From assembly GCF_004785955.1 (NCBI RefSeq), contig NZ_ML214300.1, forward strand, positions 62,001-126,000: DNA of 64,000 nt, read 5' to 3'. The translations under genes and the position numbers were made by a program. The notes beneath the pieces are model-generated. The model did not search any database. It worked only from the letters and a program-made list of their open reading frames with translations, and had not been told where the DNA came from. Below, one piece after another: positions 1 to 64,000 of this stretch. Each line of letters opens with the position of its first letter. Within the stretch, counting starts at the first letter, position 1. The stretch comes from Halostella litorea (GTDB taxonomy: Archaea > Halobacteriota > Halobacteria > Halobacteriales > Natronoarchaeaceae).

Positions 1-61
1 AGACGAGGAGGGCACCCGACTGCCAGTCCTCGACCAGATCCGCGACGCTCCGTTCGGCCAT
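1..61 (-). CDS. N-terminus of an unidentified protein (cut by window edge)
   Basis: An ATG on the minus strand at 61-59 opens a frame that runs to the window edge with the codon bias of its neighbours. It reads MAERSVADLVEDWQSGALLV, about 20 residues. No domain can be recognised in so short a piece. A weak TATA-like patch (complement of gctttag, about 88-94) lies some 30 bases upstream, as expected for a leaderless haloarchaeal gene. The reading frame is likely real; the function is unknown. Confidence 0.5.
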   Translation of the reverse strand, partial: MAERSVADLVEDWQSGALLV

Positions 62-391
62 GTCCGGCTATGCGCGTTCCGGGCGCTTTAGTCCACCGAC
101 GGGCCAGCTACTCGTAAATCGTATACTGATATAGATAACGCACCCCAGGACGGGGCCGCAAGAGTTCGACTCTCGGACCGCCGTAGTGATGTATCGCGAC
201 CAATGGCACTCAGGTCATCCTGAGCCATGGGCGACCGCCGGTAAGCTCGAATTTCCGCTCAGGAGGGCGTCACGACCCCGCTGGACGCCGGACCGTTGCG
301 TCCGCTACGCTGCGAAACGGGTCGATTCAGATATGCTTTCGGCGACGCAATCCACGGATAACAAAGCGACCTGCGTGGGAGCGAAGGCGAT
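62..391. other. Intergenic region with one strong hairpin
   Basis: This 330-base stretch between two divergent starts holds no convincing gene. It contains an AT-rich patch (about 114-139) and a compact hairpin at 203-228: ATGG / CTCAGG pairs with CCTGAG / CCAT around a TCAT loop, with a two-base bulge. A short tRNA-like T-arm string lies at 161-183 but has no matching 5' half. Confidence 0.5.
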
Positions 392-1288
392 ATGCGCCGA
401 CAGGATCACGGCCGGGCAGGATGGATCAGCACGCTCAGCATCGCTGCGCTCGTCGCGGTGAGCGGTCTCGTCGCCGTCCCCGGACTGCCAAGTGGGGCCG
501 GTCCGGCTCCACCCGAGCACGCCGGTGGATCGCACGCCTGCCTCGACGACGTGCCCGTCGGCCAGTCCGGTGATGACTCGGAGGCCGATAACGAGAGTGC
601 GTCCACAGCGACCGGTGGAGGGTCCAGTGACGTGACCCGGACGACGCCCGCGGCCGGGAACGTGACCGTCGCACCGGGGACGGAGATGCTGTTCGAGGCC
701 GCGGCCACGGAGTACGCCGGCGACTACATCGTCGCCGAGTGGACCGTCGACGGCGAGCCCGGCACGGCCGTCGGCGCGTTCCAGACCGAGTACGGGCAGG
801 AAGGGGAGGCGTTCTCCCGGCAGACGTTCGAGGAGCCCGGGCCCCACACGGTGAACGCGACGCTGGTCGACGCGAACGGCGACACGGTCGGGTCGGCCGA
901 GTGGACCGTCACGGTCGAGCGCGGCGGTAACGAAGCACCGGAAGTCGCCGGGGCGACCGTCGACGGCTCATCCTCGAACGACGCCGCGGGCGACGAACCC
1001 CTCTCCGTCGACCGGACCGCGAATTTCTCGGTCGCGGTCGCGGACCCCGACGGCGACCTCCACCGGGTCGTCTGGTTCCTCGGGATGGCGGACGTCCGGC
1101 TCGGTACGAGTTCGGTGAACGGGTCGGCGGACACGGCCAGCGTGACCGTGGACGACCCCTGCGAGACCTGCCCCGTGTTCGTCTGGGTGGTCGACGAGTC
1201 GGGAGCCGTGACCGAGCGGACGGTCGGCTCCTTCGAAGGGGCGTCGCGTGCAAACGGCGGGGCGGCGAACGCCTCGGCGACTCACTGA
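392..1288 (+). CDS. Secreted Ig/PKD-like surface protein
   Basis: A 298-residue protein of unknown specific role. Residues 12-35 form one hydrophobic N-terminal segment suited to a Sec signal or membrane anchor. A Ser/Thr/Gly/Asp-rich linker (about 55-90) follows. Two beta-rich regions come next (about 90-175 and 185-280), the first with an AEWTVDG strand and a repeat of the E-WTV pattern near residue 170; both suggest Ig/PKD-like folds. A Cys pair (DPCETC, about 252-255) could form a disulfide. Several N-x-S/T sequons fit glycosylation outside the cell. Its 3' end overlaps the convergent HisG-like gene by 7 bases. Confidence 0.6.
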   Translation: MRRQDHGRAGWISTLSIAALVAVSGLVAVPGLPSGAGPAPPEHAGGSHACLDDVPVGQSGDDSEADNESASTATGGGSSDVTRTTPAAGNVTVAPGTEMLFEAAATEYAGDYIVAEWTVDGEPGTAVGAFQTEYGQEGEAFSRQTFEEPGPHTVNATLVDANGDTVGSAEWTVTVERGGNEAPEVAGATVDGSSSNDAAGDEPLSVDRTANFSVAVADPDGDLHRVVWFLGMADVRLGTSSVNGSADTASVTVDDPCETCPVFVWVVDESGAVTERTVGSFEGASRANGGAANASATH

Positions 1289-2187
1289 ACGGCCAGCGCC
1301 GTCTCGAACTCGCCGTCGGCGAACAGTTCGGTGACGACGGCGGACCGGTCGGTCGTCTCGACAACGTTCTCCATGAGGACGGTCTCGCTGGGGAACAGCT
1401 GCTCGCCGAGTTCCAGCCCGTGTGACCGGGCGGTCGACCCGGTCATGGTGAGGTAGACGCCCAGCCCCACGTCGGCTATCGTCGCCTCCTCCTCGTCACC
1501 CTCCTCCGGGTAACAGAACTCCACGCCGGTCATCGCCTCGGTGCCGAGCACAGCCTGTACGAGGCGCTCGTAGCGCGGCGAGATGCAGAGCGGCCCCTCG
1601 TAGTCGGCGACGAACTCGCGGGTCAGGTCGTCGCCCGGGCCGTGACGGCGGACCGCCGGCGTGCCCATCAGCGTGTGGTAGACGGTGTCGCCGAGCCCGT
1701 TGACGACCCTGACGTCCGTGTCCTGCGGGTCGATGCGGGCGTTCAGGTCGGCGATGGAGCCGAGCGGTTCCTCGCGCAGTTGGACGACTTCCTCAAGCAC
1801 CAGGTCGGCGCTGTCGAACCCGAGCGCGAACTCGTGGGTCCGGACCGCGCGGAACGGCTCCTCCCGGCCGACCAACTGCACGGGGATGCCGTCGCTCTCG
1901 ACGGTGACGCTGTCGAAGACGATGCGCCGCGGCATGCCGGCCCGGTCGTCCCGCAGGAGCGTGTAGTCGGGGGCGGCCGGGTCCGAGAGGTCGCTGTACT
2001 CGGCGAGGCGCTCGTACGCGTCGCGCTCGTCGCCGGCGTTGCCCTTCGTGATGGCCTTCTCGTACCGCAGCGTGGAGGAGATGTCGTCGGCGAGCGCCGC
2101 GTCGCCGGTCCCGTCGGCGAGCCGGTCGAGGACCGCCTCCAGCGGCCGTCCCTTCCGCGGCACCGCGACCCGTATCGGCTCGGTCAT
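1282..2187 (-). CDS. HisG-like protein (ATP phosphoribosyltransferase fold)
   Basis: A 301-residue protein. The N-terminus (RVAVPRKGRP) matches the opening strand of HisG, which in classical proteins contacts ATP/PRPP. Near the C-terminus the string LTMTGSTARSHGLELGE resembles the HisG segment with TG-S/T-x-x-x-NGL, followed by a strand like HisG's STARLI. It is longer and more diverged than a standard short-form HisG, and the usual PRPP loop is not obvious. It may be a haloarchaeal paralogue using the same two-lobed binding fold for another ligand. It is not linked to other his genes; hisF is 7 kb away on the other strand. Confidence 0.55.
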   Translation of the reverse strand: MTEPIRVAVPRKGRPLEAVLDRLADGTGDAALADDISSTLRYEKAITKGNAGDERDAYERLAEYSDLSDPAAPDYTLLRDDRAGMPRRIVFDSVTVESDGIPVQLVGREEPFRAVRTHEFALGFDSADLVLEEVVQLREEPLGSIADLNARIDPQDTDVRVVNGLGDTVYHTLMGTPAVRRHGPGDDLTREFVADYEGPLCISPRYERLVQAVLGTEAMTGVEFCYPEEGDEEEATIADVGLGVYLTMTGSTARSHGLELGEQLFPSETVLMENVVETTDRSAVVTELFADGEFETALAVQ

Positions 2188-2253
2188 TGTGGAGTGTCAC
2201 GCCGCCGGACTGTAAACGAGTTGCGCTTCGCGCGAAAACGGAGAGCGGCCGGT

Positions 2254-4677
2254 TCAGCCGGAGAACATCTCGCCGAGCTGGTCGCGCCAGGCCTGGATCT
2301 CCTCGACGGTCTCGCGGAGCTCCGCCAGTTCCTCGTCGAGGTCCGACAGGTCGGCCGCGACGCTCCCGAGTTCGTCGTCGAGGTCGTCGACCTCGGCCTC
2401 GACGACCTGCACGTTGTCCGCGACGCCGTTGACGGCGGTCTCGACCGCTTCGACCTGCTCCTCGGCGTCGTCGACGCGGTCGGCGACGGCGTCGACGTCC
2501 GAGCCGAGGTCGCTCCGCGCGTCCTCGATGTCCGACTCGAGCTCCGACCGCGCCGTCTCGACCTCCGACCGGAGTTCGGCCGCCTCGTCGTTTAACTCCG
2601 CCTGGAGCTCCTCGAAGTCATTCCGGAGCTCCTCCCGGGCGTCGTCGACGGCCGCCTCGACGTCGTCCCGGACCGCGTCGATCCGGGCGTCGACGTCGTC
2701 GACCCGCGACTCGGTCGCCGCCAGCGAGTCGTCGAGGCCCTCGATGTCGGCGGCGTTGTCGTCGGCCGCCGCGGCCAGGTCGTCCAGTTCGGCCCGCATC
2801 TCCTCGACCTGGTCCTGGAAGCTGTCGATGATCTCCTCGCCGGTGCCCTCCTCGTCGAGGAACTCCTCCAGCGCGTCGGTGTAGGCGGCCAGGTCGTCGA
2901 CCTGCGAGCGGAGGTGGTCGATGCGCGCGGCGTCGGCGCTGGAAAGCTCCGCGTCCAGCTCCTCGCGGAGCACGGCCTTGTCCTCCTCCGCGACGTCGCC
3001 GGCGCGGAGTTCGTCGGCCAGCGCGGCCGCGATGCCACCCTCGGCCGCCGCGGACGCCGCCGTTGCGGTCGTCGGCGTCGCGTCGGCGTCGGTCCCGTCA
3101 GCAGCGGCCGCCTCGTCGGCTTCGGGGGCGGCTTCGGCTACCTCGGGCTCGGCAGCCGGCGCGTCGTCGGCTTCGGCCATCGCGGGTTCCGCGTCCGGTT
3201 CGTCGGCGTCCGCGTCGTCGACTTCGACCGGCTCCGCCTCGGATTCTTCCTCCGGTTCGTCGTCCGCGTCGGCCGGCTCCGGTTCGGCCTCGGCGGGCTC
3301 CGCGTCCGCCTCGGCGTCGGCTTCGGCCGGTTCCGCCTCGACCGACTCGTCGACCGCCGGCTCCTCCGGTTCGTCCGCCTCTTCCGCAGTGGCGTCCGGC
3401 TCCTCGGATTCCGCTTCGGCCGCCTCGTCGGTCTGCGGTTCGGCCTCGACGGGCTCCGCGGCGACCGGTTCCGCCTCGTCGGCGGTGTCGGGTTCGTCCT
3501 CGTCGTCGGTCGTCTCGACAGCACCCTCGTCCGCCTCAGCCGGTTCTGCCTCGTCCTCGGCTTCGGCCGCCGCGGGCTCCGTCTCCGGTTCGTCGGCGGC
3601 GTCCGGCTCGTCGTCGGCATCCGGTTCGTCGACGCCCTCGGCCGGCACGTCCTCGTCAGCCGCGGTGTCCGCGTCTGCCGTCTCGTCGGCGGCCACCGGT
3701 TCCGCGTCGTCGTCCGCATCGACCGGCTCCGCGGCGACGGGCTCGGCCTCGACGGCCTCCGCGTCCGGCTCGTCGTCCGCCTCGGCCTGCTCAGCCTCGT
3801 CGTCGGCTTCGCCCGACGCGGGTTCCTCCTCCGGTTCGTCGGCCGGCGCGTCGCCGACGTCGACCTCCTCGGCGGCCGCTTCGAGGTCGAGGTCGATGCC
3901 GTCGCCCTCGGCGTCGTCCGCTTCGGCCGCCTCGTCCTCGCTCTCGTCCCCGAGCGCCAGGTCGATCTCGGGGGCGTCGTCCGCGGGTTCGGGGTCGGCT
4001 TCGGCGTCGGGGATCTCCTCGTCGCCGAAGCCGAGGTCGATCTCCGGCTCGTCGTCCGCGTCGTCCTCGGGCTCGTCGTCGGTCGCGTCAGGCTCCGTGT
4101 CCACGTCGCCCAGGTCGAGGTCAAGGCCGCCGCCGTCGTCGTCCTCGGCCTCGGCGTCGTCCTCGGTGGCGTCGTCTTCGCCCTCGTCGTCGAGCCCCGG
4201 GACGCCGTCGCTCTCGCCCGAGATCATGTTCTTGACGGCCTCGTCGTCGTCCTCGTTGGTGATGTCGTCGATGTTGGCCGTCCCGTCGCCGTTCTCGGCG
4301 GCCTCGCCCTCGATCTGGACGTCGGCCAGCGTCGGCTCGGTGAGGAACGGTTCGACGTCGTCGGGGCTGTCCACGCGGATCCCGTAGACCGTGACGACCT
4401 CCTCGTCGGGGTCGATCGTCCGCTCGAACTCGACGCGGTGGTCCTGGAAGGCGGTCCAGTTGTCGTCCTCGTAGTCCGGATGAAAGCCCACCCCGTCCAT
4501 GGGGAACTCCTCCGGGATGTCCTCGGAGAGTCGTATCGAAACCGGGACGTCGCGGTCCGATTCGATCGCGAACCGGATCGCAGGGACCGGGAACTCGTCC
4601 GCTGCGAACGCCTTGCGGACGGTCACGCCCTCGGCGGCGACCGCAATCTCTTCGTCAGTGTCGACCTGGCTACTCAT
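2254..4677 (-). CDS. Large acidic low-complexity / coiled-coil protein
   Basis: An 807-residue protein of unknown function, taking the start MSSQVDTDEE rather than an ATG 21 bases upstream. Three parts are visible. Residues 1-125 are a compact beta-rich domain (VRKAFAADEFPVPAI...). Residues about 165-545 are almost entirely Asp, Glu, Ala, Pro and Val in short repeats such as EPDA, EPVAAE and DEPD. Residues about 546-807 are a long heptad-rich coiled coil. No transmembrane segment is present, so it should be cytoplasmic. The design (globular head, acidic spacer, coiled-coil rod) suggests a structural, tethering or chromosome-associated role; this is inference. Confidence 0.75.
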   Translation of the reverse strand: MSSQVDTDEEIAVAAEGVTVRKAFAADEFPVPAIRFAIESDRDVPVSIRLSEDIPEEFPMDGVGFHPDYEDDNWTAFQDHRVEFERTIDPDEEVVTVYGIRVDSPDDVEPFLTEPTLADVQIEGEAAENGDGTANIDDITNEDDDEAVKNMISGESDGVPGLDDEGEDDATEDDAEAEDDDGGGLDLDLGDVDTEPDATDDEPEDDADDEPEIDLGFGDEEIPDAEADPEPADDAPEIDLALGDESEDEAAEADDAEGDGIDLDLEAAAEEVDVGDAPADEPEEEPASGEADDEAEQAEADDEPDAEAVEAEPVAAEPVDADDDAEPVAADETADADTAADEDVPAEGVDEPDADDEPDAADEPETEPAAAEAEDEAEPAEADEGAVETTDDEDEPDTADEAEPVAAEPVEAEPQTDEAAEAESEEPDATAEEADEPEEPAVDESVEAEPAEADAEADAEPAEAEPEPADADDEPEEESEAEPVEVDDADADEPDAEPAMAEADDAPAAEPEVAEAAPEADEAAAADGTDADATPTTATAASAAAEGGIAAALADELRAGDVAEEDKAVLREELDAELSSADAARIDHLRSQVDDLAAYTDALEEFLDEEGTGEEIIDSFQDQVEEMRAELDDLAAAADDNAADIEGLDDSLAATESRVDDVDARIDAVRDDVEAAVDDAREELRNDFEELQAELNDEAAELRSEVETARSELESDIEDARSDLGSDVDAVADRVDDAEEQVEAVETAVNGVADNVQVVEAEVDDLDDELGSVAADLSDLDEELAELRETVEEIQAWRDQLGEMFSG

Positions 4678-4743
4678 ACGGCTTCGTACCGGTAGCACGA
4701 CCTTAAATGGAACGGCGATGGAACGTTTCGCGGGCGTGAGCCC

Positions 4744-5577
4744 CTACAGGTCGGCGCGGTCGCCGATTTCGACGACCGACAGGTCGCGGGGGAACTCGAA
4801 GCTACTGGCGTGGTGGTGGAGGACGGTCGGGTCGGCGGTGAGGCCCTTCCACATGTCCCAGTGGCTCGGGAGCAGGCGGTCGACCCGGAGGTCGCTGGCG
4901 GCCTCGACGACCTGGTTCTCGTCGTTGTACCAGCGCGTGCGGACCGGTTCGCGGGTCCGCTTGTCCGGTACGTTGCCGACCGTGCCGAACGCGAGGATCC
5001 CGAGGTCGATGTCGTACGCCTCGCCGATCCGGTCGAACTCGTCGCTGGGCTTGGTGTCGCCGCCGTGGAAGATCGTACCGGACTCGTGTTCGAACACGTA
5101 GCTGACGGGGTGGGTGGCGTCGGGGTCGTGGGCGGCCTCGACGTGGACGGTGAACTCGCCGACCTCGAACGTGTCGCCCTCGGCGACCTCCGCGAACTGG
5201 TCGTCGGCGACGTCGTACTCCGCCCCCCAGTCCTCGTCCTCGCGGGCGACCGCGAGGCTGTCGTCGGGCGCGTAGAAGGTCGCGCCGGTGCGTTCGAGGA
5301 TGGGTCCCTGGCTCGGGCCGTGGACGTGATCGGTGTGCTCGTGCGTGGCGAGGACGGCGTCGGCCTCGGTCACGTCCGCCGGGTCGAACGGGACGGGGAT
5401 CATCCGGATCGTCCGCGGCGGGTCGCCCAGGCCGACGTACGGGTCGACGAACACGGTCGTGCCCTCGCTGCCCTTCAGGACGAAGCCGTTGCAGCCCAGA
5501 TACCAGACCGCGACGGTGTCGGGGTCGGCGTCCTCGACGGCGCGGGGCAGCCAGTCGCCCCAGTCGCTCTCTGTCAT
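4744..5577 (-). CDS. UlaG-like MBL-fold metallo-hydrolase
   Basis: A 277-residue metallo-beta-lactamase-fold hydrolase. The zinc-binding signature THEHTDH is clear near residue 85, with later metal ligands in the AHDPDATHP and HGGDT strings. The arrangement (long N-terminal part, WYLGCNGFVLK strand, HWDMWKG near the C-terminus) resembles the UlaG family, whose best-known member opens L-ascorbate-6-phosphate lactone. The substrate here is unknown. The start MTESDWGDW is preferred to an upstream start 21 bases earlier because family homology begins there. Confidence 0.75.
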   Translation of the reverse strand: MTESDWGDWLPRAVEDADPDTVAVWYLGCNGFVLKGSEGTTVFVDPYVGLGDPPRTIRMIPVPFDPADVTEADAVLATHEHTDHVHGPSQGPILERTGATFYAPDDSLAVAREDEDWGAEYDVADDQFAEVAEGDTFEVGEFTVHVEAAHDPDATHPVSYVFEHESGTIFHGGDTKPSDEFDRIGEAYDIDLGILAFGTVGNVPDKRTREPVRTRWYNDENQVVEAASDLRVDRLLPSHWDMWKGLTADPTVLHHHASSFEFPRDLSVVEIGDRADL

Positions 5578-5643
5578 GTCTCTCACTCCCGCCACCACGC
5601 GCCTAAGCCTTGCGTTCGCGCGGTCGACTGCAGCCGGCGGACC

Positions 5644-6237
5644 CTAGCTGTACCGCTCCTCGTTCCAGGGGTTCGCGGTGTCGGAGTAGCCCCGCTTCTC
5701 CCAGTAGCCGCGCTCCGGTTCGGTGAGGAACTCGACGCCGTTCACCCACTTCGAGCCCTTGTAGGCGTACCGGTGGGGGGTGACGACCCGGAGCGGGCCG
5801 CCGTGTTCCCGGGGCAGGTCGTCGCCGTCGTAGCCCCACGCGAACAGCACCTCCTCGCGCAGGCAGTCGTCGAGCGGGAGGTCAGTCGTGTAGTCGTCCA
5901 TCCCGTGGAACATGACGTGGACGGCGTCGTCGCGGACGCCCGCCCGTTCGGCCAGTTCGGGGAACGTGACGCCGGTGAACTCGCAGTCGAACTTGCTCCA
6001 CCCGGTGACACAGTGGAAGTCCTGCTGCTGTGTGACGTTCGGCAGGTCGCGGAACTCCTCCCACGAGAAGGTCAACTCCTCCTCGACGGCACCGGTGACG
6101 GTGAACTCCCACGTCGCCGGGTCGAACTCGGGCGTGCCGCTCTTGGAGAGCACCGGGAACTTCTCGGTCTTTCGCTGCCCCGGCGGGAGGCGGTCGTCGC
6201 CGAACTCCTCGTAGAGGTCCGTCGCGTCGCTTGGCAT
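5644..6237 (-). CDS. YedY/MsrP-like molybdopterin oxidoreductase, catalytic domain only
   Basis: A 197-residue sulfite-oxidase-fold protein. The FHCVTGWS string places the molybdenum-ligating cysteine at residue 76. The TPHRYAYKGSKWVNG string is typical of the molybdopterin-binding part of the YedY/MsrP family. The dimerisation domain of true sulfite oxidases is absent, as in MsrP. No Tat signal is visible, so it appears cytoplasmic, unlike periplasmic bacterial MsrP. No heme partner (MsrQ) lies beside it. Reduction of an oxidised sulfur or nitrogen compound is likely; the substrate is unknown. Confidence 0.8.
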   Translation of the reverse strand: MPSDATDLYEEFGDDRLPPGQRKTEKFPVLSKSGTPEFDPATWEFTVTGAVEEELTFSWEEFRDLPNVTQQQDFHCVTGWSKFDCEFTGVTFPELAERAGVRDDAVHVMFHGMDDYTTDLPLDDCLREEVLFAWGYDGDDLPREHGGPLRVVTPHRYAYKGSKWVNGVEFLTEPERGYWEKRGYSDTANPWNEERYS

Positions 6238-6331
6238 ACGCGATCGAAGCGTCGGGACAGTAGTAGGCGTGTCGACTCGTCTCGGCGTAACGAGGGATTA
6301 CGGCGGGGGCCGCGAGTTCCACCGGACGAAA

Positions 6332-6367
6332 CGCCGGGGAAGCGTTTTCCCGGCGCGCTAATCGCGC
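6332..6367. other. Two adjacent hairpins in intergenic DNA
   Basis: CGCCGGGGAA (6332-6341) pairs with TTCCCGGCG (6346-6354) with one bulged base, and GCGCG/CGCGC arms follow at 6353-6367. They lie between the divergent molybdoenzyme and small membrane-protein genes and could be regulatory or terminator-like. Confidence 0.35.
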
Positions 6368-6425
6368 GGTAACTCCCGAAACGCGCTCAATAACAAAGTA
6401 CCGACTGGCCCTCGATACAGGAGCG

Positions 6426-6722
6426 ATGCTAGAGGAACAACGACAACAGGACGAGCGAGCGGAACAGGTCGCGGAGGGAGCCGAACGGACGGGAATGAGC
6501 CCGCTCTCGTGGGCCGCCATCGGCTCCATCGCGCTGTCGTGGTACTACTTCTTCGCCCGGGACGACAAGGAGATGGGCCTGTTCGTGGGCCTGTGGCCGC
6601 CGACGTTTCTGGCGCTCGGGAGCTACTTCAAGATCAGCGAGATCCAGCGGGAAGTCGAGCGGATCAGTCGGCCGGGCAGCACCATCCGGAACGCCGTGCA
6701 GGACGTGATGCGAAACCGGTGA
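6426..6722 (+). CDS. Small membrane protein, unknown function
   Basis: A 98-residue protein. A charged N-terminus (LEEQRQQDERAEQ) is followed by two hydrophobic segments (about 26-45 and 51-68) and a basic/acidic C-terminal helix (EIQREVERISRPGS). It looks like a two-helix membrane protein with both ends in the cytoplasm. No family is recognised. The gene stands alone, with an AT-rich region on its 3' side. Confidence 0.65.
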   Translation: MLEEQRQQDERAEQVAEGAERTGMSPLSWAAIGSIALSWYYFFARDDKEMGLFVGLWPPTFLALGSYFKISEIQREVERISRPGSTIRNAVQDVMRNR

Positions 6723-6848
6723 GCGGCCGGAAATATCAACCGAGAGGACACGCATTTTTCATTTAAAGAATCTATTTTCGTACGAAGCTAATCTATTGTT
6801 GTAGTGTACTGGTGAATCTTCGCGAAGTGGCGCAATACCCCGTCAGAA

Positions 6849-6856
6849 TTAAATAC
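6849..6856 (+). promoter_or_regulatory. TATA-like box for the RHH gene
   Basis: The string ttaaatac is centred about 29 bases before the ATG at 6882, giving an expected transcript start at or very near the start codon (leaderless). Confidence 0.6.
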
Positions 6857-6881
6857 CCCTCCGCCGAAGTTCCGGTATCCG

Positions 6882-7097
6882 ATGCCGAAAGTAGAGATCA
6901 CTATCCCCGAACATCTCGAGATGCAGATCGCCCAGATGGTCGAACAGGGCGAGTTCGTGAACCGCGAGGAAGCAGTCGAGGAGTTGCTGTCGACCGGCAT
7001 GAAAGCCTTCAAGACGAGCGGCCCGATGGACGACGACCAGGACCACGGCCTGGAGGACGACGGCATGATGGGCCACGAGGACGAGTACGTCTTCTAG
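6882..7097 (+). CDS. Ribbon-helix-helix (CopG-like) DNA-binding protein
   Basis: A 71-residue protein. Residues 1-45 match a ribbon-helix-helix fold: a short beta strand (KVEITIPEHL), then helix A (EMQIAQMVEQGEF) and helix B (NREEAVEELLSTGMKAF). The C-terminal 25 residues are Asp/Glu/His/Met-rich (DDDQDHGLEDDGMMGHEDE), which might bind metal or simply be an acidic tail. RHH proteins bind DNA as dimers. It lies 91 bases before the fluoride-exporter pair on the same strand, so it could regulate itself and crcB; this is inference from position. Confidence 0.75.
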   Translation: MPKVEITIPEHLEMQIAQMVEQGEFVNREEAVEELLSTGMKAFKTSGPMDDDQDHGLEDDGMMGHEDEYVF

Positions 7098-7188
7098 CTG
7101 CTCTCTCTATCCGTTCTCGCCCGGTCGCAAGCGACGCCGCCCGGCCGAAGCGGAACCTGTTTGAGGTCGCCCTGCCTCGGTCGACGCG

Positions 7189-7575
7189 ATGGCTGACGAG
7201 GGGTCGCTCGCGACCGTCGAATCGCTCGCGCTCGTCGCGCTCGGCGGGTTCGTCGGTGCGAACGCGCGGTACGCCGTCGGCCTGGCGGTGCCGGTCCCCT
7301 GGGCGACGCTCGCCGTCAACGTCGCCGGGAGCGCGCTGCTCGGCTTCGTCCTGTACGAGGAGGCGTACCTCGGCGCGTTCTCCCGGCAGTTCCGGGTGGC
7401 GCTCGGGACCGGCTTCCTCTCGTCGCTGACCACCTACAGCACGTTCGCCGTCGAAACGGCGGCGCTCTCGCCGGCGCTGGCGCTTGCAAACGTACTGGGC
7501 AACTACGCGCTGGGCTTCGCCGCCGTCGCGCTCGGCCGGTGGGCCGCGCTCTCGCTCGCGGGGGCGGCGAGATGA
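7189..7575 (+). CDS. crcB1: Fluoride exporter CrcB/Fluc, first subunit
   Basis: A 128-residue membrane protein with four hydrophobic segments. It has the CrcB/Fluc hallmarks: GGFVGANARY near the N-terminus, NVAGSALLG in helix 2 and the helix-3 break TTYSTFAVE. Fluc channels are dual-topology dimers that let fluoride out of the cell; some genomes encode two antiparallel subunits as here. The stop overlaps the start of the second subunit (ATGA), so the two should be translated together in fixed ratio. Confidence 0.9.
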   Translation: MADEGSLATVESLALVALGGFVGANARYAVGLAVPVPWATLAVNVAGSALLGFVLYEEAYLGAFSRQFRVALGTGFLSSLTTYSTFAVETAALSPALALANVLGNYALGFAAVALGRWAALSLAGAAR

Positions 7576-7922
7576 CGAACCCGGCGTACCTCGTCGGCGT
7601 CGGCGGCGTCCTCGGCGCGGTCGCCCGGCACCTCGTGTACGTCGCGCTGCGGGGCGACGATCCGGTGCCGCGTGCGACGCTCGCGGTCAACGCCGTCGGG
7701 AGCTTCGCGCTCGGCGCGCTGACGGCGGCCGGTGCTGATGGGTCGGCCGCGCTGCTGCTCGGGACGGGTGCCTGCGGCGCGTTCACGACGTTCTCGTCGT
7801 TCTCCGTCGAGACGGTGCAGCTGTGGGACACCGGGGACCGCCGCGCCGCGGCCGCGAACGCGGCGCTCAACCTGGCGTGTTCGCTCGCGGCCGTGGCGGC
7901 GGGGTGGCTCGTCGCGGGCTGA
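7572..7922 (+). CDS. crcB2: Fluoride exporter CrcB/Fluc, second subunit
   Basis: A 116-residue four-helix CrcB protein with GGVLGAVARH, NAVGSFALG and the helix-3 motif TTFSSFSVE. The start MTNPAYLVG overlaps the stop of crcB1 by four bases (ATGA), preferred over an upstream start that would intrude 33 bases further into crcB1. With the first subunit it should form a heterodimeric fluoride channel. Its stop directly abuts the convergent small membrane-protein gene. Confidence 0.9.
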   Translation: MTNPAYLVGVGGVLGAVARHLVYVALRGDDPVPRATLAVNAVGSFALGALTAAGADGSAALLLGTGACGAFTTFSSFSVETVQLWDTGDRRAAAANAALNLACSLAAVAAGWLVAG

Positions 7923-8078
7923 TTAAAGCAGGAGCGGGACTGCGAATGCGACGAGCAGGCCGACCGCCAGCACGGCGAAGCCGATGCCGACCTGCCGGTT
8001 CGTGTACGGGCTCTGGGGCGCGGTCGTCCGCCCGGCCTCCTCGTCCTCGGGCACGTCGGAGTCGTGGTCGCTCGTCAT
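7923..8078 (-). CDS. 51-residue single-helix membrane protein
   Basis: Starts at MTSDHDSDV, not at the upstream ATG that would add a low-complexity basic leader. An acidic N-terminal 20 residues precede NRQVGIGFAVLAVGLLVAFAVPLLL, one transmembrane helix that ends the protein. This looks like one of the short haloarchaeal membrane proteins of unknown function. The start is probably leaderless: cttaaaaaac at about 8101-8110 gives a TATA-like box 25-30 bases upstream on this strand. Confidence 0.6.
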   Translation of the reverse strand: MTSDHDSDVPEDEEAGRTTAPQSPYTNRQVGIGFAVLAVGLLVAFAVPLLL

Positions 8079-8142
8079 GCCCGTGCGTTGGACGCTACGA
8101 CACTTAAAAAACCCGAAGCGGCGCGGCCGGGGCGACGGTCCC

Positions 8143-9405
8143 TCACTCGCCCCGCGTCGCGTCGTCACCGTCCGCCGGCGGGGCTCCGCTCGGCGCTCCG
8201 TCGCCGTCCGTCGATGCGTCGTCGCCAGCGGAACCGCTCTCGTCGCTCCCGACGCCGTCCTCCGACGTGCCGTCGCCGAGCGCGTCGACGGACGCCCCGA
8301 GGGAGTCGCCCATCGAAGCCGTCGGCGTGAGCCGGTCGCCGTGGAGGAGTTCGGGGAGCGCGACCCGTATCGCCTCCAGCATCAGGACGAACAGGATCGG
8401 CATGAGGAAGAAGCCGTACCAGCCGAACAGGATCGGGCCGAGCAGGTACGCGAACATCAGCATGACCGAGTTCAACTGTCGGCCGGTGATGACGGGCTGG
8501 AGGAACGTCTGCGGGAGGATGTCGAGCAGGAGGAAGTACACGACCAGCACGCCGCCGACGAACGCGAGCGAGGTGCCGTCGGTCCGGAACGCCTGCACGG
8601 CTAGGTAGCCGACGACCGGCAGGTACACCACCTTCCCGACGACGATCGGGATCAGGCTCGCGAGGCCGGTCAGCAGGGCGAGGACGGGGACCGCGGGCAC
8701 CGTCAGCCCCCCCGGGGCGAACGCGTTCGTCGCCCAGTAGACGACCCCCGACACGACCGACATGGCGAGCACGAACAGGAAGTTGCCGAAGAACACGGAT
8801 TCGAGGTCCGAGTCGACCGCGGCGGCGTACGCGTACGCCGCGGTGTCGCGGCCGCCGAACAGTCGGACCAGCCCGGCGGCGATGCCGTCGTCGTTCTTCA
8901 GGAGGAAGAAGGTGAGCGCCGTCGACAGCGCCAACAGCGTCAGCCCGCCCACCACCGCCGTGACGACGCGCTGGCCGGCCTGCAGGACGGTCATCACGGT
9001 GCCCTGCGGGTCCGACAGCGCCTGACGGGGGTTCTCGACGACCGACAGCACCGCCTGGCGCTGCTGGTCCGGGAGTGCGTTCAGGTACCCGCCGAGCAGC
9101 GGCCCGCCGGTGGCGCTGCCGGTCAGGTCCTGCACCGCCTGGAACAGCTGGAAGCCGGCGTACAGGAGCAACAGGACGACCGGCACGAGCACCGCCAGCA
9201 CCGTCAGCGTCGCCGCGATGCCGTCGGAGTCGACCGCGACGCTGACCCGGCGGTAGATCGGCCGGGTCGCGTAGTAGCCGAACGCGCCGAGCACGAGCAT
9301 CCCCACGAACGCCTGTGCGATGTAGGCGGCCACGACCCCGAGCGCGAGCACGAACAGCCACCAGGCCGCGCGAGCGCGGTCCAGCGCGGGTCCGGGAATC
9401 GACAT
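8143..9405 (-). CDS. AI-2E family transporter (PerM-like permease)
   Basis: A 420-residue membrane protein with seven to eight hydrophobic segments in the AI-2E/PerM pattern: an N-terminal pair, a helix pair around residue 60-75, a long amphipathic extra-membrane part (about 85-150), then a C-terminal bundle including the LTGLASLIPIVG-type region and DILPQTFLQPVI. Family members export varied solutes, and some act as sodium/proton antiporters. The last 80 residues are a Ser/Asp/Gly-rich acidic tail, probably cytoplasmic. It is divergent from hisF across a 137-base gap with a strong hairpin. Confidence 0.85.
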   Translation of the reverse strand: MSIPGPALDRARAAWWLFVLALGVVAAYIAQAFVGMLVLGAFGYYATRPIYRRVSVAVDSDGIAATLTVLAVLVPVVLLLLYAGFQLFQAVQDLTGSATGGPLLGGYLNALPDQQRQAVLSVVENPRQALSDPQGTVMTVLQAGQRVVTAVVGGLTLLALSTALTFFLLKNDDGIAAGLVRLFGGRDTAAYAYAAAVDSDLESVFFGNFLFVLAMSVVSGVVYWATNAFAPGGLTVPAVPVLALLTGLASLIPIVVGKVVYLPVVGYLAVQAFRTDGTSLAFVGGVLVVYFLLLDILPQTFLQPVITGRQLNSVMLMFAYLLGPILFGWYGFFLMPILFVLMLEAIRVALPELLHGDRLTPTASMGDSLGASVDALGDGTSEDGVGSDESGSAGDDASTDGDGAPSGAPPADGDDATRGE

Positions 9406-9427
9406 GCCGGGCGTACCACCTCGGCGT

Positions 9428-9495
9428 GGAAATCCGTCGGGGAAGCCCTCGGGGTTCCGACGGGATGGGCGGCGGGACCGCCCCGTCGGATTTCC
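9428..9495. promoter_or_regulatory. Nested inverted repeats before hisF
   Basis: Inner hairpin: TCCGACG (9456-9462) pairs with CGTCGGA (9484-9490), and GGGCGG (9467-9472) with CCGCCC (9478-9483) around the loop CGGGA. Outer arms ggaaatccgtcgggg (9428-9442) and ccccgtcggatttcc (9481-9495) match at 14 of 15 positions and share bases with the inner right arm, so two folds exclude each other. The hairpin ends about 50 bases before the hisF ATG. Confidence 0.6.
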
Positions 9496-9542
9496 CGTGC
9501 CGAAACCGTCAAACGCCCCACGTGCGAACGGTCGCGTAGTAA

Positions 9543-10355
9543 ATGCTGACCAAGCGCATCATCCCCTGCATCGACGTGGACGTCGACGACGACGGCAACC
9601 CGGCGGTGTACACGGGGGTCAACTTCGAGGACCTGAAGTACACCGGCGACCCCGTCGAGATGGCGAAGCGGTACAACGAGGCGGGGGCCGACGAGTTCGT
9701 CTTCCTCGACATCACCGCCTCGGCGGACGGCCGCGAGACGATGCTGGGCGTCGTCGAGGACGTGGCCGACGAGGTGTTCATCCCGCTGACCGTCGGCGGG
9801 GGGATCCGCACCCGCGAGGACGTCAAGGAGACGCTCCGGGCCGGCGCGGACAAGGTGTCGATAAACACCGGGGCGCTGGAGCGCCCCGAACTGATCACGG
9901 AGGGCGCGGAGTCCTTTGGCAGCCAGTGCATCGTCATCAGCGTCGACGCGAAGCGGCGCTTCGACGAGCAGGGCGAACACTACGCGGAGGTCGACGGCGA
10001 GTCCTGCTGGTTCGAGTGCACCGTCAAGGGCGGCCGCGAGGGCACCGGCGTCGACGTGATCGAGTGGGCCCGCGAGGCGGAGGAACGCGGCGCGGGCGAA
10101 CTGTTCGTCAACTCCATCGACGCCGACGGCACGAAGGAGGGGTACGACATCCCGCTGACGAAGGGCGTCTGCGACGCCGTCTCGACGCCGGTGATCGCCT
10201 CATCGGGCTGTGGCGGCCCGGAGGACGCCTACGAGGTGTTCACCGACGCGAACGCCGACGCCGCGCTGGCGGCCTCCATCTTCCACTTCGACGAGTTCTC
10301 GATCCGGGAGGTCAAGGAGTACCTCGCGGAGCGGGACGTGCCGGTTCGGCTGTAG
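9543..10355 (+). CDS. hisF: Imidazole glycerol phosphate synthase, cyclase subunit
   Basis: A 270-residue TIM barrel. HisF takes ammonia from the HisH glutaminase and PRFAR to form imidazole glycerol phosphate and AICAR, linking histidine and purine synthesis. The catalytic aspartates are visible as D11 (IPCIDVD) and D135 (ISVDAKRR), and the phosphate-binding strings TVGGGIR and IASSGCGG are intact. Length is slightly above the bacterial 250-260 because of short acidic insertions near residues 14-20. hisH and the other his genes are not in the window, as expected for the dispersed his genes of haloarchaea. Confidence 0.97.
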
Positions 10356-10368
10356 ACCGTTTCTAACC

Positions 10369-10377
10369 CGTTTTTCC
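10369..10377 (+). terminator. T-rich terminator after hisF
   Basis: A cccgttttt run lies 14-22 bases after the hisF stop and just before the stop of the convergent gene, the form of a simple archaeal U-tract terminator. Confidence 0.45.
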
Positions 10378-10382
10378 GCGAC

Positions 10383-11036
10383 CTACCCCTCGTTCACAGC
10401 GTACGTCCACCGCGCGACGAGGTAGAAGACGAGCGCCACGACGACGCTTGCGACGGCCATCATGACGTAGCCGAGGAACGTGAGGCCGTGATGAACGCCG
10501 TCGCTCGCGGCGGCGGCGTTCGCGCCGACGGGGCCGACCACTACGAGCGCGACGGCGAAGGTCGGAACCGCGGCGGACCGGCCGTCGGCCGGAACTGCGT
10601 CGAACGCTCCGAGCACGTAGCCCGACACGAGCGGCGTCAGCAGCAGCGGCAACACGAGCCGGTCGACGGCGAGTTCGGCGAAAGCAGGGTCGGAAGCGGT
10701 GGGGGTCGAGGACGCGACCGCCAGGTCGTACCAGGCGACGGCGACTGCGAGCAGGTAGAGGGCCGTGAGCGCGAGGACCGCCGTCACCGCGGCCCGGTAG
10801 TCTGGGCGTCCAGTGATCCGGGGGAGAAGTACCGTCGTTCCGGCGAGGAGGACGGCAAACGCCCCGACGTGGAGCGCGTACGCACCGAAGGACGTGGAGT
10901 AACCGTATGCGACGGTTCGGTCGAGGCCGTACGTGCCGAGAAGGATCAGGACGCCGAACGCGACGAGTGCGGAACGCGGACGACGGCGGAGGACCCTCAC
11001 TATTGGATTCGACTGTCCAGGGGTGGAAAAAACCAT
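10383..11036 (-). CDS. Multi-spanning membrane protein, unknown function
   Basis: A 217-residue protein from the ATG at 11036; a GTG 18 bases earlier is an alternative start. Six hydrophobic segments alternate with short loops; a basic stretch RVLRRRPRSA precedes the first, which points to a cytoplasmic N-terminus. No catalytic or ligand motif stands out and I recognise no family. Its 3' end faces hisF. Confidence 0.65.
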   Translation of the reverse strand: MVFSTPGQSNPIVRVLRRRPRSALVAFGVLILLGTYGLDRTVAYGYSTSFGAYALHVGAFAVLLAGTTVLLPRITGRPDYRAAVTAVLALTALYLLAVAVAWYDLAVASSTPTASDPAFAELAVDRLVLPLLLTPLVSGYVLGAFDAVPADGRSAAVPTFAVALVVVGPVGANAAAASDGVHHGLTFLGYVMMAVASVVVALVFYLVARWTYAVNEG

Positions 11037-11102
11037 CGAGGGAATGCCGTTCACGCGAGGGGGCGAACGGATGGCCGAAGATTTGACCGCCGCGCCGGCA
11101 GA

Positions 11103-11112
11103 TTTTTATTTA
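11103..11112 (+). promoter_or_regulatory. TATA-like box for the zinc-ribbon/CAP gene
   Basis: The T/A-only string tttttattta is centred 28 bases before the ATG at 11135 in otherwise GC-rich DNA, indicating a leaderless transcript. Confidence 0.6.
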
Positions 11113-11134
11113 CGTCGCCGAACGGGTAAGCGGA

Positions 11135-11965
11135 ATGGAATGGCGATGCGAGTGGTGCGGCAAACCCCACGAGGAGAACGACCCGCCCTGCGACGAGTGC
11201 GGGCACGGGTCGTTCGAGGAGGCCGTCGTTCAGGTCCCCGAGACGGACGACCCGGACTCCATGCTGGTCTGGGTCTGCGAGGAGTGCGGCCGCAACCACC
11301 CGAAGAACTCGCCGCCGTGTAGCCGCTGTGGCCACATGCAGCTCCGGAAGGAGGTCCAGGAGTTCGACGAGTCGGAACTCGAGGGCGGGAGCTACCTCGA
11401 CGTCGGCAAGGAGTACATCGCCGCCGGCATCGCCCTCGTCGCCGTCGTGGCGCTGGTCGCCGCGGGCGTCATCCCGGTGCCCGGGCTCGGCGGCCCCGAC
11501 ATCGACGACGTGCCCGGCCAGGCGGAGTCGGCCGACGGGTTCGACCTGACGGCCGTCGAGTCGGGCATCGCCGACGGCATCAACGAGCGCCGCGCCGGGG
11601 CGGACGCCGACGAACTCCGGACCGGCGGCGACCTGGACGCGGTCGCCGAGCGGTACAACAAGCTCCGCGTCGGCCAACGGTACGGCGACTACGAGGCCGA
11701 GCGGCTGAGCGAGAGCTACGGGGAGGTCGGGTACGAGTGCGCCCGCGAACCGGCGGTCGAGTCGGGCGTGATCCCGGTGCGGAACGACCGGCGGCCGCTG
11801 GACACGTACGGAAACGAGAGCGACCTCGCGTCGGCGGTCGTCGCGGACTTCGCGATGCGGTCGGGCGAGGGGTCGGGGCTGTTCGACGCGGAGCGCGAGG
11901 CGGTCGGCGTCGACGTCCACGTCGCGCCGGACGGCGCGGTGTACGTGACGGCGACGGCCTGTTAG
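11135..11965 (+). CDS. Double zinc-ribbon, membrane-anchored CAP/SCP-like protein
   Basis: A 276-residue protein. Two Cys-rich ribbons come first (CEWC...CDEC at 5-21, CEEC...CSRC at 48-65). One transmembrane helix (about 94-113, [15 protein letters not shown]) follows, then an outer domain from about residue 135 with the layout of a CAP/SCP (PR-1) domain: a helix with INERR, a central AERYNKLR helix and the terminal strands [20 protein letters not shown]. The classical CAP histidines are not obvious, so enzymatic activity is doubtful. Ribbons in the cytoplasm joined to a CAP domain outside would make a transmembrane sensor or scaffold. Its stop overlaps that of rpo11 by three bases. Confidence 0.7.
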
Positions 11966-12246
11966 GCCGCGGTCTCGAACGCGTCGCGGAAGGCGGTCGT
12001 CTTCTCGGTGACGCGCTCGCTCGCCGCCTCCAGCGCGTCGAGCGGTTCGGTGCCGTCCTCCGTCTTGACGGTGAGGATCGGCTCGGTCTGGCCGCCGGAC
12101 TGCTCGGGGTTCACGTCGTAGGTCGCGGCGGAGACGCCGTCGGTCTCCAGCAGCGCGCCCTTGAGGACGTTCATGAACGTGTGGTCCTCCCCACCGATCT
12201 CGATGGAGAGTTCGTCCTCGCTGTCGTCGATGACGCGGAGTTCCAT
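11962..12246 (-). CDS. rpo11: DNA-directed RNA polymerase subunit Rpo11 (RpoL)
   Basis: A 94-residue protein matching archaeal Rpo[23 protein letters not shown], then [17 protein letters not shown] and a C-terminal amphipathic helix. Rpo11 dimerises with Rpo3 to form the alpha-like assembly platform of the archaeal enzyme. Length is standard. The gene is single, facing the CAP-protein gene, with its own upstream region toward the rhomboid gene. Confidence 0.95.
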
Positions 12247-12335
12247 GCCGTGTGCTACTGCCGAGCGCCGTTTGTAGCTTACGAACCGGGGCCGGGAGCG
12301 GCAGGCATTAGTCGGCCGGGTGCCTGGCGGTCGAT

Positions 12336-13973
12336 ATGTCCCTCCCCTGGACCGTCGGTGCGGTCGGGGCCTTGCTCGTGTCGGCCGCCGTCGCCTGGGC
12401 CACCGACGAGCACCGGCGGGTGCTCGCCGACCGACTGCGGAGCCGCCTGCTGCTCGGCGTCCCCTGGGGGACGCTGGTCTCCGTCGCGCTCGTCGTCGCG
12501 GTGTACCTCTTCCTGCAGGGCGGCCTCGCTCACTGGAACGACCCCGTCACGCTGCCGTTCCGCGCCTGGTCGTACCTCTACCCGCTGGGCGTCGTCTCGG
12601 CGGCGTTCTCCCACGGCGGCCCCGGCCACCTGCTCGGCAACCTCACCGGGACGCTCGTCCTCGCGCCGATCGCCGAGTACGCGTGGGGCCACTACCCCGA
12701 CGAACGCGGCGCGTCGACGTTCTCCTCCCTCGGGACGAATCCGTACGTCCGCGCGTTCGTCGCCTTCCCGGCGGCGGTCGTCGCGGTCGGGCTGTTCACC
12801 GGCGCGTTTGCGCTGGGCCCGGTGATCGGCTTCTCCGGGGTCGTGTTCGCGTTCGCCGGCTTCGCGCTGGTCCACTACCCGCTGACGACGGTGGCGGCGG
12901 CGCTCGGGGGCCAGGCGGTGCTCCAGCGCACGTACCGCGCGCTGCTCGACCCCGTGATAATCGGCGGGACGTCCGCGAGCGGGCCGTCGCCGCCGTGGTG
13001 GGCCGAGATAGCCATCCAGGGCCACGCGATCGGCTTGCTGCTCGGCATCCTGCTCGGCCTGGCGGTGGCGCGCCGCCGCGACCGCGGGCCGGGGGCGGTT
13101 CGGCTCTGGGCCGCCGTCGTCGCGTTCGCCGTCCCGCAGGGGCTGTGGGCGGTGTACTGGTTCCGCGGGAACGGCGAGTACGTCCTCTACCAGGCGCTCG
13201 GGCTGGCGCTGGTCGCCGGGCTGGCGCTGGTCGTCACCGTCGCCGTCACCGCCACGGACCGCCCGCTCCCGCGGCCCGGCGGCGACGCCTCGCGCCGCAC
13301 CGTCGCGTCGGTCGTCCTGCTGGTCTCGCTCGCGGCGCTCGCCGGGCCGGCCGTGCCGACGAACGCGCTGACGGTCGACGACGGGCCGACGCCGACGGAG
13401 GGCGCGGTCACGGTCGACGGCTACACAGTCACGTACGCCGAGGACGTGCGCAACCGGATGATCCCGGCCGTCGACGTGTCGCTGTTCGGTGAGGACACGA
13501 ACGTGACGACAAGCGGCGTGATCGTCGTCAACCGCGACCGGCACATCTGGACGCAGGCGGCGTCAAAACAGGCGCTCGCATACGACGGCTACGAGCGGAT
13601 CCGGGTTGGCGGCGTCGGCTGGGACGCGGCCGTCGACGCGCGCCGGGTGGGCTGGTCGGCCGTCGGCGGCGGGACGGCCTACCACGTCTGGCTCCGGACC
13701 GACGGGGAGCGCCCCGAGCACGCGTTCAACTCCTCGGCCGCCACCGCGGAGCCCCGGGTCAGCGGGACGAACCTCACCGTCGTCGCCACCGAGCGGGGCG
13801 GGTTCCGACTGCGGGTGACGGAGGGCAACAGGACGCTGGCCCGGGAGCCGATGCCCGCGGCGAACGAGTCGGTGACCGTCGCCGGCGTGACGTTCGAGCG
13901 CGACGGCGACGCGCTGTTCGCGGTGCGGGACGGGACCCGCGTCCGGGTCGCCGAGCGCGAGGGGTATCGGTAG
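12336..13973 (+). CDS. Rhomboid-family intramembrane protease with a large C-terminal domain
   Basis: A 545-residue protein. The rhomboid core has the catalytic serine in GFSG (S167) and the base histidine in QGHAIG (H230); H98 and N102 in HLLGN correspond to the oxyanion residues. About eight hydrophobic segments span residues 1-340. The remaining 200 residues form a soluble beta-rich domain with several N-x-S/T sequons, so it is probably outside the cell. Rhomboids cut substrate helices within the membrane; the substrate is unknown. A bigger insertion than usual separates the serine and histidine helices. Confidence 0.85.
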
Positions 13974-14075
13974 GGTAGGATCGGTGGCCCGACCCGGAGC
14001 GCGGCCGGGCCCCGTCGGACCGGCGGCCGGGGGTGCGCCAAAAGGAATTTTTCGGTCCAGGGCCACGATAACGCC

Positions 14076-14324
14076 ATGGAGAAGCGTTCGAAAGGCGTCC
14101 GGTTCGCCGAACTCGCCGGGCGGACCCTCGCCCGCGCGCTCGGCTGGCTGCTCGTACTCGCGGGGGTACTCGGCGTGCTCGCCACGCTCGTCGTGTACCT
14201 CGGCGACTATCCCGGGAAGAGTCCCGTCCTGAGTGCAGTCTCGTTCGTCGCGTGCCTTCTCGTGATCGCGGGCGGCGTCTACGGCAACCCACGGTTCAGG
14301 GAACGGATCCGCGCCTCGCTATAG
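14076..14324 (+). CDS. Small two-helix membrane protein
   Basis: An 82-residue protein with a basic N-terminus (MEKRSKGVRF), two hydrophobic helices (about 20-41 and 50-68) and a basic C-terminus (NPRFRERIRASL), so both ends should face the cytoplasm. No family is recognised. It follows the rhomboid gene after 102 bases containing GC-rich inverted repeats and an aaaaggaattttt stretch that may serve as promoter. Confidence 0.6.
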   Translation: MEKRSKGVRFAELAGRTLARALGWLLVLAGVLGVLATLVVYLGDYPGKSPVLSAVSFVACLLVIAGGVYGNPRFRERIRASL

Positions 14325-14382
14325 AAACGGTCGACTCGTCGCTCGCCGAGACGGGGCAAACGTCCCGGGCGGGACCAAGCCG

Positions 14383-15003
14383 CTACGTCCAGTCGATCCG
14401 GAAGACTTCCGCGGCTATCGTCTCGCGGTCGGCGTCGTGGTGGTCGAACTGCCGGTCGATGGCGAGTTCCGCCTCGAACGCCTCGGTCACCTCGCCGCCG
14501 GCGTCGGCGGCGAACGACTCGACGAACTCGCGGCTGCCGGCGTTGTGGACGGAGTAGGAGACGGCCGCGACGTCGGCGGCGGTTTCGAGGAACGCGCGGT
14601 CGGCGTGTTCGTTGCCCCGCTGCGCGCCGAACGGCGGGTTCATCACGACGGTGACGCCCTCGACCGACAGCGGCGGGTCCGTCGCGTCGCCCTGGACCCA
14701 CCCGACGTCGGCCGACGCGGCGACCCGGCGCTCGTTCTCCCGCGCGGTCAGGAGGGCGGACCGGTCGAGGTCGACGCCGACGACGCGGTCCGGGCCGCGG
14801 AGCGCGGCGGCGAGCGCGAGCATCCCGGTCCCCGTCCCGAGGTCGACGACGGTCTTCCCCTCGATGTCGCCGCGGAGGTCGGCGACGTGGACGATAGAGG
14901 CCGCGAGGTCCGGCGGCGTGGGGTACTGTTCGAGGGCGGCGTCGGGGTCGTCGAACCCCGCGACGACGCCGAGCTGGCGGGAGAGCTCGCTCCGCGTGCT
15001 CAC
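14383..15003 (-). CDS. METTL5-like SAM-dependent adenine methyltransferase
   Basis: A 206-residue Rossmann methyltransferase. The SAM-binding motif is VDLGTGTGMLAL (about 52-63) and the catalytic NPPF motif (NPPFGAQRG, about 119-127) is that of N6-adenine methyltransferases. Order and length match the METTL5 group, whose eukaryotic member methylates one adenine of 18S rRNA; an rRNA target is likely here too. It starts with GTG at 15003, overlapping the stop of the upstream gene by four bases (GTGA), so the two are translationally coupled. Confidence 0.85.
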   Translation of the reverse strand: MSTRSELSRQLGVVAGFDDPDAALEQYPTPPDLAASIVHVADLRGDIEGKTVVDLGTGTGMLALAAALRGPDRVVGVDLDRSALLTARENERRVAASADVGWVQGDATDPPLSVEGVTVVMNPPFGAQRGNEHADRAFLETAADVAAVSYSVHNAGSREFVESFAADAGGEVTEAFEAELAIDRQFDHHDADRETIAAEVFRIDWT

Positions 15004-15395
15004 AGGCTGATCGGGCCGTCGACGGTGAGTGTCACGCCGTCGCGGCGGGCGCGCTCGGCGCAGGCCTCGAGCGCGGGCCGGACCTTCCCCTCGTCGGCCA
15101 CGGCGTCGAGTTCGACGGTGACCCGGGCCGCGCCGAGGAAGGTGGCGGCGCGGACGTAGCCGCGGACGCGGTCGATCTCCTCCTGGGTTGCCAGCGAGCA
15201 GTCCTCGTCGAAACAGGCGTCGACGCGGAGGTCGGCCGCGTGCAGGCCCTCGTCGGTCAGTTCGCGCTTGAAGTCGCGGAGGTACTCGGGGGCGGTGGAG
15301 TCCAGCGCGTCCGCGGCGAGGCTCACCGGCTCGACGTTCGTCGGCTGACAGCCCTCGACGGCGCGTTCCACGTTCGGCGTCGGCGTCGTGCTCAT
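15000..15395 (-). CDS. Conserved haloarchaeal-type protein, unknown function
   Basis: A 131-residue acidic protein. Predicted helices and strands alternate (EYLRDFKREL, LHAADLRVDACFD, IDRVRGYVRAATFLGAARVTVEL, ALEACAERARRDGVTLTVDG), reminiscent of one half of a TIM barrel of the xylose-isomerase type, but too short for a full barrel. Two cysteines lie close together (CFDEDC). It is the first gene of a two-gene unit with the METTL5-like methyltransferase, so it may assist RNA modification; that is inference from coupling only. Confidence 0.6.
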   Translation of the reverse strand: MSTTPTPNVERAVEGCQPTNVEPVSLAADALDSTAPEYLRDFKRELTDEGLHAADLRVDACFDEDCSLATQEEIDRVRGYVRAATFLGAARVTVELDAVADEGKVRPALEACAERARRDGVTLTVDGPISL

Positions 15396-15566
15396 GCTAC
15401 TACACCATATCTACTACGTATACAAAAAGCTTTGTGGATAACCATAGGTTATTGGCTGGCGCTGTCCAGCGAGGCGAATGCCACGATATCCGACGCTGTG
15501 GCCACGCTTCCCGGCGGGACCGCTGGAAACGGGGATTATTAGTGACCCACGGTCGCAGGAACGGCT

Positions 15567-15743
15567 ATGGACTGTCCACGGTGTGACGCCGAGGTCGAGC
15601 GGTACACGCTGGAGGGCCACGACGCGCAGGTGTGCGAGCGCTGTGGCTACGTCGGCGTCTCGGTCGAACACGAGAGCGAACCCGTCGAAGTCGAGTCCTG
15701 GCAGGACGCGTTCCGCCGGTTCAACGAAAAGAACGCGGAGTGA
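15567..15743 (+). CDS. 58-residue zinc-ribbon protein
   Basis: Reads MDCPRCDAEVERY..., with two CxxC knuckles (CPRC at 3-6, CERC at 23-26) that form one zinc ribbon, then an acidic linker and a C-terminal helix WQDAFRRFNEK. Small ribbon proteins like this are common in haloarchaea; some are needed for stress or biofilm phenotypes, but this one's role is unknown. A gattatt-like box at about 15535-15541 lies 29 bases upstream. It is convergent with the actin gene, with 10 bases between stops. Confidence 0.75.
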   Translation: MDCPRCDAEVERYTLEGHDAQVCERCGYVGVSVEHESEPVEVESWQDAFRRFNEKNAE

Positions 15744-15753
15744 GCGGCGGCCC

Positions 15754-16794
15754 TTACTCGTCGGCTGCGGCGGCCTCGGCCTCCGCCTCGTCGTTCGCCC
15801 CGCCCGCGTCGGGGTCTTCCTCGTCCGAGCGCGCCGCGACCAGCCCGCCACGCGCGACGCTGTACAGCGGCTCGCTGGCGTGGGTCACGCCGCTGATCGA
15901 GAACGGGATGTTGGCGTCCTCGAGGTGGTCACGGAACAGCTCCTCGAACCCATCGGGGCTGGAGGTGCCGCCGGTGACGACGACGGGCACGTCGAGGCCC
16001 TCCTCGACGTCCTCCTCGTCGACCTCCTGGACGACGCGCTCGATGACGTAGTCGAGCAGGTTCTCGTAGTAGATCGACAGCGCGCCCTCCACGCCGCCGA
16101 CGTCGGTCGTGAAGTCGAGTTCGAAGTCCTCCTCCTTGATGGAGGTGACCTTGTCGACGGGCGTGCCGGTCGCCTGGGCGGCCTGCTCGTCGACCCAGTC
16201 GCCGCCGCGGGCGACGGAGAACTTCATCACGGGCACCGCGTAGTACGAGAGACAGACGTTCGTCATCCCCGCGCCGAAGGAGATGCCGAGGCCGGTGAAG
16301 TTGTTGTCGGCCAGTTCGGAGTAGACGACCGCCATCCCCTCGTTGATCGGCTCGGCGTCGTACCCCATGTCGTCGAGGAACGACTCGATCGTCTTCTGGT
16401 GGTACAGCGTCGAGAGGTCCGAGTCGATGGGGTCGGCCGGCGTCGAGAAGTACAGCTTCTCGTTGGGGCGGTCGGGCTCGCCGACGACCTGCTCGATGAT
16501 GAGCTTCATCATCGGGATCGCGGACTGCTCGTCGCTGGAGAGGATCCCGTGTTTCATCGGGCGGCGCGTCTCGCGGTTGAAGATGTTGGCGAAGTTCAGG
16601 GCGTCGTCGCCGACGACGTACACCGTATCGTCCTTTCGGATGTGGAGCACTTCGCTCCGGGAGAGCATCTGCTCCGCCATGTCGGAGTACTCGATTTCCA
16701 CGAAGGAGTTGCGCTGCTGTACGAACACCGTGTCGCTTCCGTCCTGCTGGGCCGACAGGATGTTCATCGTGCCGACGTCTAGGCCTTTGGCCAT
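15754..16794 (-). CDS. Archaeal actin homologue (volactin/salactin class)
   Basis: A 346-residue protein with actin/MreB-fold signatures. Phosphate-1 is GLDVGTMN (4-11), phosphate-2 is [11 protein letters not shown] (170-180) and the adenosine loop is [10 protein letters not shown] (271-280). ARGG occurs twice (196-199, 314-317). The tail (323-346) is acidic and disordered. Haloarchaeal actins of this class form dynamic filaments and affect cell shape or partition. The start MAKGLDVG is chosen over an ATG 63 bases upstream because the fold begins there and a TATA-like box lies at the right distance. The neighbouring gene resembles the division protein CdpA. Confidence 0.85.
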
Positions 16795-16817
16795 GTGTGA
16801 TACAAGTCCACCCCCCG

Positions 16818-16826
16818 ATAATAAAT
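16818..16826 (-). promoter_or_regulatory. TATA-like box for the actin gene
   Basis: The complement reads atttattat, centred about 28 bases before the ATG at 16794, within a 130-base AT-rich gap. Confidence 0.6.
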
Positions 16827-16924
16827 CTATGCGAAAAAATTCAAGAAAACGTGTCACAGAAATTTTATTATCTCGGATCGACCGGCCGCGCTACCGAGGA
16901 ATATATTGAACTATTTCTGATACG

Positions 16925-17827
16925 TTATCCCAGGCCGAGCTTGCTCCGGAGCCGCGAGAGCAGTCCGTCCAGGCCGCCGTCGTCCGCGCTCGCGGCCTCG
17001 TCGTCCTCGCGTTTCTGCTGGCGCAGTTCGTTCAGTTTCGCCGTCTGGTCGTCGACGGTCGACTCCGAGGTGGCGGTCTTCTTCTCGCCGCCTTTCATCT
17101 GCCGGAGCCCCTGGACCTGCGAGTCGACGCCCGACGAGCGCGACGTTTCCGCCTCCACGTCCATCCCGGAGACGTCGATGTCGGTGTCGGTGTTGACCGA
17201 AATCTTCCGGCCCTCGTGTTTCTCGACGCCGCCCCACGACATGTCGACGCCCTCCATCGCGCTCTCGATGTCGGACTCGATCTGCTCGTCGGAGATCGTC
17301 TCCCCCTCGTCGTCCTCGTCCTCCGACACCTCGATGTCGCCGGGACCGGGTTTGACCTGCGCGAGCTGGTGGGCGACCAGCGCCGCGCCGGTCGCGCCGA
17401 CGACGACGGTCAGCCCGGTCGCGTACGTGGCGACGACCTCCATCGTGTAGTCCGCGCCGTAGCCGTTCCAGTCGTCGGGGTAGACGACGTTGAACCCCAC
17501 CACCGCGAGGAGGTTGATCGCGCCGCCGACGGCCGCGGCGTACTGCGCCTTCTTCTCGACGGGGAGCAACACGACGATGCCGGTCATCGCCGCCGGCAGC
17601 GACAGCATCCCGAGCGTGTACGCCGGCCCCATCCGGGCGAAGTAGGCCCCGGTGCGTGGCTCCGCCGCGCTCCCCCAGAGGAACAGCACTAACGCGATGA
17701 CTCCCAGCGCGATCCCCCCGAAGAACAGCCCGAACCCGAGGTAGACGTCCGTGCGGGCGTCCGGCTCCCCGATGTAGGTCCGGTACCACTCGAACAGTTG
17801 GTTCTCCGTTTCCGTGCGTTCGGCCAT
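16925..17827 (-). CDS. Four-helix membrane protein with disordered tail, CdpA-like
   Basis: A 300-residue protein. Residues 1-28 are cytoplasmic (QLFEWYRTYIGEPDARTDVYLG), four transmembrane helices follow (about 29-51, 70-90, 97-115, 129-152), then a long acidic, Ser/Gln-rich disordered region (160-285) and a short C-terminal amphipathic helix (DGLLSRLRSKLGLG, 287-300). This architecture resembles CdpA, a haloarchaeal midcell protein that anchors the FtsZ rings; I recall that family by architecture and cannot confirm by alignment. It lies directly upstream of the actin gene on the same strand. The chosen start is MAERTETEN; an in-frame upstream ATG adds an unlikely leader. Confidence 0.65.
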   Translation of the reverse strand: MAERTETENQLFEWYRTYIGEPDARTDVYLGFGLFFGGIALGVIALVLFLWGSAAEPRTGAYFARMGPAYTLGMLSLPAAMTGIVVLLPVEKKAQYAAAVGGAINLLAVVGFNVVYPDDWNGYGADYTMEVVATYATGLTVVVGATGAALVAHQLAQVKPGPGDIEVSEDEDDEGETISDEQIESDIESAMEGVDMSWGGVEKHEGRKISVNTDTDIDVSGMDVEAETSRSSGVDSQVQGLRQMKGGEKKTATSESTVDDQTAKLNELRQQKREDDEAASADDGGLDGLLSRLRSKLGLG

Positions 17828-18106
17828 TACCGGGAGGGTACTGAGGCCACTCCTATCACTCTTTGGCCAGAAAGCCCTCGGAATCGCTTGGCAGCGATTC
17901 CTCGCCCTTTCAATGTCCGCCAACGAGCGCCTGCGGCGCTCGTTCCAGGTACCGCCAGTCTGCGCGAGCGCTGACGGTCGTCAGCGCACGCTTCGAGTGC
18001 CTGCCCTCCCCCGAACGCTCGCCCGCGGCGCGGAAGCGCGCCGCGCGCTCGCGCTGGCCATCGACCGCAAAACGATGTGAGAAAACGGACGACGAACCGC
18101 TGGTCG
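17828..18106. repeat. Intergenic cluster of four perfect hairpins
   Basis: No gene is visible in this 279-base gap. Four perfect stems occur in a row: GGAATCGCT/AGCGATTCC (17880-17901), AACGAGCGCC/GGCGCTCGTT with loop TGC (17922-17944), GCGCTGAC/GTCAGCGC (17968-17987) and GCGGCGCG/CGCGCCGC (18025-18044). The 15-base string gcctgccctcccccg at 17999-18013 recurs exactly at 31211-31225. Confidence 0.65.
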
Positions 18107-19144
18107 CTACCAGGTGCCGTGGAACGTGTCGAAGGAGAGCGAGTCGAGCGGCTCGTTGCCGACCGCGATCTCGTACTCGCCGGGCGTCAGCATCGGCTTG
18201 TGGAACTGCGGGCCGTCGTCCGTCGTGATGCGCGGACAGCCGGTGTTGACGAACGCGTCCATGTCGAAGTTGCGCAGGCGGTCCGGCGTCACTTCGTCCA
18301 TCGTGATGAGGTAGGCGTCGTCGTTGCCGTCTAAGATCTCCTGGGCCTGCTCCCAGCGGCCCTGGCCGATCTTGGTGCAGTAGATGACGCCCCACTTCTG
18401 GGCGTCCATCGCCTTGTGGACCGCGGCGTAGCGCTGTTTCAGGAACTTCTCGGTGTCGGCGACGGTGACGACGTTGTTGACGGGGTCGCCGATGACGACC
18501 TTCTTGTCGGGGTGTTCCATCGCCAGCCCGAGCGGGTGGAACTTCCCGCCGCCGACGTACAGCACCTGGTCGGCGTCGACCTGGGCGGAGGCGTAGTTGC
18601 AGCCCAGCACCTGCCCCTCGTGGGTCAGCCGCTCGTCGCCGCGGCGGGTGTGGACCTCGTAGCCGCGCTCCTCCAGCCACGCCTTCATGTCCTCGAACTG
18701 GTTCATGTGCTGGGCCGTGGTGACGAGGCCGACCTCCTCGTCGGGCAACTCGTCGAGGGCCTCCTCCATGATGGGGAACACGTCGACGTTCGAGAACAGC
18801 GGGACGTAGATCACCTTGTCCGTGTTCTTCATCGGCGAGTGGCCGAAGTGGACGAACACGTCCGTGCGCTTCATCAGGAACGTGTCCAGGTCACAGGCCC
18901 CGTAGCAGGGCTGGCCCGACAGCATCACGGTCACGTCGTCGGGCACGAGTTCGCGGATGTCGTCCGCGACCTTCGGCCCGCGCCGCTTCAGCCCTTCCGG
19001 GAACTGCAGGCCGACTTTCTTCGCGTCGCGCTCCTCGACGGCCTCGACGATGCGGTCGAGTTCGTAGTCCCACTCGCGGTCGTGCTTGAGGCTCATCCCG
19101 GTGTTTCGCAGGTCCCCCTCGGAGAACTCCGACTCCTGACTCAT
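18107..19144 (-). CDS. dph2: Diphthamide synthesis enzyme Dph2
   Basis: A 345-residue radical-type [4Fe-4S] enzyme. Archaeal Dph2 is a homodimer that cleaves S-adenosylmethionine to a 3-amino-3-carboxypropyl radical and attaches it to a histidine of elongation factor 2, the first step of diphthamide. The three cluster cysteines fall in CYGACD (C84), LGCNYAS (C182) and NTGCPRI (C303), one in each of the three repeated domains. An inner ATG at residue 17 is an alternative start. Confidence 0.93.
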   Translation of the reverse strand: MSQESEFSEGDLRNTGMSLKHDREWDYELDRIVEAVEERDAKKVGLQFPEGLKRRGPKVADDIRELVPDDVTVMLSGQPCYGACDLDTFLMKRTDVFVHFGHSPMKNTDKVIYVPLFSNVDVFPIMEEALDELPDEEVGLVTTAQHMNQFEDMKAWLEERGYEVHTRRGDERLTHEGQVLGCNYASAQVDADQVLYVGGGKFHPLGLAMEHPDKKVVIGDPVNNVVTVADTEKFLKQRYAAVHKAMDAQKWGVIYCTKIGQGRWEQAQEILDGNDDAYLITMDEVTPDRLRNFDMDAFVNTGCPRITTDDGPQFHKPMLTPGEYEIAVGNEPLDSLSFDTFHGTW

Positions 19145-19242
19145 TGCACCCGTCTAGCCACCGCGACCGTTTAACGGCGACGCTTCGGGTGTGTGCCCGG
19201 CAGCCGCACGGACGGGGGCGGCCCGCGGGGACGCGAACCCGC

Positions 19243-20226
19243 TCACTCCGAGTCCTTCAGGTAGACGTTCCCCCGCACTTCCACGGCGCCGTGTCCGGCG
19301 GACCGCCGGTCGGCCGTCGGGTCCGACCCGCCGAGCAGGTCCGCCAGCGTCTCCCGCTTCAGCAGCACGAAGCCGGCGGCGATGACGGCGAAGCCGGCGA
19401 CGGTCGAGGCGGTGATCGCCTCGCCGAGCGCGAGCCAGCCCGCGACAGCGGCGACCGCGGGGGTGGCGTAGTTGACGAGGCTGGCCTCGCTCGGCCCGAC
19501 GCGTTCGAGCAGGTCGAAGTACAGCAGGAAGCCGCCCGCGCCCGCGATGACCGCGAGGTACAGCAGCGCGACGACGAGTTTCGGCGACCACGCCACGCCG
19601 GCCGGGGACTCGCCCGCCGCGGCGCTGATGACGTGCATGACGCCCGCGCCGCCGAGCATCATCCACGCCTGCGTCGGGACGGTGCCCAGCGCGACGCTGA
19701 ACCGGCGGGTCAGCACCGACCCGAGCGCGAACGAGAGCGCCGAGAGGAACAGCAGGCCGACGCCGACGATGCTGCCGTCAAGCGACGAGCCGGTCGGGTC
19801 GGCGACGATCACGACGCCGACCAAGCCGAGGAGGACGCCGACGACGCCGCTCGGCGTCAGCGTCTCGTCGCCGAGCAGCAGGTACGCGAGCGGCGGCGTC
19901 ACGACCGGCGTCAGGCTCAGTATGATCGCGCCGACCGCGCTGCTGACGTACTGCTGGCCGCTGAACAGCAGGGCGAAGTGCAGGCCGACCATCAGCGTTC
20001 CACCCATCGCGACGAGCCGCAACTCCTCGCGGCCGCGGGGGAGCCACCGCCCCGACTTGCCGACCGCGTACGCGAGCATCACCAGCCCGGCGATGTCGTA
20101 CCGGAACGCGGCGAACAGCACCGGCGGCAGCGTACTCAGCCCGTCCTTGATCGCGATGAACGACGATCCCCAGACCACAGCGAGGGCGAGAAACGCCCCA
20201 ACGTTTCTGAATTTGTATATATCCAT
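19243..20226 (-). CDS. EamA/DMT family exporter
   Basis: A 327-residue membrane protein with ten hydrophobic segments in two EamA repeats, the first opening with ALAVVWGSSFIAIKDGL, the second with SALSFALGSVLTRR. DMT transporters move small metabolites, often amino acids or sugars, usually outward. The cargo cannot be read from sequence. The start is at 20226 in an AT-rich patch (gaatttgtatatatcc). A palindromic site lies upstream at 20305-20329. Confidence 0.85.
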   Translation of the reverse strand: MDIYKFRNVGAFLALAVVWGSSFIAIKDGLSTLPPVLFAAFRYDIAGLVMLAYAVGKSGRWLPRGREELRLVAMGGTLMVGLHFALLFSGQQYVSSAVGAIILSLTPVVTPPLAYLLLGDETLTPSGVVGVLLGLVGVVIVADPTGSSLDGSIVGVGLLFLSALSFALGSVLTRRFSVALGTVPTQAWMMLGGAGVMHVISAAAGESPAGVAWSPKLVVALLYLAVIAGAGGFLLYFDLLERVGPSEASLVNYATPAVAAVAGWLALGEAITASTVAGFAVIAAGFVLLKRETLADLLGGSDPTADRRSAGHGAVEVRGNVYLKDSE

Positions 20227-20304
20227 TGTAAACGCCTCCGACGAGAGACCGCGGAGATACCTCCCCTAATCACCCCTCTACCTTCAGTATTCTCGAAGTA
20301 ACGG

Positions 20305-20329
20305 TACCACGTCACACAGTAGTGTGGTA
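20305..20329. promoter_or_regulatory. Inverted repeat between divergent genes
   Basis: TACCAC (20305-20310) is mirrored by GTGGTA (20324-20329), and CACAC by GTGTG inside. It lies about 80 bases upstream of the EamA start and 114 before the YlbF-like gene, suited to an operator. Confidence 0.4.
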
Positions 20330-20442
20330 TGCCTTTCCTCGGGAAGCCGAACTGTTTTTCGCGGCCGTCGGTCCGGGCCGGCCCCGGCGGGGATCGGGGG
20401 CATCCGGCAGGTTCAAACGGGTCCGTCCCCAACGAACCCGCC

Positions 20443-20841
20443 ATGAGCATCGAGACCGACGCCGGCGCGGAGACCGCCGACGAGGACGTCGAAACGCTCG
20501 GCCGCGAACTGGGCGAGGCCATCGCGGACCTCCCCGAGTACCGGACCTTCGAGGAGGCGAAGGCCGCCGTCGAGGCGTCCGACGAGGCCCAGGCCAAGAT
20601 CGAGGAGTTCGAGGAGATCCGCCAGGAGTTCATGCTCGCCCGACAGACCGGCGAGGCCACGCAGGAGGACCTCCAGGAGGTCCAGCGCGCACAGCAGGAA
20701 CTCCACGGGATCCCCGTCATGTCGGAGTACCTGGAAGCCCAGAACGAACTCGACGCCCGCCTCGAAGCGGTCAACGAGGCCATCTCCGAGCCCCTCGCCG
20801 TCGACTTCGGCGAGGAGGCCGGCGGCTGCTGTCAGGACTGA
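20443..20841 (+). CDS. YlbF/YmcA family protein
   Basis: A 132-residue all-helical acidic protein matching the YlbF/YmcA (DUF964) pattern: LGEAIADLPEYRTFEEAKAAVEASDEAQ, IEEFEEIRQEFM, then LHGIPVMSEYLEAQNELDARLEAVNEAIS. It ends in GGCCQD. In Bacillus, YlbF with YmcA and YaaT forms an Fe-S-containing complex that affects RNase Y; archaea lack RNase Y, so the role here is open. The start MSIETDAG is preferred because the 38 residues before it in the open frame are low-complexity. Confidence 0.8.
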   Translation: MSIETDAGAETADEDVETLGRELGEAIADLPEYRTFEEAKAAVEASDEAQAKIEEFEEIRQEFMLARQTGEATQEDLQEVQRAQQELHGIPVMSEYLEAQNELDARLEAVNEAISEPLAVDFGEEAGGCCQD

Positions 20842-20899
20842 CCGGCCGGCCCGTCCGGATGGGACAGCCTGAAGGGCGACCGCTTCTCACGTTTCCACA

Positions 20900-22267
20900 A
20901 TGGAGAGTTCGCGTAGCGGGCGGCGATCCGGCCCGTCACCGGACGCCACCCTCGTGACGCGGAGCCGGGCGGTCGATCCCGCCCCGGTCCGTGCGGTTCT
21001 CGACGCGTTCGACGCCCCGAGAACCGTCTGGGCCGCGCCGGGCGAGCCGACGGTCGTCGGCTGCGGCGCTGCCGAGACGGTCGTCGCCGACGGGGACCGG
21101 TTCGAGGCGGTCCGCGGGGCGGCCGACGACCTGTTCGCGTCGTTCGACGGGGCGGCCGAGCCGGTCGCCCGGCCGCGGCTGTTCGGCGGCTTCGCCTTCC
21201 ACGACGACCACGCGGCCGACGCCCCCTGGGACGGGTTCCCGCCGGGCTACTTCTTCCTGCCGCGCGTGCAGGTGGTCCGCGACGGCGAGGACTGCTGGCT
21301 GACCGTCAACGCCGTCGGGCCGGACGACCCGGCGTCGGTCGAGGAACGGCTGGACGCAGCCGCGGAGACGCTTGCGGACCTGCCCGACCCGGGGCCGGTC
21401 GCCGACCCGCCGGGCGTCGTCGAGCGCCGGCCGACGACCGGGCGCGCGGAGTGGCGCGACCAGGTCGGGGCCGCGCTGGCGCGGATCGACGCCGGCGACC
21501 TGACGAAGGTCGTCCTCGCGCAGGCGATGGGGACGCGGCTCGGGGCGGCCCTGTCCGTGCCGGACGCGCTCGCCCGCCTGCGGTCGCGGTATCCGGACTG
21601 CCACCGCTTCCTGCTCGACGGCGTCGGCGAGGGACCCGACGCCGACGGTGGCGGCGGCCGCTCGACGCTGTTCGGCGCGACGCCGGAGCGCCTGGCGTCG
21701 CTGTCCGGCCGCCGGCTGGAGACGGAGGCCCTCGCCGGCTCCACGGGGCGGGGCGACACGCCCGAGGAGGACGAGTGGCTCGCGACGGAACTGCTGGAGA
21801 GCGGGAAGGACGTCCGCGAACACGAGATAGTCACCGACGCCGTCCGCGACCAGATCGCGCCGTTCGCGGCGTCGGTCCGGACCGGCGCGCGCGGCGTTCG
21901 GAAGCTGGACACCGTCCAGCACCTCCGGACGCCGGTGTCGGCGGAACTGGCCGACGCGACCCACGTGCTGGACGTGATCGAGGCGCTCCACCCCACGCCG
22001 GCGGTCGGCGGCCTGCCGCCGACCCTGGCCCTGGAGACGATCCGTGAGACGGAGACGTTCGACCGCGGCTGGTACGCCGCCCCGGTCGGCTGGTTCGACG
22101 CGGCCGGCGACGGGACGTTCGCGGTGGCGATCCGGTCGGCCGTCGCCCGCGGCGACAGGGCGACGCTGTTTGCCGGCGCGGGGATCGTCGCCGACAGCGA
22201 CCCGGACCGCGAGTGGGACGAGATACAGCTCAAGTACCGCCCCGTGCTGGACGCGCTGGAACGATGA
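20900..22267 (+). CDS. menF: Isochorismate synthase
   Basis: A 455-residue chorismate-binding enzyme that converts chorismate to isochorismate, committing it to menaquinone. The C-terminal half has the family signatures: LTKVVLAQAM, LFGATPERL, TEALAGSTGRG, an EHEIVTDAV helix (general acid/Mg site), VQHLRTPV, LHPTPAVGGLP and AGAGIVADSDP. The N-terminal 190 residues are the variable scaffold. Its stop overlaps the menD start (ATGA), so it opens a menFD unit. Confidence 0.95.
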   Translation: MESSRSGRRSGPSPDATLVTRSRAVDPAPVRAVLDAFDAPRTVWAAPGEPTVVGCGAAETVVADGDRFEAVRGAADDLFASFDGAAEPVARPRLFGGFAFHDDHAADAPWDGFPPGYFFLPRVQVVRDGEDCWLTVNAVGPDDPASVEERLDAAAETLADLPDPGPVADPPGVVERRPTTGRAEWRDQVGAALARIDAGDLTKVVLAQAMGTRLGAALSVPDALARLRSRYPDCHRFLLDGVGEGPDADGGGGRSTLFGATPERLASLSGRRLETEALAGSTGRGDTPEEDEWLATELLESGKDVREHEIVTDAVRDQIAPFAASVRTGARGVRKLDTVQHLRTPVSAELADATHVLDVIEALHPTPAVGGLPPTLALETIRETETFDRGWYAAPVGWFDAAGDGTFAVAIRSAVARGDRATLFAGAGIVADSDPDREWDEIQLKYRPVLDALER

Positions 22268-24000
22268 CCGCCGCCGAACGCAACGAGGCGTGGGCCGACG
22301 CCCTCGTCGCCGAACTCGCCGCCGGCGGGGTGGACGCGGTCTGTGTCGCGCCGGGCAGCCGGTCGACGCCGCTGACGATGGCGTTCGCCCGGAGCGACGA
22401 CGTGCGGATCTTCTCCCACCTCGACGAGCGCTCCGCGGCCTACTTCGCGCTCGGCCGTGCCCGGCGGACCGGGCAGGTGACGCCGCTGGTCTGTACCTCG
22501 GGCACCGCGGCCGCGAACTTCCACCCCGCCGTGATGGAGGCCGACCGGGCGCGGGTCCCCCTTCTGGTCCTCACCGCGGACCGCCCGCCGGAACTGCGCG
22601 ACAGCGGCGCGAACCAGACGGTCGACCAGACGAAGCTGTACGGCGACGCCGTCCGCTGGTTCCGCGAACTGCCCGAACCCCGCGACGGGGGGCGGCCGCT
22701 CCGCTCGCTCCGGACGACGGCGGCCCGCGCGCTCGCTGAGGCGACGGGGACGCCCGCCGGGCCGGTCCACCTCAACTGCCCGTTCCGAAAGCGGCTGGAA
22801 CCGCCCGAGGGGACCGCGAACGAGGACCGTCGGACGACCGCCCCCGAGCGCCCCCACGTCCGGACGACGGCGGGGCGGCCGACGCTCGACGAGGACCGGC
22901 TGGCCGACCTCGCGGCGGCGGTCGACGGCGCGGACCGCGGCCTCGTGGTGGCGGGACCGGCGGACGACGCCGCGCCGTCGCCGGACGCGGTCGCCGACTT
23001 CGCCGCGGCCGCCGGGTTCCCGATCCTGGCGGACCCGCTCTCGGGCGTCCGGTACGGCCCACACGTCGGCGACGCGCCCGTGGTCGGCGGCTACGACGGC
23101 TACCTCGACCCCGCCGTGACGGGCGACTGGCCCGACCCGGACCTGGTCGTGCGGTTCGGCGCGTCGCCCACCTCGAAGCCGCTGCGGAAGTACCTGCGCC
23201 GGACCGGAAGCCGGCAGTTGGTCGTCGACCCCGCGGGCGGCTGGCGCGAGGCGGAGTTCGCGGCGACCGACCTCGTCGTCGCCGACCCCGAGCGGCTGTT
23301 CGAGGGCCTCGCCGAGCGCGTCGCCGAACCCGCCGACCCGGGGTGGCGCGACCGCTGGCTCGACGCCGACCGGCGGTACTGGGCGACCGTCGCCGACGCC
23401 CGCGGCGAGCGCCGGTTCGAGGGCGACGCCCTGGCGACCGCCGTCGAGGACGCGCCCGACCCCGCGACGCTGTTCGTCTCCAACAGCATGCCGGTCCGGG
23501 ATCTGGACCGCTTCGGCGCGCCGCGGACGGCCGACCTGACCGTCCTCGGCAACCGCGGCGCGAGCGGCATCGACGGCATCGTCAGCACGGCGCTGGGGGC
23601 CGGGAGCGCGACCGGTGACCCGCTCGTACTCGTCACCGGCGACCTCGCGTTCTACCACGACATGAACGGCCTGCTGGCGGTCGGGCGCTGCGGCGTCGAC
23701 GCGACGATAGTCGTCGTGAACAACGACGGCGGCGGCATCTTCCACATGCTCCCCGTCGAGGCGTTCGACCCGCCGTTCACCGAGCAGTTCAGGACGCCCC
23801 ACGGCCTCGACTTCGCGCCCGCCGCGGAGCTGTACGGGCTGGAGTTCGTCCGCGCCCGGGACCGCGATGCGTTCCGCGAGGCGTACCGCGCGTCGCTCGA
23901 CAGCGCCGGGACGCAGGTGATCGAGGTCCGGTCCGACGCCGAGCGGAGCCACCGCGAGCGCGAGGCGATCCACCGCGCGGCGGTCGACGACCTGTCCTGA
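22264..24000 (+). CDS. menD: SEPHCHC synthase (2-succinyl-5-enolpyruvyl-6-hydroxy-3-cyclohexene-1-carboxylate synthase)
   Basis: A 578-residue thiamine-diphosphate enzyme that joins isochorismate and 2-oxoglutarate with loss of CO2. Seen in order: CVAPGSRSTPL and HLDERSAAYFALG (with the catalytic Glu), CTSGTAAANF, RPPELRDSGANQT, the middle domain, then the ThDP/Mg region GNRGASGIDGIVSTALG, GDLAFYHDMNG and NNDGGGIFHMLP. The length is normal for MenD. The ATG overlaps the menF stop by four bases; a longer frame reaches into menF but is not needed. Confidence 0.96.
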   Translation: MTAAERNEAWADALVAELAAGGVDAVCVAPGSRSTPLTMAFARSDDVRIFSHLDERSAAYFALGRARRTGQVTPLVCTSGTAAANFHPAVMEADRARVPLLVLTADRPPELRDSGANQTVDQTKLYGDAVRWFRELPEPRDGGRPLRSLRTTAARALAEATGTPAGPVHLNCPFRKRLEPPEGTANEDRRTTAPERPHVRTTAGRPTLDEDRLADLAAAVDGADRGLVVAGPADDAAPSPDAVADFAAAAGFPILADPLSGVRYGPHVGDAPVVGGYDGYLDPAVTGDWPDPDLVVRFGASPTSKPLRKYLRRTGSRQLVVDPAGGWREAEFAATDLVVADPERLFEGLAERVAEPADPGWRDRWLDADRRYWATVADARGERRFEGDALATAVEDAPDPATLFVSNSMPVRDLDRFGAPRTADLTVLGNRGASGIDGIVSTALGAGSATGDPLVLVTGDLAFYHDMNGLLAVGRCGVDATIVVVNNDGGGIFHMLPVEAFDPPFTEQFRTPHGLDFAPAAELYGLEFVRARDRDAFREAYRASLDSAGTQVIEVRSDAERSHREREAIHRAAVDDLS

Positions 24001-24018
24001 CCGCCCGCAGTCGCCGGC

Positions 24019-24894
24019 TCACGGCCGGAGCGCCCGCTCGACGACGACGGCGAACGCGAACAGCGACCACGGGAGCCCGACCGCGGCCAGCGCCGGCACG
24101 GAGAGCGGGTCGACCGAGAACGCGACGACGCCGAGCGGCGCGAGGACGCTCAGGACGCCGAACAGCAGGATGCCGAGCGGCGGCACCGTCAGGAGATAGC
24201 CCGTGACGAGCAGCGTACAGCCGCCGACGACGAGCCGTGCGACCAGCGGGAACGGCGGGAAGAGCGTGCTGGCGACCATCACCGGGTAGAGAAAGACCAT
24301 CCCGGCGAGGAAGACGACCCGGTCCGGCGTGAGCGGGACGCTGACCCGGTTCTCGCGGGCCGCCGCCTCGCCCCAGTCGCGGACCGCGTACCCCGTTCCC
24401 CCGGACTCCGACCGCTCCCGGTAGAACTGCTGGCGGCGGCTGGAGCGCGAACGCCCGGCGGCGTCGGATGACGCCCCCGCCGTCCGGTCGGTGGTCGCTT
24501 CCGCCGTCCCGCCGGCGCGGCGGCCGTCGTCGCGGTCGGTCCCCCGCCGGTCGCGCGGGTCCCCGTCGGTCGCCCACTGCTCCGCGGCGTCGCTCGGGTC
24601 CGTCGCGCCCGCCGACTCGGACGCCGTCCACGGCGACTGCTCGGCCCCGGCGGCGTTCTCGCCGGTGACCCGCCCCACGTACGCCTCGTGGCCGAGGCGG
24701 TCGTACCGCGCGCGCTCTGCCTCGTCCCCCAGCACCTCCTCGGCCCGGGTCACCTCGCGGAACCGCTCGCTGGCGTCCGGCGCGTCGCTGACGTCGGGAT
24801 GCGTCTCCTTGACGCGCTCGCGGTAGGCGGCCTGGATCTCGTCCTGCGTGGCGTCGGGGGCGACGCCGAGCACGTCGTAGTACGTCTCCGCCAT
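24019..24894 (-). CDS. DnaJ-domain membrane protein
   Basis: A 291-residue protein. Residues 1-68 are a J domain (MAETYYDVLGVAPDATQDEI) with the HPD tripeptide at 32-34 that stimulates Hsp70 ATPase. A Ser/Asp/Arg-rich linker (about 75-175) follows, then four or five hydrophobic segments (about 200-290). The zinc-finger and substrate domains of true DnaJ are missing. It would recruit DnaK to the membrane. It sits inverted between menD and menB with no known link to quinone synthesis. The preferred start is MAETYY; an upstream start adds a basic leader. Confidence 0.82.
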   Translation of the reverse strand: MAETYYDVLGVAPDATQDEIQAAYRERVKETHPDVSDAPDASERFREVTRAEEVLGDEAERARYDRLGHEAYVGRVTGENAAGAEQSPWTASESAGATDPSDAAEQWATDGDPRDRRGTDRDDGRRAGGTAEATTDRTAGASSDAAGRSRSSRRQQFYRERSESGGTGYAVRDWGEAAARENRVSVPLTPDRVVFLAGMVFLYPVMVASTLFPPFPLVARLVVGGCTLLVTGYLLTVPPLGILLFGVLSVLAPLGVVAFSVDPLSVPALAAVGLPWSLFAFAVVVERALRP

Positions 24895-24960
24895 GGCGGC
24901 GTTACTGCGCTCCCTTATCGCGGCGGTGACAAAAGCGCCCCGGCCGGTTGCGAACCGCAC

Positions 24961-25054
24961 GGAACGAACGAGCGCGAGGCGAGCGAAGCGAGCCGGACGA
25001 CTGCGACGGGAGTGAGCAAACGCCCCGCGTTTGCGAACGTCGTCACGGCCGTGA
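24961..25054. repeat. Palindrome-rich intergenic stretch before menB
   Basis: Repeated gcgag/cgaag units (24971-24994) are followed by a perfect hairpin CAAACGC/GCGTTTG with loop CCC (25017-25033) and a perfect 12-base palindrome TCACGGCCGTGA (25043-25054). No gene is seen in the 227-base gap (24895-25121). Confidence 0.5.
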
Positions 25055-25086
25055 GGAGCACGGCGACGAGCGGCTGTGACGGGAAC

Positions 25087-25094
25087 CTATTTTT
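25087..25094 (+). promoter_or_regulatory. TATA-like box for menB
   Basis: ctattttt is centred 31 bases before the menB ATG, within GC-rich flanks. Confidence 0.5.
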
Positions 25095-25121
25095 CCCTGC
25101 CGGCCCGAGTCCCGGGAAACG

Positions 25122-26009
25122 ATGGTTTCGGAACTGATGGACGCGGACCGCTGGGAGCCGGTGGACGGGTTCGACTTCGAGGACGTGACCTACCACCGCG
25201 CCGTCGACGTCGACGCGGTGCGGATCGCCTTCGACCGCCCCGAGGTCCGCAACGCCTTCCGCCCCGGCACCGTGGACGAACTGTACGACGCGCTTGACCA
25301 CGCCCGCCGGCAGACCGACGTGGGCTGTGTCCTGCTGACCGGCAACGGCCCGTCGCCGAAGGACGGCGGGTGGGCGTTCTGCTCCGGCGGCGACCAGACG
25401 ATCCGCGGCGACGACGGCTACCAGTACGACGGCGACGAGGAGCAGGCCTCGGACACCGGCCGCCTCCACATCCTCGAAGTCCAGCGGCTCATCCGGTTCA
25501 TGCCCAAGCCCGTCGTCGCAGTCGTGCCGGGGTGGGCGGTCGGGGGCGGCCACAGCCTCCACGTCATCTGCGACCTGACGCTGGCCAGCGCCGAGCACGC
25601 CACCTTCAAGCAGACCGACCCGGACGTCGCGAGCTTCGACGCCGGCTTCGGCTCCGCGTACCTCGCGCGGCAGGTCGGCCAGAAGCGGGCCCGCGAGATA
25701 TTCTTCCTCGGGAAGAACTACGACGCCGACGAGGCCGTCGAGATGGGGATGGCGAACGAGGCGGTCCCCCACGAGGACCTGGAGGACGTCGCGCTGGAGT
25801 GGGCCGACCGGATGGCCTCGAAGAGCCCGACCGCCATGCGGATGCTGAAGTTCGGCTTCAACGCCGCCGACGACGGCATGGTGGGCCAGCAGGTGTTCGC
25901 CGGCGAGGCGACCCGGCTGGGCTACATGACCGACGAGGCCAAGGAGGGCCGCGACGCGTTCGTCGAGGGCCGCGACCCCGACTTCGACGACTTCCCCTGG
26001 CACTACTAA
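25122..26009 (+). CDS. menB: 1,4-dihydroxy-2-naphthoyl-CoA synthase
   Basis: A 295-residue crotonase-fold enzyme that closes the second ring of menaquinone from o-succinylbenzoyl-CoA. MenB marks are WAFCSGGDQTIRG (oxyanion hole and acyl-CoA loop), VVPGWAVGGGHSLHVICDLTLAS, TFKQTDPDVASFDAGFGSAYLAR and the C-terminal GYMTDEAKEGRDAF. A second ATG 15 bases in is a possible start. It has its own promoter after the inverted DnaJ gene, and a palindromic element starts directly after its stop. Confidence 0.96.
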   Translation: MVSELMDADRWEPVDGFDFEDVTYHRAVDVDAVRIAFDRPEVRNAFRPGTVDELYDALDHARRQTDVGCVLLTGNGPSPKDGGWAFCSGGDQTIRGDDGYQYDGDEEQASDTGRLHILEVQRLIRFMPKPVVAVVPGWAVGGGHSLHVICDLTLASAEHATFKQTDPDVASFDAGFGSAYLARQVGQKRAREIFFLGKNYDADEAVEMGMANEAVPHEDLEDVALEWADRMASKSPTAMRMLKFGFNAADDGMVGQQVFAGEATRLGYMTDEAKEGRDAFVEGRDPDFDDFPWHY

Positions 26010-26190
26010 CGACCTTTTTCCCGTTCGGGTTCGCTCGCGGAGCGAGCGAACCTCTCACGGCAAAAACGTCGATGAAAAAGGCCGCGAGCGCCGACGGCGC
26101 TCGCGGGGCCTTTGCGAACGACGTGGGCAAAGGCTCGTCAGAGCGAAGCTCTGACGGTGAAACGCCGCCGGAGGCGGCGTATGCTCGTCG
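26010..26190. repeat. Compound palindromic element, copy A
   Basis: It begins right after the menB stop with a T-run (26014-26018). Perfect stems: GGTTCGCTCGC/GCGAGCGAACC with loop GGA (26028-26052), CCGCGAGCGCC/GGCGCTCGCGG with loop GAC (26082-26106), CGTCAGAGC/GCTCTGACG with loop GAA (26136-26156) and CGCCGCC/GGCGGCG with loop GGA (26163-26179). The 29-base linker at 26052-26080 matches copy B (31098-31126) at 25 of 29 positions, and a TATGCTSG box ends both copies. No gene is seen up to menA. Confidence 0.8.
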
Positions 26191-26264
26191 CGGCGGACAG
26201 CGATTAGCCACTCCACCGCCCCGCAACCACAGGGGATATGGCGCGGCCGGCCCTAGCGCCGCCA

Positions 26265-27209
26265 ATGACGGAAGTCGCCAACGCCGCGGACGTCTCGCGG
26301 ACGCGGGCGTGGCTGATGGCCGCCCGGCCACAGACCCTCCCCGCGGCCGCCGCGCCGGTTATCGTCGGGACCGGACTCGCCGTCTGCGACGGCGTGTTCG
26401 CCCCGCTGCCGGCGCTGGTCGCGTTCGTCGGCGCGGCGCTGATTCAGGTCGGGACGAACTTCGCGAACGACTACTTCGACGCGGTGAAGGGCGCGGACAC
26501 GGAGGACCGCGAGGGGTTCACCCGCGTCACGCAGTCGGGGCTCATCTCGCCGGCGGAGGTCAAGCGCGCGGCCGCCGTCACGTTCGGCCTCGCGGTGCTG
26601 TCCGGCACCTACCTCGTCTACGTCGGGGGCGTGCCGATCCTCGCCATCGGTCTGCTGTCGGTCGCCAGCGGCGTCGCCTACACCGGCGGGCCGTACCCGC
26701 TGGGCTACTACGGGCTGGGCGACCTGTTCGTGTTCGTCTTCTTCGGCGTCGTCGCGGTGACGGGCACCTACTACGTGCAGGCCGCCGCGGTGCTCGCCGA
26801 CCCGCTGGCCGTCGGCGTGCCCGAGGGGACGGTCACGGCGGCCGCGCTGCTGGCCAGCCTCCCCGTCGCGGCGATATCGACGGACATCCTCGTCGTGAAC
26901 AACGTCCGGGACATGGAGACCGACGCCGAGGCGGGCAAGACGACGCTCGCGGTCCTGCTGGGCTACCGCTGGAGCCGGGTCGAGTTCGTCGCCCTGCTGG
27001 CGCTGGCGTACGCGGTACCGGCGTACTTCTGGGCGACCGACTTCGGGCCGACGGTCCTGCTGCCGCTTTTGACGCTGCCGTACGCCGCCGCCGTCGCCCG
27101 GACCGTCTGCACGGAGCGGTCCGGCGAGGCGCTCAACCCGGCGCTGGAACGGACCGGCAAACTGCTCGCCGCGCACTCGGCGCTGTTCGCGCTGGGGCTG
27201 GTGGTCTGA
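26265..27209 (+). CDS. menA: 1,4-dihydroxy-2-naphthoate polyprenyltransferase
   Basis: A 314-residue UbiA-family membrane enzyme that attaches the isoprenoid chain to dihydroxynaphthoate, giving demethylmenaquinone with CO2 loss. Both Asp-rich motifs are present: NFANDYFDAVKGAD for the prenyl diphosphate and NNVRDMETDAEAGKTTLAVLLG for magnesium. Eight to nine hydrophobic segments follow the UbiA pattern. An in-frame ATG at 26238 would add nine residues. Its stop overlaps the menC start (TGATG), so menA, menC and menE form one unit. Confidence 0.95.
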   Translation: MTEVANAADVSRTRAWLMAARPQTLPAAAAPVIVGTGLAVCDGVFAPLPALVAFVGAALIQVGTNFANDYFDAVKGADTEDREGFTRVTQSGLISPAEVKRAAAVTFGLAVLSGTYLVYVGGVPILAIGLLSVASGVAYTGGPYPLGYYGLGDLFVFVFFGVVAVTGTYYVQAAAVLADPLAVGVPEGTVTAAALLASLPVAAISTDILVVNNVRDMETDAEAGKTTLAVLLGYRWSRVEFVALLALAYAVPAYFWATDFGPTVLLPLLTLPYAAAVARTVCTERSGEALNPALERTGKLLAAHSALFALGLVV

Positions 27210-28240
27210 TGCGGCTGGACCGCCGCGACTTCGCGCTCCCGCTCTCCGATCCCCTGCGCACCGCCCGCGGGGAGATGGCGACGCGCACGGGCGTCCTCGT
27301 CCGGGTTGCGGACGACGGCAACCGGGGGCTGGGCGAGGCGTCGCCGCTCCCGGGCTGGACTGAGCCGCTCTCGGACTGCCGGACGGCGCTTGCCCGCGCC
27401 GAGCGGGCGCTCCAGCGCGGCCCCGACGCCGCGCTCGCCGCCGTCGACGCGCCGGCCGCGCGCCACGGCCTCTCGCTGGCGCTCGCGGACCTGCGGGCCG
27501 CCGACGCCGGCGTGCCGCTGTACCGCTACCTCGGCGACGACGCGGCCGTCACGGACGTGCCGGTCAACGCGACCGTCGGCGACGCGCCGCCCGAGGAGAC
27601 GGCGGCGGAGGCGGCCGACGCGGTCGCCGACGGCGTCGACTGCGTGAAGGTGAAGGTCGGCGCCCGGGACGTCGACGAGGACGTCCGACGGCTCCGGGCG
27701 GTCCGGGACGCGGTCGGCCCCGGCGTGGAACTCCGGGCCGACGCGAACGGCGCGTGGGACCGGGCGGCGGCCGAGCGGGCGCTGGACGCGTTCGCGGACG
27801 TCGGCGTCGAGTTCGTCGAACAGCCGCTGCCCGCCGACGACCTGTCGGGGCTGGCGGCGCTCCGCGGCGGCCCGGTCGGCGTGGCGGCCGACGAGAGCCT
27901 CGCCGCGACCGGTGTCGACGCCGTCCTCGACGCCGGGGCGGCGGACGCGCTGATACTCAAGCCGATGGCGCTGGGCGGGGTCGACCGCGCCCGTGACGCC
28001 GCGCTCCGGGCGCGGGAGGCGGGGGTCACGCCGGTGGTCACGACGACCGTCGACGCCGTGGTCGCGCGGACCGCCGCGGTCCACCTCGCGGCGTCGCTCG
28101 CGCCCGTCCCGCCCTGCGGGCTGGCGACGGGCGGCCGGCTGGAACGGGACCTCACCGCTGACCCCGCGCCGGTTCGCGACGGGACGATACACGTGCCGCA
28201 ACTGCCGGGGATCGGCACCACGGGGGCGTGGTCGTCGTGA
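27209..28240 (+). CDS. menC: o-Succinylbenzoate synthase
   Basis: A 343-residue enolase-superfamily enzyme that dehydrates SHCHC to o-succinylbenzoate. The catalytic K-x-K is in CVKVKVG, metal ligands are in RADANGAW, VEFVEQPLP and AADES, and the second catalytic lysine is in ILKPMALGG. The ATG uses the last base of the menA stop. The last bases overlap the likely GTG start of menE. MenH, which makes SHCHC, is not in the window. Confidence 0.93.
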   Translation: MRLDRRDFALPLSDPLRTARGEMATRTGVLVRVADDGNRGLGEASPLPGWTEPLSDCRTALARAERALQRGPDAALAAVDAPAARHGLSLALADLRAADAGVPLYRYLGDDAAVTDVPVNATVGDAPPEETAAEAADAVADGVDCVKVKVGARDVDEDVRRLRAVRDAVGPGVELRADANGAWDRAAAERALDAFADVGVEFVEQPLPADDLSGLAALRGGPVGVAADESLAATGVDAVLDAGAADALILKPMALGGVDRARDAALRAREAGVTPVVTTTVDAVVARTAAVHLAASLAPVPPCGLATGGRLERDLTADPAPVRDGTIHVPQLPGIGTTGAWSS

Positions 28241-29745
28241 CCTGGCGGCTCCGCGACCCGGTGGCCCGGCAGGCCGAGAGCGCGCCGGACGCGACCGCCG
28301 TCGTCGTCCACGAGTCCGACGAGGCGCTGAGCTACGCCGAACTGGACCGCGCGGTCGGGGAGACGGCCGGCCGCATCGCCGCGCTGGGGGTCGGCGAGGG
28401 CGACCAGGTCGGCGTCCTCATGGACTCCCGGCTCGCGTTTGTCCGGCTAGTCCACGCGACGGCCCGCCTCGGCGCGACGCTGGTGCCGCTGAACGTCCGG
28501 CTGACGACCGCCGAACTCGAGGCGCAACTCGACCGGCTTGACGTCCGGCTGCTCGTCTGCGAGCGCGACACCGAGCGGACGGCGCTCGACATCGCCGGGG
28601 AGACGCCGGTCGCGTCCGTCGACGCCTCGCCCGAGGCGGCCGCCGTGACCGACGAGCGCCTCGGCGCGCTGGGCGGGGTCGAACCCGACCCCGTCGACCC
28701 GGTCGCGCGGGGACTCGACGACCCGGCCTGCATCCTCTCGACGTCCGGGACCGGCGGGCGGCCGAAGCCGGTCGTGCTCACCGTCGGCAACCTGCTCGCC
28801 AACGCCGCGGGGTCGGCGTTCCGCCTCGGCGTGCTGCCGGACGACCGCTGGTTCGACCCGCTCCCGATGTACCACATGGGCGGGCTCGCGCCGGTGGTCC
28901 GGTCGGCGACGTACGGGACGACCGTCGTCGTGCAGCGCGAGTTCGAGGCGGGGGCGACGGCCGACGCGCTGGCCGAGCGCGACGCGACGGCCGTGTCGCT
29001 CGTCCCGACGATGCTCCGCCGGATGCTCGACGAACGGGGCGATCTGACCGACACCCTGCGGTTCGTCCTGCTGGGCGGTGCGCCCGCCCCGGACGCGCTG
29101 GTCGAGCGCTGTGCCGATCTGGGCGTCCCGGTGTGTCCCACCTACGGGATGACCGAGGCGGCCTCACAGATCGCCACGGCGACGCCCGCGGAGGCCGCCG
29201 ACCACGTCGGCACGGTCGGCCGCCCGCTCTCGGTGACCGACGTGACGGTCGTCGACGAGTCCGGGTCGCCGTGCCCGCCGGGCGAGGTCGGCGAACTCGT
29301 GGTCGACGGGCCGACTGTGACGCCGGGCTACTACGGCGACCCCGAGACCACCGCCGAGGCGTTCGGCGAGCACGGCCTCCGCACCGGCGACCTGGCGTAC
29401 GTCGACGACGACGGCCGCCTCTGGGTGCTCAACCGCCGCGAGGACCGGATCGTCACCGGCGGCGAGAACGTCGACCCCGGCGAGGTCGCGACCGCGATCC
29501 GCGACCACCCGGCGGTCGAGGACGTCGCCGTCGTCGGCCTCGACGACCCCGAGTGGGGCGAGCGCGTCGCCGCGCTCGTCGTCGCCGACTGCTCGGAGCG
29601 CTCGATCCGCGAGTTCTGCGCCGGGCGGCTCGCCGGCTTCAAACACCCGAAGACCGTCGGCTTCGCGGACGAGATACCGCGGACCGCCTCCGGCACCGTC
29701 GACCGCGACGCCGTCCGCGAGCGCCTGCGTTCGGCCGAGCGCTGA
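28237..29745 (+). CDS. menE: o-Succinylbenzoate-CoA ligase
   Basis: A 502-residue adenylate-forming enzyme that activates o-succinylbenzoate with ATP and CoA. The AMP-binding loop is STSGTGGRPKPVVLT; other ANL signatures are PTYGMTEAAS, TGDLAYVDDDGRLWVLNRREDRIVTGGENV and the C-terminal lysine region PRTASGTVDRD. The GTG at 28237 overlaps the menC stop (GTGA); another GTG at 28228 is possible. It ends the menACE unit. Confidence 0.93.
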   Translation: MTWRLRDPVARQAESAPDATAVVVHESDEALSYAELDRAVGETAGRIAALGVGEGDQVGVLMDSRLAFVRLVHATARLGATLVPLNVRLTTAELEAQLDRLDVRLLVCERDTERTALDIAGETPVASVDASPEAAAVTDERLGALGGVEPDPVDPVARGLDDPACILSTSGTGGRPKPVVLTVGNLLANAAGSAFRLGVLPDDRWFDPLPMYHMGGLAPVVRSATYGTTVVVQREFEAGATADALAERDATAVSLVPTMLRRMLDERGDLTDTLRFVLLGGAPAPDALVERCADLGVPVCPTYGMTEAASQIATATPAEAADHVGTVGRPLSVTDVTVVDESGSPCPPGEVGELVVDGPTVTPGYYGDPETTAEAFGEHGLRTGDLAYVDDDGRLWVLNRREDRIVTGGENVDPGEVATAIRDHPAVEDVAVVGLDDPEWGERVAALVVADCSERSIREFCAGRLAGFKHPKTVGFADEIPRTASGTVDRDAVRERLRSAER

Positions 29746-29782
29746 CCGCTGCCGGCCGCGGCCGAACTGCCGGCGAACCACC

Positions 29783-29790
29783 TTTTAAAT
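29783..29790 (+). promoter_or_regulatory. TATA-like box for the NRDE gene
   Basis: ttttaaat is centred 27 bases before the GTG at 29814, indicating a leaderless transcript with a GTG start. Confidence 0.6.
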
Positions 29791-29813
29791 CTCGGCCCGC
29801 CGTACCCGGCCAC

Positions 29814-30560
29814 GTGTGCACGCTCACCCTCGCGTGGCGGGTGTTCGAGGACGCCCCGGTCGTCGCGGCCGCGAACCGCGACGAACTGGTCGACCGGCCC
29901 TCGGAGCCGCCCGAAGTCGTCGAGGACGACCCCCGCGTCGTCGCCCCGCGCGACGCCGAAGCGGGCGGCACGTGGATCGGCTACAACGAGCACGGCCTGC
30001 TGGTCGCGGTGACGAACCGCTGGACTGACGCCGACCTCGCCGGCGACCGCTCGCGCGGCCTGCTCGTCCGCGACGCGCTCCGGCACGGCTCCGCGGAGTC
30101 GGCCGCCCGCTTCGTCGAGCGCGAGACCGACGCCCGCGAGTTCGACGGGTTCAACCTCGTGCTGGCCGACGCGGACGCCGCCCTGCTGTTCGAGTGGGAC
30201 GGCACGCTTCGCTTCTCGCGGCTCGAACCGGGCGTCCACGTCGTCGTCAACGTCGGCGCGGACGGGCGCTTCGACGTGCCCGAGGCCCGCCCGGACGCGG
30301 GCCGCGACCAGGCCGACAACGCACGCGGGGTCCGGACGGCGCTGACGCCGGAGCCGGGCGAGACGGCCGAGGGCTGGCTCGACCGCGCGGCCGACGTGCT
30401 CGGCGACCACGAGTACGGCGTCTGCGTCCACGGCGACGGCTTCGGCACCCGGTCGTCGTCGCTGATCCTGCTGGGCGAGGACGGCGCTCGCTACCGCTTC
30501 GCGGACGGGCCGCCCTGCGAGACGGCGTTCCGCGAGGTCCGGCCCGAAGGGCAGATTTAA
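29814..30560 (+). CDS. NRDE (TANGO2-like) family protein
   Basis: A 248-residue protein starting with GTG, reading MCTLTLAWRVF. The family signature AANRDELVDRPSEPP (about 19-33) gives the NRDE name, and GGTWIGYNEHGLLVAVTNR is conserved in TANGO2 homologues. The cysteine at position 2 fits an N-terminal-nucleophile-like arrangement. Human TANGO2 has been tied to heme and lipid handling; the biochemical role in archaea is unknown. It stands right after menE but has its own promoter. Confidence 0.88.
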   Translation: MCTLTLAWRVFEDAPVVAAANRDELVDRPSEPPEVVEDDPRVVAPRDAEAGGTWIGYNEHGLLVAVTNRWTDADLAGDRSRGLLVRDALRHGSAESAARFVERETDAREFDGFNLVLADADAALLFEWDGTLRFSRLEPGVHVVVNVGADGRFDVPEARPDAGRDQADNARGVRTALTPEPGETAEGWLDRAADVLGDHEYGVCVHGDGFGTRSSSLILLGEDGARYRFADGPPCETAFREVRPEGQI

Positions 30561-30613
30561 ACGGAATGGAACCCGTTGTAACGGACACATGCTAGCCCCG
30601 AGCAGTCCCGTCC

Positions 30614-30619
30614 GGAGGT
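30614..30619 (+). promoter_or_regulatory. Shine-Dalgarno site that decides the GTG start
   Basis: ggaggt lies 7 bases before the GTG at 30627, marking it as the start over an in-frame GTG at 30618. A TATA-like atttaaa at 30555-30561 would give a leader of some 45 bases, so this is one of the few led transcripts here. Confidence 0.55.
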
Positions 30620-30626
30620 GTCACGC

Positions 30627-30977
30627 GTGAGCGCGTCCGCGACCGACGAGGAGCTCAGCGAGAAGGAGTGGGAGGCGCTGGAGCTGGTCCGCGAGACGGG
30701 CGGCATCCACCAGAGCGAGTTCTGGAAGGAACTGGACGTCAACTCCCGCAAGGGGAGCCGCATCGCCGAGTCGCTCGTCGAGAAGGGGCTGGTCCAGCGC
30801 GAGGAGACGGTGTACGACGGCCACAACACCTACCTCATCTCGCCGACCGCCCGCGACCTGGACTTCTCGCTTCTGATGGCCGGGGACATGCTCTCGCCGT
30901 TCATCGGCGAGGAGGAGGTCAACGCCAACAGCGACGCCTTCTCGCAGTGGATCATGAACCTGGCCTACGAGGAGTAA
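30627..30977 (+). CDS. Winged-helix transcription regulator
   Basis: A 116-residue protein with a winged helix at about 10-72: LSEKEWEALELVRETGGIHQSEFWKEL, then NSRKGSRIAESLVEKGLVQREETVYDGHNTYLISPT, with the wing between two strands. The C-terminal 40 residues (LDFSLLMAGDMLSPFIGEEEV) may form a dimerisation or sensing part. It resembles MarR/Lrp-like haloarchaeal regulators. The target is unknown. A palindromic element begins directly after its stop. Confidence 0.75.
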   Translation: MSASATDEELSEKEWEALELVRETGGIHQSEFWKELDVNSRKGSRIAESLVEKGLVQREETVYDGHNTYLISPTARDLDFSLLMAGDMLSPFIGEEEVNANSDAFSQWIMNLAYEE

Positions 30978-31186
30978 GACGGCCGTTTTCCCGTCGTTCG
31001 AAAGAGCGCGGAGCGCTCTTTCGTGATGACGAAAGACGCCTTCGGCGTCTTTCGAACCACTCGGGTGTCCTCGCTCGCCTCCGGCGGGCTGCGGGCACTC
31101 TCGCGGCAAAAATGTCGATCAAAAACTCCGGACGCGGCCGCCGGCCGCGTCCGGCGAAACGGCGGCTCCGCCGCCGTATGCTGGAC
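30978..31186. repeat. Compound palindromic element, copy B
   Basis: It starts at the stop of the winged-helix gene. Perfect stems: GAAAGAGCGC/GCGCTCTTTC with loop GGA (31000-31022), CGAAAGACGCC/GGCGTCTTTCG with loop TTC (31030-31054), CCGGACGCGGCC/GGCCGCGTCCGG with loop GCC (31128-31154) and CGGCGGC/GCCGCCG with loop TCC (31160-31176). Linkers shared with copy A are 31098-31126 and the GCGAAAC plus TATGCTGG boxes flanking the last stem. Confidence 0.8.
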
Positions 31187-31298
31187 CCCTTCGACTCCTC
31201 ACTTCCGACGGCCTGCCCTCCCCCGGGTCGCGCGGGCGCTCACCCTCGTTCGCGCCACGCGTCCCCGGCCTGCCGTTCTTTGCGAGGTCGAACTCGGA
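31187..31298. other. Intergenic tail after palindromic element B
   Basis: No gene is seen. The string gcctgccctcccccg (31211-31225) is identical to 17999-18013 in the other hairpin cluster. With the element before it, the gene-free gap is about 320 bases. Confidence 0.4.
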
Positions 31299-31511
31299 TC
31301 ACTCCACCTCGTAGCCTAGCTCCCGAACGGTGGCCCTGATCCGCTCCTCGGCGAGCAGGTCCACGTCGAAGTGCACCTCGGCCGCGCCGCCGTCCGGGTC
31401 GACGGTCGAACCCATCACTCCGTCTACCTCCGCCAGTTCCGCCTCGATGCGCGCCGCCTCGTCCGCGGACTCGACCCCCCGTACCGTGAACTCCGCGCTG
31501 GCTTCTGCCAT
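31299..31511 (-). CDS. HMA-like (heavy-metal-associated fold) small protein without CxxC
   Basis: A 70-residue protein with the beta-alpha-beta-beta-alpha-beta order of an HMA domain: SAEFTVRGVESADEAARIEAELAEVDGV, AAEVHFDVDLLAEERIRATVRELGYEVE. The ELGYEVE ending is typical. The metal-binding CxxC normally at the first loop is replaced by ESADEA and there is no cysteine at all, so it cannot bind copper in the usual way. It may be a degenerate chaperone or an interaction domain. Confidence 0.75.
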   Translation of the reverse strand: MAEASAEFTVRGVESADEAARIEAELAEVDGVMGSTVDPDGGAAEVHFDVDLLAEERIRATVRELGYEVE

Positions 31512-31570
31512 AGTGATCGATCGGATGTCCGTATCACGGCGCGGTTGATGACTCTACGGGGTGCCCGCGG

Positions 31571-32254
31571 TCAGTCGATCCCGGCCACGCAGTCCTCCAG
31601 TTCCTCCGTCGTCGTCCAGCGGTGGAGCCGGCCGGCGTCGTCGAGCAGGTCGAATATCGGCGTCTGCATCCCGCTGTACGGGTCGGCGGGGTCGGCGTCG
31701 GTGTCTATCTCGCCGGCGTCGAGGCCGTCGTACTCGCGCTTGCAGACGTGGGTCTTATCGAAGTACTCCTCGCTCCCGACGAACATGCCCTGTTCGACGA
31801 GGAAGCCGCCGCGGTCGTGCTCGGCGACGCCGACGATGGCGTCGGCGTAGTCCGCGAGGATCCGGAACTTCAGGTACGTGTTCGTCCACTCCCGGCGGAC
31901 GTCGACCATCAGGAAGGCGTAGGCGTCCCGGCGGCGGTTGAGCCGGTCCTTGACGAGCTGGAGCCGGCGGATCTCCGGGTCGCCGTAGCTCCCGAGCACG
32001 AAGTACGAGCGCTCGTGGCGGAAGATGGGCGACAGCTCCGCCACCGAGTGTTTGAGCCGTTCGTACTCCTCGGGCGACAGCGAGCGGTCGTGGAGGTGGT
32101 CGGCGGCGCGGGCCGCGACCTCGTCGGGCGTCGGCGGCGCGCTGTCGGCGTCGTCACCGGCGTCGCTCCCCCCGGAGCCGTCGGCGTCCCGGTCGTCGTG
32201 GCCGGCGTGGGGCGGGGGGCCCTCGCCCCGGTCCGGCCGACGGTCGTCGCGCAT
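31571..32254 (-). CDS. Unknown protein with a Rossmann-like (deoxyribosyltransferase/TIR-like?) domain
   Basis: A 227-residue protein. The first 50 residues are disordered and Asp/Gly-rich. From about residue 75 a compact alpha/beta domain runs: RSYFVLGSYGDPEIRRLQLVKDRL, DAYAFLMVDVR, KFRILADYADAIVGVAEHDRGGFLVEQGMF. A strand followed by G-GFLVEQG resembles the Glu-bearing loop of nucleoside 2-deoxyribosyltransferase and TIR-like folds, where that Glu is catalytic. I cannot confirm this without structure comparison. A taaataat box (32277-32284) lies about 26 bases upstream on its strand. It is divergent from a winged-helix regulator. Confidence 0.55.
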   Translation of the reverse strand: MRDDRRPDRGEGPPPHAGHDDRDADGSGGSDAGDDADSAPPTPDEVAARAADHLHDRSLSPEEYERLKHSVAELSPIFRHERSYFVLGSYGDPEIRRLQLVKDRLNRRRDAYAFLMVDVRREWTNTYLKFRILADYADAIVGVAEHDRGGFLVEQGMFVGSEEYFDKTHVCKREYDGLDAGEIDTDADPADPYSGMQTPIFDLLDDAGRLHRWTTTEELEDCVAGID

Positions 32255-32365
32255 AGTTCGCGTCTCGAACGGGCGGTAAATAATCCCCTCGCACGCGGCG
32301 GAAGTAAAGCGGGGCGTCGCCCGTCCGTCGGTTCGGTGACCGGTGTGGTGGCCGAGTCGGTGACT

Positions 32366-32392
32366 GTATCGGTAACCGAAACGGTTCGATAC
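32366..32392. promoter_or_regulatory. Palindromic operator-like site between divergent genes
   Basis: GTATCG (32366-32371) pairs with CGATAC (32387-32392), and inside AACCG pairs with CGGTT around AAA. Further agaccggtgtagac and ggtctgcacc strings flank it (32393-32437). It lies between two divergent starts (32254 and 32474). Confidence 0.5.
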
Positions 32393-32441
32393 AGACCGGT
32401 GTAGACTAATCCGCTTACAACCAGTTTGGTCTGCACCACAA

Positions 32442-32450
32442 CGGTTAAAC
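32442..32450 (+). promoter_or_regulatory. TATA-like box for the winged-helix gene
   Basis: cggttaaac is centred 28 bases before the ATG at 32474. Confidence 0.45.
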
Positions 32451-32473
32451 ACGAGGCGGAACGATACGTAGGT

Positions 32474-32884
32474 ATGAGCCGACCCGACGCGGCGGCCGGC
32501 GGGGTCGACCGGGAGCGCGAGCGCCTGAACGTCGTCACGCAGGAGACGCGGTTCGCGCTCCTGCAGGACGTGCTCGGCCACCCCAGCGGGCTGCCGACGC
32601 TCCGCGAACTCGACTACGTGAACCCGAGCAAGAGCGACTCGACCATCCGCCAACACCTGACGGCGCTGATGGAGGTCGGCGTCGTCGAGCGGGTCGAACT
32701 CCCGCCCGAGCGCCGGAGCCGGGACTTGCCACACGTGTTCTACGGGCTGACCGACGACGGCCGGAAGTTCCTCGACCGCCACGGCCTGCTCCGTGCCGAG
32801 GACACCCTGCGCGAGGCGTACGACGCCGTCGAGAAGACCGACGGGATCGAACGCTACGAGTCGGCCCCGCGGCCCGAGCGCTGA
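32474..32884 (+). CDS. Winged-helix transcription regulator
   Basis: A 136-residue protein. After a 20-residue charged N-terminus the winged helix spans about 22-110: ETRFALLQDVLGHPSGLPTLRELDYVNPSKSDSTIRQHLTALMEVGVVERVELPPE, then PHVFYGLTDDGRKFLDRHGLL. It resembles ArsR/PadR-like haloarchaeal regulators. It is transcribed away from the Rossmann-like gene across 219 bases containing palindromes and so may control both; that is inference. Confidence 0.8.
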   Translation: MSRPDAAAGGVDRERERLNVVTQETRFALLQDVLGHPSGLPTLRELDYVNPSKSDSTIRQHLTALMEVGVVERVELPPERRSRDLPHVFYGLTDDGRKFLDRHGLLRAEDTLREAYDAVEKTDGIERYESAPRPER

Positions 32885-33047
32885 TGGGTGCCGCGGGGCG
32901 CGAGGGATCGCTGGCCTCGACGCAGGACCGCCGCGGCCCCGACCGCGCTCGGCCACGAAAGGTAAGTGTGCCCCGCTCGTAGCGGGCGGCGATGAGGAGC
33001 GTCGCCGCGCGCCCGGCCCCCGCGCGGACCCGCCGGGAGGGACCGAC

Positions 33048-34922
33048 ATGACGGACGAGGAACCCACGGCCCCGGAGATACTCGACCGCGTCGCGGACGC
33101 CTTCTTCGCGCTCGACGACGCGTGGCGGTTCACCTACCTCAACGACCGCGCCAGGGAGCTGCTGGACCGCGACGGCGAGGGGCTGCGCGGGCGGGTCATC
33201 TGGGACGTGTTCCCCGAGACGGCCGACACGCCGTTCCCGAACCAGTTCCACCACGCGATGGACGAGGGCGAGGACGTCGCCTTCGAGACGTTCTACAACC
33301 CGATCGGGACGTGGTTCGAGGTGCGCGCGTACCCCTCCGACACCGGGCTGTCCGTCTACCTGCGGGACGTGTCCGAGCGCAAGCGCCGCGAGACGGAGGC
33401 GGACCAGCACGCCGCCATCGTGGAGGCGGTCCACGACGGCGTCGTCACGGTCAACGCCGACGACGAGATAGCGTACGTCAACCGCGCCGTCGAGGCCACG
33501 TTCGGCGTCCCGCGGGACCGCCTCGTCGGCACGCCCGTCGCGGCGCTCCACCGCGTCGCGACCATCGACGAGGGGAGCACGGCGGCGCTGGTCGACGCGC
33601 TGTCGGCGCTCCGGGCCGGCGAGGACGGCGAGCGCCGCGTCGAGGCGACGTTCGAGATGGCCGACGAGTCGACCCACGTCGGGGAGGTCCGGCTGGTCCG
33701 CATCCCGGGGACCGACGGCGGCGGCGTCGCCGGCGTGATCCGCGACGTGACCGACCGCCGCGAGTACGAGCGCGTCGTCACGTCGCTCCACGGCGTGACC
33801 CGCCAGCTGTACGAGGCCGACACCCCGGAGGAGGTGTGTGCGGTCACGGTCCACACCGCCTCGGAGCTGCTGGACATGCCAGTCAGCGGCGTCTGGCTGC
33901 TCGACGAGGAACGGGGCCACCTCGACCCCGTCGCGGCCACCGCCGGCGCACACGAGCTCATCGGCGGGCTGCCGCGGTTCGGCCGCAACGAGGGGCTGGT
34001 GTGGGAGGCCTACCACGGCGGCGAGTCGGCGCTGTACGACGACGTCCGGGCGGCGACCGACGTGTACAACCCGGACACGCCGATCAGAAGCGAGATCATC
34101 GCGCCGATCGGCGACCACGGCGTGTTGATGACCGGCGCGCGGACCGTCGGCGCGTTCGACGAGCGGGACCGCGAGCTGGCGGAGATACTCGCGGCCCAGG
34201 CCGAACTGGAACTGGACCGGGCCGAGCGCGAGCGGCTCCTCTCCGAGCGCGAGACGGCGATCACCCGGCAGTCCGAGCGCCTGACCGCCCTGCGGGAGCT
34301 GCTGGACGGGGAGGTCGGCGACGAGGTCGACGCCGCGCTGTCCGCAATAGAGGGGGCCGTCCTGGACCCGGAGCGGGCGGCCGAGGTTCAGTCCGCACTG
34401 GCCCGGGCCGACCGGCTCGTCGACGACGCCGCGGAGCTGTCGACGGCGCGGACGGCGCTCGGCCCGCGCACGACGGTAAACGTCGCCGACGCCATCGCGG
34501 CCGCGGGCGAGAACGTCGTCGACGACGAGACGGTCCCGGTCGCGGGGCTCTCGCTGACGGCCGACGACGACGCGACGCTCCGGGCGGACCGCGACCGGCT
34601 GGTGAAGCTGTTCGAGGCCCTGTTCCGCTGGTCGCCGGACGGCCGCCGGGCAGACGTCCGGGTCGGCCTGCTCGCGTCGGCCAAGGCCCGGTCGGTCGCC
34701 GACGGCGGGTACCCGTCGGGGTTCTTCGTGGAACGTGCGGACGCGTCGGCGGAGTGGGACGGGGAGCGCATAACCGACCCGACGACGGGGCCGGTTGGAC
34801 CGTCGATAGCGCGGGAGATAGCCCGCGCCCACGGCTGGGAGTTCTCGACGGCGACGACGCCGGCGGGGACGCTCCGGTTCGAGGTGTCGGGCGTGACGAC
34901 GCTCGACCCCGAGGTCACGTAG
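33048..34922 (+). CDS. PAS-PAS-GAF sensor with a degenerate histidine-kinase end
   Basis: A 624-residue cytoplasmic protein. PAS domains are at about 8-115 (FFALDDAWRFTYLNDRARELLDRD) and 118-238, GAF at about 250-390 and a helical hinge at 390-465. The end resembles a haloarchaeal histidine kinase but is degenerate. The position of the phospho-accepting histidine reads LRELLDGEVGDEVDAAL without His (416-430). The N-box reads EALFRWSPDG (523-532) without its Asn. The G1 DDGPG is replaced by ERADAS. Only the last AREIARAHGWEFS string is preserved. It looks catalytically dead. Its 3' end overlaps the convergent HalX gene by 8 bases. Confidence 0.8.
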   Translation: MTDEEPTAPEILDRVADAFFALDDAWRFTYLNDRARELLDRDGEGLRGRVIWDVFPETADTPFPNQFHHAMDEGEDVAFETFYNPIGTWFEVRAYPSDTGLSVYLRDVSERKRRETEADQHAAIVEAVHDGVVTVNADDEIAYVNRAVEATFGVPRDRLVGTPVAALHRVATIDEGSTAALVDALSALRAGEDGERRVEATFEMADESTHVGEVRLVRIPGTDGGGVAGVIRDVTDRREYERVVTSLHGVTRQLYEADTPEEVCAVTVHTASELLDMPVSGVWLLDEERGHLDPVAATAGAHELIGGLPRFGRNEGLVWEAYHGGESALYDDVRAATDVYNPDTPIRSEIIAPIGDHGVLMTGARTVGAFDERDRELAEILAAQAELELDRAERERLLSERETAITRQSERLTALRELLDGEVGDEVDAALSAIEGAVLDPERAAEVQSALARADRLVDDAAELSTARTALGPRTTVNVADAIAAAGENVVDDETVPVAGLSLTADDDATLRADRDRLVKLFEALFRWSPDGRRADVRVGLLASAKARSVADGGYPSGFFVERADASAEWDGERITDPTTGPVGPSIAREIARAHGWEFSTATTPAGTLRFEVSGVTTLDPEVT

Positions 34923-35493
34923 TGCCTTCCCGCGTGATGTCCCGGCAGGTGCGGCCGTAGGCGTCCGAGCCCGAGAGCTGGGCGACCGTGTCGTCGACCC
35001 GCTCGCGGAGGACGGCGATGCGGTCCTCCAGGCGGGCGTACTCCTCGCTCGCCCGGAGCTGGGCCTCGCTCTTCTCGGAGTCCAACAGGGCCCTCTTCGA
35101 GGCGAGCGCGAAGAACTCCTGGATCTGGGCATCGTACGTCGACCGGAGGAGCAACTGGTCGACCGTGTCGAGCAGGTCGTCGGGCGAGACGGGCTTGACG
35201 AGGTAGTCGTCGAACCCCATCTCGATGATCTCGAAGTCGGGTTCGATGGCGGTCACCATCGCCACCCGGCAGTCGAGGTTGCGCTCGCGGATCGCGTCCA
35301 GCACGCGGTCGCCGGAGATGCCCGGCATGCGGCGGTCCAGCAGGACGGCGTTGACGTCCCCGTCGATGGCGTCCAGCGCCTCCGTGCCGTCGTAGGCGGT
35401 CCGGACGGTGCAGTGGTCCGCCAGCCACGAGGAGTAGAGGTTGGCCAGGTCCGGCTCGTCCTCGACGACGAGGACGACGGGGTCCCCGCTCAT
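34915..35493 (-). CDS. HalX-type response regulator
   Basis: A 192-residue protein. Residues 1-120 are a receiver with acidic pocket EDE (11-13), phospho-acceptor D53 (VLLDRRMPG), T81 and K100 (LVKPVS). A HalX helical domain follows (about 122-170, FFALASKRALLDSEKSEAQLRASEEYARLEDRI). HalX proteins are haloarchaeal one-receiver regulators with unknown output. Its gene faces the pseudo-kinase gene, with their 3' ends overlapping; pairing of the two is suggested by position only, and the pseudo-kinase seems unable to phosphorylate it. Confidence 0.88.
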   Translation of the reverse strand: MSGDPVVLVVEDEPDLANLYSSWLADHCTVRTAYDGTEALDAIDGDVNAVLLDRRMPGISGDRVLDAIRERNLDCRVAMVTAIEPDFEIIEMGFDDYLVKPVSPDDLLDTVDQLLLRSTYDAQIQEFFALASKRALLDSEKSEAQLRASEEYARLEDRIAVLRERVDDTVAQLSGSDAYGRTCRDITREGTT

Positions 35494-35606
35494 GGCGACA
35501 TCGCTCCCCTCTCCCGGCGCATTATCTCAACGATGTCGGCCGCCGTATTTGAAGATGGCGACTGGTCGGAACGAGGGAGCACGGTGGTCGGCGAGGGCAA
35601 ACGCTA

Positions 35607-37745
35607 TCAGCCCATCTCCTCGGTGATCACGGACCGCAGGTCGGCGACGGCCCCGGCGTCGTACGTCAGGTCGCGGCCGCCGACGGAGAGCGAGAGTTCG
35701 CCGGCCGACGTGCCCTCGCCGACCGCGTGGACCGGCGCGACGCCGTCGAACGCCGCGCGGACGGCGTCGGCGTCGGTCGTCTGGACGACAGCGCGGCCGG
35801 GGCGCTCGTGAAACAGCGCGGCCGTCGGGTCGGCGTCGTCCGGCAGCGAGACGTCCAGTCCGGCCTCGGCGGTGACCATCTCGGCCAGCGCGACGGCGAG
35901 GCCGCCGTGGCTCACGTCGTGGACGGCGCGCGTCGCGTCGTCGTCGGCGACGGCCGCGAGCGCGGAGACGAACGCGCCCGGTTCGTCGGGGAGGGCGGGG
36001 AAGCGGTCGCTCCCGCCGAACTGAGCGAGGTACTCGGAGCCGCCGAGCGGGACCGACTCCCCGGAAAGCGCCGGGTCGCCGACGACGAGCAGGTCGCCCT
36101 CGGGGGCGGCCGCGGCGGGCGGCGCGTCGTACCCCGCCTTCGTCCCGGTCATCGCCAGCGTCGGCGTCGGCGGGATCGGCCCGGACGGCGAGTCGTTGTA
36201 CAGCGAGACGTTGCCGCCGACGACCGGCACGTCGAGCGCGGCGCACATGTCCGCGAGGCCGTCGACGATCCCCTTGAAGCCGCCGTACACGTCGGGCTTC
36301 TCGGGGTTGCCGCCGTTGAGGCAGTCGACGGCGGCGAGCGGCGTCGCGCCCTTCGCGGCGAGGTTGGTCGCGTTCTCCAGCGCGACGGCGCGGGCCCCGT
36401 CGTACGGCGCGGCGTCGGTCCAGTCGGGGTCCGCCCCGGCCGAGACGGCGAGGCCCGTCTCGGCCTCCCGGATCGCCAGCACCGCGGCGTCGTCGCCCGG
36501 CGGCACGCTCGTCCGGACGCCGACCTCGTGGTCGTACTGGCGGTACACCCACCGCTTCGAGGCGGCGTTCGGGCTGCCGACGACGGCCTCGAACGCCTCG
36601 GCGAGGTCGGCCTCGGGGAGGTCCGTCTCGGGCTGGCTCGGTTCCTCGCTCGGCAGGTCGTTCATCGGCGCGCCGTCCCCGAGGAACTCGGCGGGCGCGT
36701 CCACGACCGTTTCGCCTTCGAATTCACAGACGTAGTTCCCGTCGGTCACCTCGCCGATGACCGAGCAGCCCAGGTCGTACCGCTCGGCTATCTCGCGGAC
36801 GCGGTCGACGTCGTCGGGGGCGACCTCGTAGCACATCCGCTCCTGGGACTCCGCGAGCAGGATCTCCAACGCCGTCATGTTCGGCTCGCGCTGGTGGACG
36901 CGCTCCAGTTCGATGTGCGCGCCAAGCCCGCCCTTCGCGACGAGTTCGCTGGAGGCCCCGCCGAGGCCCGCCGCGCCGAGGTCGCGGGCCGACTCGACCA
37001 GCCCCTCGTCGACGAGCGCCTCGTTGGCCTCGATCAGCAGCTTCTCCGTGTACGGGTCGCCGACCTGCACCGCGGGGCGGTCCTCCGTCTCGGCGTCCTC
37101 CGAGAGGTCCTCGCTGGCAAAGGACGCGCCGCCGAGGCCGTCCCGGCCCGTCGCGTTGCCGACGAGGACGAGCTTGTTCCCCGGCTCCTGGGCCTCCGCG
37201 GTGACGAGGCGCTCGGGGTCGTCGACGAGGCCGACGCAGGCGACGTTGACCAGCGGGTTCCCCTCGTAGTCGTCGTGGAAGGCGACGCTGCCCGCCACGG
37301 TCGGGACGCCGATGGAGTTGCCGTAGTCGCCGATCCCCTCGACGACGCCGTCGAACAGGTAACGGGAGTGCTCGCGGTCGAAGTCCCCGAAGTACAGCGA
37401 GTCGGCCAGCGCGATGGGGTAGGCCCCCATCGACAGCGTGTCGCGGACGATGCCGCCGACGCCCGTCGCCGCGCCGTCGTACGGGTCGACGTAGGACGGG
37501 TGGTTGTGGCTCTCGACGCCCATGGTGACGTAGGTGTCCTCGTCCAGGGACACGACGGCGGCGTCGTCGCCGGGGCCGACCACGACCCGCTCGCCCTCGC
37601 TGTCGAACGCCGACAGCAGCGGGCGCGACGACCGATACGCGCAGTGTTCGCTCCAGAGGTTCTCGAACAGCGCTTCCTCCGCCCGCGTGGGGTCGCGCCC
37701 GAGTTCCTCGACGACGAGTTCGCGGTCCGAATCGGCGAGGCTCAT
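35607..37745 (-). CDS. purL: Phosphoribosylformylglycinamidine synthase subunit PurL
   Basis: A 712-residue enzyme of the small-PurL type: it converts FGAR, ATP and ammonia to FGAM in purine synthesis, and needs PurQ and PurS for ammonia. Seen: [53 protein letters not shown] (active-site His and Gly-rich loop), [14 protein letters not shown], then the second half with [26 protein letters not shown] and [16 protein letters not shown]. purQ and purS are not adjacent. Confidence 0.96.
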
Positions 37746-37905
37746 TCACCTCCCTGTTCAAACAGACCGAATAAGAGGCTTTCCATGTGCACGTTCGTGG
37801 TGGTCGACTGCCGCGTGGGCGACGCTGTCTCAGCGCGGCGGCGGCCGCGCGCGGGGGCGCTCCGAGACCGGGGCGCTTTTGCCACGGCCCCCCGAAGGCC
37901 GACTC

Positions 37906-38592
37906 GTGCTGTCGGCCGAACTCCACTGCCACTCGTCGCTGTCGTACGACGGCCGGGACCCGGTCGAACTCCTGCTGAAGCAGGCGGACGCGGTGGGACT
38001 CGACGCGCTCGCGGTCACCGACCACGACGAGATAGACGCGAGCCTCGACGCCGCCGAGCGCGCCGAGGAGTACGGCCTGGTCGGCATCCCCGGGATGGAG
38101 GTGTCGACCGCCGCCGGCCACGTGCTCGCGCTCGGCGTCGAGGAGCGCGTGCCCGAGGGCCTGCCGTACGGCGAGTCGCTCGACCGCATCCGCGACCTGG
38201 GCGGCATCGCCGTCGTCCCGCACCCGTTCCAGGAGTCCCGTCACGGCGTGCTGGCGAACATCTCGAAGGACGCGCTCGCCGAGGCCGACGCGATAGAGGT
38301 GTACAACTCGCGGCTCCTGACGGGCCGGGCGAACCGCCAGGCCGAGCGGTTCGCCCGCGACCGCGGGATGCCGATGACCGCCGGGAGCGACGCCCACATC
38401 AGCGAGATGGTCGGGCAGGCGGTCACGCGCATCGGCGCGGAGGAGCGAAGCGTCGACGCCATTCTGGACGCCATCCGCGAGGGCCGGACCACGGTCGAGG
38501 GCAAGCGGACGCCGTGGCACATCAGCTTCCGACAGGCCGCCGGCGGGGCGAAGCGACGCGTCAAGAACGGACTGTTCTCGCTGCTGCGATGA
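37906..38592 (+). CDS. PHP-domain metal-dependent phosphoesterase
   Basis: A 228-residue PHP-domain protein from GTG at 37906 (MLSAELHCHSSLSYDG). Metal ligands appear in HCHSS (H7, H9), TDHDE, GMEVST, HPF and GSDAH. PHP proteins hydrolyse phosphate esters such as histidinol phosphate or 3'-phosphoadenosine compounds; which one here is unclear, but the size fits the TrpH-like group. It ends with a basic tail (RRVKNGLFSLLR). Its stop overlaps the next gene (ATGA), so the two are coupled. Confidence 0.88.
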   Translation: MLSAELHCHSSLSYDGRDPVELLLKQADAVGLDALAVTDHDEIDASLDAAERAEEYGLVGIPGMEVSTAAGHVLALGVEERVPEGLPYGESLDRIRDLGGIAVVPHPFQESRHGVLANISKDALAEADAIEVYNSRLLTGRANRQAERFARDRGMPMTAGSDAHISEMVGQAVTRIGAEERSVDAILDAIREGRTTVEGKRTPWHISFRQAAGGAKRRVKNGLFSLLR

Positions 38593-39677
38593 CGCTGCGG
38601 GGCGCGACCGCTGACTCGGTCCGCCGCGCGCTCGACGAACCCGACCCGCTTCCGGGGACCCGCGGGTTCGCCGGCGCGGTCGACGGCCGCCTCGTCCGGG
38701 ACGTGCTGGGCCGCCAGCCCCTGTTCGTCGACGGCGGGGAGTGGGCGTTCTCGCCGGACGAACTGGCCGACCCGGAGCCGTTTCCCGCGGGGCACGTCCG
38801 GCCGGCGGACGGCGACGCAGAGCCCGTCTGGGAATTGCCGGACCCCGATCCCGTCACCGACGAGCGCGTCGCCGTCGCCGAGTTGCGGGAGGCGCTCGCG
38901 GCGGCGCTCGACGACGCGGCCGCCGAGGACGGGGCCGACGCCACGGCCGTCGCGTTCTCCGGCGGCGTCGACTCCGCGGTCGTCGCAAGTCGGCTCGACG
39001 CGCCGCTGTACGTCGCGGGCTTCCCGGACAGCCACGACGTCGAGGCCGCCCGGGACGCCGCCGACGCGATGGGGCGGGACCTGCACGTCGTGGAGCTGTC
39101 CGCGGCCGACGTGGAGCGGGCGGTTCCGGCGGTCGCCCGCGCGACGGGGCGGACGAACGCGATGGACGTGAGCATCGCGCTCCCGCTTTTCCTCGTCGCC
39201 GAGCGGGCGGCCGCCGACGGGTACGACCGGCTCGCCGTCGGGCAGGGTGCGGACGAACTGTTCGGCGGCTACGCCAAGGTGGCCCGCGCCCCGGAGGACC
39301 CCCGGGTCGCGGCCGACACGGTCCGCGGCGCGCGCCGGGAACTGCTCGGGACGCTCCCCGACCAGCTGGAGCGGGACGTGCTCGCGCTCCGGGCGGCGGG
39401 GGTCGAGCCGGTCGCGCCGATGCTCGACGACCGCGTGGTCCGGGCGGGCCTGTCGCTGCCCGGCGACGCGCTCGTCGACGACCGCGGCGAGCGAAAGCGG
39501 GCGCTCCGGCTGGCGGCCCGGGAGTTCGTCCCCGACAGGGTCGCGTTCCGGGAGAAGAAGGCGGTGCAGTACGGTAGCCTCGTCTCCCGCGAACTCGACC
39601 GGCTCGCCCGGCAGGCGGGGTTCAAGCGCCGGACCGACGACCACGTCTCGGCGTACGTCGCCTCGCGGGTCGAGTGA
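38589..39677 (+). CDS. Asparagine-synthetase-like protein lacking the glutaminase nucleophile
   Basis: A 362-residue protein. The synthetase domain is intact, with the ATP pyrophosphatase P-loop FSGGVDSAVVAS (about 120-131) and QGADELFGGYAKVAR. The N-terminal 100 residues hold only the second half of a class-II glutaminase domain (VRDVLGRQPLFV and FPAGHV); the Cys2 nucleophile and the first strands are gone. It therefore cannot make ammonia from glutamine and must take ammonia or another amine. It is coupled to the PHP gene, suggesting a joint role, perhaps modification of a phosphorylated metabolite or tRNA; this is inference. Confidence 0.82.
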   Translation: MTLRGATADSVRRALDEPDPLPGTRGFAGAVDGRLVRDVLGRQPLFVDGGEWAFSPDELADPEPFPAGHVRPADGDAEPVWELPDPDPVTDERVAVAELREALAAALDDAAAEDGADATAVAFSGGVDSAVVASRLDAPLYVAGFPDSHDVEAARDAADAMGRDLHVVELSAADVERAVPAVARATGRTNAMDVSIALPLFLVAERAAADGYDRLAVGQGADELFGGYAKVARAPEDPRVAADTVRGARRELLGTLPDQLERDVLALRAAGVEPVAPMLDDRVVRAGLSLPGDALVDDRGERKRALRLAAREFVPDRVAFREKKAVQYGSLVSRELDRLARQAGFKRRTDDHVSAYVASRVE

Positions 39678-39731
39678 GCGGTCCCGAACCCGGGGGTCCG
39701 CTTTTACGCGCTCGCGTGTTAGGGCGCTCGA

Positions 39732-41153
39732 ATGCGACGCTGGATCGCGGTCGTCGGCGCGCTGGCGCTGGTCGCGCTGGCCGCGCTCGGGGGGATATCG
39801 CTGTTCGCGCCGTTCACGACGGACGACGTCAGCCCGCAGCGCGACCCCGCGCCGGAGCTCGTCTCGCCCAACGGGAGCGAGAGCGGCTTCTACCCCTACC
39901 TGAACTCGCGGCCGCGGTTCACCCAGCGGAGCCCGATAAACGTCGTCGTCATCGGCAACACCTCGGAGGTCGCCCGGATCATGCAGGAGGAGACGGCGAC
40001 CCAGTGGAACGAGACCGCCGAGGACGAGCGGGACCTCGGCGGGCGGCCGCTGGTCGAGGGGGAAAACGAGACGCTCCGGAACGGCACCGTCGTCAACGAG
40101 TCGGTGGCCGAGAACGGAACAATAGTCGCCAACGACACGGACGGGAACGTCACGCCGGTCGGGAACGCCACGGCCGCGGACAACGCCACGAACGCCTCCG
40201 GGAACCGCTCGTTCCTGGAGGACATCAGCCCGACGACCGCGTGGGACCGGACCACGGGCGCGACGCGGTGGGCGTATCTGGACCCCGGCGGTGACGGCGA
40301 CGGCAAGTGGGTCACCGAGACGACGCAGTTCCACCACGGCGACTACTACGGCTCGCGGGTCCACGTCCGCATGTACGAGAGCCCCAACGCGAGCGAGCAG
40401 TGGGTGGTCATGCAGGCCCACAAGGAGCACTTCGACTGGTTCACGCTGCGCCACCGCGTCGACAGCTCCGAGCAGGCCCAGTCGTACGTCGAGCAGGAGT
40501 TCATGGGCCAGCCGTTCGTCGAGGAGGAGGGCGTCTACCGGATCTACCTCGACAACGGCGGCCCCTCGGACTCCGACGGCTGGGCGACGGTGATCGAACT
40601 GGCGTACCTCCTCCCGGTCGCGTTCGGCCTCGTCCAGTTCGGCGTCGGGCGGAGCGTCCGGTCGCGGCTGGACGGGGTCGACCTGGAGCGGTTCGACGCC
40701 GTCCGGGCGCGGACGACGATGCGCCACCTGCTGCTCGGGCTCGTCATCGTCGTCCTCCTGCTCGGCGTGCGCTTCGGCGGGGTGTACCTCGAACGCAACG
40801 CGCCGATGCTGTCGATGTACGCCATCGCCGCGCTGCTGTACCCGGTGATGGCGCTCGGCCTCCCGGCCGCCACGTACCTCGTCGCGTCCGGGCTCGACCG
40901 TCAGTTCGACGCGGCGGTGACGGCCTCGGTCGCGCTCTCGGTCGCCATCTGGCTCGACTACGCCTACCTCGGCATCGGGACGCTCCCGGTCGAGGTGGTG
41001 CTCCAGCGGGTCGTCGTCATCCTCTCGCTGGGCCTCATCGCTGGCGGCGCGGCCCGGGATGCGGCCGCGGGGTCCCGGTGGAACGCGATGGAAGTGGGCG
41101 GCGGCGCGCTCTGGGTACTCGTGCTCGTCGGCACGCTGCTGGGGTACCTCTGA
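39732..41153 (+). CDS. Membrane glycoprotein with outer domain, unknown function
   Basis: A 473-residue protein. One N-terminal helix (4-25) anchors an outer domain (about 30-285) dense with N-x-S/T sequons, around a dozen between 45 and 160, so it is likely N-glycosylated outside the cell. From about residue 290 to the end there are five or six hydrophobic segments. No catalytic motif is recognised. The layout (outer domain then helix bundle) is seen in haloarchaeal surface or S-layer-linked proteins. Confidence 0.65.
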   Translation: MRRWIAVVGALALVALAALGGISLFAPFTTDDVSPQRDPAPELVSPNGSESGFYPYLNSRPRFTQRSPINVVVIGNTSEVARIMQEETATQWNETAEDERDLGGRPLVEGENETLRNGTVVNESVAENGTIVANDTDGNVTPVGNATAADNATNASGNRSFLEDISPTTAWDRTTGATRWAYLDPGGDGDGKWVTETTQFHHGDYYGSRVHVRMYESPNASEQWVVMQAHKEHFDWFTLRHRVDSSEQAQSYVEQEFMGQPFVEEEGVYRIYLDNGGPSDSDGWATVIELAYLLPVAFGLVQFGVGRSVRSRLDGVDLERFDAVRARTTMRHLLLGLVIVVLLLGVRFGGVYLERNAPMLSMYAIAALLYPVMALGLPAATYLVASGLDRQFDAAVTASVALSVAIWLDYAYLGIGTLPVEVVLQRVVVILSLGLIAGGAARDAAAGSRWNAMEVGGGALWVLVLVGTLLGYL

Positions 41154-41168
41154 CGCAGCGGAAACCCG

Positions 41169-41423
41169 TCAGGACCGCAGCCGCCACCGGACGACCAGCC
41201 CGACGGCCGCGACCGTCGCCAGCGTCACCAGCCCGCTTATCAGCGACCCGACGACGTTCGCGCCGCCGGCGGCCGCGGTGACGGTCCCGGCGCCGCCGGC
41301 GACCGCCGCGCCCCCGACGACGGTGCCGACGCCGACACAGCAGAGGCTCGCGAGCCCCGCGACGCCGAGGTACGCGGGGAGGGTCCGGCCGCCGTCGGAG
41401 TCGTCCTCGTCGCCTTCGGCCAT
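41169..41423 (-). CDS. Small Gly/Ala-rich membrane protein
   Basis: An 84-residue protein from MAEGDEDDSDGG. An acidic start is followed by two hydrophobic segments (about 16-47 and 52-78), with a Cys pair (LCCVGVG) in the first and Gly/Ala throughout, then a basic end (VRWRLRS). No family is recognised. An upstream in-frame start would add seven residues. Confidence 0.6.
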   Translation of the reverse strand: MAEGDEDDSDGGRTLPAYLGVAGLASLCCVGVGTVVGGAAVAGGAGTVTAAAGGANVVGSLISGLVTLATVAAVGLVVRWRLRS

Positions 41424-41502
41424 CCGTCCGGTAGCCGTTCGCACCGCCCCGGCATATGGCTTCGGCAGGCGCGCGGTCCCGTTGGCCCGCGGGACATCCG
41501 GA

Positions 41503-41982
41503 TCAGCCGTCCGCCCGCTCGTCGACGGCGGCGATCGCGCGCCGGCCGATCTCGGCCACGTCGGGGTCGAGTTCGTCGCTTTCGCGCAGGTCCGCCGGCG
41601 TGAACCACTCCCACGCCGCGGCGGCCGCCTCGCCGTCCGCCGGCGCGAGGTCCCGGGAGTCGGCCTCGGCGTAGTAGACGAGGTCGACGTGCTGGTGGCC
41701 GACCTCGCCGCCGTGGACGTTCACGTCGGCCAGCAGCACGTGTTCGGGCTGGGGGAGCGACTCGACGGTCGGCGAGCCGATGTCGTTGGTCTCCGCCCGG
41801 AGCGTCACGTCCAGCCCCGTCTCCTCGCGGACTTCGCGGACGGCCGCCTCGTGGGGCACCTCGCCGCGGTCGACGTGGCCGCCCGGCGGGAGCCACTTGC
41901 CGATGCGGTCGTGCTCGTGGAGGACGGTCGCGCCGCTCTCGACGACGTACGTCGTCGCGGTGAAATGTCGGGTGGTCTCCAT
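41503..41982 (-). CDS. Nudix hydrolase
   Basis: A 159-residue protein with a complete Nudix box: GGHVDRGEVPHEAAVREVREETGLDV (about 34-59), matching G-x5-E-x7-REU-x-EE-x-GU. Nudix enzymes cut nucleoside diphosphates linked to another group; the substrate cannot be read. Length and a simple alpha/beta fold suggest a housecleaning type. It is one gene of a minus-strand series with TFB, but 52 bases from it. Confidence 0.9.
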   Translation of the reverse strand: METTRHFTATTYVVESGATVLHEHDRIGKWLPPGGHVDRGEVPHEAAVREVREETGLDVTLRAETNDIGSPTVESLPQPEHVLLADVNVHGGEVGHQHVDLVYYAEADSRDLAPADGEAAAAAWEWFTPADLRESDELDPDVAEIGRRAIAAVDERADG

Positions 41983-42034
41983 ACGCCGTCAGAGCGACGG
42001 CGGGGGCTTGTACGTGTTGTTCCGGAGCCCGGCG

Positions 42035-43009
42035 CTACGCGGATGCCGCGTCGCTCGCGTCCAGGATCTCGTTGTAGCGGTTGCGGATGGTGACCTCGCT
42101 GACGTCGGCCACCTCGCCGACGGAGGACTGGGTCACCTTGTCGTCGGTGAGCAGCGAGGCGGCGTAGACGGCGGCGGCCGCGAGGCCGACCGGCGACTTC
42201 CCGCTGTGGACGCCCTCGTCTTTCGCGTCGCGCAGCAGTTCGCGGGCGCGGCGCTCGGCCCGGTCGCCGAGGCCCAGGTCGCTGGCGAACCGCGGCACGT
42301 AGCTCTCGGGGTCGGCGGGCTGGACCTCTAGGCCCAGTTCGCGGGCGACGTACCGGTACGTCCGGGCGATCTCGGTCTTCCCGACGCGGCTGACGGCGGC
42401 GAACTCGTCGAGGCTCCGCGGGGTGCCGGCCTGCCGGGCGGCGGCGTACAGCGCCGCCGTGGCGACGCCCTCGATGGAGCGGCCGGGGAGCAGGTCCTCG
42501 TCGAGCGCCCGTCGGTAGACGACGCTGGCGGTCTCCCGGACGTTCTCGGGCAGGCCGAGCGCCGACGCCATCCGGTCTATCTCGCCGAGCGCCTGCTTCA
42601 GGTTGCGCTCCTTCGCGTCGCGGGTGCGAAAGCGCTCGTTCCAGGTGCGCAGGCGCTGCATCTTCTCGCGCTTCCGGGCCGAGAGCGTCCGGCCGCTGGC
42701 GTCTTTGTCCCGCCAGCCGATGTTCGTCGAGAGGCCGTCGTCGTGCATCATCTTCGTCGTCGGCGCGCCGACGCGGGACTTCTCTTCCTTCTCGGCGGCG
42801 TCGAACGCCCGCCACTCGGGGCCGCGGTCGATCTCGTCGGCCTCGACGACGAGGCCGCAGTCGGCACAGACCGTCTCGCCCTGGGCGGCGTCCGATTCGA
42901 GGGAGCCGCCACACTCCGGGCAGGCGAGGTCAGCCGTCGCCTCGTCGGCCGTTTCGGACTCGTCGCGCGTCCGCCCGTCCACGCGGGTTCTGGTGCTCGT
43001 GTCTGTCAT
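42035..43009 (-). CDS. tfb: Transcription initiation factor B
   Basis: A 324-residue TFB. The N-terminal zinc ribbon has CPECGG and CADCG (about 29-50), and the B-reader region follows (STNIGWRDKDASGRTLSARKREKMQRLRTWNERFRTRD). Two cyclin repeats span about 120-215 and 215-315 and contact TBP and the BRE. Haloarchaea carry several TFBs; which paralogue this is cannot be decided by reading. Length is normal. Confidence 0.95.
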   Translation of the reverse strand: MTDTSTRTRVDGRTRDESETADEATADLACPECGGSLESDAAQGETVCADCGLVVEADEIDRGPEWRAFDAAEKEEKSRVGAPTTKMMHDDGLSTNIGWRDKDASGRTLSARKREKMQRLRTWNERFRTRDAKERNLKQALGEIDRMASALGLPENVRETASVVYRRALDEDLLPGRSIEGVATAALYAAARQAGTPRSLDEFAAVSRVGKTEIARTYRYVARELGLEVQPADPESYVPRFASDLGLGDRAERRARELLRDAKDEGVHSGKSPVGLAAAAVYAASLLTDDKVTQSSVGEVADVSEVTIRNRYNEILDASDAASA

Positions 43010-43113
43010 GGTGTGGGGTCGGGAGGTGGCACCCGAAAACCGGTGAGTGCGATAATCTGTTGGGACTGTTCGGACTTAAATCTCCGGACAGCGGAAAGGG
43101 CGAGTGTCGCGAT

Positions 43114-43132
43114 ACCGGCCGTTTCGGCCGGT
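43114..43132. other. Perfect hairpin upstream of gatC
   Basis: ACCGGCC pairs with GGCCGGT around GTTTC, 86 bases before the gatC start, in a 208-base gap between TFB and gatC. Confidence 0.45.
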
Positions 43133-43217
43133 TCTACGCCGGGTTCTCGATCCGCGGTTCGCCCGGCCGCTCGCCCGTATCGAAACCCTTACTCCCGGGA
43201 AGGGAGTGCTCTCGGGC

Positions 43218-43496
43218 ATGAGCGACTCGCCCGTCGACCCCGACGAGGTGCGCCACGTCGCGGACCTGGCGCGGGTGGACCTGGCCGACGAGGACGTCGA
43301 CCGGTTCGCCGAGCAGTTCGCCGACATCCTCGGCTACTTCGAGACGCTGGACGAGGTGCCCGAGGTGGACCGCGACGCCGACCTCGTCAACGTGATGCGC
43401 CCGGACGAGGTCCGGGAGGGACTGACCCAGGCGGAGGCGCTGGACAACGCCGCCGAGACCGACGACGGCCACTTCGAGGGGCCGAACGTCTCATGA
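43218..43496 (+). CDS. gatC: Asp/Glu-tRNA amidotransferase subunit C
   Basis: A 92-residue protein with the GatC pattern: PDEVRHVADLARVDLADEDVDRFAEQFADILGYFETLDEV, and RPDEVREG near the end. GatC ties GatA and GatB together in the enzyme that turns misacylated Asp-tRNA(Asn) or Glu-tRNA(Gln) into the amide. The stop overlaps the gatA start (ATGA). gatB is not here. Confidence 0.92.
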   Translation: MSDSPVDPDEVRHVADLARVDLADEDVDRFAEQFADILGYFETLDEVPEVDRDADLVNVMRPDEVREGLTQAEALDNAAETDDGHFEGPNVS

Positions 43497-44761
43497 GCCT
43501 GAACGCGTTCGTCACCGAGGAGCGGATCGAGGGGGCCGACGACGGCCCGCTCGCCGGCCGGACGGTCGCGGTCAAGGACAACATCTCGACGGAGGGCGTC
43601 CGCACCACCTGTGGCTCCGCGATGCTGGAGGATTACGTGCCGCCGTACGACGCGACCGTCGTCGAGCGCCTGAAGGATGCGGGCGCGACGGTCGTCGGCA
43701 AGGCGAACATGGACGAGTTCGGGATGGGGTCGACCACCGAGACGTCGGCGTTCGGCCCGGTCGAGAACCCCGCCGCCGAGGGGCGCGTCCCCGGCGGCTC
43801 CTCGGGCGGCAGCGCGGCGGCCGTCGCGGCCGGCGAGGCCGACCTCGCGCTCGGTTCGGACACCGGCGGCTCCGTCCGCAACCCGGCGGCGTTCTGCGGC
43901 GTCGTCGGCATCAAGCCCACCTACGGCCTCGTCTCGCGCTACGGCCTGGTCGCCTACGCGAACAGCCTGGAACAGATCGGCCCGCTCGCGCCGACCGTCG
44001 AGGAGGCCGCCGAACTGCTGGACGTCATCGCCGGCGAGGACCCGCGGGACGCGACCACGCGGCCGGAGGGGACCGACTCCGACTACGCCGCCGCGGCGGA
44101 CGGCGACGTCGACGGCATGGAGATCGGCGTCCCGACGAACCTCGTGGAGGGGGCCGACGAGGGCGTCGTCGAGACGTTCTACGACGCGCTCGACGAACTC
44201 GAAGCCGCCGGCGCGTCGTACCACGAGGTCGAACTCCCCTCGGTCGAGCACGCCGTCGAGGCGTACTACGTCATCGCCATGTCCGAGGCGTCGTCGAACC
44301 TCGCCCGGTTCGACGGCGTCCGGTACGGCCACCGCGCCGACAGCGACGGCAACTGGAACGAGGCGTTCTCCAAGACCCGCGACGAGGGGTTCGGCGAGGA
44401 GGTCAAACGCCGGATCCTGCTCGGCACGTACGCACTCTCGGCGGGCTACCACGACAAGTACTACAAGAAGGCACAGGACGCCCGCGCCTGGGTCAAGCGG
44501 GACTTCGACGAGGCGCTCGGCGAGGCCGACGTGCTCGCCAGCCCGACGATGCCCGTGCCGCCGTTCGAGCGCGGCGCGAGCCTGGACGACCCGCTGCAGA
44601 TGTACCTCGCCGACGCCAACACCGTCCCCGTCAACCTCGCCGACCTGCCCGCAATCTCCGTGCCCGCGGGCGAGACGGACGGCCTCCCCGTCGGGATCCA
44701 GTTCGTCGGGTCGGCGTTCGACGAAGGGACGATAATCAGGGCCGGCAGCGCGCTGGCCTGA
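43493..44761 (+). CDS. gatA: Asp/Glu-tRNA amidotransferase subunit A
   Basis: A 422-residue amidase-signature enzyme that hydrolyses glutamine to give ammonia for the tRNA amidotransferase. The Ser-cisSer-Lys triad is visible: K in VAVKDN (about 28), GGSSGGSAAA and GSDTGGSVRNP. Helical and substrate parts are complete to IQFVGSAFDE. It is somewhat shorter than bacterial GatA (about 480), as in other haloarchaea. Confidence 0.95.
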   Translation: MSLNAFVTEERIEGADDGPLAGRTVAVKDNISTEGVRTTCGSAMLEDYVPPYDATVVERLKDAGATVVGKANMDEFGMGSTTETSAFGPVENPAAEGRVPGGSSGGSAAAVAAGEADLALGSDTGGSVRNPAAFCGVVGIKPTYGLVSRYGLVAYANSLEQIGPLAPTVEEAAELLDVIAGEDPRDATTRPEGTDSDYAAAADGDVDGMEIGVPTNLVEGADEGVVETFYDALDELEAAGASYHEVELPSVEHAVEAYYVIAMSEASSNLARFDGVRYGHRADSDGNWNEAFSKTRDEGFGEEVKRRILLGTYALSAGYHDKYYKKAQDARAWVKRDFDEALGEADVLASPTMPVPPFERGASLDDPLQMYLADANTVPVNLADLPAISVPAGETDGLPVGIQFVGSAFDEGTIIRAGSALA

Positions 44762-44796
44762 GCGACGGCACGGCCGTTTCGAGCGATTCCTGCCGC

Positions 44797-45651
44797 TTAT
44801 CCCGAACGTTCAGTCGAGACGACCTCACCGCTCCGGTCGAGCGTGAGCGACAGCGTCTCGCCGGCCCGTTCGGTCTCGACCCGCAGCCGGAGCGGGTCCT
44901 CCGAGGCGACCGTCTCCGACCCCGGCACGCAGAAGTCCAGCGTCCAGAACGGGACGGTCCGGACGTCGACCCCGTGGTCGTGGTGGAACCCGATCACGGC
45001 GGGGTGGCCGACGAGGAACAGGCCGACCGGGATCCCGTGGACGAACCCACATCGGTCGCACTCGCCGCGGTAGTGGTAGTGGTCCGGGCCGACGCCGCCG
45101 TACTCGATGCGCCCCTCGACGCGACCCCCGCACTCCGAGCAGATGCCGCGTCGGGTCAGTTCACCCCACCTGCTTTCGAGGAACGTCACCCGTTCGGCGA
45201 TCGCCGCCTCGGGGTGGGATTCGAGCAGGCCGGGCGGCACCGAGAGGCCGACGGCGTGCTCGTCCGTGCCACATTCGAGTCGGAGAACGCCGTCCTCGTA
45301 CCGCAACCGGACCGCGTCGTCGCAGAAGAGGCAGGTGCCCGGAACGTCGACCGGCCCCCACGTCCACCCGGGATCGAAGTCGCCGGAGGCGACGGCCGAC
45401 ACCACCTCCATGCCGACGCGGGAGATCCGGTAGCCCTCCGGCCCGTCGACGACGAGGTCGTCGAGGCGGTCGAGGTGGTAGTTGAAGTTCCCGTTGTCGC
45501 GGACGCCGGCGGCCTCCCGGAGTTCGCTGTACTCCAGCCACGGGTCGGCCGGGTCGTCGCCGTGTGCGGACGCCAGCGCCCGCAACACGGAAAGCCGCGT
45601 CGAGTTGGTCGCCCGCTCGAAGGCCTCGGTGGGGTCCGGTCGGCCGCTCAT
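44797..45651 (-). CDS. Winged-helix and zinc-ribbon regulator (ArsR-like)
   Basis: A 284-residue protein. An ArsR-like winged helix covers about 1-85 (FERATNSTRLSVLRALASAHGDD, LEYSELREAAGVRDNGNFNYHLDRLDDLVVDGPEGYRISRVGMEVV). A cysteine pair CLFC (about 107-110) and a CSECGG...CDRCGF ribbon (about 173-205) follow, then a beta-rich end. This layout is common in haloarchaeal one-component regulators. The ligand and target are unknown. It is divergent from the short coding pair at 45773. Confidence 0.8.
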   Translation of the reverse strand: MSGRPDPTEAFERATNSTRLSVLRALASAHGDDPADPWLEYSELREAAGVRDNGNFNYHLDRLDDLVVDGPEGYRISRVGMEVVSAVASGDFDPGWTWGPVDVPGTCLFCDDAVRLRYEDGVLRLECGTDEHAVGLSVPPGLLESHPEAAIAERVTFLESRWGELTRRGICSECGGRVEGRIEYGGVGPDHYHYRGECDRCGFVHGIPVGLFLVGHPAVIGFHHDHGVDVRTVPFWTLDFCVPGSETVASEDPLRLRVETERAGETLSLTLDRSGEVVSTERSG

Positions 45652-45742
45652 CGTCCCGGGGTACGGCCGTCGTCGTGTAAACGTTGGCGTCGGGTCGCCC
45701 CGATAGTATCAACTCTGTTAGAGTAATCCGTTGCTCCGAACG

Positions 45743-45748
45743 CATATT
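45743..45748 (+). promoter_or_regulatory. TATA-like box before the short leader frame
   Basis: catatt is centred 27-28 bases before the ATG at 45773, rather than before the ATG at 45850, so transcription likely starts at the short frame. Confidence 0.45.
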
Positions 45749-45772
45749 CCCGCGGCGGGCCAACCGCCGGAT

Positions 45773-45853
45773 ATGACGGCCATCCGGCATCGCGTCGCGG
45801 CGGCCACGTCGAACCGGCCGACGACCGCTTCCGCGGGCGGGGACGAGCCATGA
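45773..45853 (+). CDS. 26-residue leader frame, possibly real
   Basis: Reads MTAIRHRVAAATSNRPTTASAGGDEP, basic then acidic, and its stop overlaps the next ATG by four bases (ATGA). The TATA-like box at 45743 would make this ATG the leaderless start and the next gene dependent on translation through it. It could be a leader peptide or only a chance frame in GC-rich DNA. Confidence 0.35.
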   Translation: MTAIRHRVAAATSNRPTTASAGGDEP

Positions 45854-46260
45854 ACGAGCGGCGTCGGGAGGAACTGCTGAGCCGGGTCAACCGGACGAGC
45901 GGCACCGTCGGCGGGTCGATGCCCGAGTCGATCCGGGTCGACGGCAGGTCCGTCCCGGTCCGCGAGTTCTACTTCGAACTGTCGGACCGGGCGGACCTGT
46001 CGCCCGAGGAGCGCGGTCGGGTCGAGGACGTGCTCTCGTACCTGCGCCGGGAGCGACTGGCGCTCGTCGGGCGGATCCGGGACGGCGACGTCGACTGCGA
46101 GACGGGCGAGTCGCTGGTGGCGGAGGTCCGGGACCTCGACCGGGCGATAAACGCCTTCGAGTCGCTGGAGGACCCGGACTACGGCGAGCAGGTCCGGCGG
46201 GAGCGGATCGAGTCGGCGCGGGAACTGATCGAGATGATGCGGGAGTTCGGCAAATTATAG
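45850..46260 (+). CDS. Small helical protein (DUF5788-like)
   Basis: A 136-residue charged helical protein: MNERRREELLSRVNRTSGTVGGSMPESI, a short strand pair with SVPVREFYFELSDRADLSPEERGRVEDVLSYLRRERLAL, and a helix pair ending EMMREFGKL. I believe it belongs to the haloarchaeal DUF5788 group; its role is unknown. There is no cysteine or catalytic pattern. It may be coupled to the upstream 26-residue frame. Confidence 0.7.
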   Translation: MNERRREELLSRVNRTSGTVGGSMPESIRVDGRSVPVREFYFELSDRADLSPEERGRVEDVLSYLRRERLALVGRIRDGDVDCETGESLVAEVRDLDRAINAFESLEDPDYGEQVRRERIESARELIEMMREFGKL

Positions 46261-46285
46261 CCGCCGGATCCGGTCCGACGGGGTC

Positions 46286-47422
46286 CTACAGGAACGCCTC
46301 GATCCGGTCCATCGCCTCCTTCAGGTCCTTCGTCCCGGTCGCGTAGGAGACACGCAGGTGACCTTCGCCGCCCTCGCCGAAGGCGTCGCCGGGGACGACC
46401 GCGACGCCCTGGGCTTCGAGCAGGTCCTCGGCGAACGCCTCGGCGTCGCCGCCGGGGGCCTCCGGGAACACGTAGAACGCGCCCTTCGCCTCGAAGCAGT
46501 CGATCCCCATCTCGTCGAACCGCGAGAGGACGAGCTTCCGGCGGCGGTCGTAGGTGGCGACCATCTCCGCGACGGCGTCGTCGCAGGTCCGCAGCGCCTC
46601 GACGGCGGCGTGCTGGGCGGTCGTCGGGGCCGACAGCATCGAGTACTGGTGGATGCGGTTCATCGCGGCGGTCGCCTCCGGCGGCGCGAGCGCGTAGCCC
46701 AGCCGGAGGCCGGTCATCGCGTACGCCTTCGAGAAGCCGTTGAACACGACGGTGCGCTCGCGCATCCCCGGGAGCGTGGCGATCGAGGTGTGGTCGTGGC
46801 CGTACGTGAGTTCGGCGTATATCTCGTCGGCGAACACCGTCAGGTCGTGCTCGCGGACGAACTCCGCGACCGGTTCGAGTTCGGACTCGGTCATCACCGC
46901 GCCGGTCGGGTTGTTCGGGTAACAGAAGATCAGCGCCTCGGCGTCGGCCGCGCCGCTCTCGGCGAGGCGCTCGTACGTGAGCTTGAACTCGTCGGCCTCG
47001 CGGGTCGGCACCGGGAGCGGGTCGCCGTCGGCGAAGATGACGCTGGGCGCGTAGGAGATGTACGACGGCTGGGGCACCGCGACGGCGTCGCCGGGGTCGA
47101 CCAGCGCCCGCATCGCCACGTCGACGCCCTCGCTGACGCCCGTCGTGACGAGGACCTCGTCGTCCGGGTCGTACTGCAGGTCGTAGCGCTCGGCGACGTG
47201 GTCGGCGATCGCCTCGCGCAGGTCGGCCTTGCCCCGGTTCGCGGTGTAGGAGGTCTTGCCGCGCTCCAGCGAGTCGATCGCCGCGTCGCGGGCGGCCCAC
47301 GGCGCGGAGAAGTCCGGCTCGCCGACCCCCAGCGAGATCACGTCCTCCTTCTCCTCGGCGAGTTCGAAGAACTTCCGGATGCCCGACGGCGGGACCCGCT
47401 GGACGCGCTCCGACGGCTTCAT
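46286..47422 (-). CDS. PLP-dependent aspartate/aromatic aminotransferase
   Basis: A 378-residue fold-type I aminotransferase of the AspC-like group. Seen: GVGEPDFSAP, YTANRGKADLREAI, TTGVSEGVDVAMRAL, YPNNPTGAV, FADEIYAELTY, and the PLP lysine K232 in GFSKAYAMTGLRLGY; the last conserved Arg is in HLRVSYATGTKD. It moves amino groups between amino acids and 2-oxoglutarate; the preferred acid is uncertain. Its start overlaps the Lrp stop (ATGA), so it follows its own regulator. Confidence 0.92.
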   Translation of the reverse strand: MKPSERVQRVPPSGIRKFFELAEEKEDVISLGVGEPDFSAPWAARDAAIDSLERGKTSYTANRGKADLREAIADHVAERYDLQYDPDDEVLVTTGVSEGVDVAMRALVDPGDAVAVPQPSYISYAPSVIFADGDPLPVPTREADEFKLTYERLAESGAADAEALIFCYPNNPTGAVMTESELEPVAEFVREHDLTVFADEIYAELTYGHDHTSIATLPGMRERTVVFNGFSKAYAMTGLRLGYALAPPEATAAMNRIHQYSMLSAPTTAQHAAVEALRTCDDAVAEMVATYDRRRKLVLSRFDEMGIDCFEAKGAFYVFPEAPGGDAEAFAEDLLEAQGVAVVPGDAFGEGGEGHLRVSYATGTKDLKEAMDRIEAFL

Positions 47423-47907
47423 GGGGAGATCGACAGCCGGTCGTCGCCGTGGCCGTCCTCGAACTCGATGCCGCGGTCCTTGTACGTCTCCATCACGTAG
47501 TGGGTGACCGTCTGGGTGATCTCCGGCGTCGGGGCCACCTTCTCGCTGATGAAGTTCGACACCTCCTGGAGCGAGTCGCCCTCCACCTCCAGGTGGAAGT
47601 CGTAGTCGCCGCTGACGAGCTGGAGCGTGGTCACCTCGGGGAAGCGACCGAGGCGCTCGGCGATGTCGTCGTACCCCGTCTCGCGGTCGAGCGTGACGTT
47701 CAACTCGACCTCGGCGCGGATGTGTTCCTCCTTGACGCGGTGCCAGTCGACGACGGCCTGATACCCGCGGATGATCCCCTCGGATTCGAGTGTCTCGATG
47801 GTCGAGACAACCTCCTCCTCGGAGAGGTCGGTCATCCGCGCCAGATCCTCGGTGGAGTAGCGCGCGTTCTCCAGCAGGAGGTCGAGCAGTTCGCGCTTGG
47901 CGGTCAT
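47419..47907 (-). CDS. Lrp/AsnC-family regulator
   Basis: A 162-residue protein. An N-terminal helix-turn-helix (RELLDLLLENARYSTEDLARMTDLSEEEVVSTIETLESEGIIRGYQAVVD, 4-54) joins a RAM ligand domain (about 62-145, TTLQLVSGDYDFHLEVEGDSLQEVSNFISEKVAPTPEITQTVTHYVMETYKDRG). RAM domains bind amino acids. The stop overlaps the aminotransferase start by four bases, so amino-acid sensing and transamination are made together. Confidence 0.93.
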   Translation of the reverse strand: MTAKRELLDLLLENARYSTEDLARMTDLSEEEVVSTIETLESEGIIRGYQAVVDWHRVKEEHIRAEVELNVTLDRETGYDDIAERLGRFPEVTTLQLVSGDYDFHLEVEGDSLQEVSNFISEKVAPTPEITQTVTHYVMETYKDRGIEFEDGHGDDRLSISP

Positions 47908-48015
47908 GTGTAGGGCAGTCGGCGGGGGCGGCAAAAGGGTTTCCCGTCCGTGCAAACCTCTCACGCAGGGCGGCCGAGTCGAAAGCCTATCCGGGGTCGG
48001 TCGCCCACGACGCAC

Positions 48016-48432
48016 ATGAACCACATCGGCTGGGCGATAGTCGCCCTCCTCGCCTACACGATGGTCGCACCGCTGATGAAGATAGCCACGGAGTCGATAC
48101 CGAGCGACGTGGCGACGTTCGTCTCGAACCTGATCCTCGTCGCCGTCGCGCTCGTGTTCGTCCTCCGCGCGGACCAGTCCGTCACCCGCTACCTGATACA
48201 CCCGAAAGCGCCGTACATGTACGGCGCGGGCCTCTGTCTGGCGATCGGGATCCTCTCGTACTACCGGGCGCTGTCGATGGGGGCCGTCAGCGTCGTGACG
48301 CCCGTGTTCGGGCTCTTCCTCGTGACGAGTTCGCTGCTCGGCATCGTCTTCCTCGACGAGTCGTTCACCGGGCGCAAACTGCTCGGCATCGGCTTCGCGG
48401 TGCTGGCGGTGTACTTCACGACCGTCGAGTAA
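48016..48432 (+). CDS. Single-repeat EamA transporter
   Basis: A 138-residue membrane protein with one EamA repeat of four to five helices: MNHIGWAIVALLAYTMVAPLMKIATESIPSDVATFVSN, then YYRALSMGAVSVVTPVFGLFLVTSSLLGIVFLDESFTGRKLLGIGFAVLAVYF. Full EamA proteins have two repeats, so this half-size form must dimerise, like EmrE-type SMR transporters. The cargo is unknown. The ATG at 48016 starts at the homologous region. Confidence 0.82.
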   Translation: MNHIGWAIVALLAYTMVAPLMKIATESIPSDVATFVSNLILVAVALVFVLRADQSVTRYLIHPKAPYMYGAGLCLAIGILSYYRALSMGAVSVVTPVFGLFLVTSSLLGIVFLDESFTGRKLLGIGFAVLAVYFTTVE

Positions 48433-48465
48433 AGCCATAAGCCGCCGCGGTGCCGATCCCCACGC

Positions 48466-49029
48466 ATGGTGATGATGGAGTCCGACTCCGAACTGGAGCG
48501 CGGCGACGAGGCGCCCGACTTCGACCTCCCCGGCGTCGACGGTGAGCGACACTCGCTCGACGACTTCGCGGGCTACGACGCGCTGCTGGTCGTGTTCACC
48601 TGCAACCACTGCCCGTACGCGCAGGCGAAGTTCGACCTGCTCAACGACCTCGCCGACGAGTACGACGACGCCGCCGTCGTCGGGATCAACCCCAACGACG
48701 CCGAGGAGTACCCCGACGACTCCTTCGAGAGGATGCGCGAGTTCGTCGACGACGGCCGTGTCGCCTACGACGCCTACCTCCGCGACGAGGCACAGACGGT
48801 CGCGGCGACGTACGGCGCGGTCTGCACGCCGGACCCGTTCCTGTTCCGGAACGACGGCGGCACCTTCCGGCTGGCCTACCACGGCCGCCTCGACGACGCG
48901 CCGAACCCGGACGACGAGCCGTCCCGGTTCCAGGTCCGCGAGGCGATAGACGCCGTGCTGGCGGGCGAGGCGGTCGATATCGAGGAGCAGCCCTCGCGGG
49001 GCTGTTCGATCAAGTGGAAAGAGGACTGA
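48466..49029 (+). CDS. Thioredoxin-fold protein (AhpC/TlpA-like)
   Basis: A 187-residue protein of the AhpC/TSA-TlpA group. Domain order: a peroxiredoxin-like start (GDEAPDFDLPGVDGERHSLDDFAGYDALLVVF), then the active-site string TCNHCPYAQAK with a CNHC redox pair (about 45-48), and CTPDPFLF near 122 with the cis-Pro region. A further cysteine (RGCSIKW) lies near the end. No signal peptide is seen, so it acts in the cytoplasm, probably as a thiol oxidoreductase. The start may be ATG 9 bases further in. Confidence 0.82.
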   Translation: MVMMESDSELERGDEAPDFDLPGVDGERHSLDDFAGYDALLVVFTCNHCPYAQAKFDLLNDLADEYDDAAVVGINPNDAEEYPDDSFERMREFVDDGRVAYDAYLRDEAQTVAATYGAVCTPDPFLFRNDGGTFRLAYHGRLDDAPNPDDEPSRFQVREAIDAVLAGEAVDIEEQPSRGCSIKWKED

Positions 49030-49090
49030 CGGACCGTCGCCGGGCCGAGCGGCCCAAAGCATTTCTCCCGACCCGACGAAGGGACGAGGC

Positions 49091-49342
49091 ATGTCGAACG
49101 ACGAGCCCTCCGGTCCCACGAAGTCGGGATACGTCGTCATTGCGAGTCTCCTCGTCGCCCTCGCCGTCCCACTCGTCGGCGGCTGGTCGTACCTCCCGCT
49201 GTCCGGCCTGTCGCTTGCCGTCGGCGTCGTCGCCCTGATCACCGGGATGCACTACAGCGGGGACGACGACGGCGAGGGGAAAGACGAGGACCGCGGCAGG
49301 CGCGAGAAGGAAGTCGAGGCGTTCGAGGACGGGTTCGCCTGA
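49091..49342 (+). CDS. Small two-helix membrane protein
   Basis: An 83-residue protein: a short polar start, two hydrophobic helices (about 13-28, YVVIASLLVALAVPLVGG, and 33-52), then a strongly charged tail (DDDGEGKDEDRGRREKEVEAFEDGF). The tail is probably cytoplasmic. No family is recognised. Confidence 0.65.
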   Translation: MSNDEPSGPTKSGYVVIASLLVALAVPLVGGWSYLPLSGLSLAVGVVALITGMHYSGDDDGEGKDEDRGRREKEVEAFEDGFA

Positions 49343-49364
49343 CCCGGTGCGTCCGGGGCCGGTC

Positions 49365-50453
49365 TCAGAACCCGCGGCGGTACTGCACCGGCACGTCCGC
49401 GCGGTCCAGCGCGTCGAGCGCTTCGGCCGCGTGGAGCGCGAAGTATGGGTCCCGCAAGTGCTCGCGGCCCACGACCGCGAGGTCCGCGCGGTCGTTGCGG
49501 ACGACGGCGTCGGCCTGCTGGGCGGTCGTGATCCCGCCGACAGCGCCGACCGCGGCGTCGGTTCCCTCGGCGACGCGCTCGGCGTAGGGCACCTGATAGT
49601 TCGGCCCGCCGTGGGGCACCTGCTGGTCGGGGTGGATCCCGCCGGCGCTCACGTCGATCAGGTCCGCGCCGTCCTCGGCCAGCAGGCCGGCCAGCCGCGC
49701 GGTGTCGTCGACGGTCCAGGACTCGCGGTCGGGGAGCCAGTCGGTCGCGGAGACGCGGACGAACACCGGCTTCCCGTCGGGCCAGACGGCCCGGACGCGC
49801 CGGGTCACCTCGCGGACGATCCGCGCCCGGTCCTCGAAGCTCCCGCCGTACTCGTCGTCGCGGCGGTTCGTCACCGGCGAGAGGAACTCGTGGAGGAGGT
49901 AGCCGTGGGCGGCGTGGACCTCCGCGACCTCGAAGCCGGCCGCGAGGGCGCGCTCGGCGGCGGCCTCGAACGAGTCGATCACGTCCTCGACGTCCCCCCG
50001 GTCCAGCCGCCGGGTCGCCGGCGGTTCGTCGTCGTAGGGGTACGGCTCGGCGCTCGGTGCGACCGTCTCCCAGCCGCCCTCGTCGGGGCCCAGCGGGCGG
50101 CTCCCGTCCCGCGGCGGGGTCTTGCTGGCCTTCCGGCCGGCGTGGGCGAGCTGGATCGCCGGGACCGCGCCGTGCTCGCGGACGAACTCCGCGACGGGCG
50201 CGAGCGCGTCGGCGTGCTCGTCGCTCCAGATGCCCAGGTCCTGTGGCGTGATTCGGCCGCGGGACTCGACCGCCGTCGCCTCGGCCATCACCACGCCCGC
50301 GCCGCCGACGGCGCGGCTCCCGAGGTGGACGCGGTGCCAGTCGGTCGCCAGCCCGTCCCGATCACAGGAGTACTGGCACATCGGCGAGACCATCACGCGG
50401 TTCCGTATCTCCGTCCCGCGCAGCGTCAGCGGCGTAAACAGGTCGTCGGTCAT
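49365..50453 (-). CDS. Old-yellow-enzyme NADH:flavin oxidoreductase
   Basis: A 362-residue FMN TIM barrel of the YqjM/NamA group. Seen: LRNRVMVSPMCQYS with the flavin-tuning cysteine, HLGSRAVGGAGVVMAEATAV, QLAHAGRKA, the substrate-binding histidine pair in EVHAAHGYLLHEFLSP, NRRDDEYGGS and the FMN-phosphate loops near VGAVGGIT. The family reduces activated double bonds of enones with NAD(P)H. The natural substrate is unknown. Confidence 0.92.
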   Translation of the reverse strand: MTDDLFTPLTLRGTEIRNRVMVSPMCQYSCDRDGLATDWHRVHLGSRAVGGAGVVMAEATAVESRGRITPQDLGIWSDEHADALAPVAEFVREHGAVPAIQLAHAGRKASKTPPRDGSRPLGPDEGGWETVAPSAEPYPYDDEPPATRRLDRGDVEDVIDSFEAAAERALAAGFEVAEVHAAHGYLLHEFLSPVTNRRDDEYGGSFEDRARIVREVTRRVRAVWPDGKPVFVRVSATDWLPDRESWTVDDTARLAGLLAEDGADLIDVSAGGIHPDQQVPHGGPNYQVPYAERVAEGTDAAVGAVGGITTAQQADAVVRNDRADLAVVGREHLRDPYFALHAAEALDALDRADVPVQYRRGF

Positions 50454-50598
50454 CCTTCGACGGTAGCCGCCACGCGGGAAAAACCGACACGGAGCGGGAC
50501 GGGTTTGCCGGGAGCGGCGAGCGGCGCACGGCTCGCGGCGACCGGAGGGTGTCGCCGGATCCGAACCGCACAAGGGGGCGAGTCGGCTGGGGCCACCT

Positions 50599-51573
50599 AT
50601 GGACGCGCTGGGCGGGGTGACGGTGGACGTCGCGGTCGTCGGACGGCTGCTCGGGCTGTTAGCGCTGTTGCTCGTCGGGACGGCGCTACGGCGGGGCGGC
50701 GTGCTGAACGAGTCGCGGGCGGCGCGGCTGAACGCGGTCGCGTACTGGGTCGCACTCCCGGCGCTCATCTTCGTCTCGACGTACGACCGGCCGATAGGCG
50801 ACCTCGTCTCGGGGTCGCTGTTCGCCGGCCTGCTGGCCGTGCTCGTGGGCACGGCGGCGCTCGGGTGGGCCGTCAACCGGGGCCGCGGGTCGCCGCCCCA
50901 GCGCAGCGTCGCGGTGGTCCAGTCGTACCACTCGAACCTCGGCTACCTCGGCCTGCCGCTGGTCGCGGCGACGTTCGACGCCGACGTGGCCGCGGTTGCG
51001 AGCGTCGTCCTCGGCGTCGTCTCGCTGCTGCAGGTGCCGATGACCGTCCTCGTGTTGAGCACCGCCAACGGCGGCGACGCGTCGCTGCGCGAGGAACTGC
51101 GCGGCCTCGCGCTGAACCCCGTCGTCGCATCGCTCGTCGCCGGACTGGCGGTGGGGTCGGCCGACTTCGACGTGCCGGCCGCCGCGACGACTGTCGCGGG
51201 CGTCGACGTGCTGGCCGCCGCCGCGACGGCGCTGGACGCCGTCGGCACGCTCGCGCTGCCGCTCGCCCTGCTCTGTGTCGGCGCGTCGCTCCGGGCCGAC
51301 CTCCCGTCGGTCGACCTCGGCGCGACCGGCCGGGTCACCGCGGTCAAGGTCGTCGCCATGCCACTGGTCGCCTGGGCCGTCTTCGCCGCGCTCGCGGTCG
51401 ACGCGGCGACGTTCACCGCCGTCGTCGTGATGTTCGGGACGCCGACGGCCGTGTCCACGTTCGTCTTCGCCGAGGAACTGGGCGGCGACGAGGAGTTCGC
51501 GTCGCTGAACGTGTTCGTCTCGACGCTGGCCTCCGTCGCCACTCTGTTCGTCCTCATCACTCTCGTCCAGTGA
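50599..51573 (+). CDS. AEC-family transporter
   Basis: A 324-residue membrane protein with about ten helices in two five-helix halves, like auxin efflux carriers: LLLVGTALRRGGVLNESRAARLNAVAYWVALPALIF in the first half, ALPLALLCVGASLRADL and VKVVAMPLVAWAVFAALAV in the second, with PTAVSTFVFAEELGGD. AEC proteins move organic anions across the membrane. The exact cargo is unknown. It is upstream of dhaK but 122 bases away with a promoter between. Confidence 0.85.
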   Translation: MDALGGVTVDVAVVGRLLGLLALLLVGTALRRGGVLNESRAARLNAVAYWVALPALIFVSTYDRPIGDLVSGSLFAGLLAVLVGTAALGWAVNRGRGSPPQRSVAVVQSYHSNLGYLGLPLVAATFDADVAAVASVVLGVVSLLQVPMTVLVLSTANGGDASLREELRGLALNPVVASLVAGLAVGSADFDVPAAATTVAGVDVLAAAATALDAVGTLALPLALLCVGASLRADLPSVDLGATGRVTAVKVVAMPLVAWAVFAALAVDAATFTAVVVMFGTPTAVSTFVFAEELGGDEEFASLNVFVSTLASVATLFVLITLVQ

Positions 51574-51661
51574 GCGCACGCCGGCGGCCGGGGGCTCGCA
51601 GCCCCGTATCGCCCGTTCCACGCCGGGACGCGACCGCACCTCGCCGTTCCCTGGGGGACGC

Positions 51662-51682
51662 TTATGTACGTTCGTGACGAAC
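51662..51682 (+). promoter_or_regulatory. TATA-like box and palindromic site before dhaK
   Basis: ttatgta (51662-51668) lies 28-34 bases before the dhaK ATG, followed at once by GTTCG-TGA-CGAAC (51670-51682), a perfect palindrome placed to block initiation: a candidate operator. Confidence 0.5.
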
Positions 51683-51695
51683 TCCCACGTTGATC

Positions 51696-52688
51696 ATGAA
51701 GAAGCTGATCAACGACCCGGCGGACGTCGTCGACGAGATGCTGGACGGGATGGTGGCGGCCCATCCCGACCGGGTACGGCGGCTGGACGACACGAAGGTA
51801 CTGGTGCGCGAGGACGCGCCGGTCGACGGGAAGGTCGGCGTCGTCAGCGGCGGGGGGAGCGGCCACGAACCGACACACGCCGGCTACCTCGGCCAGGGGA
51901 TGCTCGACGGCGCGGCCGCCGGCGAGGTGTTCACCTCCCCGACGGCCGACGAACTGGGCGAGATGATCGCCGCGGCCGACGGCGGCGAGGGCGTGCTCTG
52001 CGTCGTGAAAAACTACGAGGGGGACGTGATGAACTTCGACACGGCCGCCGAGATGGCCGCGATGGAGGGCGACACGGACGTCGAGCAGGTCGTCGTCAAC
52101 GACGACGTGGCCGTCGAGGACTCGACGTACACCTCGGGGCGGCGGGGCGTCTGTGGCACCATCCTGGTCCACAAGGTCGCCGGCGCGATGGCGGACCGCG
52201 GCGGCGACATCGACGAGGTGAAACGCGTCGCCGAGAAGGCCATCGACCGCGTCGGGACGATGGGGACGGCGCTGACCTCCTGCGTGACGCCGGAGAAGGG
52301 CGAACCGACGTTCGACCTGGGCGACGACGAGATAGAACTCGGCATCGGCATCCACGGCGAACCGGGCGTCGAGCGCACCGAGCAGATGCCCGCCGACGAC
52401 GTGGCCGAGGAACTGACCGGTGCGGTGCTGGACGACCTGGACCCGGAGGGCGAGGTCGTCACCATCGTCAACGGGATGGGCGGCACGCCGCTGATGGAGC
52501 TGTACGTCGTCAACCGCCGCGTGCAGGAACTGGTCGACGACGCCGGGCTGGAGACGTGGGACGCGTGGGTCGGCGACTACATGACCTCGCTGGACATGGC
52601 GGGCTGCTCGGTGACGGTGATGGACGTCGACGACGAACTGAAGGAGCTGCTGGCCCACGACGCCGACACTATCGCGCTGAAGCGGTAG
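51696..52688 (+). CDS. dhaK: Dihydroxyacetone kinase substrate-binding subunit DhaK (PTS type)
   Basis: A 330-residue protein that holds dihydroxyacetone covalently on a histidine while DhaL-ADP receives phosphate from DhaM. The active His is H220 in GIGIHGEPGVERT, and the GGGSGHEPTHAGYLG loop (52-66) is intact. With DhaL and DhaM it forms a PEP-driven kinase. It is separated from dhaLM by an inverted nucleotidase-like gene. The start ATG at 51696 follows a TTG frame extension that is not needed. Confidence 0.95.
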   Translation: MKKLINDPADVVDEMLDGMVAAHPDRVRRLDDTKVLVREDAPVDGKVGVVSGGGSGHEPTHAGYLGQGMLDGAAAGEVFTSPTADELGEMIAAADGGEGVLCVVKNYEGDVMNFDTAAEMAAMEGDTDVEQVVVNDDVAVEDSTYTSGRRGVCGTILVHKVAGAMADRGGDIDEVKRVAEKAIDRVGTMGTALTSCVTPEKGEPTFDLGDDEIELGIGIHGEPGVERTEQMPADDVAEELTGAVLDDLDPEGEVVTIVNGMGGTPLMELYVVNRRVQELVDDAGLETWDAWVGDYMTSLDMAGCSVTVMDVDDELKELLAHDADTIALKR

Positions 52689-52724
52689 GGCGGACCGCCG
52701 TCCCCGTCCTTGTCCTGTTTGCTC

Positions 52725-54089
52725 TCACTCGCCGAGCGCCGGGCGCTCGATCCGGCCCTCGACGGCCGGGGCGATCCCTTCCGCCCGCGCGTACTCGACG
52801 ATGGCGTCGCGGGCGACGCCGTGGCGGCCCACCACGTCGTCCTCGCCGAACGCGGCGCTGACGTGGTCGGTTTCGACCAGGTAGTCCGCGACCGCCAGCG
52901 TGTACTCCGCGCCGGGGTCGACCGGCTCGCCGCCGACCGTCGCCTCGCGGAGTTCGCCCGCGTCGTCGTCCCAGACGACCCGCGCGCCGCTGACGTGGCT
53001 GCAGAAGCGGGGCGGGAAGTCGTCGTGGTGGTAGCCGACGGGGAGTTCGGCCAGCGCCTCGCGCAGTCGGTCGCCGGACAGCGAGACGACGGCCAGCCCG
53101 TCGTCGTAGGGCGCGAGGCCCTGCAGGTCCGCGACCGTCACGTCGCCGGCCAGCGGGTCGCCGGAGCGGAGCGCGCCGGTCGGGCTGATGGACACGTCCG
53201 CGCCGGCCCGCCAGCGGAGCGCGTCCGCGACGAAGTTGCCGGCCTCGCTCTCGGCGACTGTGGCGGCCTCCTCGGTCAGCGCTATCGGGTCCTCGACCGT
53301 CGCGACGACTTCGTCGAGGCCGTGTTCGGCGATGCGGTCCCGGAGCGCGGCCGCCACCGACTCGTCGCGGTGCTCCTCGCCGACCTCGTGGATCGTCACG
53401 TCGCGGGACGGGGTGAGTTCCACCTCGGAGAAGTACCGCCCGGCGCGGCCCGGGCGGACGACGAACGTGTCCGCGACCGTCTCGACGTGCACGTCGTGGA
53501 CGTGGCCGCCGAGGACGACGTCGACGTCAGTCTCGCGGGCGATGCGGTCGTCGCGCTTGCCGCAGTGGGAGGCGACGACGACGAACTCCGCGCCGCGCTC
53601 GCGGAGCGCCGCGGCCTCGTCGCGGACCGCGGGCACGGGGTCGGAGAACGTCACGCCCTCGGCGGCGGGGTTGATCCCGACGGTCTCGGGGTGGGCGACG
53701 CCGACGACCCCGATGCGGTGGCCGCCGGCGTCGACGATCCGACTCGGCTCGGTCGCGTCGGCGGCGAACCGCTCGCCGTCGACGGCCGCGTTGGCACAGA
53801 GGTACGGCTGCGGGGCTTCGGCGGCGAGTTCGCGGGCCGTCGCCGGCCCGAAGTCGAAGTCGTGGTTGCCGAACGTGTCGGCGTCCGGTGCGACGGCCCG
53901 GAAGAAGGGCATCGCGGCGCGGCCCTCGGTCGCCAGCGGGAGCGCGCCGGGCGCGGTGTTGTCGCCGGTGCCGACGACGAGCGCGTCGTCGCCGCGGCGG
54001 GCCGCGAGCGCGCCGGCCAGTCGGGCGCACCGGTCGGGGTCGTCGAGGGCGGTCTCCAGGTCGGAGTAGTGGAGGATCCGGAGGGACAT
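52725..54089 (-). CDS. UshA/5'-nucleotidase-like metallophosphoesterase
   Basis: A 454-residue protein. An N-terminal calcineurin-like domain holds the metal motifs: HYSDLET near the start, GTGDNTAPG, FGNHDFDFG, VASHCGKRDD and GGHVHDVH. A C-terminal 5'-nucleotidase domain follows (about 260-450, NFVADALRWRAGADVSISPTGALRSG, DLQGLAPYDD). No signal peptide is visible at MSLRILHYSD, unlike periplasmic UshA, so it is probably cytoplasmic. The gene lies inverted between dhaK and dhaL, an unusual place. Confidence 0.87.
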   Translation of the reverse strand: MSLRILHYSDLETALDDPDRCARLAGALAARRGDDALVVGTGDNTAPGALPLATEGRAAMPFFRAVAPDADTFGNHDFDFGPATARELAAEAPQPYLCANAAVDGERFAADATEPSRIVDAGGHRIGVVGVAHPETVGINPAAEGVTFSDPVPAVRDEAAALRERGAEFVVVASHCGKRDDRIARETDVDVVLGGHVHDVHVETVADTFVVRPGRAGRYFSEVELTPSRDVTIHEVGEEHRDESVAAALRDRIAEHGLDEVVATVEDPIALTEEAATVAESEAGNFVADALRWRAGADVSISPTGALRSGDPLAGDVTVADLQGLAPYDDGLAVVSLSGDRLREALAELPVGYHHDDFPPRFCSHVSGARVVWDDDAGELREATVGGEPVDPGAEYTLAVADYLVETDHVSAAFGEDDVVGRHGVARDAIVEYARAEGIAPAVEGRIERPALGE

Positions 54090-54136
54090 GTCGGCGACGT
54101 GGCGGCCCCGCGACAAGAGCGCTTCGCCTCGAGCGC

Positions 54137-54146
54137 AAAACGTTTT
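54137..54146. promoter_or_regulatory. Palindrome before dhaL
   Basis: aaaacgtttt is a perfect ten-base palindrome centred about 35 bases before the dhaL ATG, at TATA-box distance. Confidence 0.35.
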
Positions 54147-54175
54147 CACCGCGCCGGCCGTTGGTACGCCACGAT

Positions 54176-54886
54176 ATGACAGAGACGGCGGAGGCCGAGG
54201 CGGTGATCGCGGCCGTCGAGCGGGTGGCCGACCGGATCGAGGCCGAGAAGTCCCACCTGACGGACCTCGACTCGGCGATCGGCGACGCCGACCACGGGGC
54301 GAACCTGCACCGCGGGTTCCAGGCGGCCGCCGAGAAGGTCCGGGACCTGGAGGACCCCGACGCGCAGGAGGTCGTCAAGACCGTCGGCGTGACGCTCGTC
54401 TCGGAGGTCGGCGGGGCGGCGGGGCCGCTGTACGGCGGGTCGATCATGTCCGCGAGCAGCGAGTTCGCCGAGGGCGTGACCGCCGCGACGACCGTCGCGT
54501 TCGCGGAGGCGTACCTGGAGAAGCTTCAGGATCGGGGCGACGCGCGGGTCGGCGACAAGACGATGGTCGACGCGGTGACGCCGGCCGTCCACACGTACAA
54601 GAAGTCGATAGAACAGGACGACCTCCCGCCCGTCGCGGCGCTGGCGAAGGCGGTCGACGCCGCCCGGCGCGGGGTCGAGTTCACCGTGCCGCTCCGGGCG
54701 TCGAAGGGGCGGGCGTCGTATCTCGGCTGGCGCTCCGTCGGCCACCAGGACCCCGGCGCGACGAGTACGCTGATGATCCTGGAGGAACTGCTCGCCGCGG
54801 CCGAGGAGCGCTTCGACGCCGAACCGGACGTCGACGCCGTCTCCCCGACGGTGCCGGACGAGACGCCCGACGGGGAGGGGAACTGA
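54176..54886 (+). CDS. dhaL: Dihydroxyacetone kinase ADP-binding subunit DhaL
   Basis: A 236-residue helical protein that keeps ADP bound as a cofactor. The Mg-ADP aspartates appear in DLDSAIGDADHGANLHRGF (about 29-47), and GGAAGPLYGGS and VGDKTMVDAV follow. It takes phosphate from DhaM and passes it to the DhaK-bound substrate. Its stop overlaps the dhaM start by one base (TGATG). Confidence 0.94.
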   Translation: MTETAEAEAVIAAVERVADRIEAEKSHLTDLDSAIGDADHGANLHRGFQAAAEKVRDLEDPDAQEVVKTVGVTLVSEVGGAAGPLYGGSIMSASSEFAEGVTAATTVAFAEAYLEKLQDRGDARVGDKTMVDAVTPAVHTYKKSIEQDDLPPVAALAKAVDAARRGVEFTVPLRASKGRASYLGWRSVGHQDPGATSTLMILEELLAAAEERFDAEPDVDAVSPTVPDETPDGEGN

Positions 54887-55266
54887 TGGTCAGCCTGCTC
54901 GTCGTCTCCCACAGCGCCGACGCGGCGCGGGGGATCCGCGATATCGCGGGCGAGATGGGCGGCGCGGACGCCGAAATCGTCGCCGTCGGCGGCGACCCGG
55001 ACGGCGGCATCGGTACCAGCGTCCCCGCCATCCAGGAGGCGCTTTCGGGGATGGACGGCGACGAGGTTGTCGTGCTCGTCGACCTGGGCAGCGCGGTGAT
55101 GAACGCCGAGATGGCCGTCGAAACGGCCGACAAGGAGGTCGTCATCGCCGACGCGCCGGTGCTGGAGGGGACGCTCAACGCGGCGGTCGAAGCGGCGAAC
55201 CCGAAGGCGTCGCTCGAATCCGTCCGGGAGTCCGCCGAGGAAGCCCGCGACGTGTCGAAGCTGTAG
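54886..55266 (+). CDS. dhaM: PTS-dependent dihydroxyacetone kinase phosphotransfer subunit DhaM
   Basis: A 126-residue EIIA(Man)-like protein with the phospho-histidine H9 in VVSHSADAARGI, then GTS and VLVDLGSAVMNAEMAVE, the EIIA-Man fold. The bacterial DhaM fusion to HPr and an EI part is absent; a separate HPr gene lies 2 bases downstream on the other strand. It receives phosphate from HPr and gives it to DhaL. Confidence 0.93.
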   Translation: MVSLLVVSHSADAARGIRDIAGEMGGADAEIVAVGGDPDGGIGTSVPAIQEALSGMDGDEVVVLVDLGSAVMNAEMAVETADKEVVIADAPVLEGTLNAAVEAANPKASLESVRESAEEARDVSKL

Positions 55267-55268
55267 CG

Positions 55269-55544
55269 CTACGACGACTCACCCTCCTCGGTCGACAGGA
55301 TTTCTTCCAGCGCGTCGAGCGCCGCCTCGGCGTCGTCGCCCTCGGCGACGAGGCGGACGTCCTCGCCCGACGCGACGCCGAGTCCGGTGACGGCGAGCAT
55401 GCTTCCGGCGTTGACAGGGTCGGCGTCGCCGTCGACGGGCGCGATCGTGACCTCGGCGTCGTACTGGTTCGCGGTCTGGACGAACTTCGACGCCGGCCGC
55501 GCGTGCAGGCCGGCCTCGGGGACGACGGTGACGACTCGTTCCAT
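55269..55544 (-). CDS. ptsH: HPr-like phosphocarrier protein
   Basis: A 91-residue HPr. The active histidine is H14 in EAGLHARPASKFV; S48 in NAGSMLAVTGLGV lies at the position that HPr kinase uses in Firmicutes, though no kinase is known for this in archaea. It is convergent with dhaM, two bases apart. It presumably feeds DhaM; enzyme I is elsewhere. The start MERVVTVV is chosen over an ATG 30 bases upstream. Confidence 0.93.
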   Translation of the reverse strand: MERVVTVVPEAGLHARPASKFVQTANQYDAEVTIAPVDGDADPVNAGSMLAVTGLGVASGEDVRLVAEGDDAEAALDALEEILSTEEGESS

Positions 55545-55592
55545 CGTCCGCAGTTCGACGGCGACGCCCGTCACTCTGTCGGCGCGGGCCGG

Positions 55593-57122
55593 TCAGTCGG
55601 CGTCCTCGGCCCCGCCCCGGTCGCGCCAGCGCTCCACGGCGGTCCGGAAGTCGCCCTCGTCCTCGGCGATCCGCTCCCAGGTGACGAGGCCGCGCTCCTC
55701 CCGGGAGCCGGGGATCGTGTTGTCGAGGACGAGGGCGACGATGCCGCCCACGGCCATCCCGGTGCTCCCGATGACGTAGACGGTGTCGGCGACCAGCCGC
55801 GACCCGAGGACGGGGCCGACGACGGCGACCGTCTCCATCCCCTCGCGGAACGCGGCGATGGTCGCGAAGCCGTCCACGTAGGCCGGCACCGCGAGGCCGG
55901 CAAACAGGGCGAAGCCGACGACGAACGTGTTCCGCGAGGACGAGAGGTCGACGTGCTCCAGGTTCGCGATGCCGACGGCGACGATCTGGCCGAACATCGC
56001 GACGAACAGGCCGCCGACGATGGGCGAGGGGATCGTGGCGACGAGCTGGCCGAAGTAGCCCACGTAGCCGAACACGATCATCACGACGGCCCCGACCTGG
56101 ATGACGTAGCGGGAGGCGACCCCGGTGAGGCCGATCGCGCCGATGTTCTCGGAGTAGGACGTGGAGCCGCCCGTGCCCATGAGCCCCGAGAAGACGTTCA
56201 TCAGCCCCTCCATGCCGATGCCGTGGTCGATGCGCTTCGCGCTCGGCGCGCCGCGGCCGGCGATGCGGGCGACGGCGTGGTAGTCGCCGAAGCTCTCGAC
56301 GATCGAGGCGAGCACGCCGGCGAACATGCCGATGACGAGCGAAAGCTGGAACTCGGGCGTGCCCCACTGGAGCGGGTAGATGAGGAAGAAGGCGGGCGCG
56401 TCCGCCACCTCCCCGAGGGGGACGTAGCCGGAGGTGTCGGCGGTGTAGACGCCGGCGACCGACAGCGCCGCGGCGACGGCCCACGCGGTCACCATCCCCA
56501 GCAGGACCGGGAAGAGCCGGAATATCCGGCGGCCCTCGCCGAGGTACTGCGAGAACCCGACGATGAGGACGACGGTGAGGCCGAGCAGCCACCAGTTCGT
56601 CGCCCCGGCGATCTGGGGCGCGTCGAACAGCGAGAGGCCGATCAGGGCGATCGTCGGCGCGATGACGACGGGCGAGAGGTACTCGCGGATCCGGCCGACG
56701 ACCCCGAGGTAGCCGATCGCCACCTCGACGAGCGCCGCGGCTATGATGGCGCCCTGCAGGTGGACGAGTTGCGTCTCCCAGCCGGGGTTCCCGGGGGTGT
56801 TGGCGACGACGCCGACGATGGCGATGGCGGGCGCGAGCATCGAGAACGGCGCGCCCTGGACGATGGGGTAGCGGTTCCCGAGCGTCGTCTGGGCCAGCGT
56901 CGCGACGCCCGAAACGACGAAGAACGTGCCGACGAACCGCGCGGTCACGTCGTCGGGCATCCCCATCGCGCCCGCGAGCGCCAGGGGCACCGCGATGTTG
57001 GCCCCGACCATCGTGAGGTAGTGTTGCAGGCCCAGGAGCACCGAAGTGCTCGCGGGCGGTCTGTCGTCGATGCCGTACTCGACGTCGGCGGCGACCGTCG
57101 GTTCTGACTCCTCGCGTGCCAT
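55593..57122 (-). CDS. NCS2-family xanthine/uracil permease
   Basis: A 509-residue membrane protein with about 12-14 helices and NCS2 marks: LLGLQHYLTMVGANIAVPLAL, TTLGNRYPIVQGAPFSMLAPA, ESFGDYHAVARIAG, GMEGLMNVFSGLMGTGGSTSYSENIGAIGLTGVASR. These transporters import nucleobases with protons or sodium. The Glu/Asp of ESFGD and the SYSENIG string fit substrate binding as in the uric acid/xanthine branch. The cytoplasmic tail (about 470-509) is charged. Confidence 0.92.
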   Translation of the reverse strand: MAREESEPTVAADVEYGIDDRPPASTSVLLGLQHYLTMVGANIAVPLALAGAMGMPDDVTARFVGTFFVVSGVATLAQTTLGNRYPIVQGAPFSMLAPAIAIVGVVANTPGNPGWETQLVHLQGAIIAAALVEVAIGYLGVVGRIREYLSPVVIAPTIALIGLSLFDAPQIAGATNWWLLGLTVVLIVGFSQYLGEGRRIFRLFPVLLGMVTAWAVAAALSVAGVYTADTSGYVPLGEVADAPAFFLIYPLQWGTPEFQLSLVIGMFAGVLASIVESFGDYHAVARIAGRGAPSAKRIDHGIGMEGLMNVFSGLMGTGGSTSYSENIGAIGLTGVASRYVIQVGAVVMIVFGYVGYFGQLVATIPSPIVGGLFVAMFGQIVAVGIANLEHVDLSSSRNTFVVGFALFAGLAVPAYVDGFATIAAFREGMETVAVVGPVLGSRLVADTVYVIGSTGMAVGGIVALVLDNTIPGSREERGLVTWERIAEDEGDFRTAVERWRDRGGAEDAD

Positions 57123-57189
57123 GCCGGGCTCTGTGACGCACTCGCGACGCCCGGAGGAAAGATGTGCTGGTTCCGGTCTGCTCCGGCGC

Positions 57190-57777
57190 TCAGTCGTCCG
57201 CGGCGACGGGGTCGCCGTGGCTGACCTCGGTGCCGAGCACGTCGAGGAACTCGGCCAGCCACTCGGGGTGGTCGGGCCACGCCTGGCCGGTGACCAGGTT
57301 GCCGTCGCGCGTGACCCCGTCGCGCCAGTCGCCGCCCGCCGTCTCCACGTCGGCCTGGAGCGCCGGGTACGCCGTGCAGGCCCGCCCCTCGACCACGTCC
57401 GCGGCGACGAGGATCTGCGTGGCGTGACACAGCGCGGCAACGGGCTTGTCCGCCTCGAAGAAGTGCCGCGTTATTTCGAGTATCTCGTCGTACGTCCGGA
57501 GGTACTCCGGCGCGCGCCCGCCGGGGATCACCAGCGCGTCGTAGGACTCGGGGTCGACCTCCGACAGCGTCGCGTTCAGTTCGAAGTCGTGCCCGCGAGT
57601 CTCCATATACGTCTGGTCGCCCCGGAAGTCGTGGACGGCGGTCTTGACCGTCTCGCCCGCCTCCTTCTCGGGGGAGACGGCGTCGACGTCGTGGCCGACG
57701 GTCTGGAGCGTCTGGAACGGGACCATGATCTCGTAGTCCTCCACGAAGTCGCCGGCGAGGAGCAGTATCTCGGACAT
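57190..57777 (-). CDS. DJ-1/PfpI-family protein
   Basis: A 195-residue protein with the DJ-1 fold. The nucleophile-elbow string AALCHATQ holds the conserved cysteine, with a Glu in [13 protein letters not shown] at the site that contacts it and [13 protein letters not shown]. Relatives are glyoxalase III-like or protease-like and are often tied to oxidative or carbonyl stress. Starts at MSEILLLAG; a longer frame is less likely. It is divergent from a zinc alcohol dehydrogenase. Confidence 0.88.
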
Positions 57778-57878
57778 GCCGTGCGTTACTACGGCGCACA
57801 CGGTATTAACTCGGTCGGCTATCGGGCGGTGTGGCCGCCGAACGGGGCTTTTAGTCACCGACCATGTTAGATGATATC

Positions 57879-58916
57879 ATGCAGGCTGCGAGACTCCACG
57901 AGTACACCGACGACATGAGCGAGGCGCTGACGATAGAGGAGGTCGACCGCCCGGAGCCGACGCGGTCGGACCACGTCGTCGTCGAAGTCGAGGGGGCCGG
58001 CTGGTGCCAGACGGACAACCACATCGTCGAGGGGATGTGGGAGGAGTACGCCCCGGTCGACCTCCCGCAGACGCTCGGCCACGAGAACGCCGGCCGTGTC
58101 GTGGAGACGGGCGACGAGGTCACGACCGTCGAGGAGGGCGACCGGGTGATCTGCCACCCGCTGATGACCTGCGGGACGTGTCGCCGGTGTCGCCTGGGCG
58201 ACGACATGCACTGCGAGAACGCGCAGTTCCCCGGCCTGACGACCGACGGCGGGTTCGCGGAGTACCTGCTGACGTCCGAGCGCGCCGCCATCCGACTGGA
58301 CACCCTGGACCCGGTGGAGATCGCGCCACACGCCGACGCCGGGATCACCGCGTACCACGCCGCGAAGAAGGCGGCCGACGAACTGGTGCCCGGGAGCTAC
58401 GCTGTCGTGATCGGGATCGGCGGCCTCGGGCACATCGGCCTGCAGGCGCTCGACTCGATGACGGCGGCCCGGACGGTGGCGGTCGACGTGAAAGACGCCG
58501 CGCTGGACCTCGCCGCGGACTGCGGTGCCGACTACACGGTGAACTCCGCCGACGAGGACGTGGCCGAGGCCGTCGAGGGGATCACGGACGGCGCGGGCGC
58601 GCTGCAGGTGTTGGACTTCGTCGGGGCCGACGCCACCACCTCGCTCGGGCCGGACCTGCTCGCCGGCCGGGGCGACCACCACGTCGTCGGCTACGGCGGC
58701 CACGTCCACGAGCCGTCCCAGACGCTCGTCGACGCCGAGATAGCGTACCGCGGGACGCTGGTCGGCACGTACACAGAGCTACAGGAACTCGTCGCCCTCG
58801 TCGAGCAGGGCGAGATGGACCTCCACACGACCGAGTACGACCTGTCGCAGATCAACGCGGTCGCCGAGAAACTTGAACACGGCGAGATCGAGGGGCGTGC
58901 GGTGATCAAGCCCTGA
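57879..58916 (+). CDS. Zinc-dependent alcohol dehydrogenase
   Basis: A 345-residue medium-chain dehydrogenase. The catalytic zinc cysteine is C43 (GWCQTDNH), with H68/E69 in LGHEN; the structural zinc uses C98, C101, C104 and C112 (CGTCRRC...C). The NAD site is IGIGGLGHIGLQAL with acidic D in AVDVKD, indicating NAD preference. It oxidises an alcohol or reduces an aldehyde; the substrate is unknown. An alternative ATG lies 15 bases upstream. MQAARLHE is the usual family start. Confidence 0.92.
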   Translation: MQAARLHEYTDDMSEALTIEEVDRPEPTRSDHVVVEVEGAGWCQTDNHIVEGMWEEYAPVDLPQTLGHENAGRVVETGDEVTTVEEGDRVICHPLMTCGTCRRCRLGDDMHCENAQFPGLTTDGGFAEYLLTSERAAIRLDTLDPVEIAPHADAGITAYHAAKKAADELVPGSYAVVIGIGGLGHIGLQALDSMTAARTVAVDVKDAALDLAADCGADYTVNSADEDVAEAVEGITDGAGALQVLDFVGADATTSLGPDLLAGRGDHHVVGYGGHVHEPSQTLVDAEIAYRGTLVGTYTELQELVALVEQGEMDLHTTEYDLSQINAVAEKLEHGEIEGRAVIKP

Positions 58917-59008
58917 GCGAGAGGTCAGAATCCCGTTCGAGGGGCGTCGCGTGAACCGTATCTCGGTATACGAAATCGACGTGATCGCGGGGAATGCGGG
59001 TACACCCG

Positions 59009-59335
59009 CTACTGGGCCAATTCGAGGACGGGGCGCCGCAGCGTGAGGTAACCGTGGCTGTGAACCGTCACCTCGTACCCGTGGTACGTGAACGAGACGT
59101 GCCCGTCGAAGCCGGTCAGCCGACTACCGTCGTCGAGGAGGGAGTCGAGGGCGTCCGGGTCGACCGCGTCGTACAGCGGGGGCAGCGCGCGCGTTCCGCC
59201 GTCGCCGGGTTCGGGGATCACGTCGTCACCCGAAAGTGTCGAGACCGCAGTCAGCACGGCCTCGCTCGGCGGTTCGTCGTCGGACAGTTCGTAGCGGAAG
59301 TCGGCGTCGTCGCGCTGGTCGCGTTCCGAGTTCAT
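59009..59335 (-). CDS. HalOD1 output-domain protein
   Basis: A 108-residue protein. After an acidic start the HalOD1 domain follows (about 25-100): SEAVLTAVSTLSG, PPLYDAVDPDALDSLL, GHVSFTYHGYEVTVHSHGYLTL. HalOD1 is a haloarchaeal signalling output module, often fused to receivers; here it stands alone. It lies just downstream of a Bat-like regulator on the same strand. Confidence 0.87.
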   Translation of the reverse strand: MNSERDQRDDADFRYELSDDEPPSEAVLTAVSTLSGDDVIPEPGDGGTRALPPLYDAVDPDALDSLLDDGSRLTGFDGHVSFTYHGYEVTVHSHGYLTLRRPVLELAQ

Positions 59336-59390
59336 CGGTGACTGTACAGCGGGGATGGGGTTCAGCGTCGTCCCTGCATAGGCAACCCGT

Positions 59391-60047
59391 TTAAAGGCCG
59401 TCGGTCAGCAGCGCGTTGCTGACGAGGTTCCGGTAGCCCCGGCGGAGCCGCGAGGAGAGCGCCTGCCGGCTGATCCCCAGCCGCGAGGCGAGCCGCTCCT
59501 GGTCCGTCTCGCGGGGCATCTCGAAGTATCCCTCGCGGAGCGCCAACACGAGCGCCTCGCGCTGGTCGGCCGTGAGCCCGTACTCCAGTCCCGCCTCGGG
59601 CTCCGACACCTCGCCGAGCCTCGTGAGCGTCACGGGGATGTCGTGGTCCTCGCAGTGTCGCTGGAACGCCGAGAGCTGCTCGCCGCCGTCGGCCCGGAGT
59701 TCGAACACCCAGCCGTCGCTCGACCCGGACGCGGAGAGGACGGTCACGCCCGACGCGCCGATGGCGCCCATGATCCCGACGTGGTCCGGTTCCCACTCGG
59801 CGTGAAACAGCGCTCGCGACCCCATGTCGGTCAACAGGTCCGCGGACCGGAGCGCCGGCAGGTCGGCGAACGTCTCCCGGACCGACTCCATGTCGCCGCC
59901 CTCGTCGACGACCCAGAAGAACGGCATCACCGTATCGCCCATCGGGACCACGCGGTCCAACTCCAGCGTCGCCTCGGGGCGGTCCGCGAAGATCCGGCCG
60001 AGCGGGAACGCCGCCGCCGGGAGCGTGAACTCGGTTATCGTCGTCAT
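59391..60047 (-). CDS. Bat-type helix-turn-helix regulator
   Basis: A 218-residue regulator. Residues about 1-150 are a bacterio-opsin-activator-type input domain (FTLPAAAFPLGRIFADRPEATLELDRVVP), and the HTH-10 domain is at about 156-215 (LTADQREALVLALREGYFEMPRETDQERLASRLGISRQALSSRLRRGYRNLV). Such proteins act as haloarchaeal transcription activators. The target is unknown. The next gene on the strand is the HalOD1 protein. Confidence 0.9.
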   Translation of the reverse strand: MTTITEFTLPAAAFPLGRIFADRPEATLELDRVVPMGDTVMPFFWVVDEGGDMESVRETFADLPALRSADLLTDMGSRALFHAEWEPDHVGIMGAIGASGVTVLSASGSSDGWVFELRADGGEQLSAFQRHCEDHDIPVTLTRLGEVSEPEAGLEYGLTADQREALVLALREGYFEMPRETDQERLASRLGISRQALSSRLRRGYRNLVSNALLTDGL

Positions 60048-60101
60048 GGGTCCGTCCTGTCGCCAGGTACGCCCGCGAGTCGCAGGCGGCCGTCGGTCTC
60101 G

Positions 60102-60395
60102 CTATCCGTCGATCCGATACCCTCTGTCACGTAGCTCGTCCCGAACGCGACTCCCATGGTCGCCCTGTATTTCGATGGCCCCTTCCTTTACCGTCCCGCC
60201 CGCGCCGAGCATGGACTTCAGGTCCGAGGCGAGGGCGTCGACGTCCGCGCCGCCCTCGAACCCCTCGACTATCGTGACGGGCTTGTCGTAGCGGCGGGAC
60301 TCGGTCCGGACGGTCAGCCGCTGGGTCGCCCGGTCCAAGTCGTCGAGCGGGTCGTCGGTGACGTTCAGGTCGTCGAACGGGTCGTCGTCGGTCAC
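60102..60395 (-). CDS. aIF1/SUI1-like translation factor (YciH type)
   Basis: A 97-residue protein from GTG at 60395 (MTDDDPFDDLNV). An acidic start leads to a SUI1 domain (about 30-97): VTIVEGFEGGADVDALASDLKSMLGAGGTVKEGAIEIQGDHGSRVRDELRDRGY, with the GG loop and IQGDH string of eIF1. It helps choose start codons at the small subunit. Upstream frame in the same phase is low-complexity. Confidence 0.9.
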   Translation of the reverse strand: MTDDDPFDDLNVTDDPLDDLDRATQRLTVRTESRRYDKPVTIVEGFEGGADVDALASDLKSMLGAGGTVKEGAIEIQGDHGSRVRDELRDRGYRIDG

Positions 60396-60516
60396 TGGTC
60401 GAGCGTGGCACGCGAGGGGAAAAGAGCGTTCGCACCGCTCCGGATCGCGACCTGTCGCCTCGCGGTCCCGTGACGGTCGCTGCGATCGATTGGGGGCCGG
60501 CGTTCCGACAGAAAGC

Positions 60517-60524
60517 ATTTATTT
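60517..60524 (+). promoter_or_regulatory. TATA-like box for the lipoprotein gene
   Basis: atttattt is centred 28 bases before the ATG at 60549, indicating a leaderless transcript. Confidence 0.6.
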
Positions 60525-60548
60525 CCCCATCCGAACCCCGGATCAATA

Positions 60549-61868
60549 ATGGATGTCTCCAGACGGCGGTTGCTGGGCGCGCTCGGGACCGGCGCGGCCG
60601 CTCTCGTTGCGGGTTGTGCGGGCGGATCGTCGAACCCCGGAACGGCGGCACGGACGACGGGACCCCGAACGTCGACGGACACCACGACCGCCTCGACCAC
60701 CGAACGGGCCGACGAGCCCGATGATGGTTCAGCGGGACCAGCTCTGTGGTCGTTTCGCGACGGGGAGTCCGAGACGGAAGCCGAACAGGACGGCTGTCGG
60801 AACTGCGCTGGCGTCGTCGCACGTCCGACCGTCGATGGCGACAGGCTGTACGTCCCCGGACAGAACGCCTACGCGCTGGCCCGGTCGGACGGCACGCGGC
60901 AGTGGCGCGTCGAGACGCCGCCGTGCCACGGGACGCCGGTCGTCCGGGACGGCCACGCCTACGTCACGGCCGGATTCGGCTACGGCATGTACGCGTGGAA
61001 GGAGCGTCTCGTGGCCGTCGGGCCGGACGGCCGTCGCCGCTGGACCTACGAGGACGAGTGGCGGGACGACGCGTACCTGCCGATCCTTGCGGTCGACGCC
61101 GAGCGTGTATACGTCTGTCCCCGTCAGGACCAGACGATCGACCGGAACCCCGTCCGCGCCGTGGACCGCGAGACGGGCGACGTCGCGTGGACGGCGGAGA
61201 TGCCGACCGCGGTGGCGGGGAACGGCGCTGTCGTCGACGGAGCGCTGGTCGTCGCGACGTGGTCGGGGATCACGGCGGTCGACGCGGCGTCCGGCGAGCC
61301 CCGCTGGAGCCGCGACGGGGCCGCGTACCGCCCCACGGTCGCCGACGACCTGGTGGTGCTGAATGCGGACGACGGCATCGCGGCACTGACGCCCGCCGGC
61401 GACGTGGAGTGGCGATACGGCGACGGGACCCGCTACGTTCTCCAGGGGGACACCCTGTACACGGCGGGCGCCGACGGGACGGTCAGCGCCCGCAACCCGC
61501 GTACCGGCAGCGAGCGATGGCGATACGGCGGCGACCCCGCCGTGTTGCTCGCGGCCGTCGACGCCGAGGGGGCGTACGTCGTGGAGCGCGACGGGCCGGG
61601 TCTCCTGCGGGTCGCGGACGGCGAACTCGTCTGGCGTCGCGACGTCGACGGCTCGCTCTCGTTCGCGGCCGACGGCGGCGGGCTCTACGGGTACGACTCG
61701 GCCCGCGGTACGACGACGCTGCTGTCGCTATCCCCGGCCGACGGCGAGGTGCGCTGGCGCTTCGAACTGGAGGATGCGGCGCCCGGGCCGACGGTCGCGG
61801 ACGGCGTCGCGTACCTGGGGACGAAGTCCGGCGCGGTACACGCGTTCCCGCCGGAGAAGCGTGAGTGA
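60549..61868 (+). CDS. Tat-exported beta-propeller lipoprotein (PQQ-like repeats)
   Basis: A 439-residue protein. A twin-arginine signal (SRRRLLGAL, 4-12) and a lipobox (LVAGC, Cys 23) show folded export and lipid anchoring. A Thr/Ser-rich linker (25-60) precedes a beta-propeller of about seven PQQ-like repeats with W-boxes such as GTRQWRVE, GDVAWTAE, GEPRWS and GEVRWRFE. The typical PQQ-binding residues are not apparent, so it may be a binding or scaffold protein rather than a dehydrogenase. Confidence 0.88.
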   Translation: MDVSRRRLLGALGTGAAALVAGCAGGSSNPGTAARTTGPRTSTDTTTASTTERADEPDDGSAGPALWSFRDGESETEAEQDGCRNCAGVVARPTVDGDRLYVPGQNAYALARSDGTRQWRVETPPCHGTPVVRDGHAYVTAGFGYGMYAWKERLVAVGPDGRRRWTYEDEWRDDAYLPILAVDAERVYVCPRQDQTIDRNPVRAVDRETGDVAWTAEMPTAVAGNGAVVDGALVVATWSGITAVDAASGEPRWSRDGAAYRPTVADDLVVLNADDGIAALTPAGDVEWRYGDGTRYVLQGDTLYTAGADGTVSARNPRTGSERWRYGGDPAVLLAAVDAEGAYVVERDGPGLLRVADGELVWRRDVDGSLSFAADGGGLYGYDSARGTTTLLSLSPADGEVRWRFELEDAAPGPTVADGVAYLGTKSGAVHAFPPEKRE

Positions 61869-61894
61869 AAACGCGCCGACGAGGTGGCGGTCGG

Positions 61895-62518
61895 CTACGA
61901 CTGCCGCGGGTCGTACGTCAGCGCGTCGTCGAACGCCGGCACGTCCTTGCCCGCGGCGTGGGCGTTGACCTTCGCCGCGGCGGGCGACTCGCGGAGCGCG
62001 GCGTCGTCGTACCCGGCCTCCTCGAACGGTCGCAGGAGGCCCGGGCTGCTCGACAGGTGGAACGTCTGGTGGTACGTCTCGGCGACGTGGAAGGCGTCGA
62101 TCCGCTCGATCCGCGTCTCGACGGCGCCGTCGGGCCAGTCGCTCGCGGCGACGTACGCCTCGACGGCCTCGCGCTCGGCGTCGGTCCCGTGGAAGACGAC
62201 GTGCTGGTACTGGCGCTTTCGTGGCTGGCTCCGCGGGTCGTGGTGCTCGAATGCGACCGCGACGAGGTCGGCGTAGTCGAGTTCGGCCGGGTCGTAGTCG
62301 ACCTGCACCGCCTCGGAGTGGTCGCCAAGCGCGTGGTACGTCGGATCGGGCTTCGTCCCGCCGGCGTACCCGACGCGCGTCCGGACGACGCCGTCGAGCG
62401 CGCCGAACGTCGCGTCCGGCCCCCAGAAACAGCCCAGCGCGAACGTGGTCGTCTCGGTGGCCGCGGGATCGGGTGCCGACTCGTCGTAGTCCGCCACGAG
62501 TTCGGGGTACGGCGTCAC
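61895..62518 (-). CDS. msrA: Methionine sulfoxide reductase A, second copy
   Basis: A 207-residue MsrA-fold protein. The catalytic cysteine is in FALGCFWGPDATFG (about residue 30), and GYAGGTKPDPTYHALGDHSEAVQVDYDP and EHHDPRSQ match MsrA. There is no second cysteine in the C-terminal tail, so reduction must rely on an external thiol. Its start overlaps the stop of the upstream msrA by four bases (ATGA). MsrA reduces S-methionine sulfoxide. Confidence 0.85.
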   Translation of the reverse strand: MTPYPELVADYDESAPDPAATETTTFALGCFWGPDATFGALDGVVRTRVGYAGGTKPDPTYHALGDHSEAVQVDYDPAELDYADLVAVAFEHHDPRSQPRKRQYQHVVFHGTDAEREAVEAYVAASDWPDGAVETRIERIDAFHVAETYHQTFHLSSSPGLLRPFEEAGYDDAALRESPAAAKVNAHAAGKDVPAFDDALTYDPRQS

Positions 62519-63057
62519 TGCTCGGCCGTGACCCGGTCGCCGAACTTCTCGCGGACCTTCTTGACCTTCGGCTCGGCGTAGAAGCTACAGTAGCGGTCGT
62601 CCGGGTTCTTCTCGTAGTAGTCCTGATGTCGCTGTTCGGCCTCGTAGAACTTCGAGAGGGGTTCGACCTCGGTGACGATATCGTCGTCGTACGCGTCCTC
62701 CTCCGACAGTTCGACGAGGAAGCGCTCGACCTGCTCGCGCTGTTCGTCGTCGTGGTAGAGGACGATGGAGCGGTACTGCGTGCCCACGTCCGGCCCCTGC
62801 CGGTTGAGCTGGGTCGGGTCGTGGACGGTGAAAAACACCTGCAGGAGGTCGGGATAGGTGATGACGTCGGGGTCGTACTCGACCTGAACGACCTCGGCGT
62901 GGCCGGTGTTCCCGCGACACACCTGCTCGTAGGTCGGGTCCGCGACGTCGCCGCCGGCGTAGCCCGAGGTGACGCGCTCGACGCCGTCGAGTTCCTTGAA
63001 CGCCGCCTCGGTACACCAGAAGCAGCCGCCGCCGAAGGTGGCACGGTCGGTAGGCAT
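62515..63057 (-). CDS. msrA: Methionine sulfoxide reductase A, first copy
   Basis: A 180-residue MsrA with a classical active site GGCFWC (C12), GYAGGDVADPTYEQVCRGNTGHAEVVQVEYDP and the EQRHQDYYEKNP string. Further cysteines (C15, C47 and one in DRYCSFY) could act as resolving residues. It is the more typical of the two tandem copies, first in the unit. Its promoter side faces a small membrane-protein gene. Confidence 0.93.
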   Translation of the reverse strand: MPTDRATFGGGCFWCTEAAFKELDGVERVTSGYAGGDVADPTYEQVCRGNTGHAEVVQVEYDPDVITYPDLLQVFFTVHDPTQLNRQGPDVGTQYRSIVLYHDDEQREQVERFLVELSEEDAYDDDIVTEVEPLSKFYEAEQRHQDYYEKNPDDRYCSFYAEPKVKKVREKFGDRVTAEQ

Positions 63058-63152
63058 GGCTACGGGTACGGGTTCGAACGGTATTCATCTGCCGGTGGTG
63101 CCGCGAGGCGACACCTCCGGGGGACGCGGTTGTGCTCCGGACTACCCGACGA

Positions 63153-63386
63153 TCACTCCTCGCCGGCGACCGCCGCCAGCGGCGTCGATCCCGCGACGAT
63201 AGCCGCGCCGGCCAGGACCGCGGCGGCGAGGGTGACGAAGCCGCCGCCGGGGTCGTAGCCGGCGAAGCTCGCGCCCGCGCCGACGATGAACACCGTGATG
63301 TAGAAGCTGACGATCGCGAACACGAGCATCACGAGCGCCGCGACGATACTGCTTGCTAGCGCGCCGAGCGAATCGAAGAATCCCAT
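63153..63386 (-). CDS. Small two-helix membrane protein
   Basis: A 77-residue protein MGFFDSLGALASS... with two hydrophobic helices (about 13-37 and 47-72) and a GYDPGGGF loop. It is Gly/Ala-rich and of unknown family. An MscS-type channel gene begins divergently beyond it. Confidence 0.65.
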   Translation of the reverse strand: MGFFDSLGALASSIVAALVMLVFAIVSFYITVFIVGAGASFAGYDPGGGFVTLAAAVLAGAAIVAGSTPLAAVAGEE

Positions 63387-63534
63387 CTTGTATCGACCCG
63401 TTTCGGAACCGAGACGTACGACGTGGATATAGGTACCGGTAAGAAACGATCACAAGTAACACACTTCTCGGCCGAACACCGCCCGAGTCCGCGGCCCCGG
63501 AACCGTTTAGTGTCCACCGCCGGACGTTCAGGCA

Positions 63535-64000
63535 GTGACCCGTCGCCTCGGCTACCTGTCGTTCGCGCTCGCCGTCGTCGCCGGTATCGGCGCTGCAGTC
63601 GTCCAGTCGGCCGCCGTCGACTGGCCGAGCGTCGGCGCGGTGTCGGCGGCGGCCCTCGCGGTGCGACTGCTCTCAGCCGCCGCGGTTGCGCTCGGCGCGT
63701 ACGGACTGTACCTGATAGTTATCGGGGCGCTGGAGCGCCACACCGCGAGCAAGCGCCGCCTGCACGACCTGCGCAACGTCATCCGGCTGGCGTTCGGCGC
63801 GGCGGCGCTGGTCGGGGTGTTCGGCGCGCTCACCGAGCAGTGGCTCGGCGTGCTGTTCTCGCTCGGCGTCGTCGGCTTCGCCGTGACGTTCGCCCTCCAG
63901 CAGCCGCTGTTCTCGCTGCTGGGGTGGGTGTACATCCTCGTCAAGCGCCCCTATGGGATCGGCGACCGCGTGCGGATCGAGGACGCGAAGGGCGACGTGA
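63535..64000 (+). CDS. MscS-type mechanosensitive channel (N-terminal part, cut by window)
   Basis: 155 codons from GTG at 63535. Three hydrophobic helices (about 5-25, 35-62, 80-100) lead to the MscS pore region (LGVVGFAVTFALQQPLFSLLGWVYILVKRPYGIGDRVRI), in which Ala/Gly packing and the start of the beta domain are typical. MscS channels open on membrane tension after osmotic downshift, relevant to a salt-loving cell. The remaining domain is outside the window. Confidence 0.88.
   Translation, partial: MTRRLGYLSFALAVVAGIGAAVVQSAAVDWPSVGAVSAAALAVRLLSAAAVALGAYGLYLIVIGALERHTASKRRLHDLRNVIRLAFGAAALVGVFGALTEQWLGVLFSLGVVGFAVTFALQQPLFSLLGWVYILVKRPYGIGDRVRIEDAKGDV

Follow-up and report, generated by a model that had tools for sequence, protein, structure and literature searches.

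A DUF7139 membrane protein that accompanies volactin across haloarchaeal genomes is a candidate membrane anchor for this actin

The gene for a haloarchaeal actin, volactin, and that for a four-helix membrane protein of the DUF7139 family, here called B, are neighbours in the window, a stretch of 64,000 nucleotides from Halostella litorea. We propose that B, encoded upstream, is a partner dedicated to volactin and most likely anchors it in the membrane, a reading that we hold at a probability of roughly 0.64. B would be held in the membrane by four transmembrane (TM) helices with both ends of the protein in the cytoplasm; conserved short motifs in its flexible tail would make the contact with volactin, probably at one end of a filament, and volactin filaments would thereby cross the cytoplasm with their tips fixed to the membrane. 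B would share an ancestral membrane module with the division protein CdpA but bear a different tail. Three of these points, namely the cytoplasmic position of the tail, direct binding between B and volactin, and attachment of the tips by B, are what we infer from the evidence below.

The two genes were found where the sequence-only reading had placed them, on a shared strand with the membrane-protein gene upstream and a gap of 130 bp between them (Table 1). That reading had assigned the actin to a volactin/salactin class, and the first half of the label is the correct one. The Pfam Volactin profile (PF25216) matched over its full length (positions 1-321 of 321) with an E-value of 2.2e-138 and 461.6 bits against a cut-off of 35. 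A salactin identity was rejected, the score against NF053533 being 14.8 bits where the equivalog cut-off is 400. Salactin of Halobacterium salinarum, whose filaments are dynamically unstable (PMC10746226), is likewise a haloarchaeal actin, but the window protein fails its model, and the synteny of salactin is poor even inside Halobacterium whereas the partner of volactin is near-constant. The volactin frame is open upstream to 16806, with the conserved start at the ATG at 16794. The product is 83% identical to volactin of Haloferax gibbonsii, and no notable difference sets it apart from Haloferax volcanii volactin (HVO_2015).

Table 1. Positions in the window of volactin, B and their predicted elements
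Feature	Coordinates	Strand	Basis or remark
Volactin, 346 aa, actin-fold filament protein	15754..16794	(-)	PF25216 full-profile match
TATA-like element TTTATTAT	16818..16825	(-)	24-31 bases 5' of volactin ATG
B, DUF7139 membrane protein, 300 aa	16925..17827	(-)	PF23600 match; ATG at 17827
B TM helix 1, residues 25-52	17672..17755	(-)	AlphaFold2 and hydropathy
B TM helix 2, residues 60-87	17567..17650	(-)	AlphaFold2 and hydropathy
B TM helix 3, residues 92-115	17483..17554	(-)	AlphaFold2 and hydropathy
B TM helix 4, residues 128-158	17354..17446	(-)	AlphaFold2 and hydropathy
B tail motif 1 SDEQIESDIESAMEGVDMSWGGVEKHEG, residues 179-206	17210..17293	(-)	Short acidic helix, then WGGV motif
B tail motifs 2 and 3 SRSSGVDSQVQGLRQMKGGEKK...STVDDQTAKLNELRQQK, residues 229-273	17009..17143	(-)	Conservation
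B C-terminal short basic helix, residues 286-296	16940..16972	(-)	AlphaFold2, pLDDT about 71

The first half of B matches PF23600 (DUF7139) with an E-value of 3.3e-48 and 163.6 bits against a cut-off of 30. An AlphaFold2 model built with 48 relatives contains four long helices (block pLDDT mostly 92-98) that coincide with four hydropathy peaks, in agreement with the four-helix membrane protein described from the sequence. Because the number of TM helices is even, the model puts the N- and C-terminus on one side of the membrane, and the positively charged loop joining helices 2 and 3 suggests that this side is the cytoplasm. The alternative that B belongs to an unrelated permease family found no backing, as matches to transporter and permease models were all sub-threshold and a PDB fold search with the model of B returned weak, generic helix-bundle matches, the best at E 0.1.

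The region after the last TM helix (residues 159-300) is acidic, with 37 D/E against 16 K/R. A long tail had been predicted correctly, but its length is about 142 rather than 125 residues and it is not disordered throughout, since AlphaFold2 predicts helices at residues 180-191, 258-282 and 286-296, with low confidence between them. Conservation is concentrated in islands, separated by poorly conserved linkers: the acidic helix followed by SWGGVEK, the pattern VDxxVxGLxxLKGG, and a helix with STVDDQTAxLxELRxQ. The first island (motif 1) has a conservation of 0.74, compared with 0.37 in the linker before it, and both of its glycines are invariant in 48 sequences; motifs 2 and 3 reach 0.77 and 0.74, and the pLDDT of helix 258-282 is about 78. 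These values (0.74-0.77) equal or exceed the range seen in the TM helices (0.59-0.75). Short islands of this kind within a flexible tail are what one expects where a conserved protein binds, and the volactins of the same genomes share 78-99% identity. The short C-terminal helix that had been described as amphipathic is also present in the model. Its LLxRxRxL pattern recurs in many relatives, and in relatives it is basic on average, with a net charge of +1.8 over the last 14 residues; amphipathy is plausible only, the hydrophobic moment of the helix showing no excess over shuffled sequence.

The distribution of the two genes ties them closely together. Among 145 haloarchaeal genomes, volactin and full-length B were both present in 85, both absent from 60, and never found one without the other. 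A clear gap separates B from everything else at the threshold used (6.5e-36 for the weakest B, 5e-28 for the best other match), and in genomes lacking volactin no match to the B query was better than 6.3e-16. Fisher's test gives 3e-42, a value overstated by the relatedness of the genomes; a safer count is that nine genera contain both states, pair present and pair absent. In relatives, too, the genes are usually neighbours: they are adjacent in 70 of the 85 genomes, always on a shared strand with B upstream, and they co-occur also where unlinked. A scan of named genomes showed the adjacent pair, with varying flanking genes, in Haloferax, Haloplanus, Halonotius, Haloquadratum, Natrialba, Natrinema, Halomarina, Halorientalis and others. 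The 52 Halorubrum genomes comprise 35 with both genes, 16 with neither and one, an assembly of 180 contigs, with B only; B and volactin are adjacent in just three. On a tree of a CdpA-type marker, presence of the pair changes about 8 times in this genus, at least four of them on well-supported branches, counts that are approximate because the tree was built from a single, fast-evolving protein of 48 genomes and two 'neither' genomes are less than 80% complete. The pairing is far beyond chance, and on these gene distributions the view that B is a functional partner of volactin is well supported.

It is also conceivable that B and volactin have no direct relation and merely travel together in a jointly inherited lifestyle or shape module, as the adjacency in most genomes and the loss of both genes by a single deletion in one genome would allow. 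We consider this very unlikely: the pair persists unlinked in Halorubrum, where both genes were lost several times, and the CdpA-type and DUF1508-type DUF7139 genes, which occur in volactin-free genomes as well, do not track volactin. Weighing against B as the volactin anchor are the facts that co-loss can be one deletion where the genes are linked, that B evolves much faster than volactin, and that the lineages are not independent samples. Speaking for it, in a genus other than Halorubrum, is a remnant frame of 153 aa (L202:3166-3624(+)) in which the beginning of B is fused with the final third of volactin, left by one deletion that took out most of both genes.

Volactin is probably transcribed from a promoter of its own into a leaderless mRNA. 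Of 95 distinct regions upstream of the volactin ATG, 85 contain a TATA-like word between -40 and -22, and A/T reaches 100% at -28 to -26. With a separate promoter probable for volactin, 'operon' would be too strong a term for the pair. This also counts against the anchor reading to some degree, as a conserved volactin promoter means that a single shared transcript is not required.

B had been likened to CdpA, which we take to be a haloarchaeal division protein thought to anchor FtsZ, and we take HVO_0739 of Haloferax volcanii to be the protein of that name. The HVO_0739 mRNA is monocistronic, about 1052 nt long, and encodes a membrane protein (PMC8406309), and CetZ2 is HVO_0745 (PMC10927574). 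Volactin-bearing Haloferax genomes encode two DUF7139 proteins, one beside volactin and one with a DUF7140 domain; in Haloferax gibbonsii the DUF7139-DUF7140 gene lies between ftsZ and CetZ genes, about five genes from CetZ. This order, matching the interval between ftsZ (HVO_0717) and CetZ2, and the fit of its coding sequence of 332 aa to the 1052-nt mRNA, suggest that it is HVO_0739, which would make CdpA a member of DUF7139.

On this basis the likeness holds as homology and fails as identity. By its DUF7139 membrane domain, about 30% identical between the two, B is a paralogue of CdpA, and both proteins combine four TM helices with a long flexible tail. The CdpA tail, however, ends in the cysteine-rich DUF7140, which is present in the CdpA-type protein of Haloferax gibbonsii; profile searches found neither DUF7140 (PF23601) nor DUF1508-type repeats in the window B, and DUF7140 is likewise absent from Haloferax and Halorubrum B. 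The window genome encodes four DUF7139 proteins, among them one with DUF7140 at its C-terminus (L002) and two with DUF1508-type repeats (L004 and L005). In a tree of 95 DUF7139 domains, the DUF7140/CdpA clade, which holds the Haloferax proteins and L002, is split off at 100/100 by a long branch, and the window B falls outside it; DUF1508-type proteins are nested among the B proteins, a finer order that is unsure given several long branches. The gene settings differ as well, the CdpA-type gene of Haloferax lying near ftsZ1 and cetZ2 and B beside volactin. CdpA orthology of B was rejected on the missing DUF7140, the separate clade and the CdpA orthologue (L002) elsewhere in the genome. Twelve near-complete haloarchaeal genomes, including all sampled members of one genus, contain no DUF7139 protein and thus no recognisable CdpA: G044, G073, G156, G208, G235, G249, G252 and G255 (g26), G182 and G276 (g65), and G194 and G225 (g33).

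The membrane domain common to B and CdpA could be taken to mean that B connects volactin with the FtsZ division ring, a link that the sequence-only reading had raised. We regard this as scarcely credible: in Haloferax volcanii the assembly and disassembly of volactin filaments do not depend on the division site (PMC10869688), B is without the DUF7140 of CdpA, and B is absent from 60 of the 145 genomes, though nearly all members of the class have some DUF7139 protein.

Attachment of volactin to the membrane fits what has been observed of its filaments. In Haloferax volcanii, volactin-GFP filaments bridge the cytoplasm and their tips touch the membrane, independently of FtsZ1, and volactin-binding factors have been postulated (PMC10869688). 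The actin-membrane tether suggested from the sequence has strong circumstantial support in co-occurrence, gene neighbourhood and tail motifs, and B would on this view tether the filaments physically. We also modelled B, linker and volactin as a single chain with AlphaFold2, reading through the natural linker with stops read as serine and using 28 in-frame relatives. This model had a mean pLDDT of 51, a pTM of 0.30 and an unfolded volactin part, probably because volactins are too alike to give the alignment depth, and it carries no information on binding.

B could instead be a membrane sensor or regulator, a partner but no tether. Its tail would then serve to nucleate, cap or take apart volactin filaments, or to signal membrane tension to them. 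Co-occurrence and tail conservation would suit any obligate partner, and volactin polymerisation looks tightly regulated and linked to responses to mechanical compression (PMC10869688, PMC7617734). Domain-profile searches, on the other hand, revealed no recognisable sensor or enzyme domain in B, and the tips of volactin filaments are visibly on the membrane (PMC10869688). Weighing these points, we judge a purely regulatory role unlikely. The presumed FtsZ-anchoring function of its homologue CdpA counts against such a role as well. SepF and FtsA are membrane anchors of FtsZ, and RodZ is a partner of MreB; B would resemble them in outline, as a link between a cytoskeletal polymer and the membrane, but is unrelated in sequence and is predicted to span the membrane several times, unlike an amphipathic-helix protein or a single-TM anchor.

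A broader reading, which we put forward tentatively and at somewhat less than even odds, is that DUF7139 proteins are modular cytoskeletal membrane anchors, in which one four-helix module carries interchangeable tails (CdpA for FtsZ, B for volactin, the DUF1508-repeat proteins for a third polymer), and that B is the volactin tip anchor and the first dedicated archaeal actin anchor. Haloarchaea would then have put a single membrane module to use twice, as an anchor for a tubulin-type and for an actin-type cytoskeleton. The DUF1508-type subfamily (L004, L005 and L203-L217) carries WRWRLRHxNGNIVADGGEGY repeats and, by analogy, might anchor another polymer.

Haloferax volcanii, which has both the volactin and the DUF7139 family according to a control search, offers a specific candidate. 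Its genes were placed through the gene order of Haloferax gibbonsii, which runs B, volactin, a small frame and then CetZ. Because this order matches volactin HVO_2015 and CetZ5 HVO_2013, the B orthologue should be HVO_2016, making it a genetically accessible candidate for membrane attachment of volactin, with unusually strong co-occurrence evidence. An incomplete search of the volactin literature, and for HVO_2016 and DUF7139 by name, brought up no description of a B-type membrane partner, and an earlier description is possible. The CetZ gene two genes downstream of Haloferax volactin (L114:6564-7931(+)), CetZ5 or HVO_2013 by order, means that genes for a tubulin-like protein, an actin and the membrane partner of that actin are clustered there. 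A proteomics study singles out three regions in which shape-related proteins are frequent, and hvo_2013-hvo_2020, which includes HVO_2015 and HVO_2013, is one of them (PMC10869688).

Two further observations concern other proteins. A giant second protein of the volactin family occurs in 25 of the 145 genomes, in each case alongside ordinary volactin; the window genome is not among them. In this protein (L198:1687-4983(-), L194:3671-7360(+), L195:3091-5994(+), L196:3470-5809(+) and L197:1745-4423(-)), an N-terminal volactin domain of 30-40% identity is followed by an acidic coiled coil several hundred residues long and two C-terminal hydrophobic segments, so that it looks like an actin with its own stalk and membrane anchor. 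In the window, positions 20443-20841(+) encode a protein of the YlbF/YmcA family that has a CC motif at its C-terminus and is related to the halo-CC-star HcsL model, although it scores below the cut-off.
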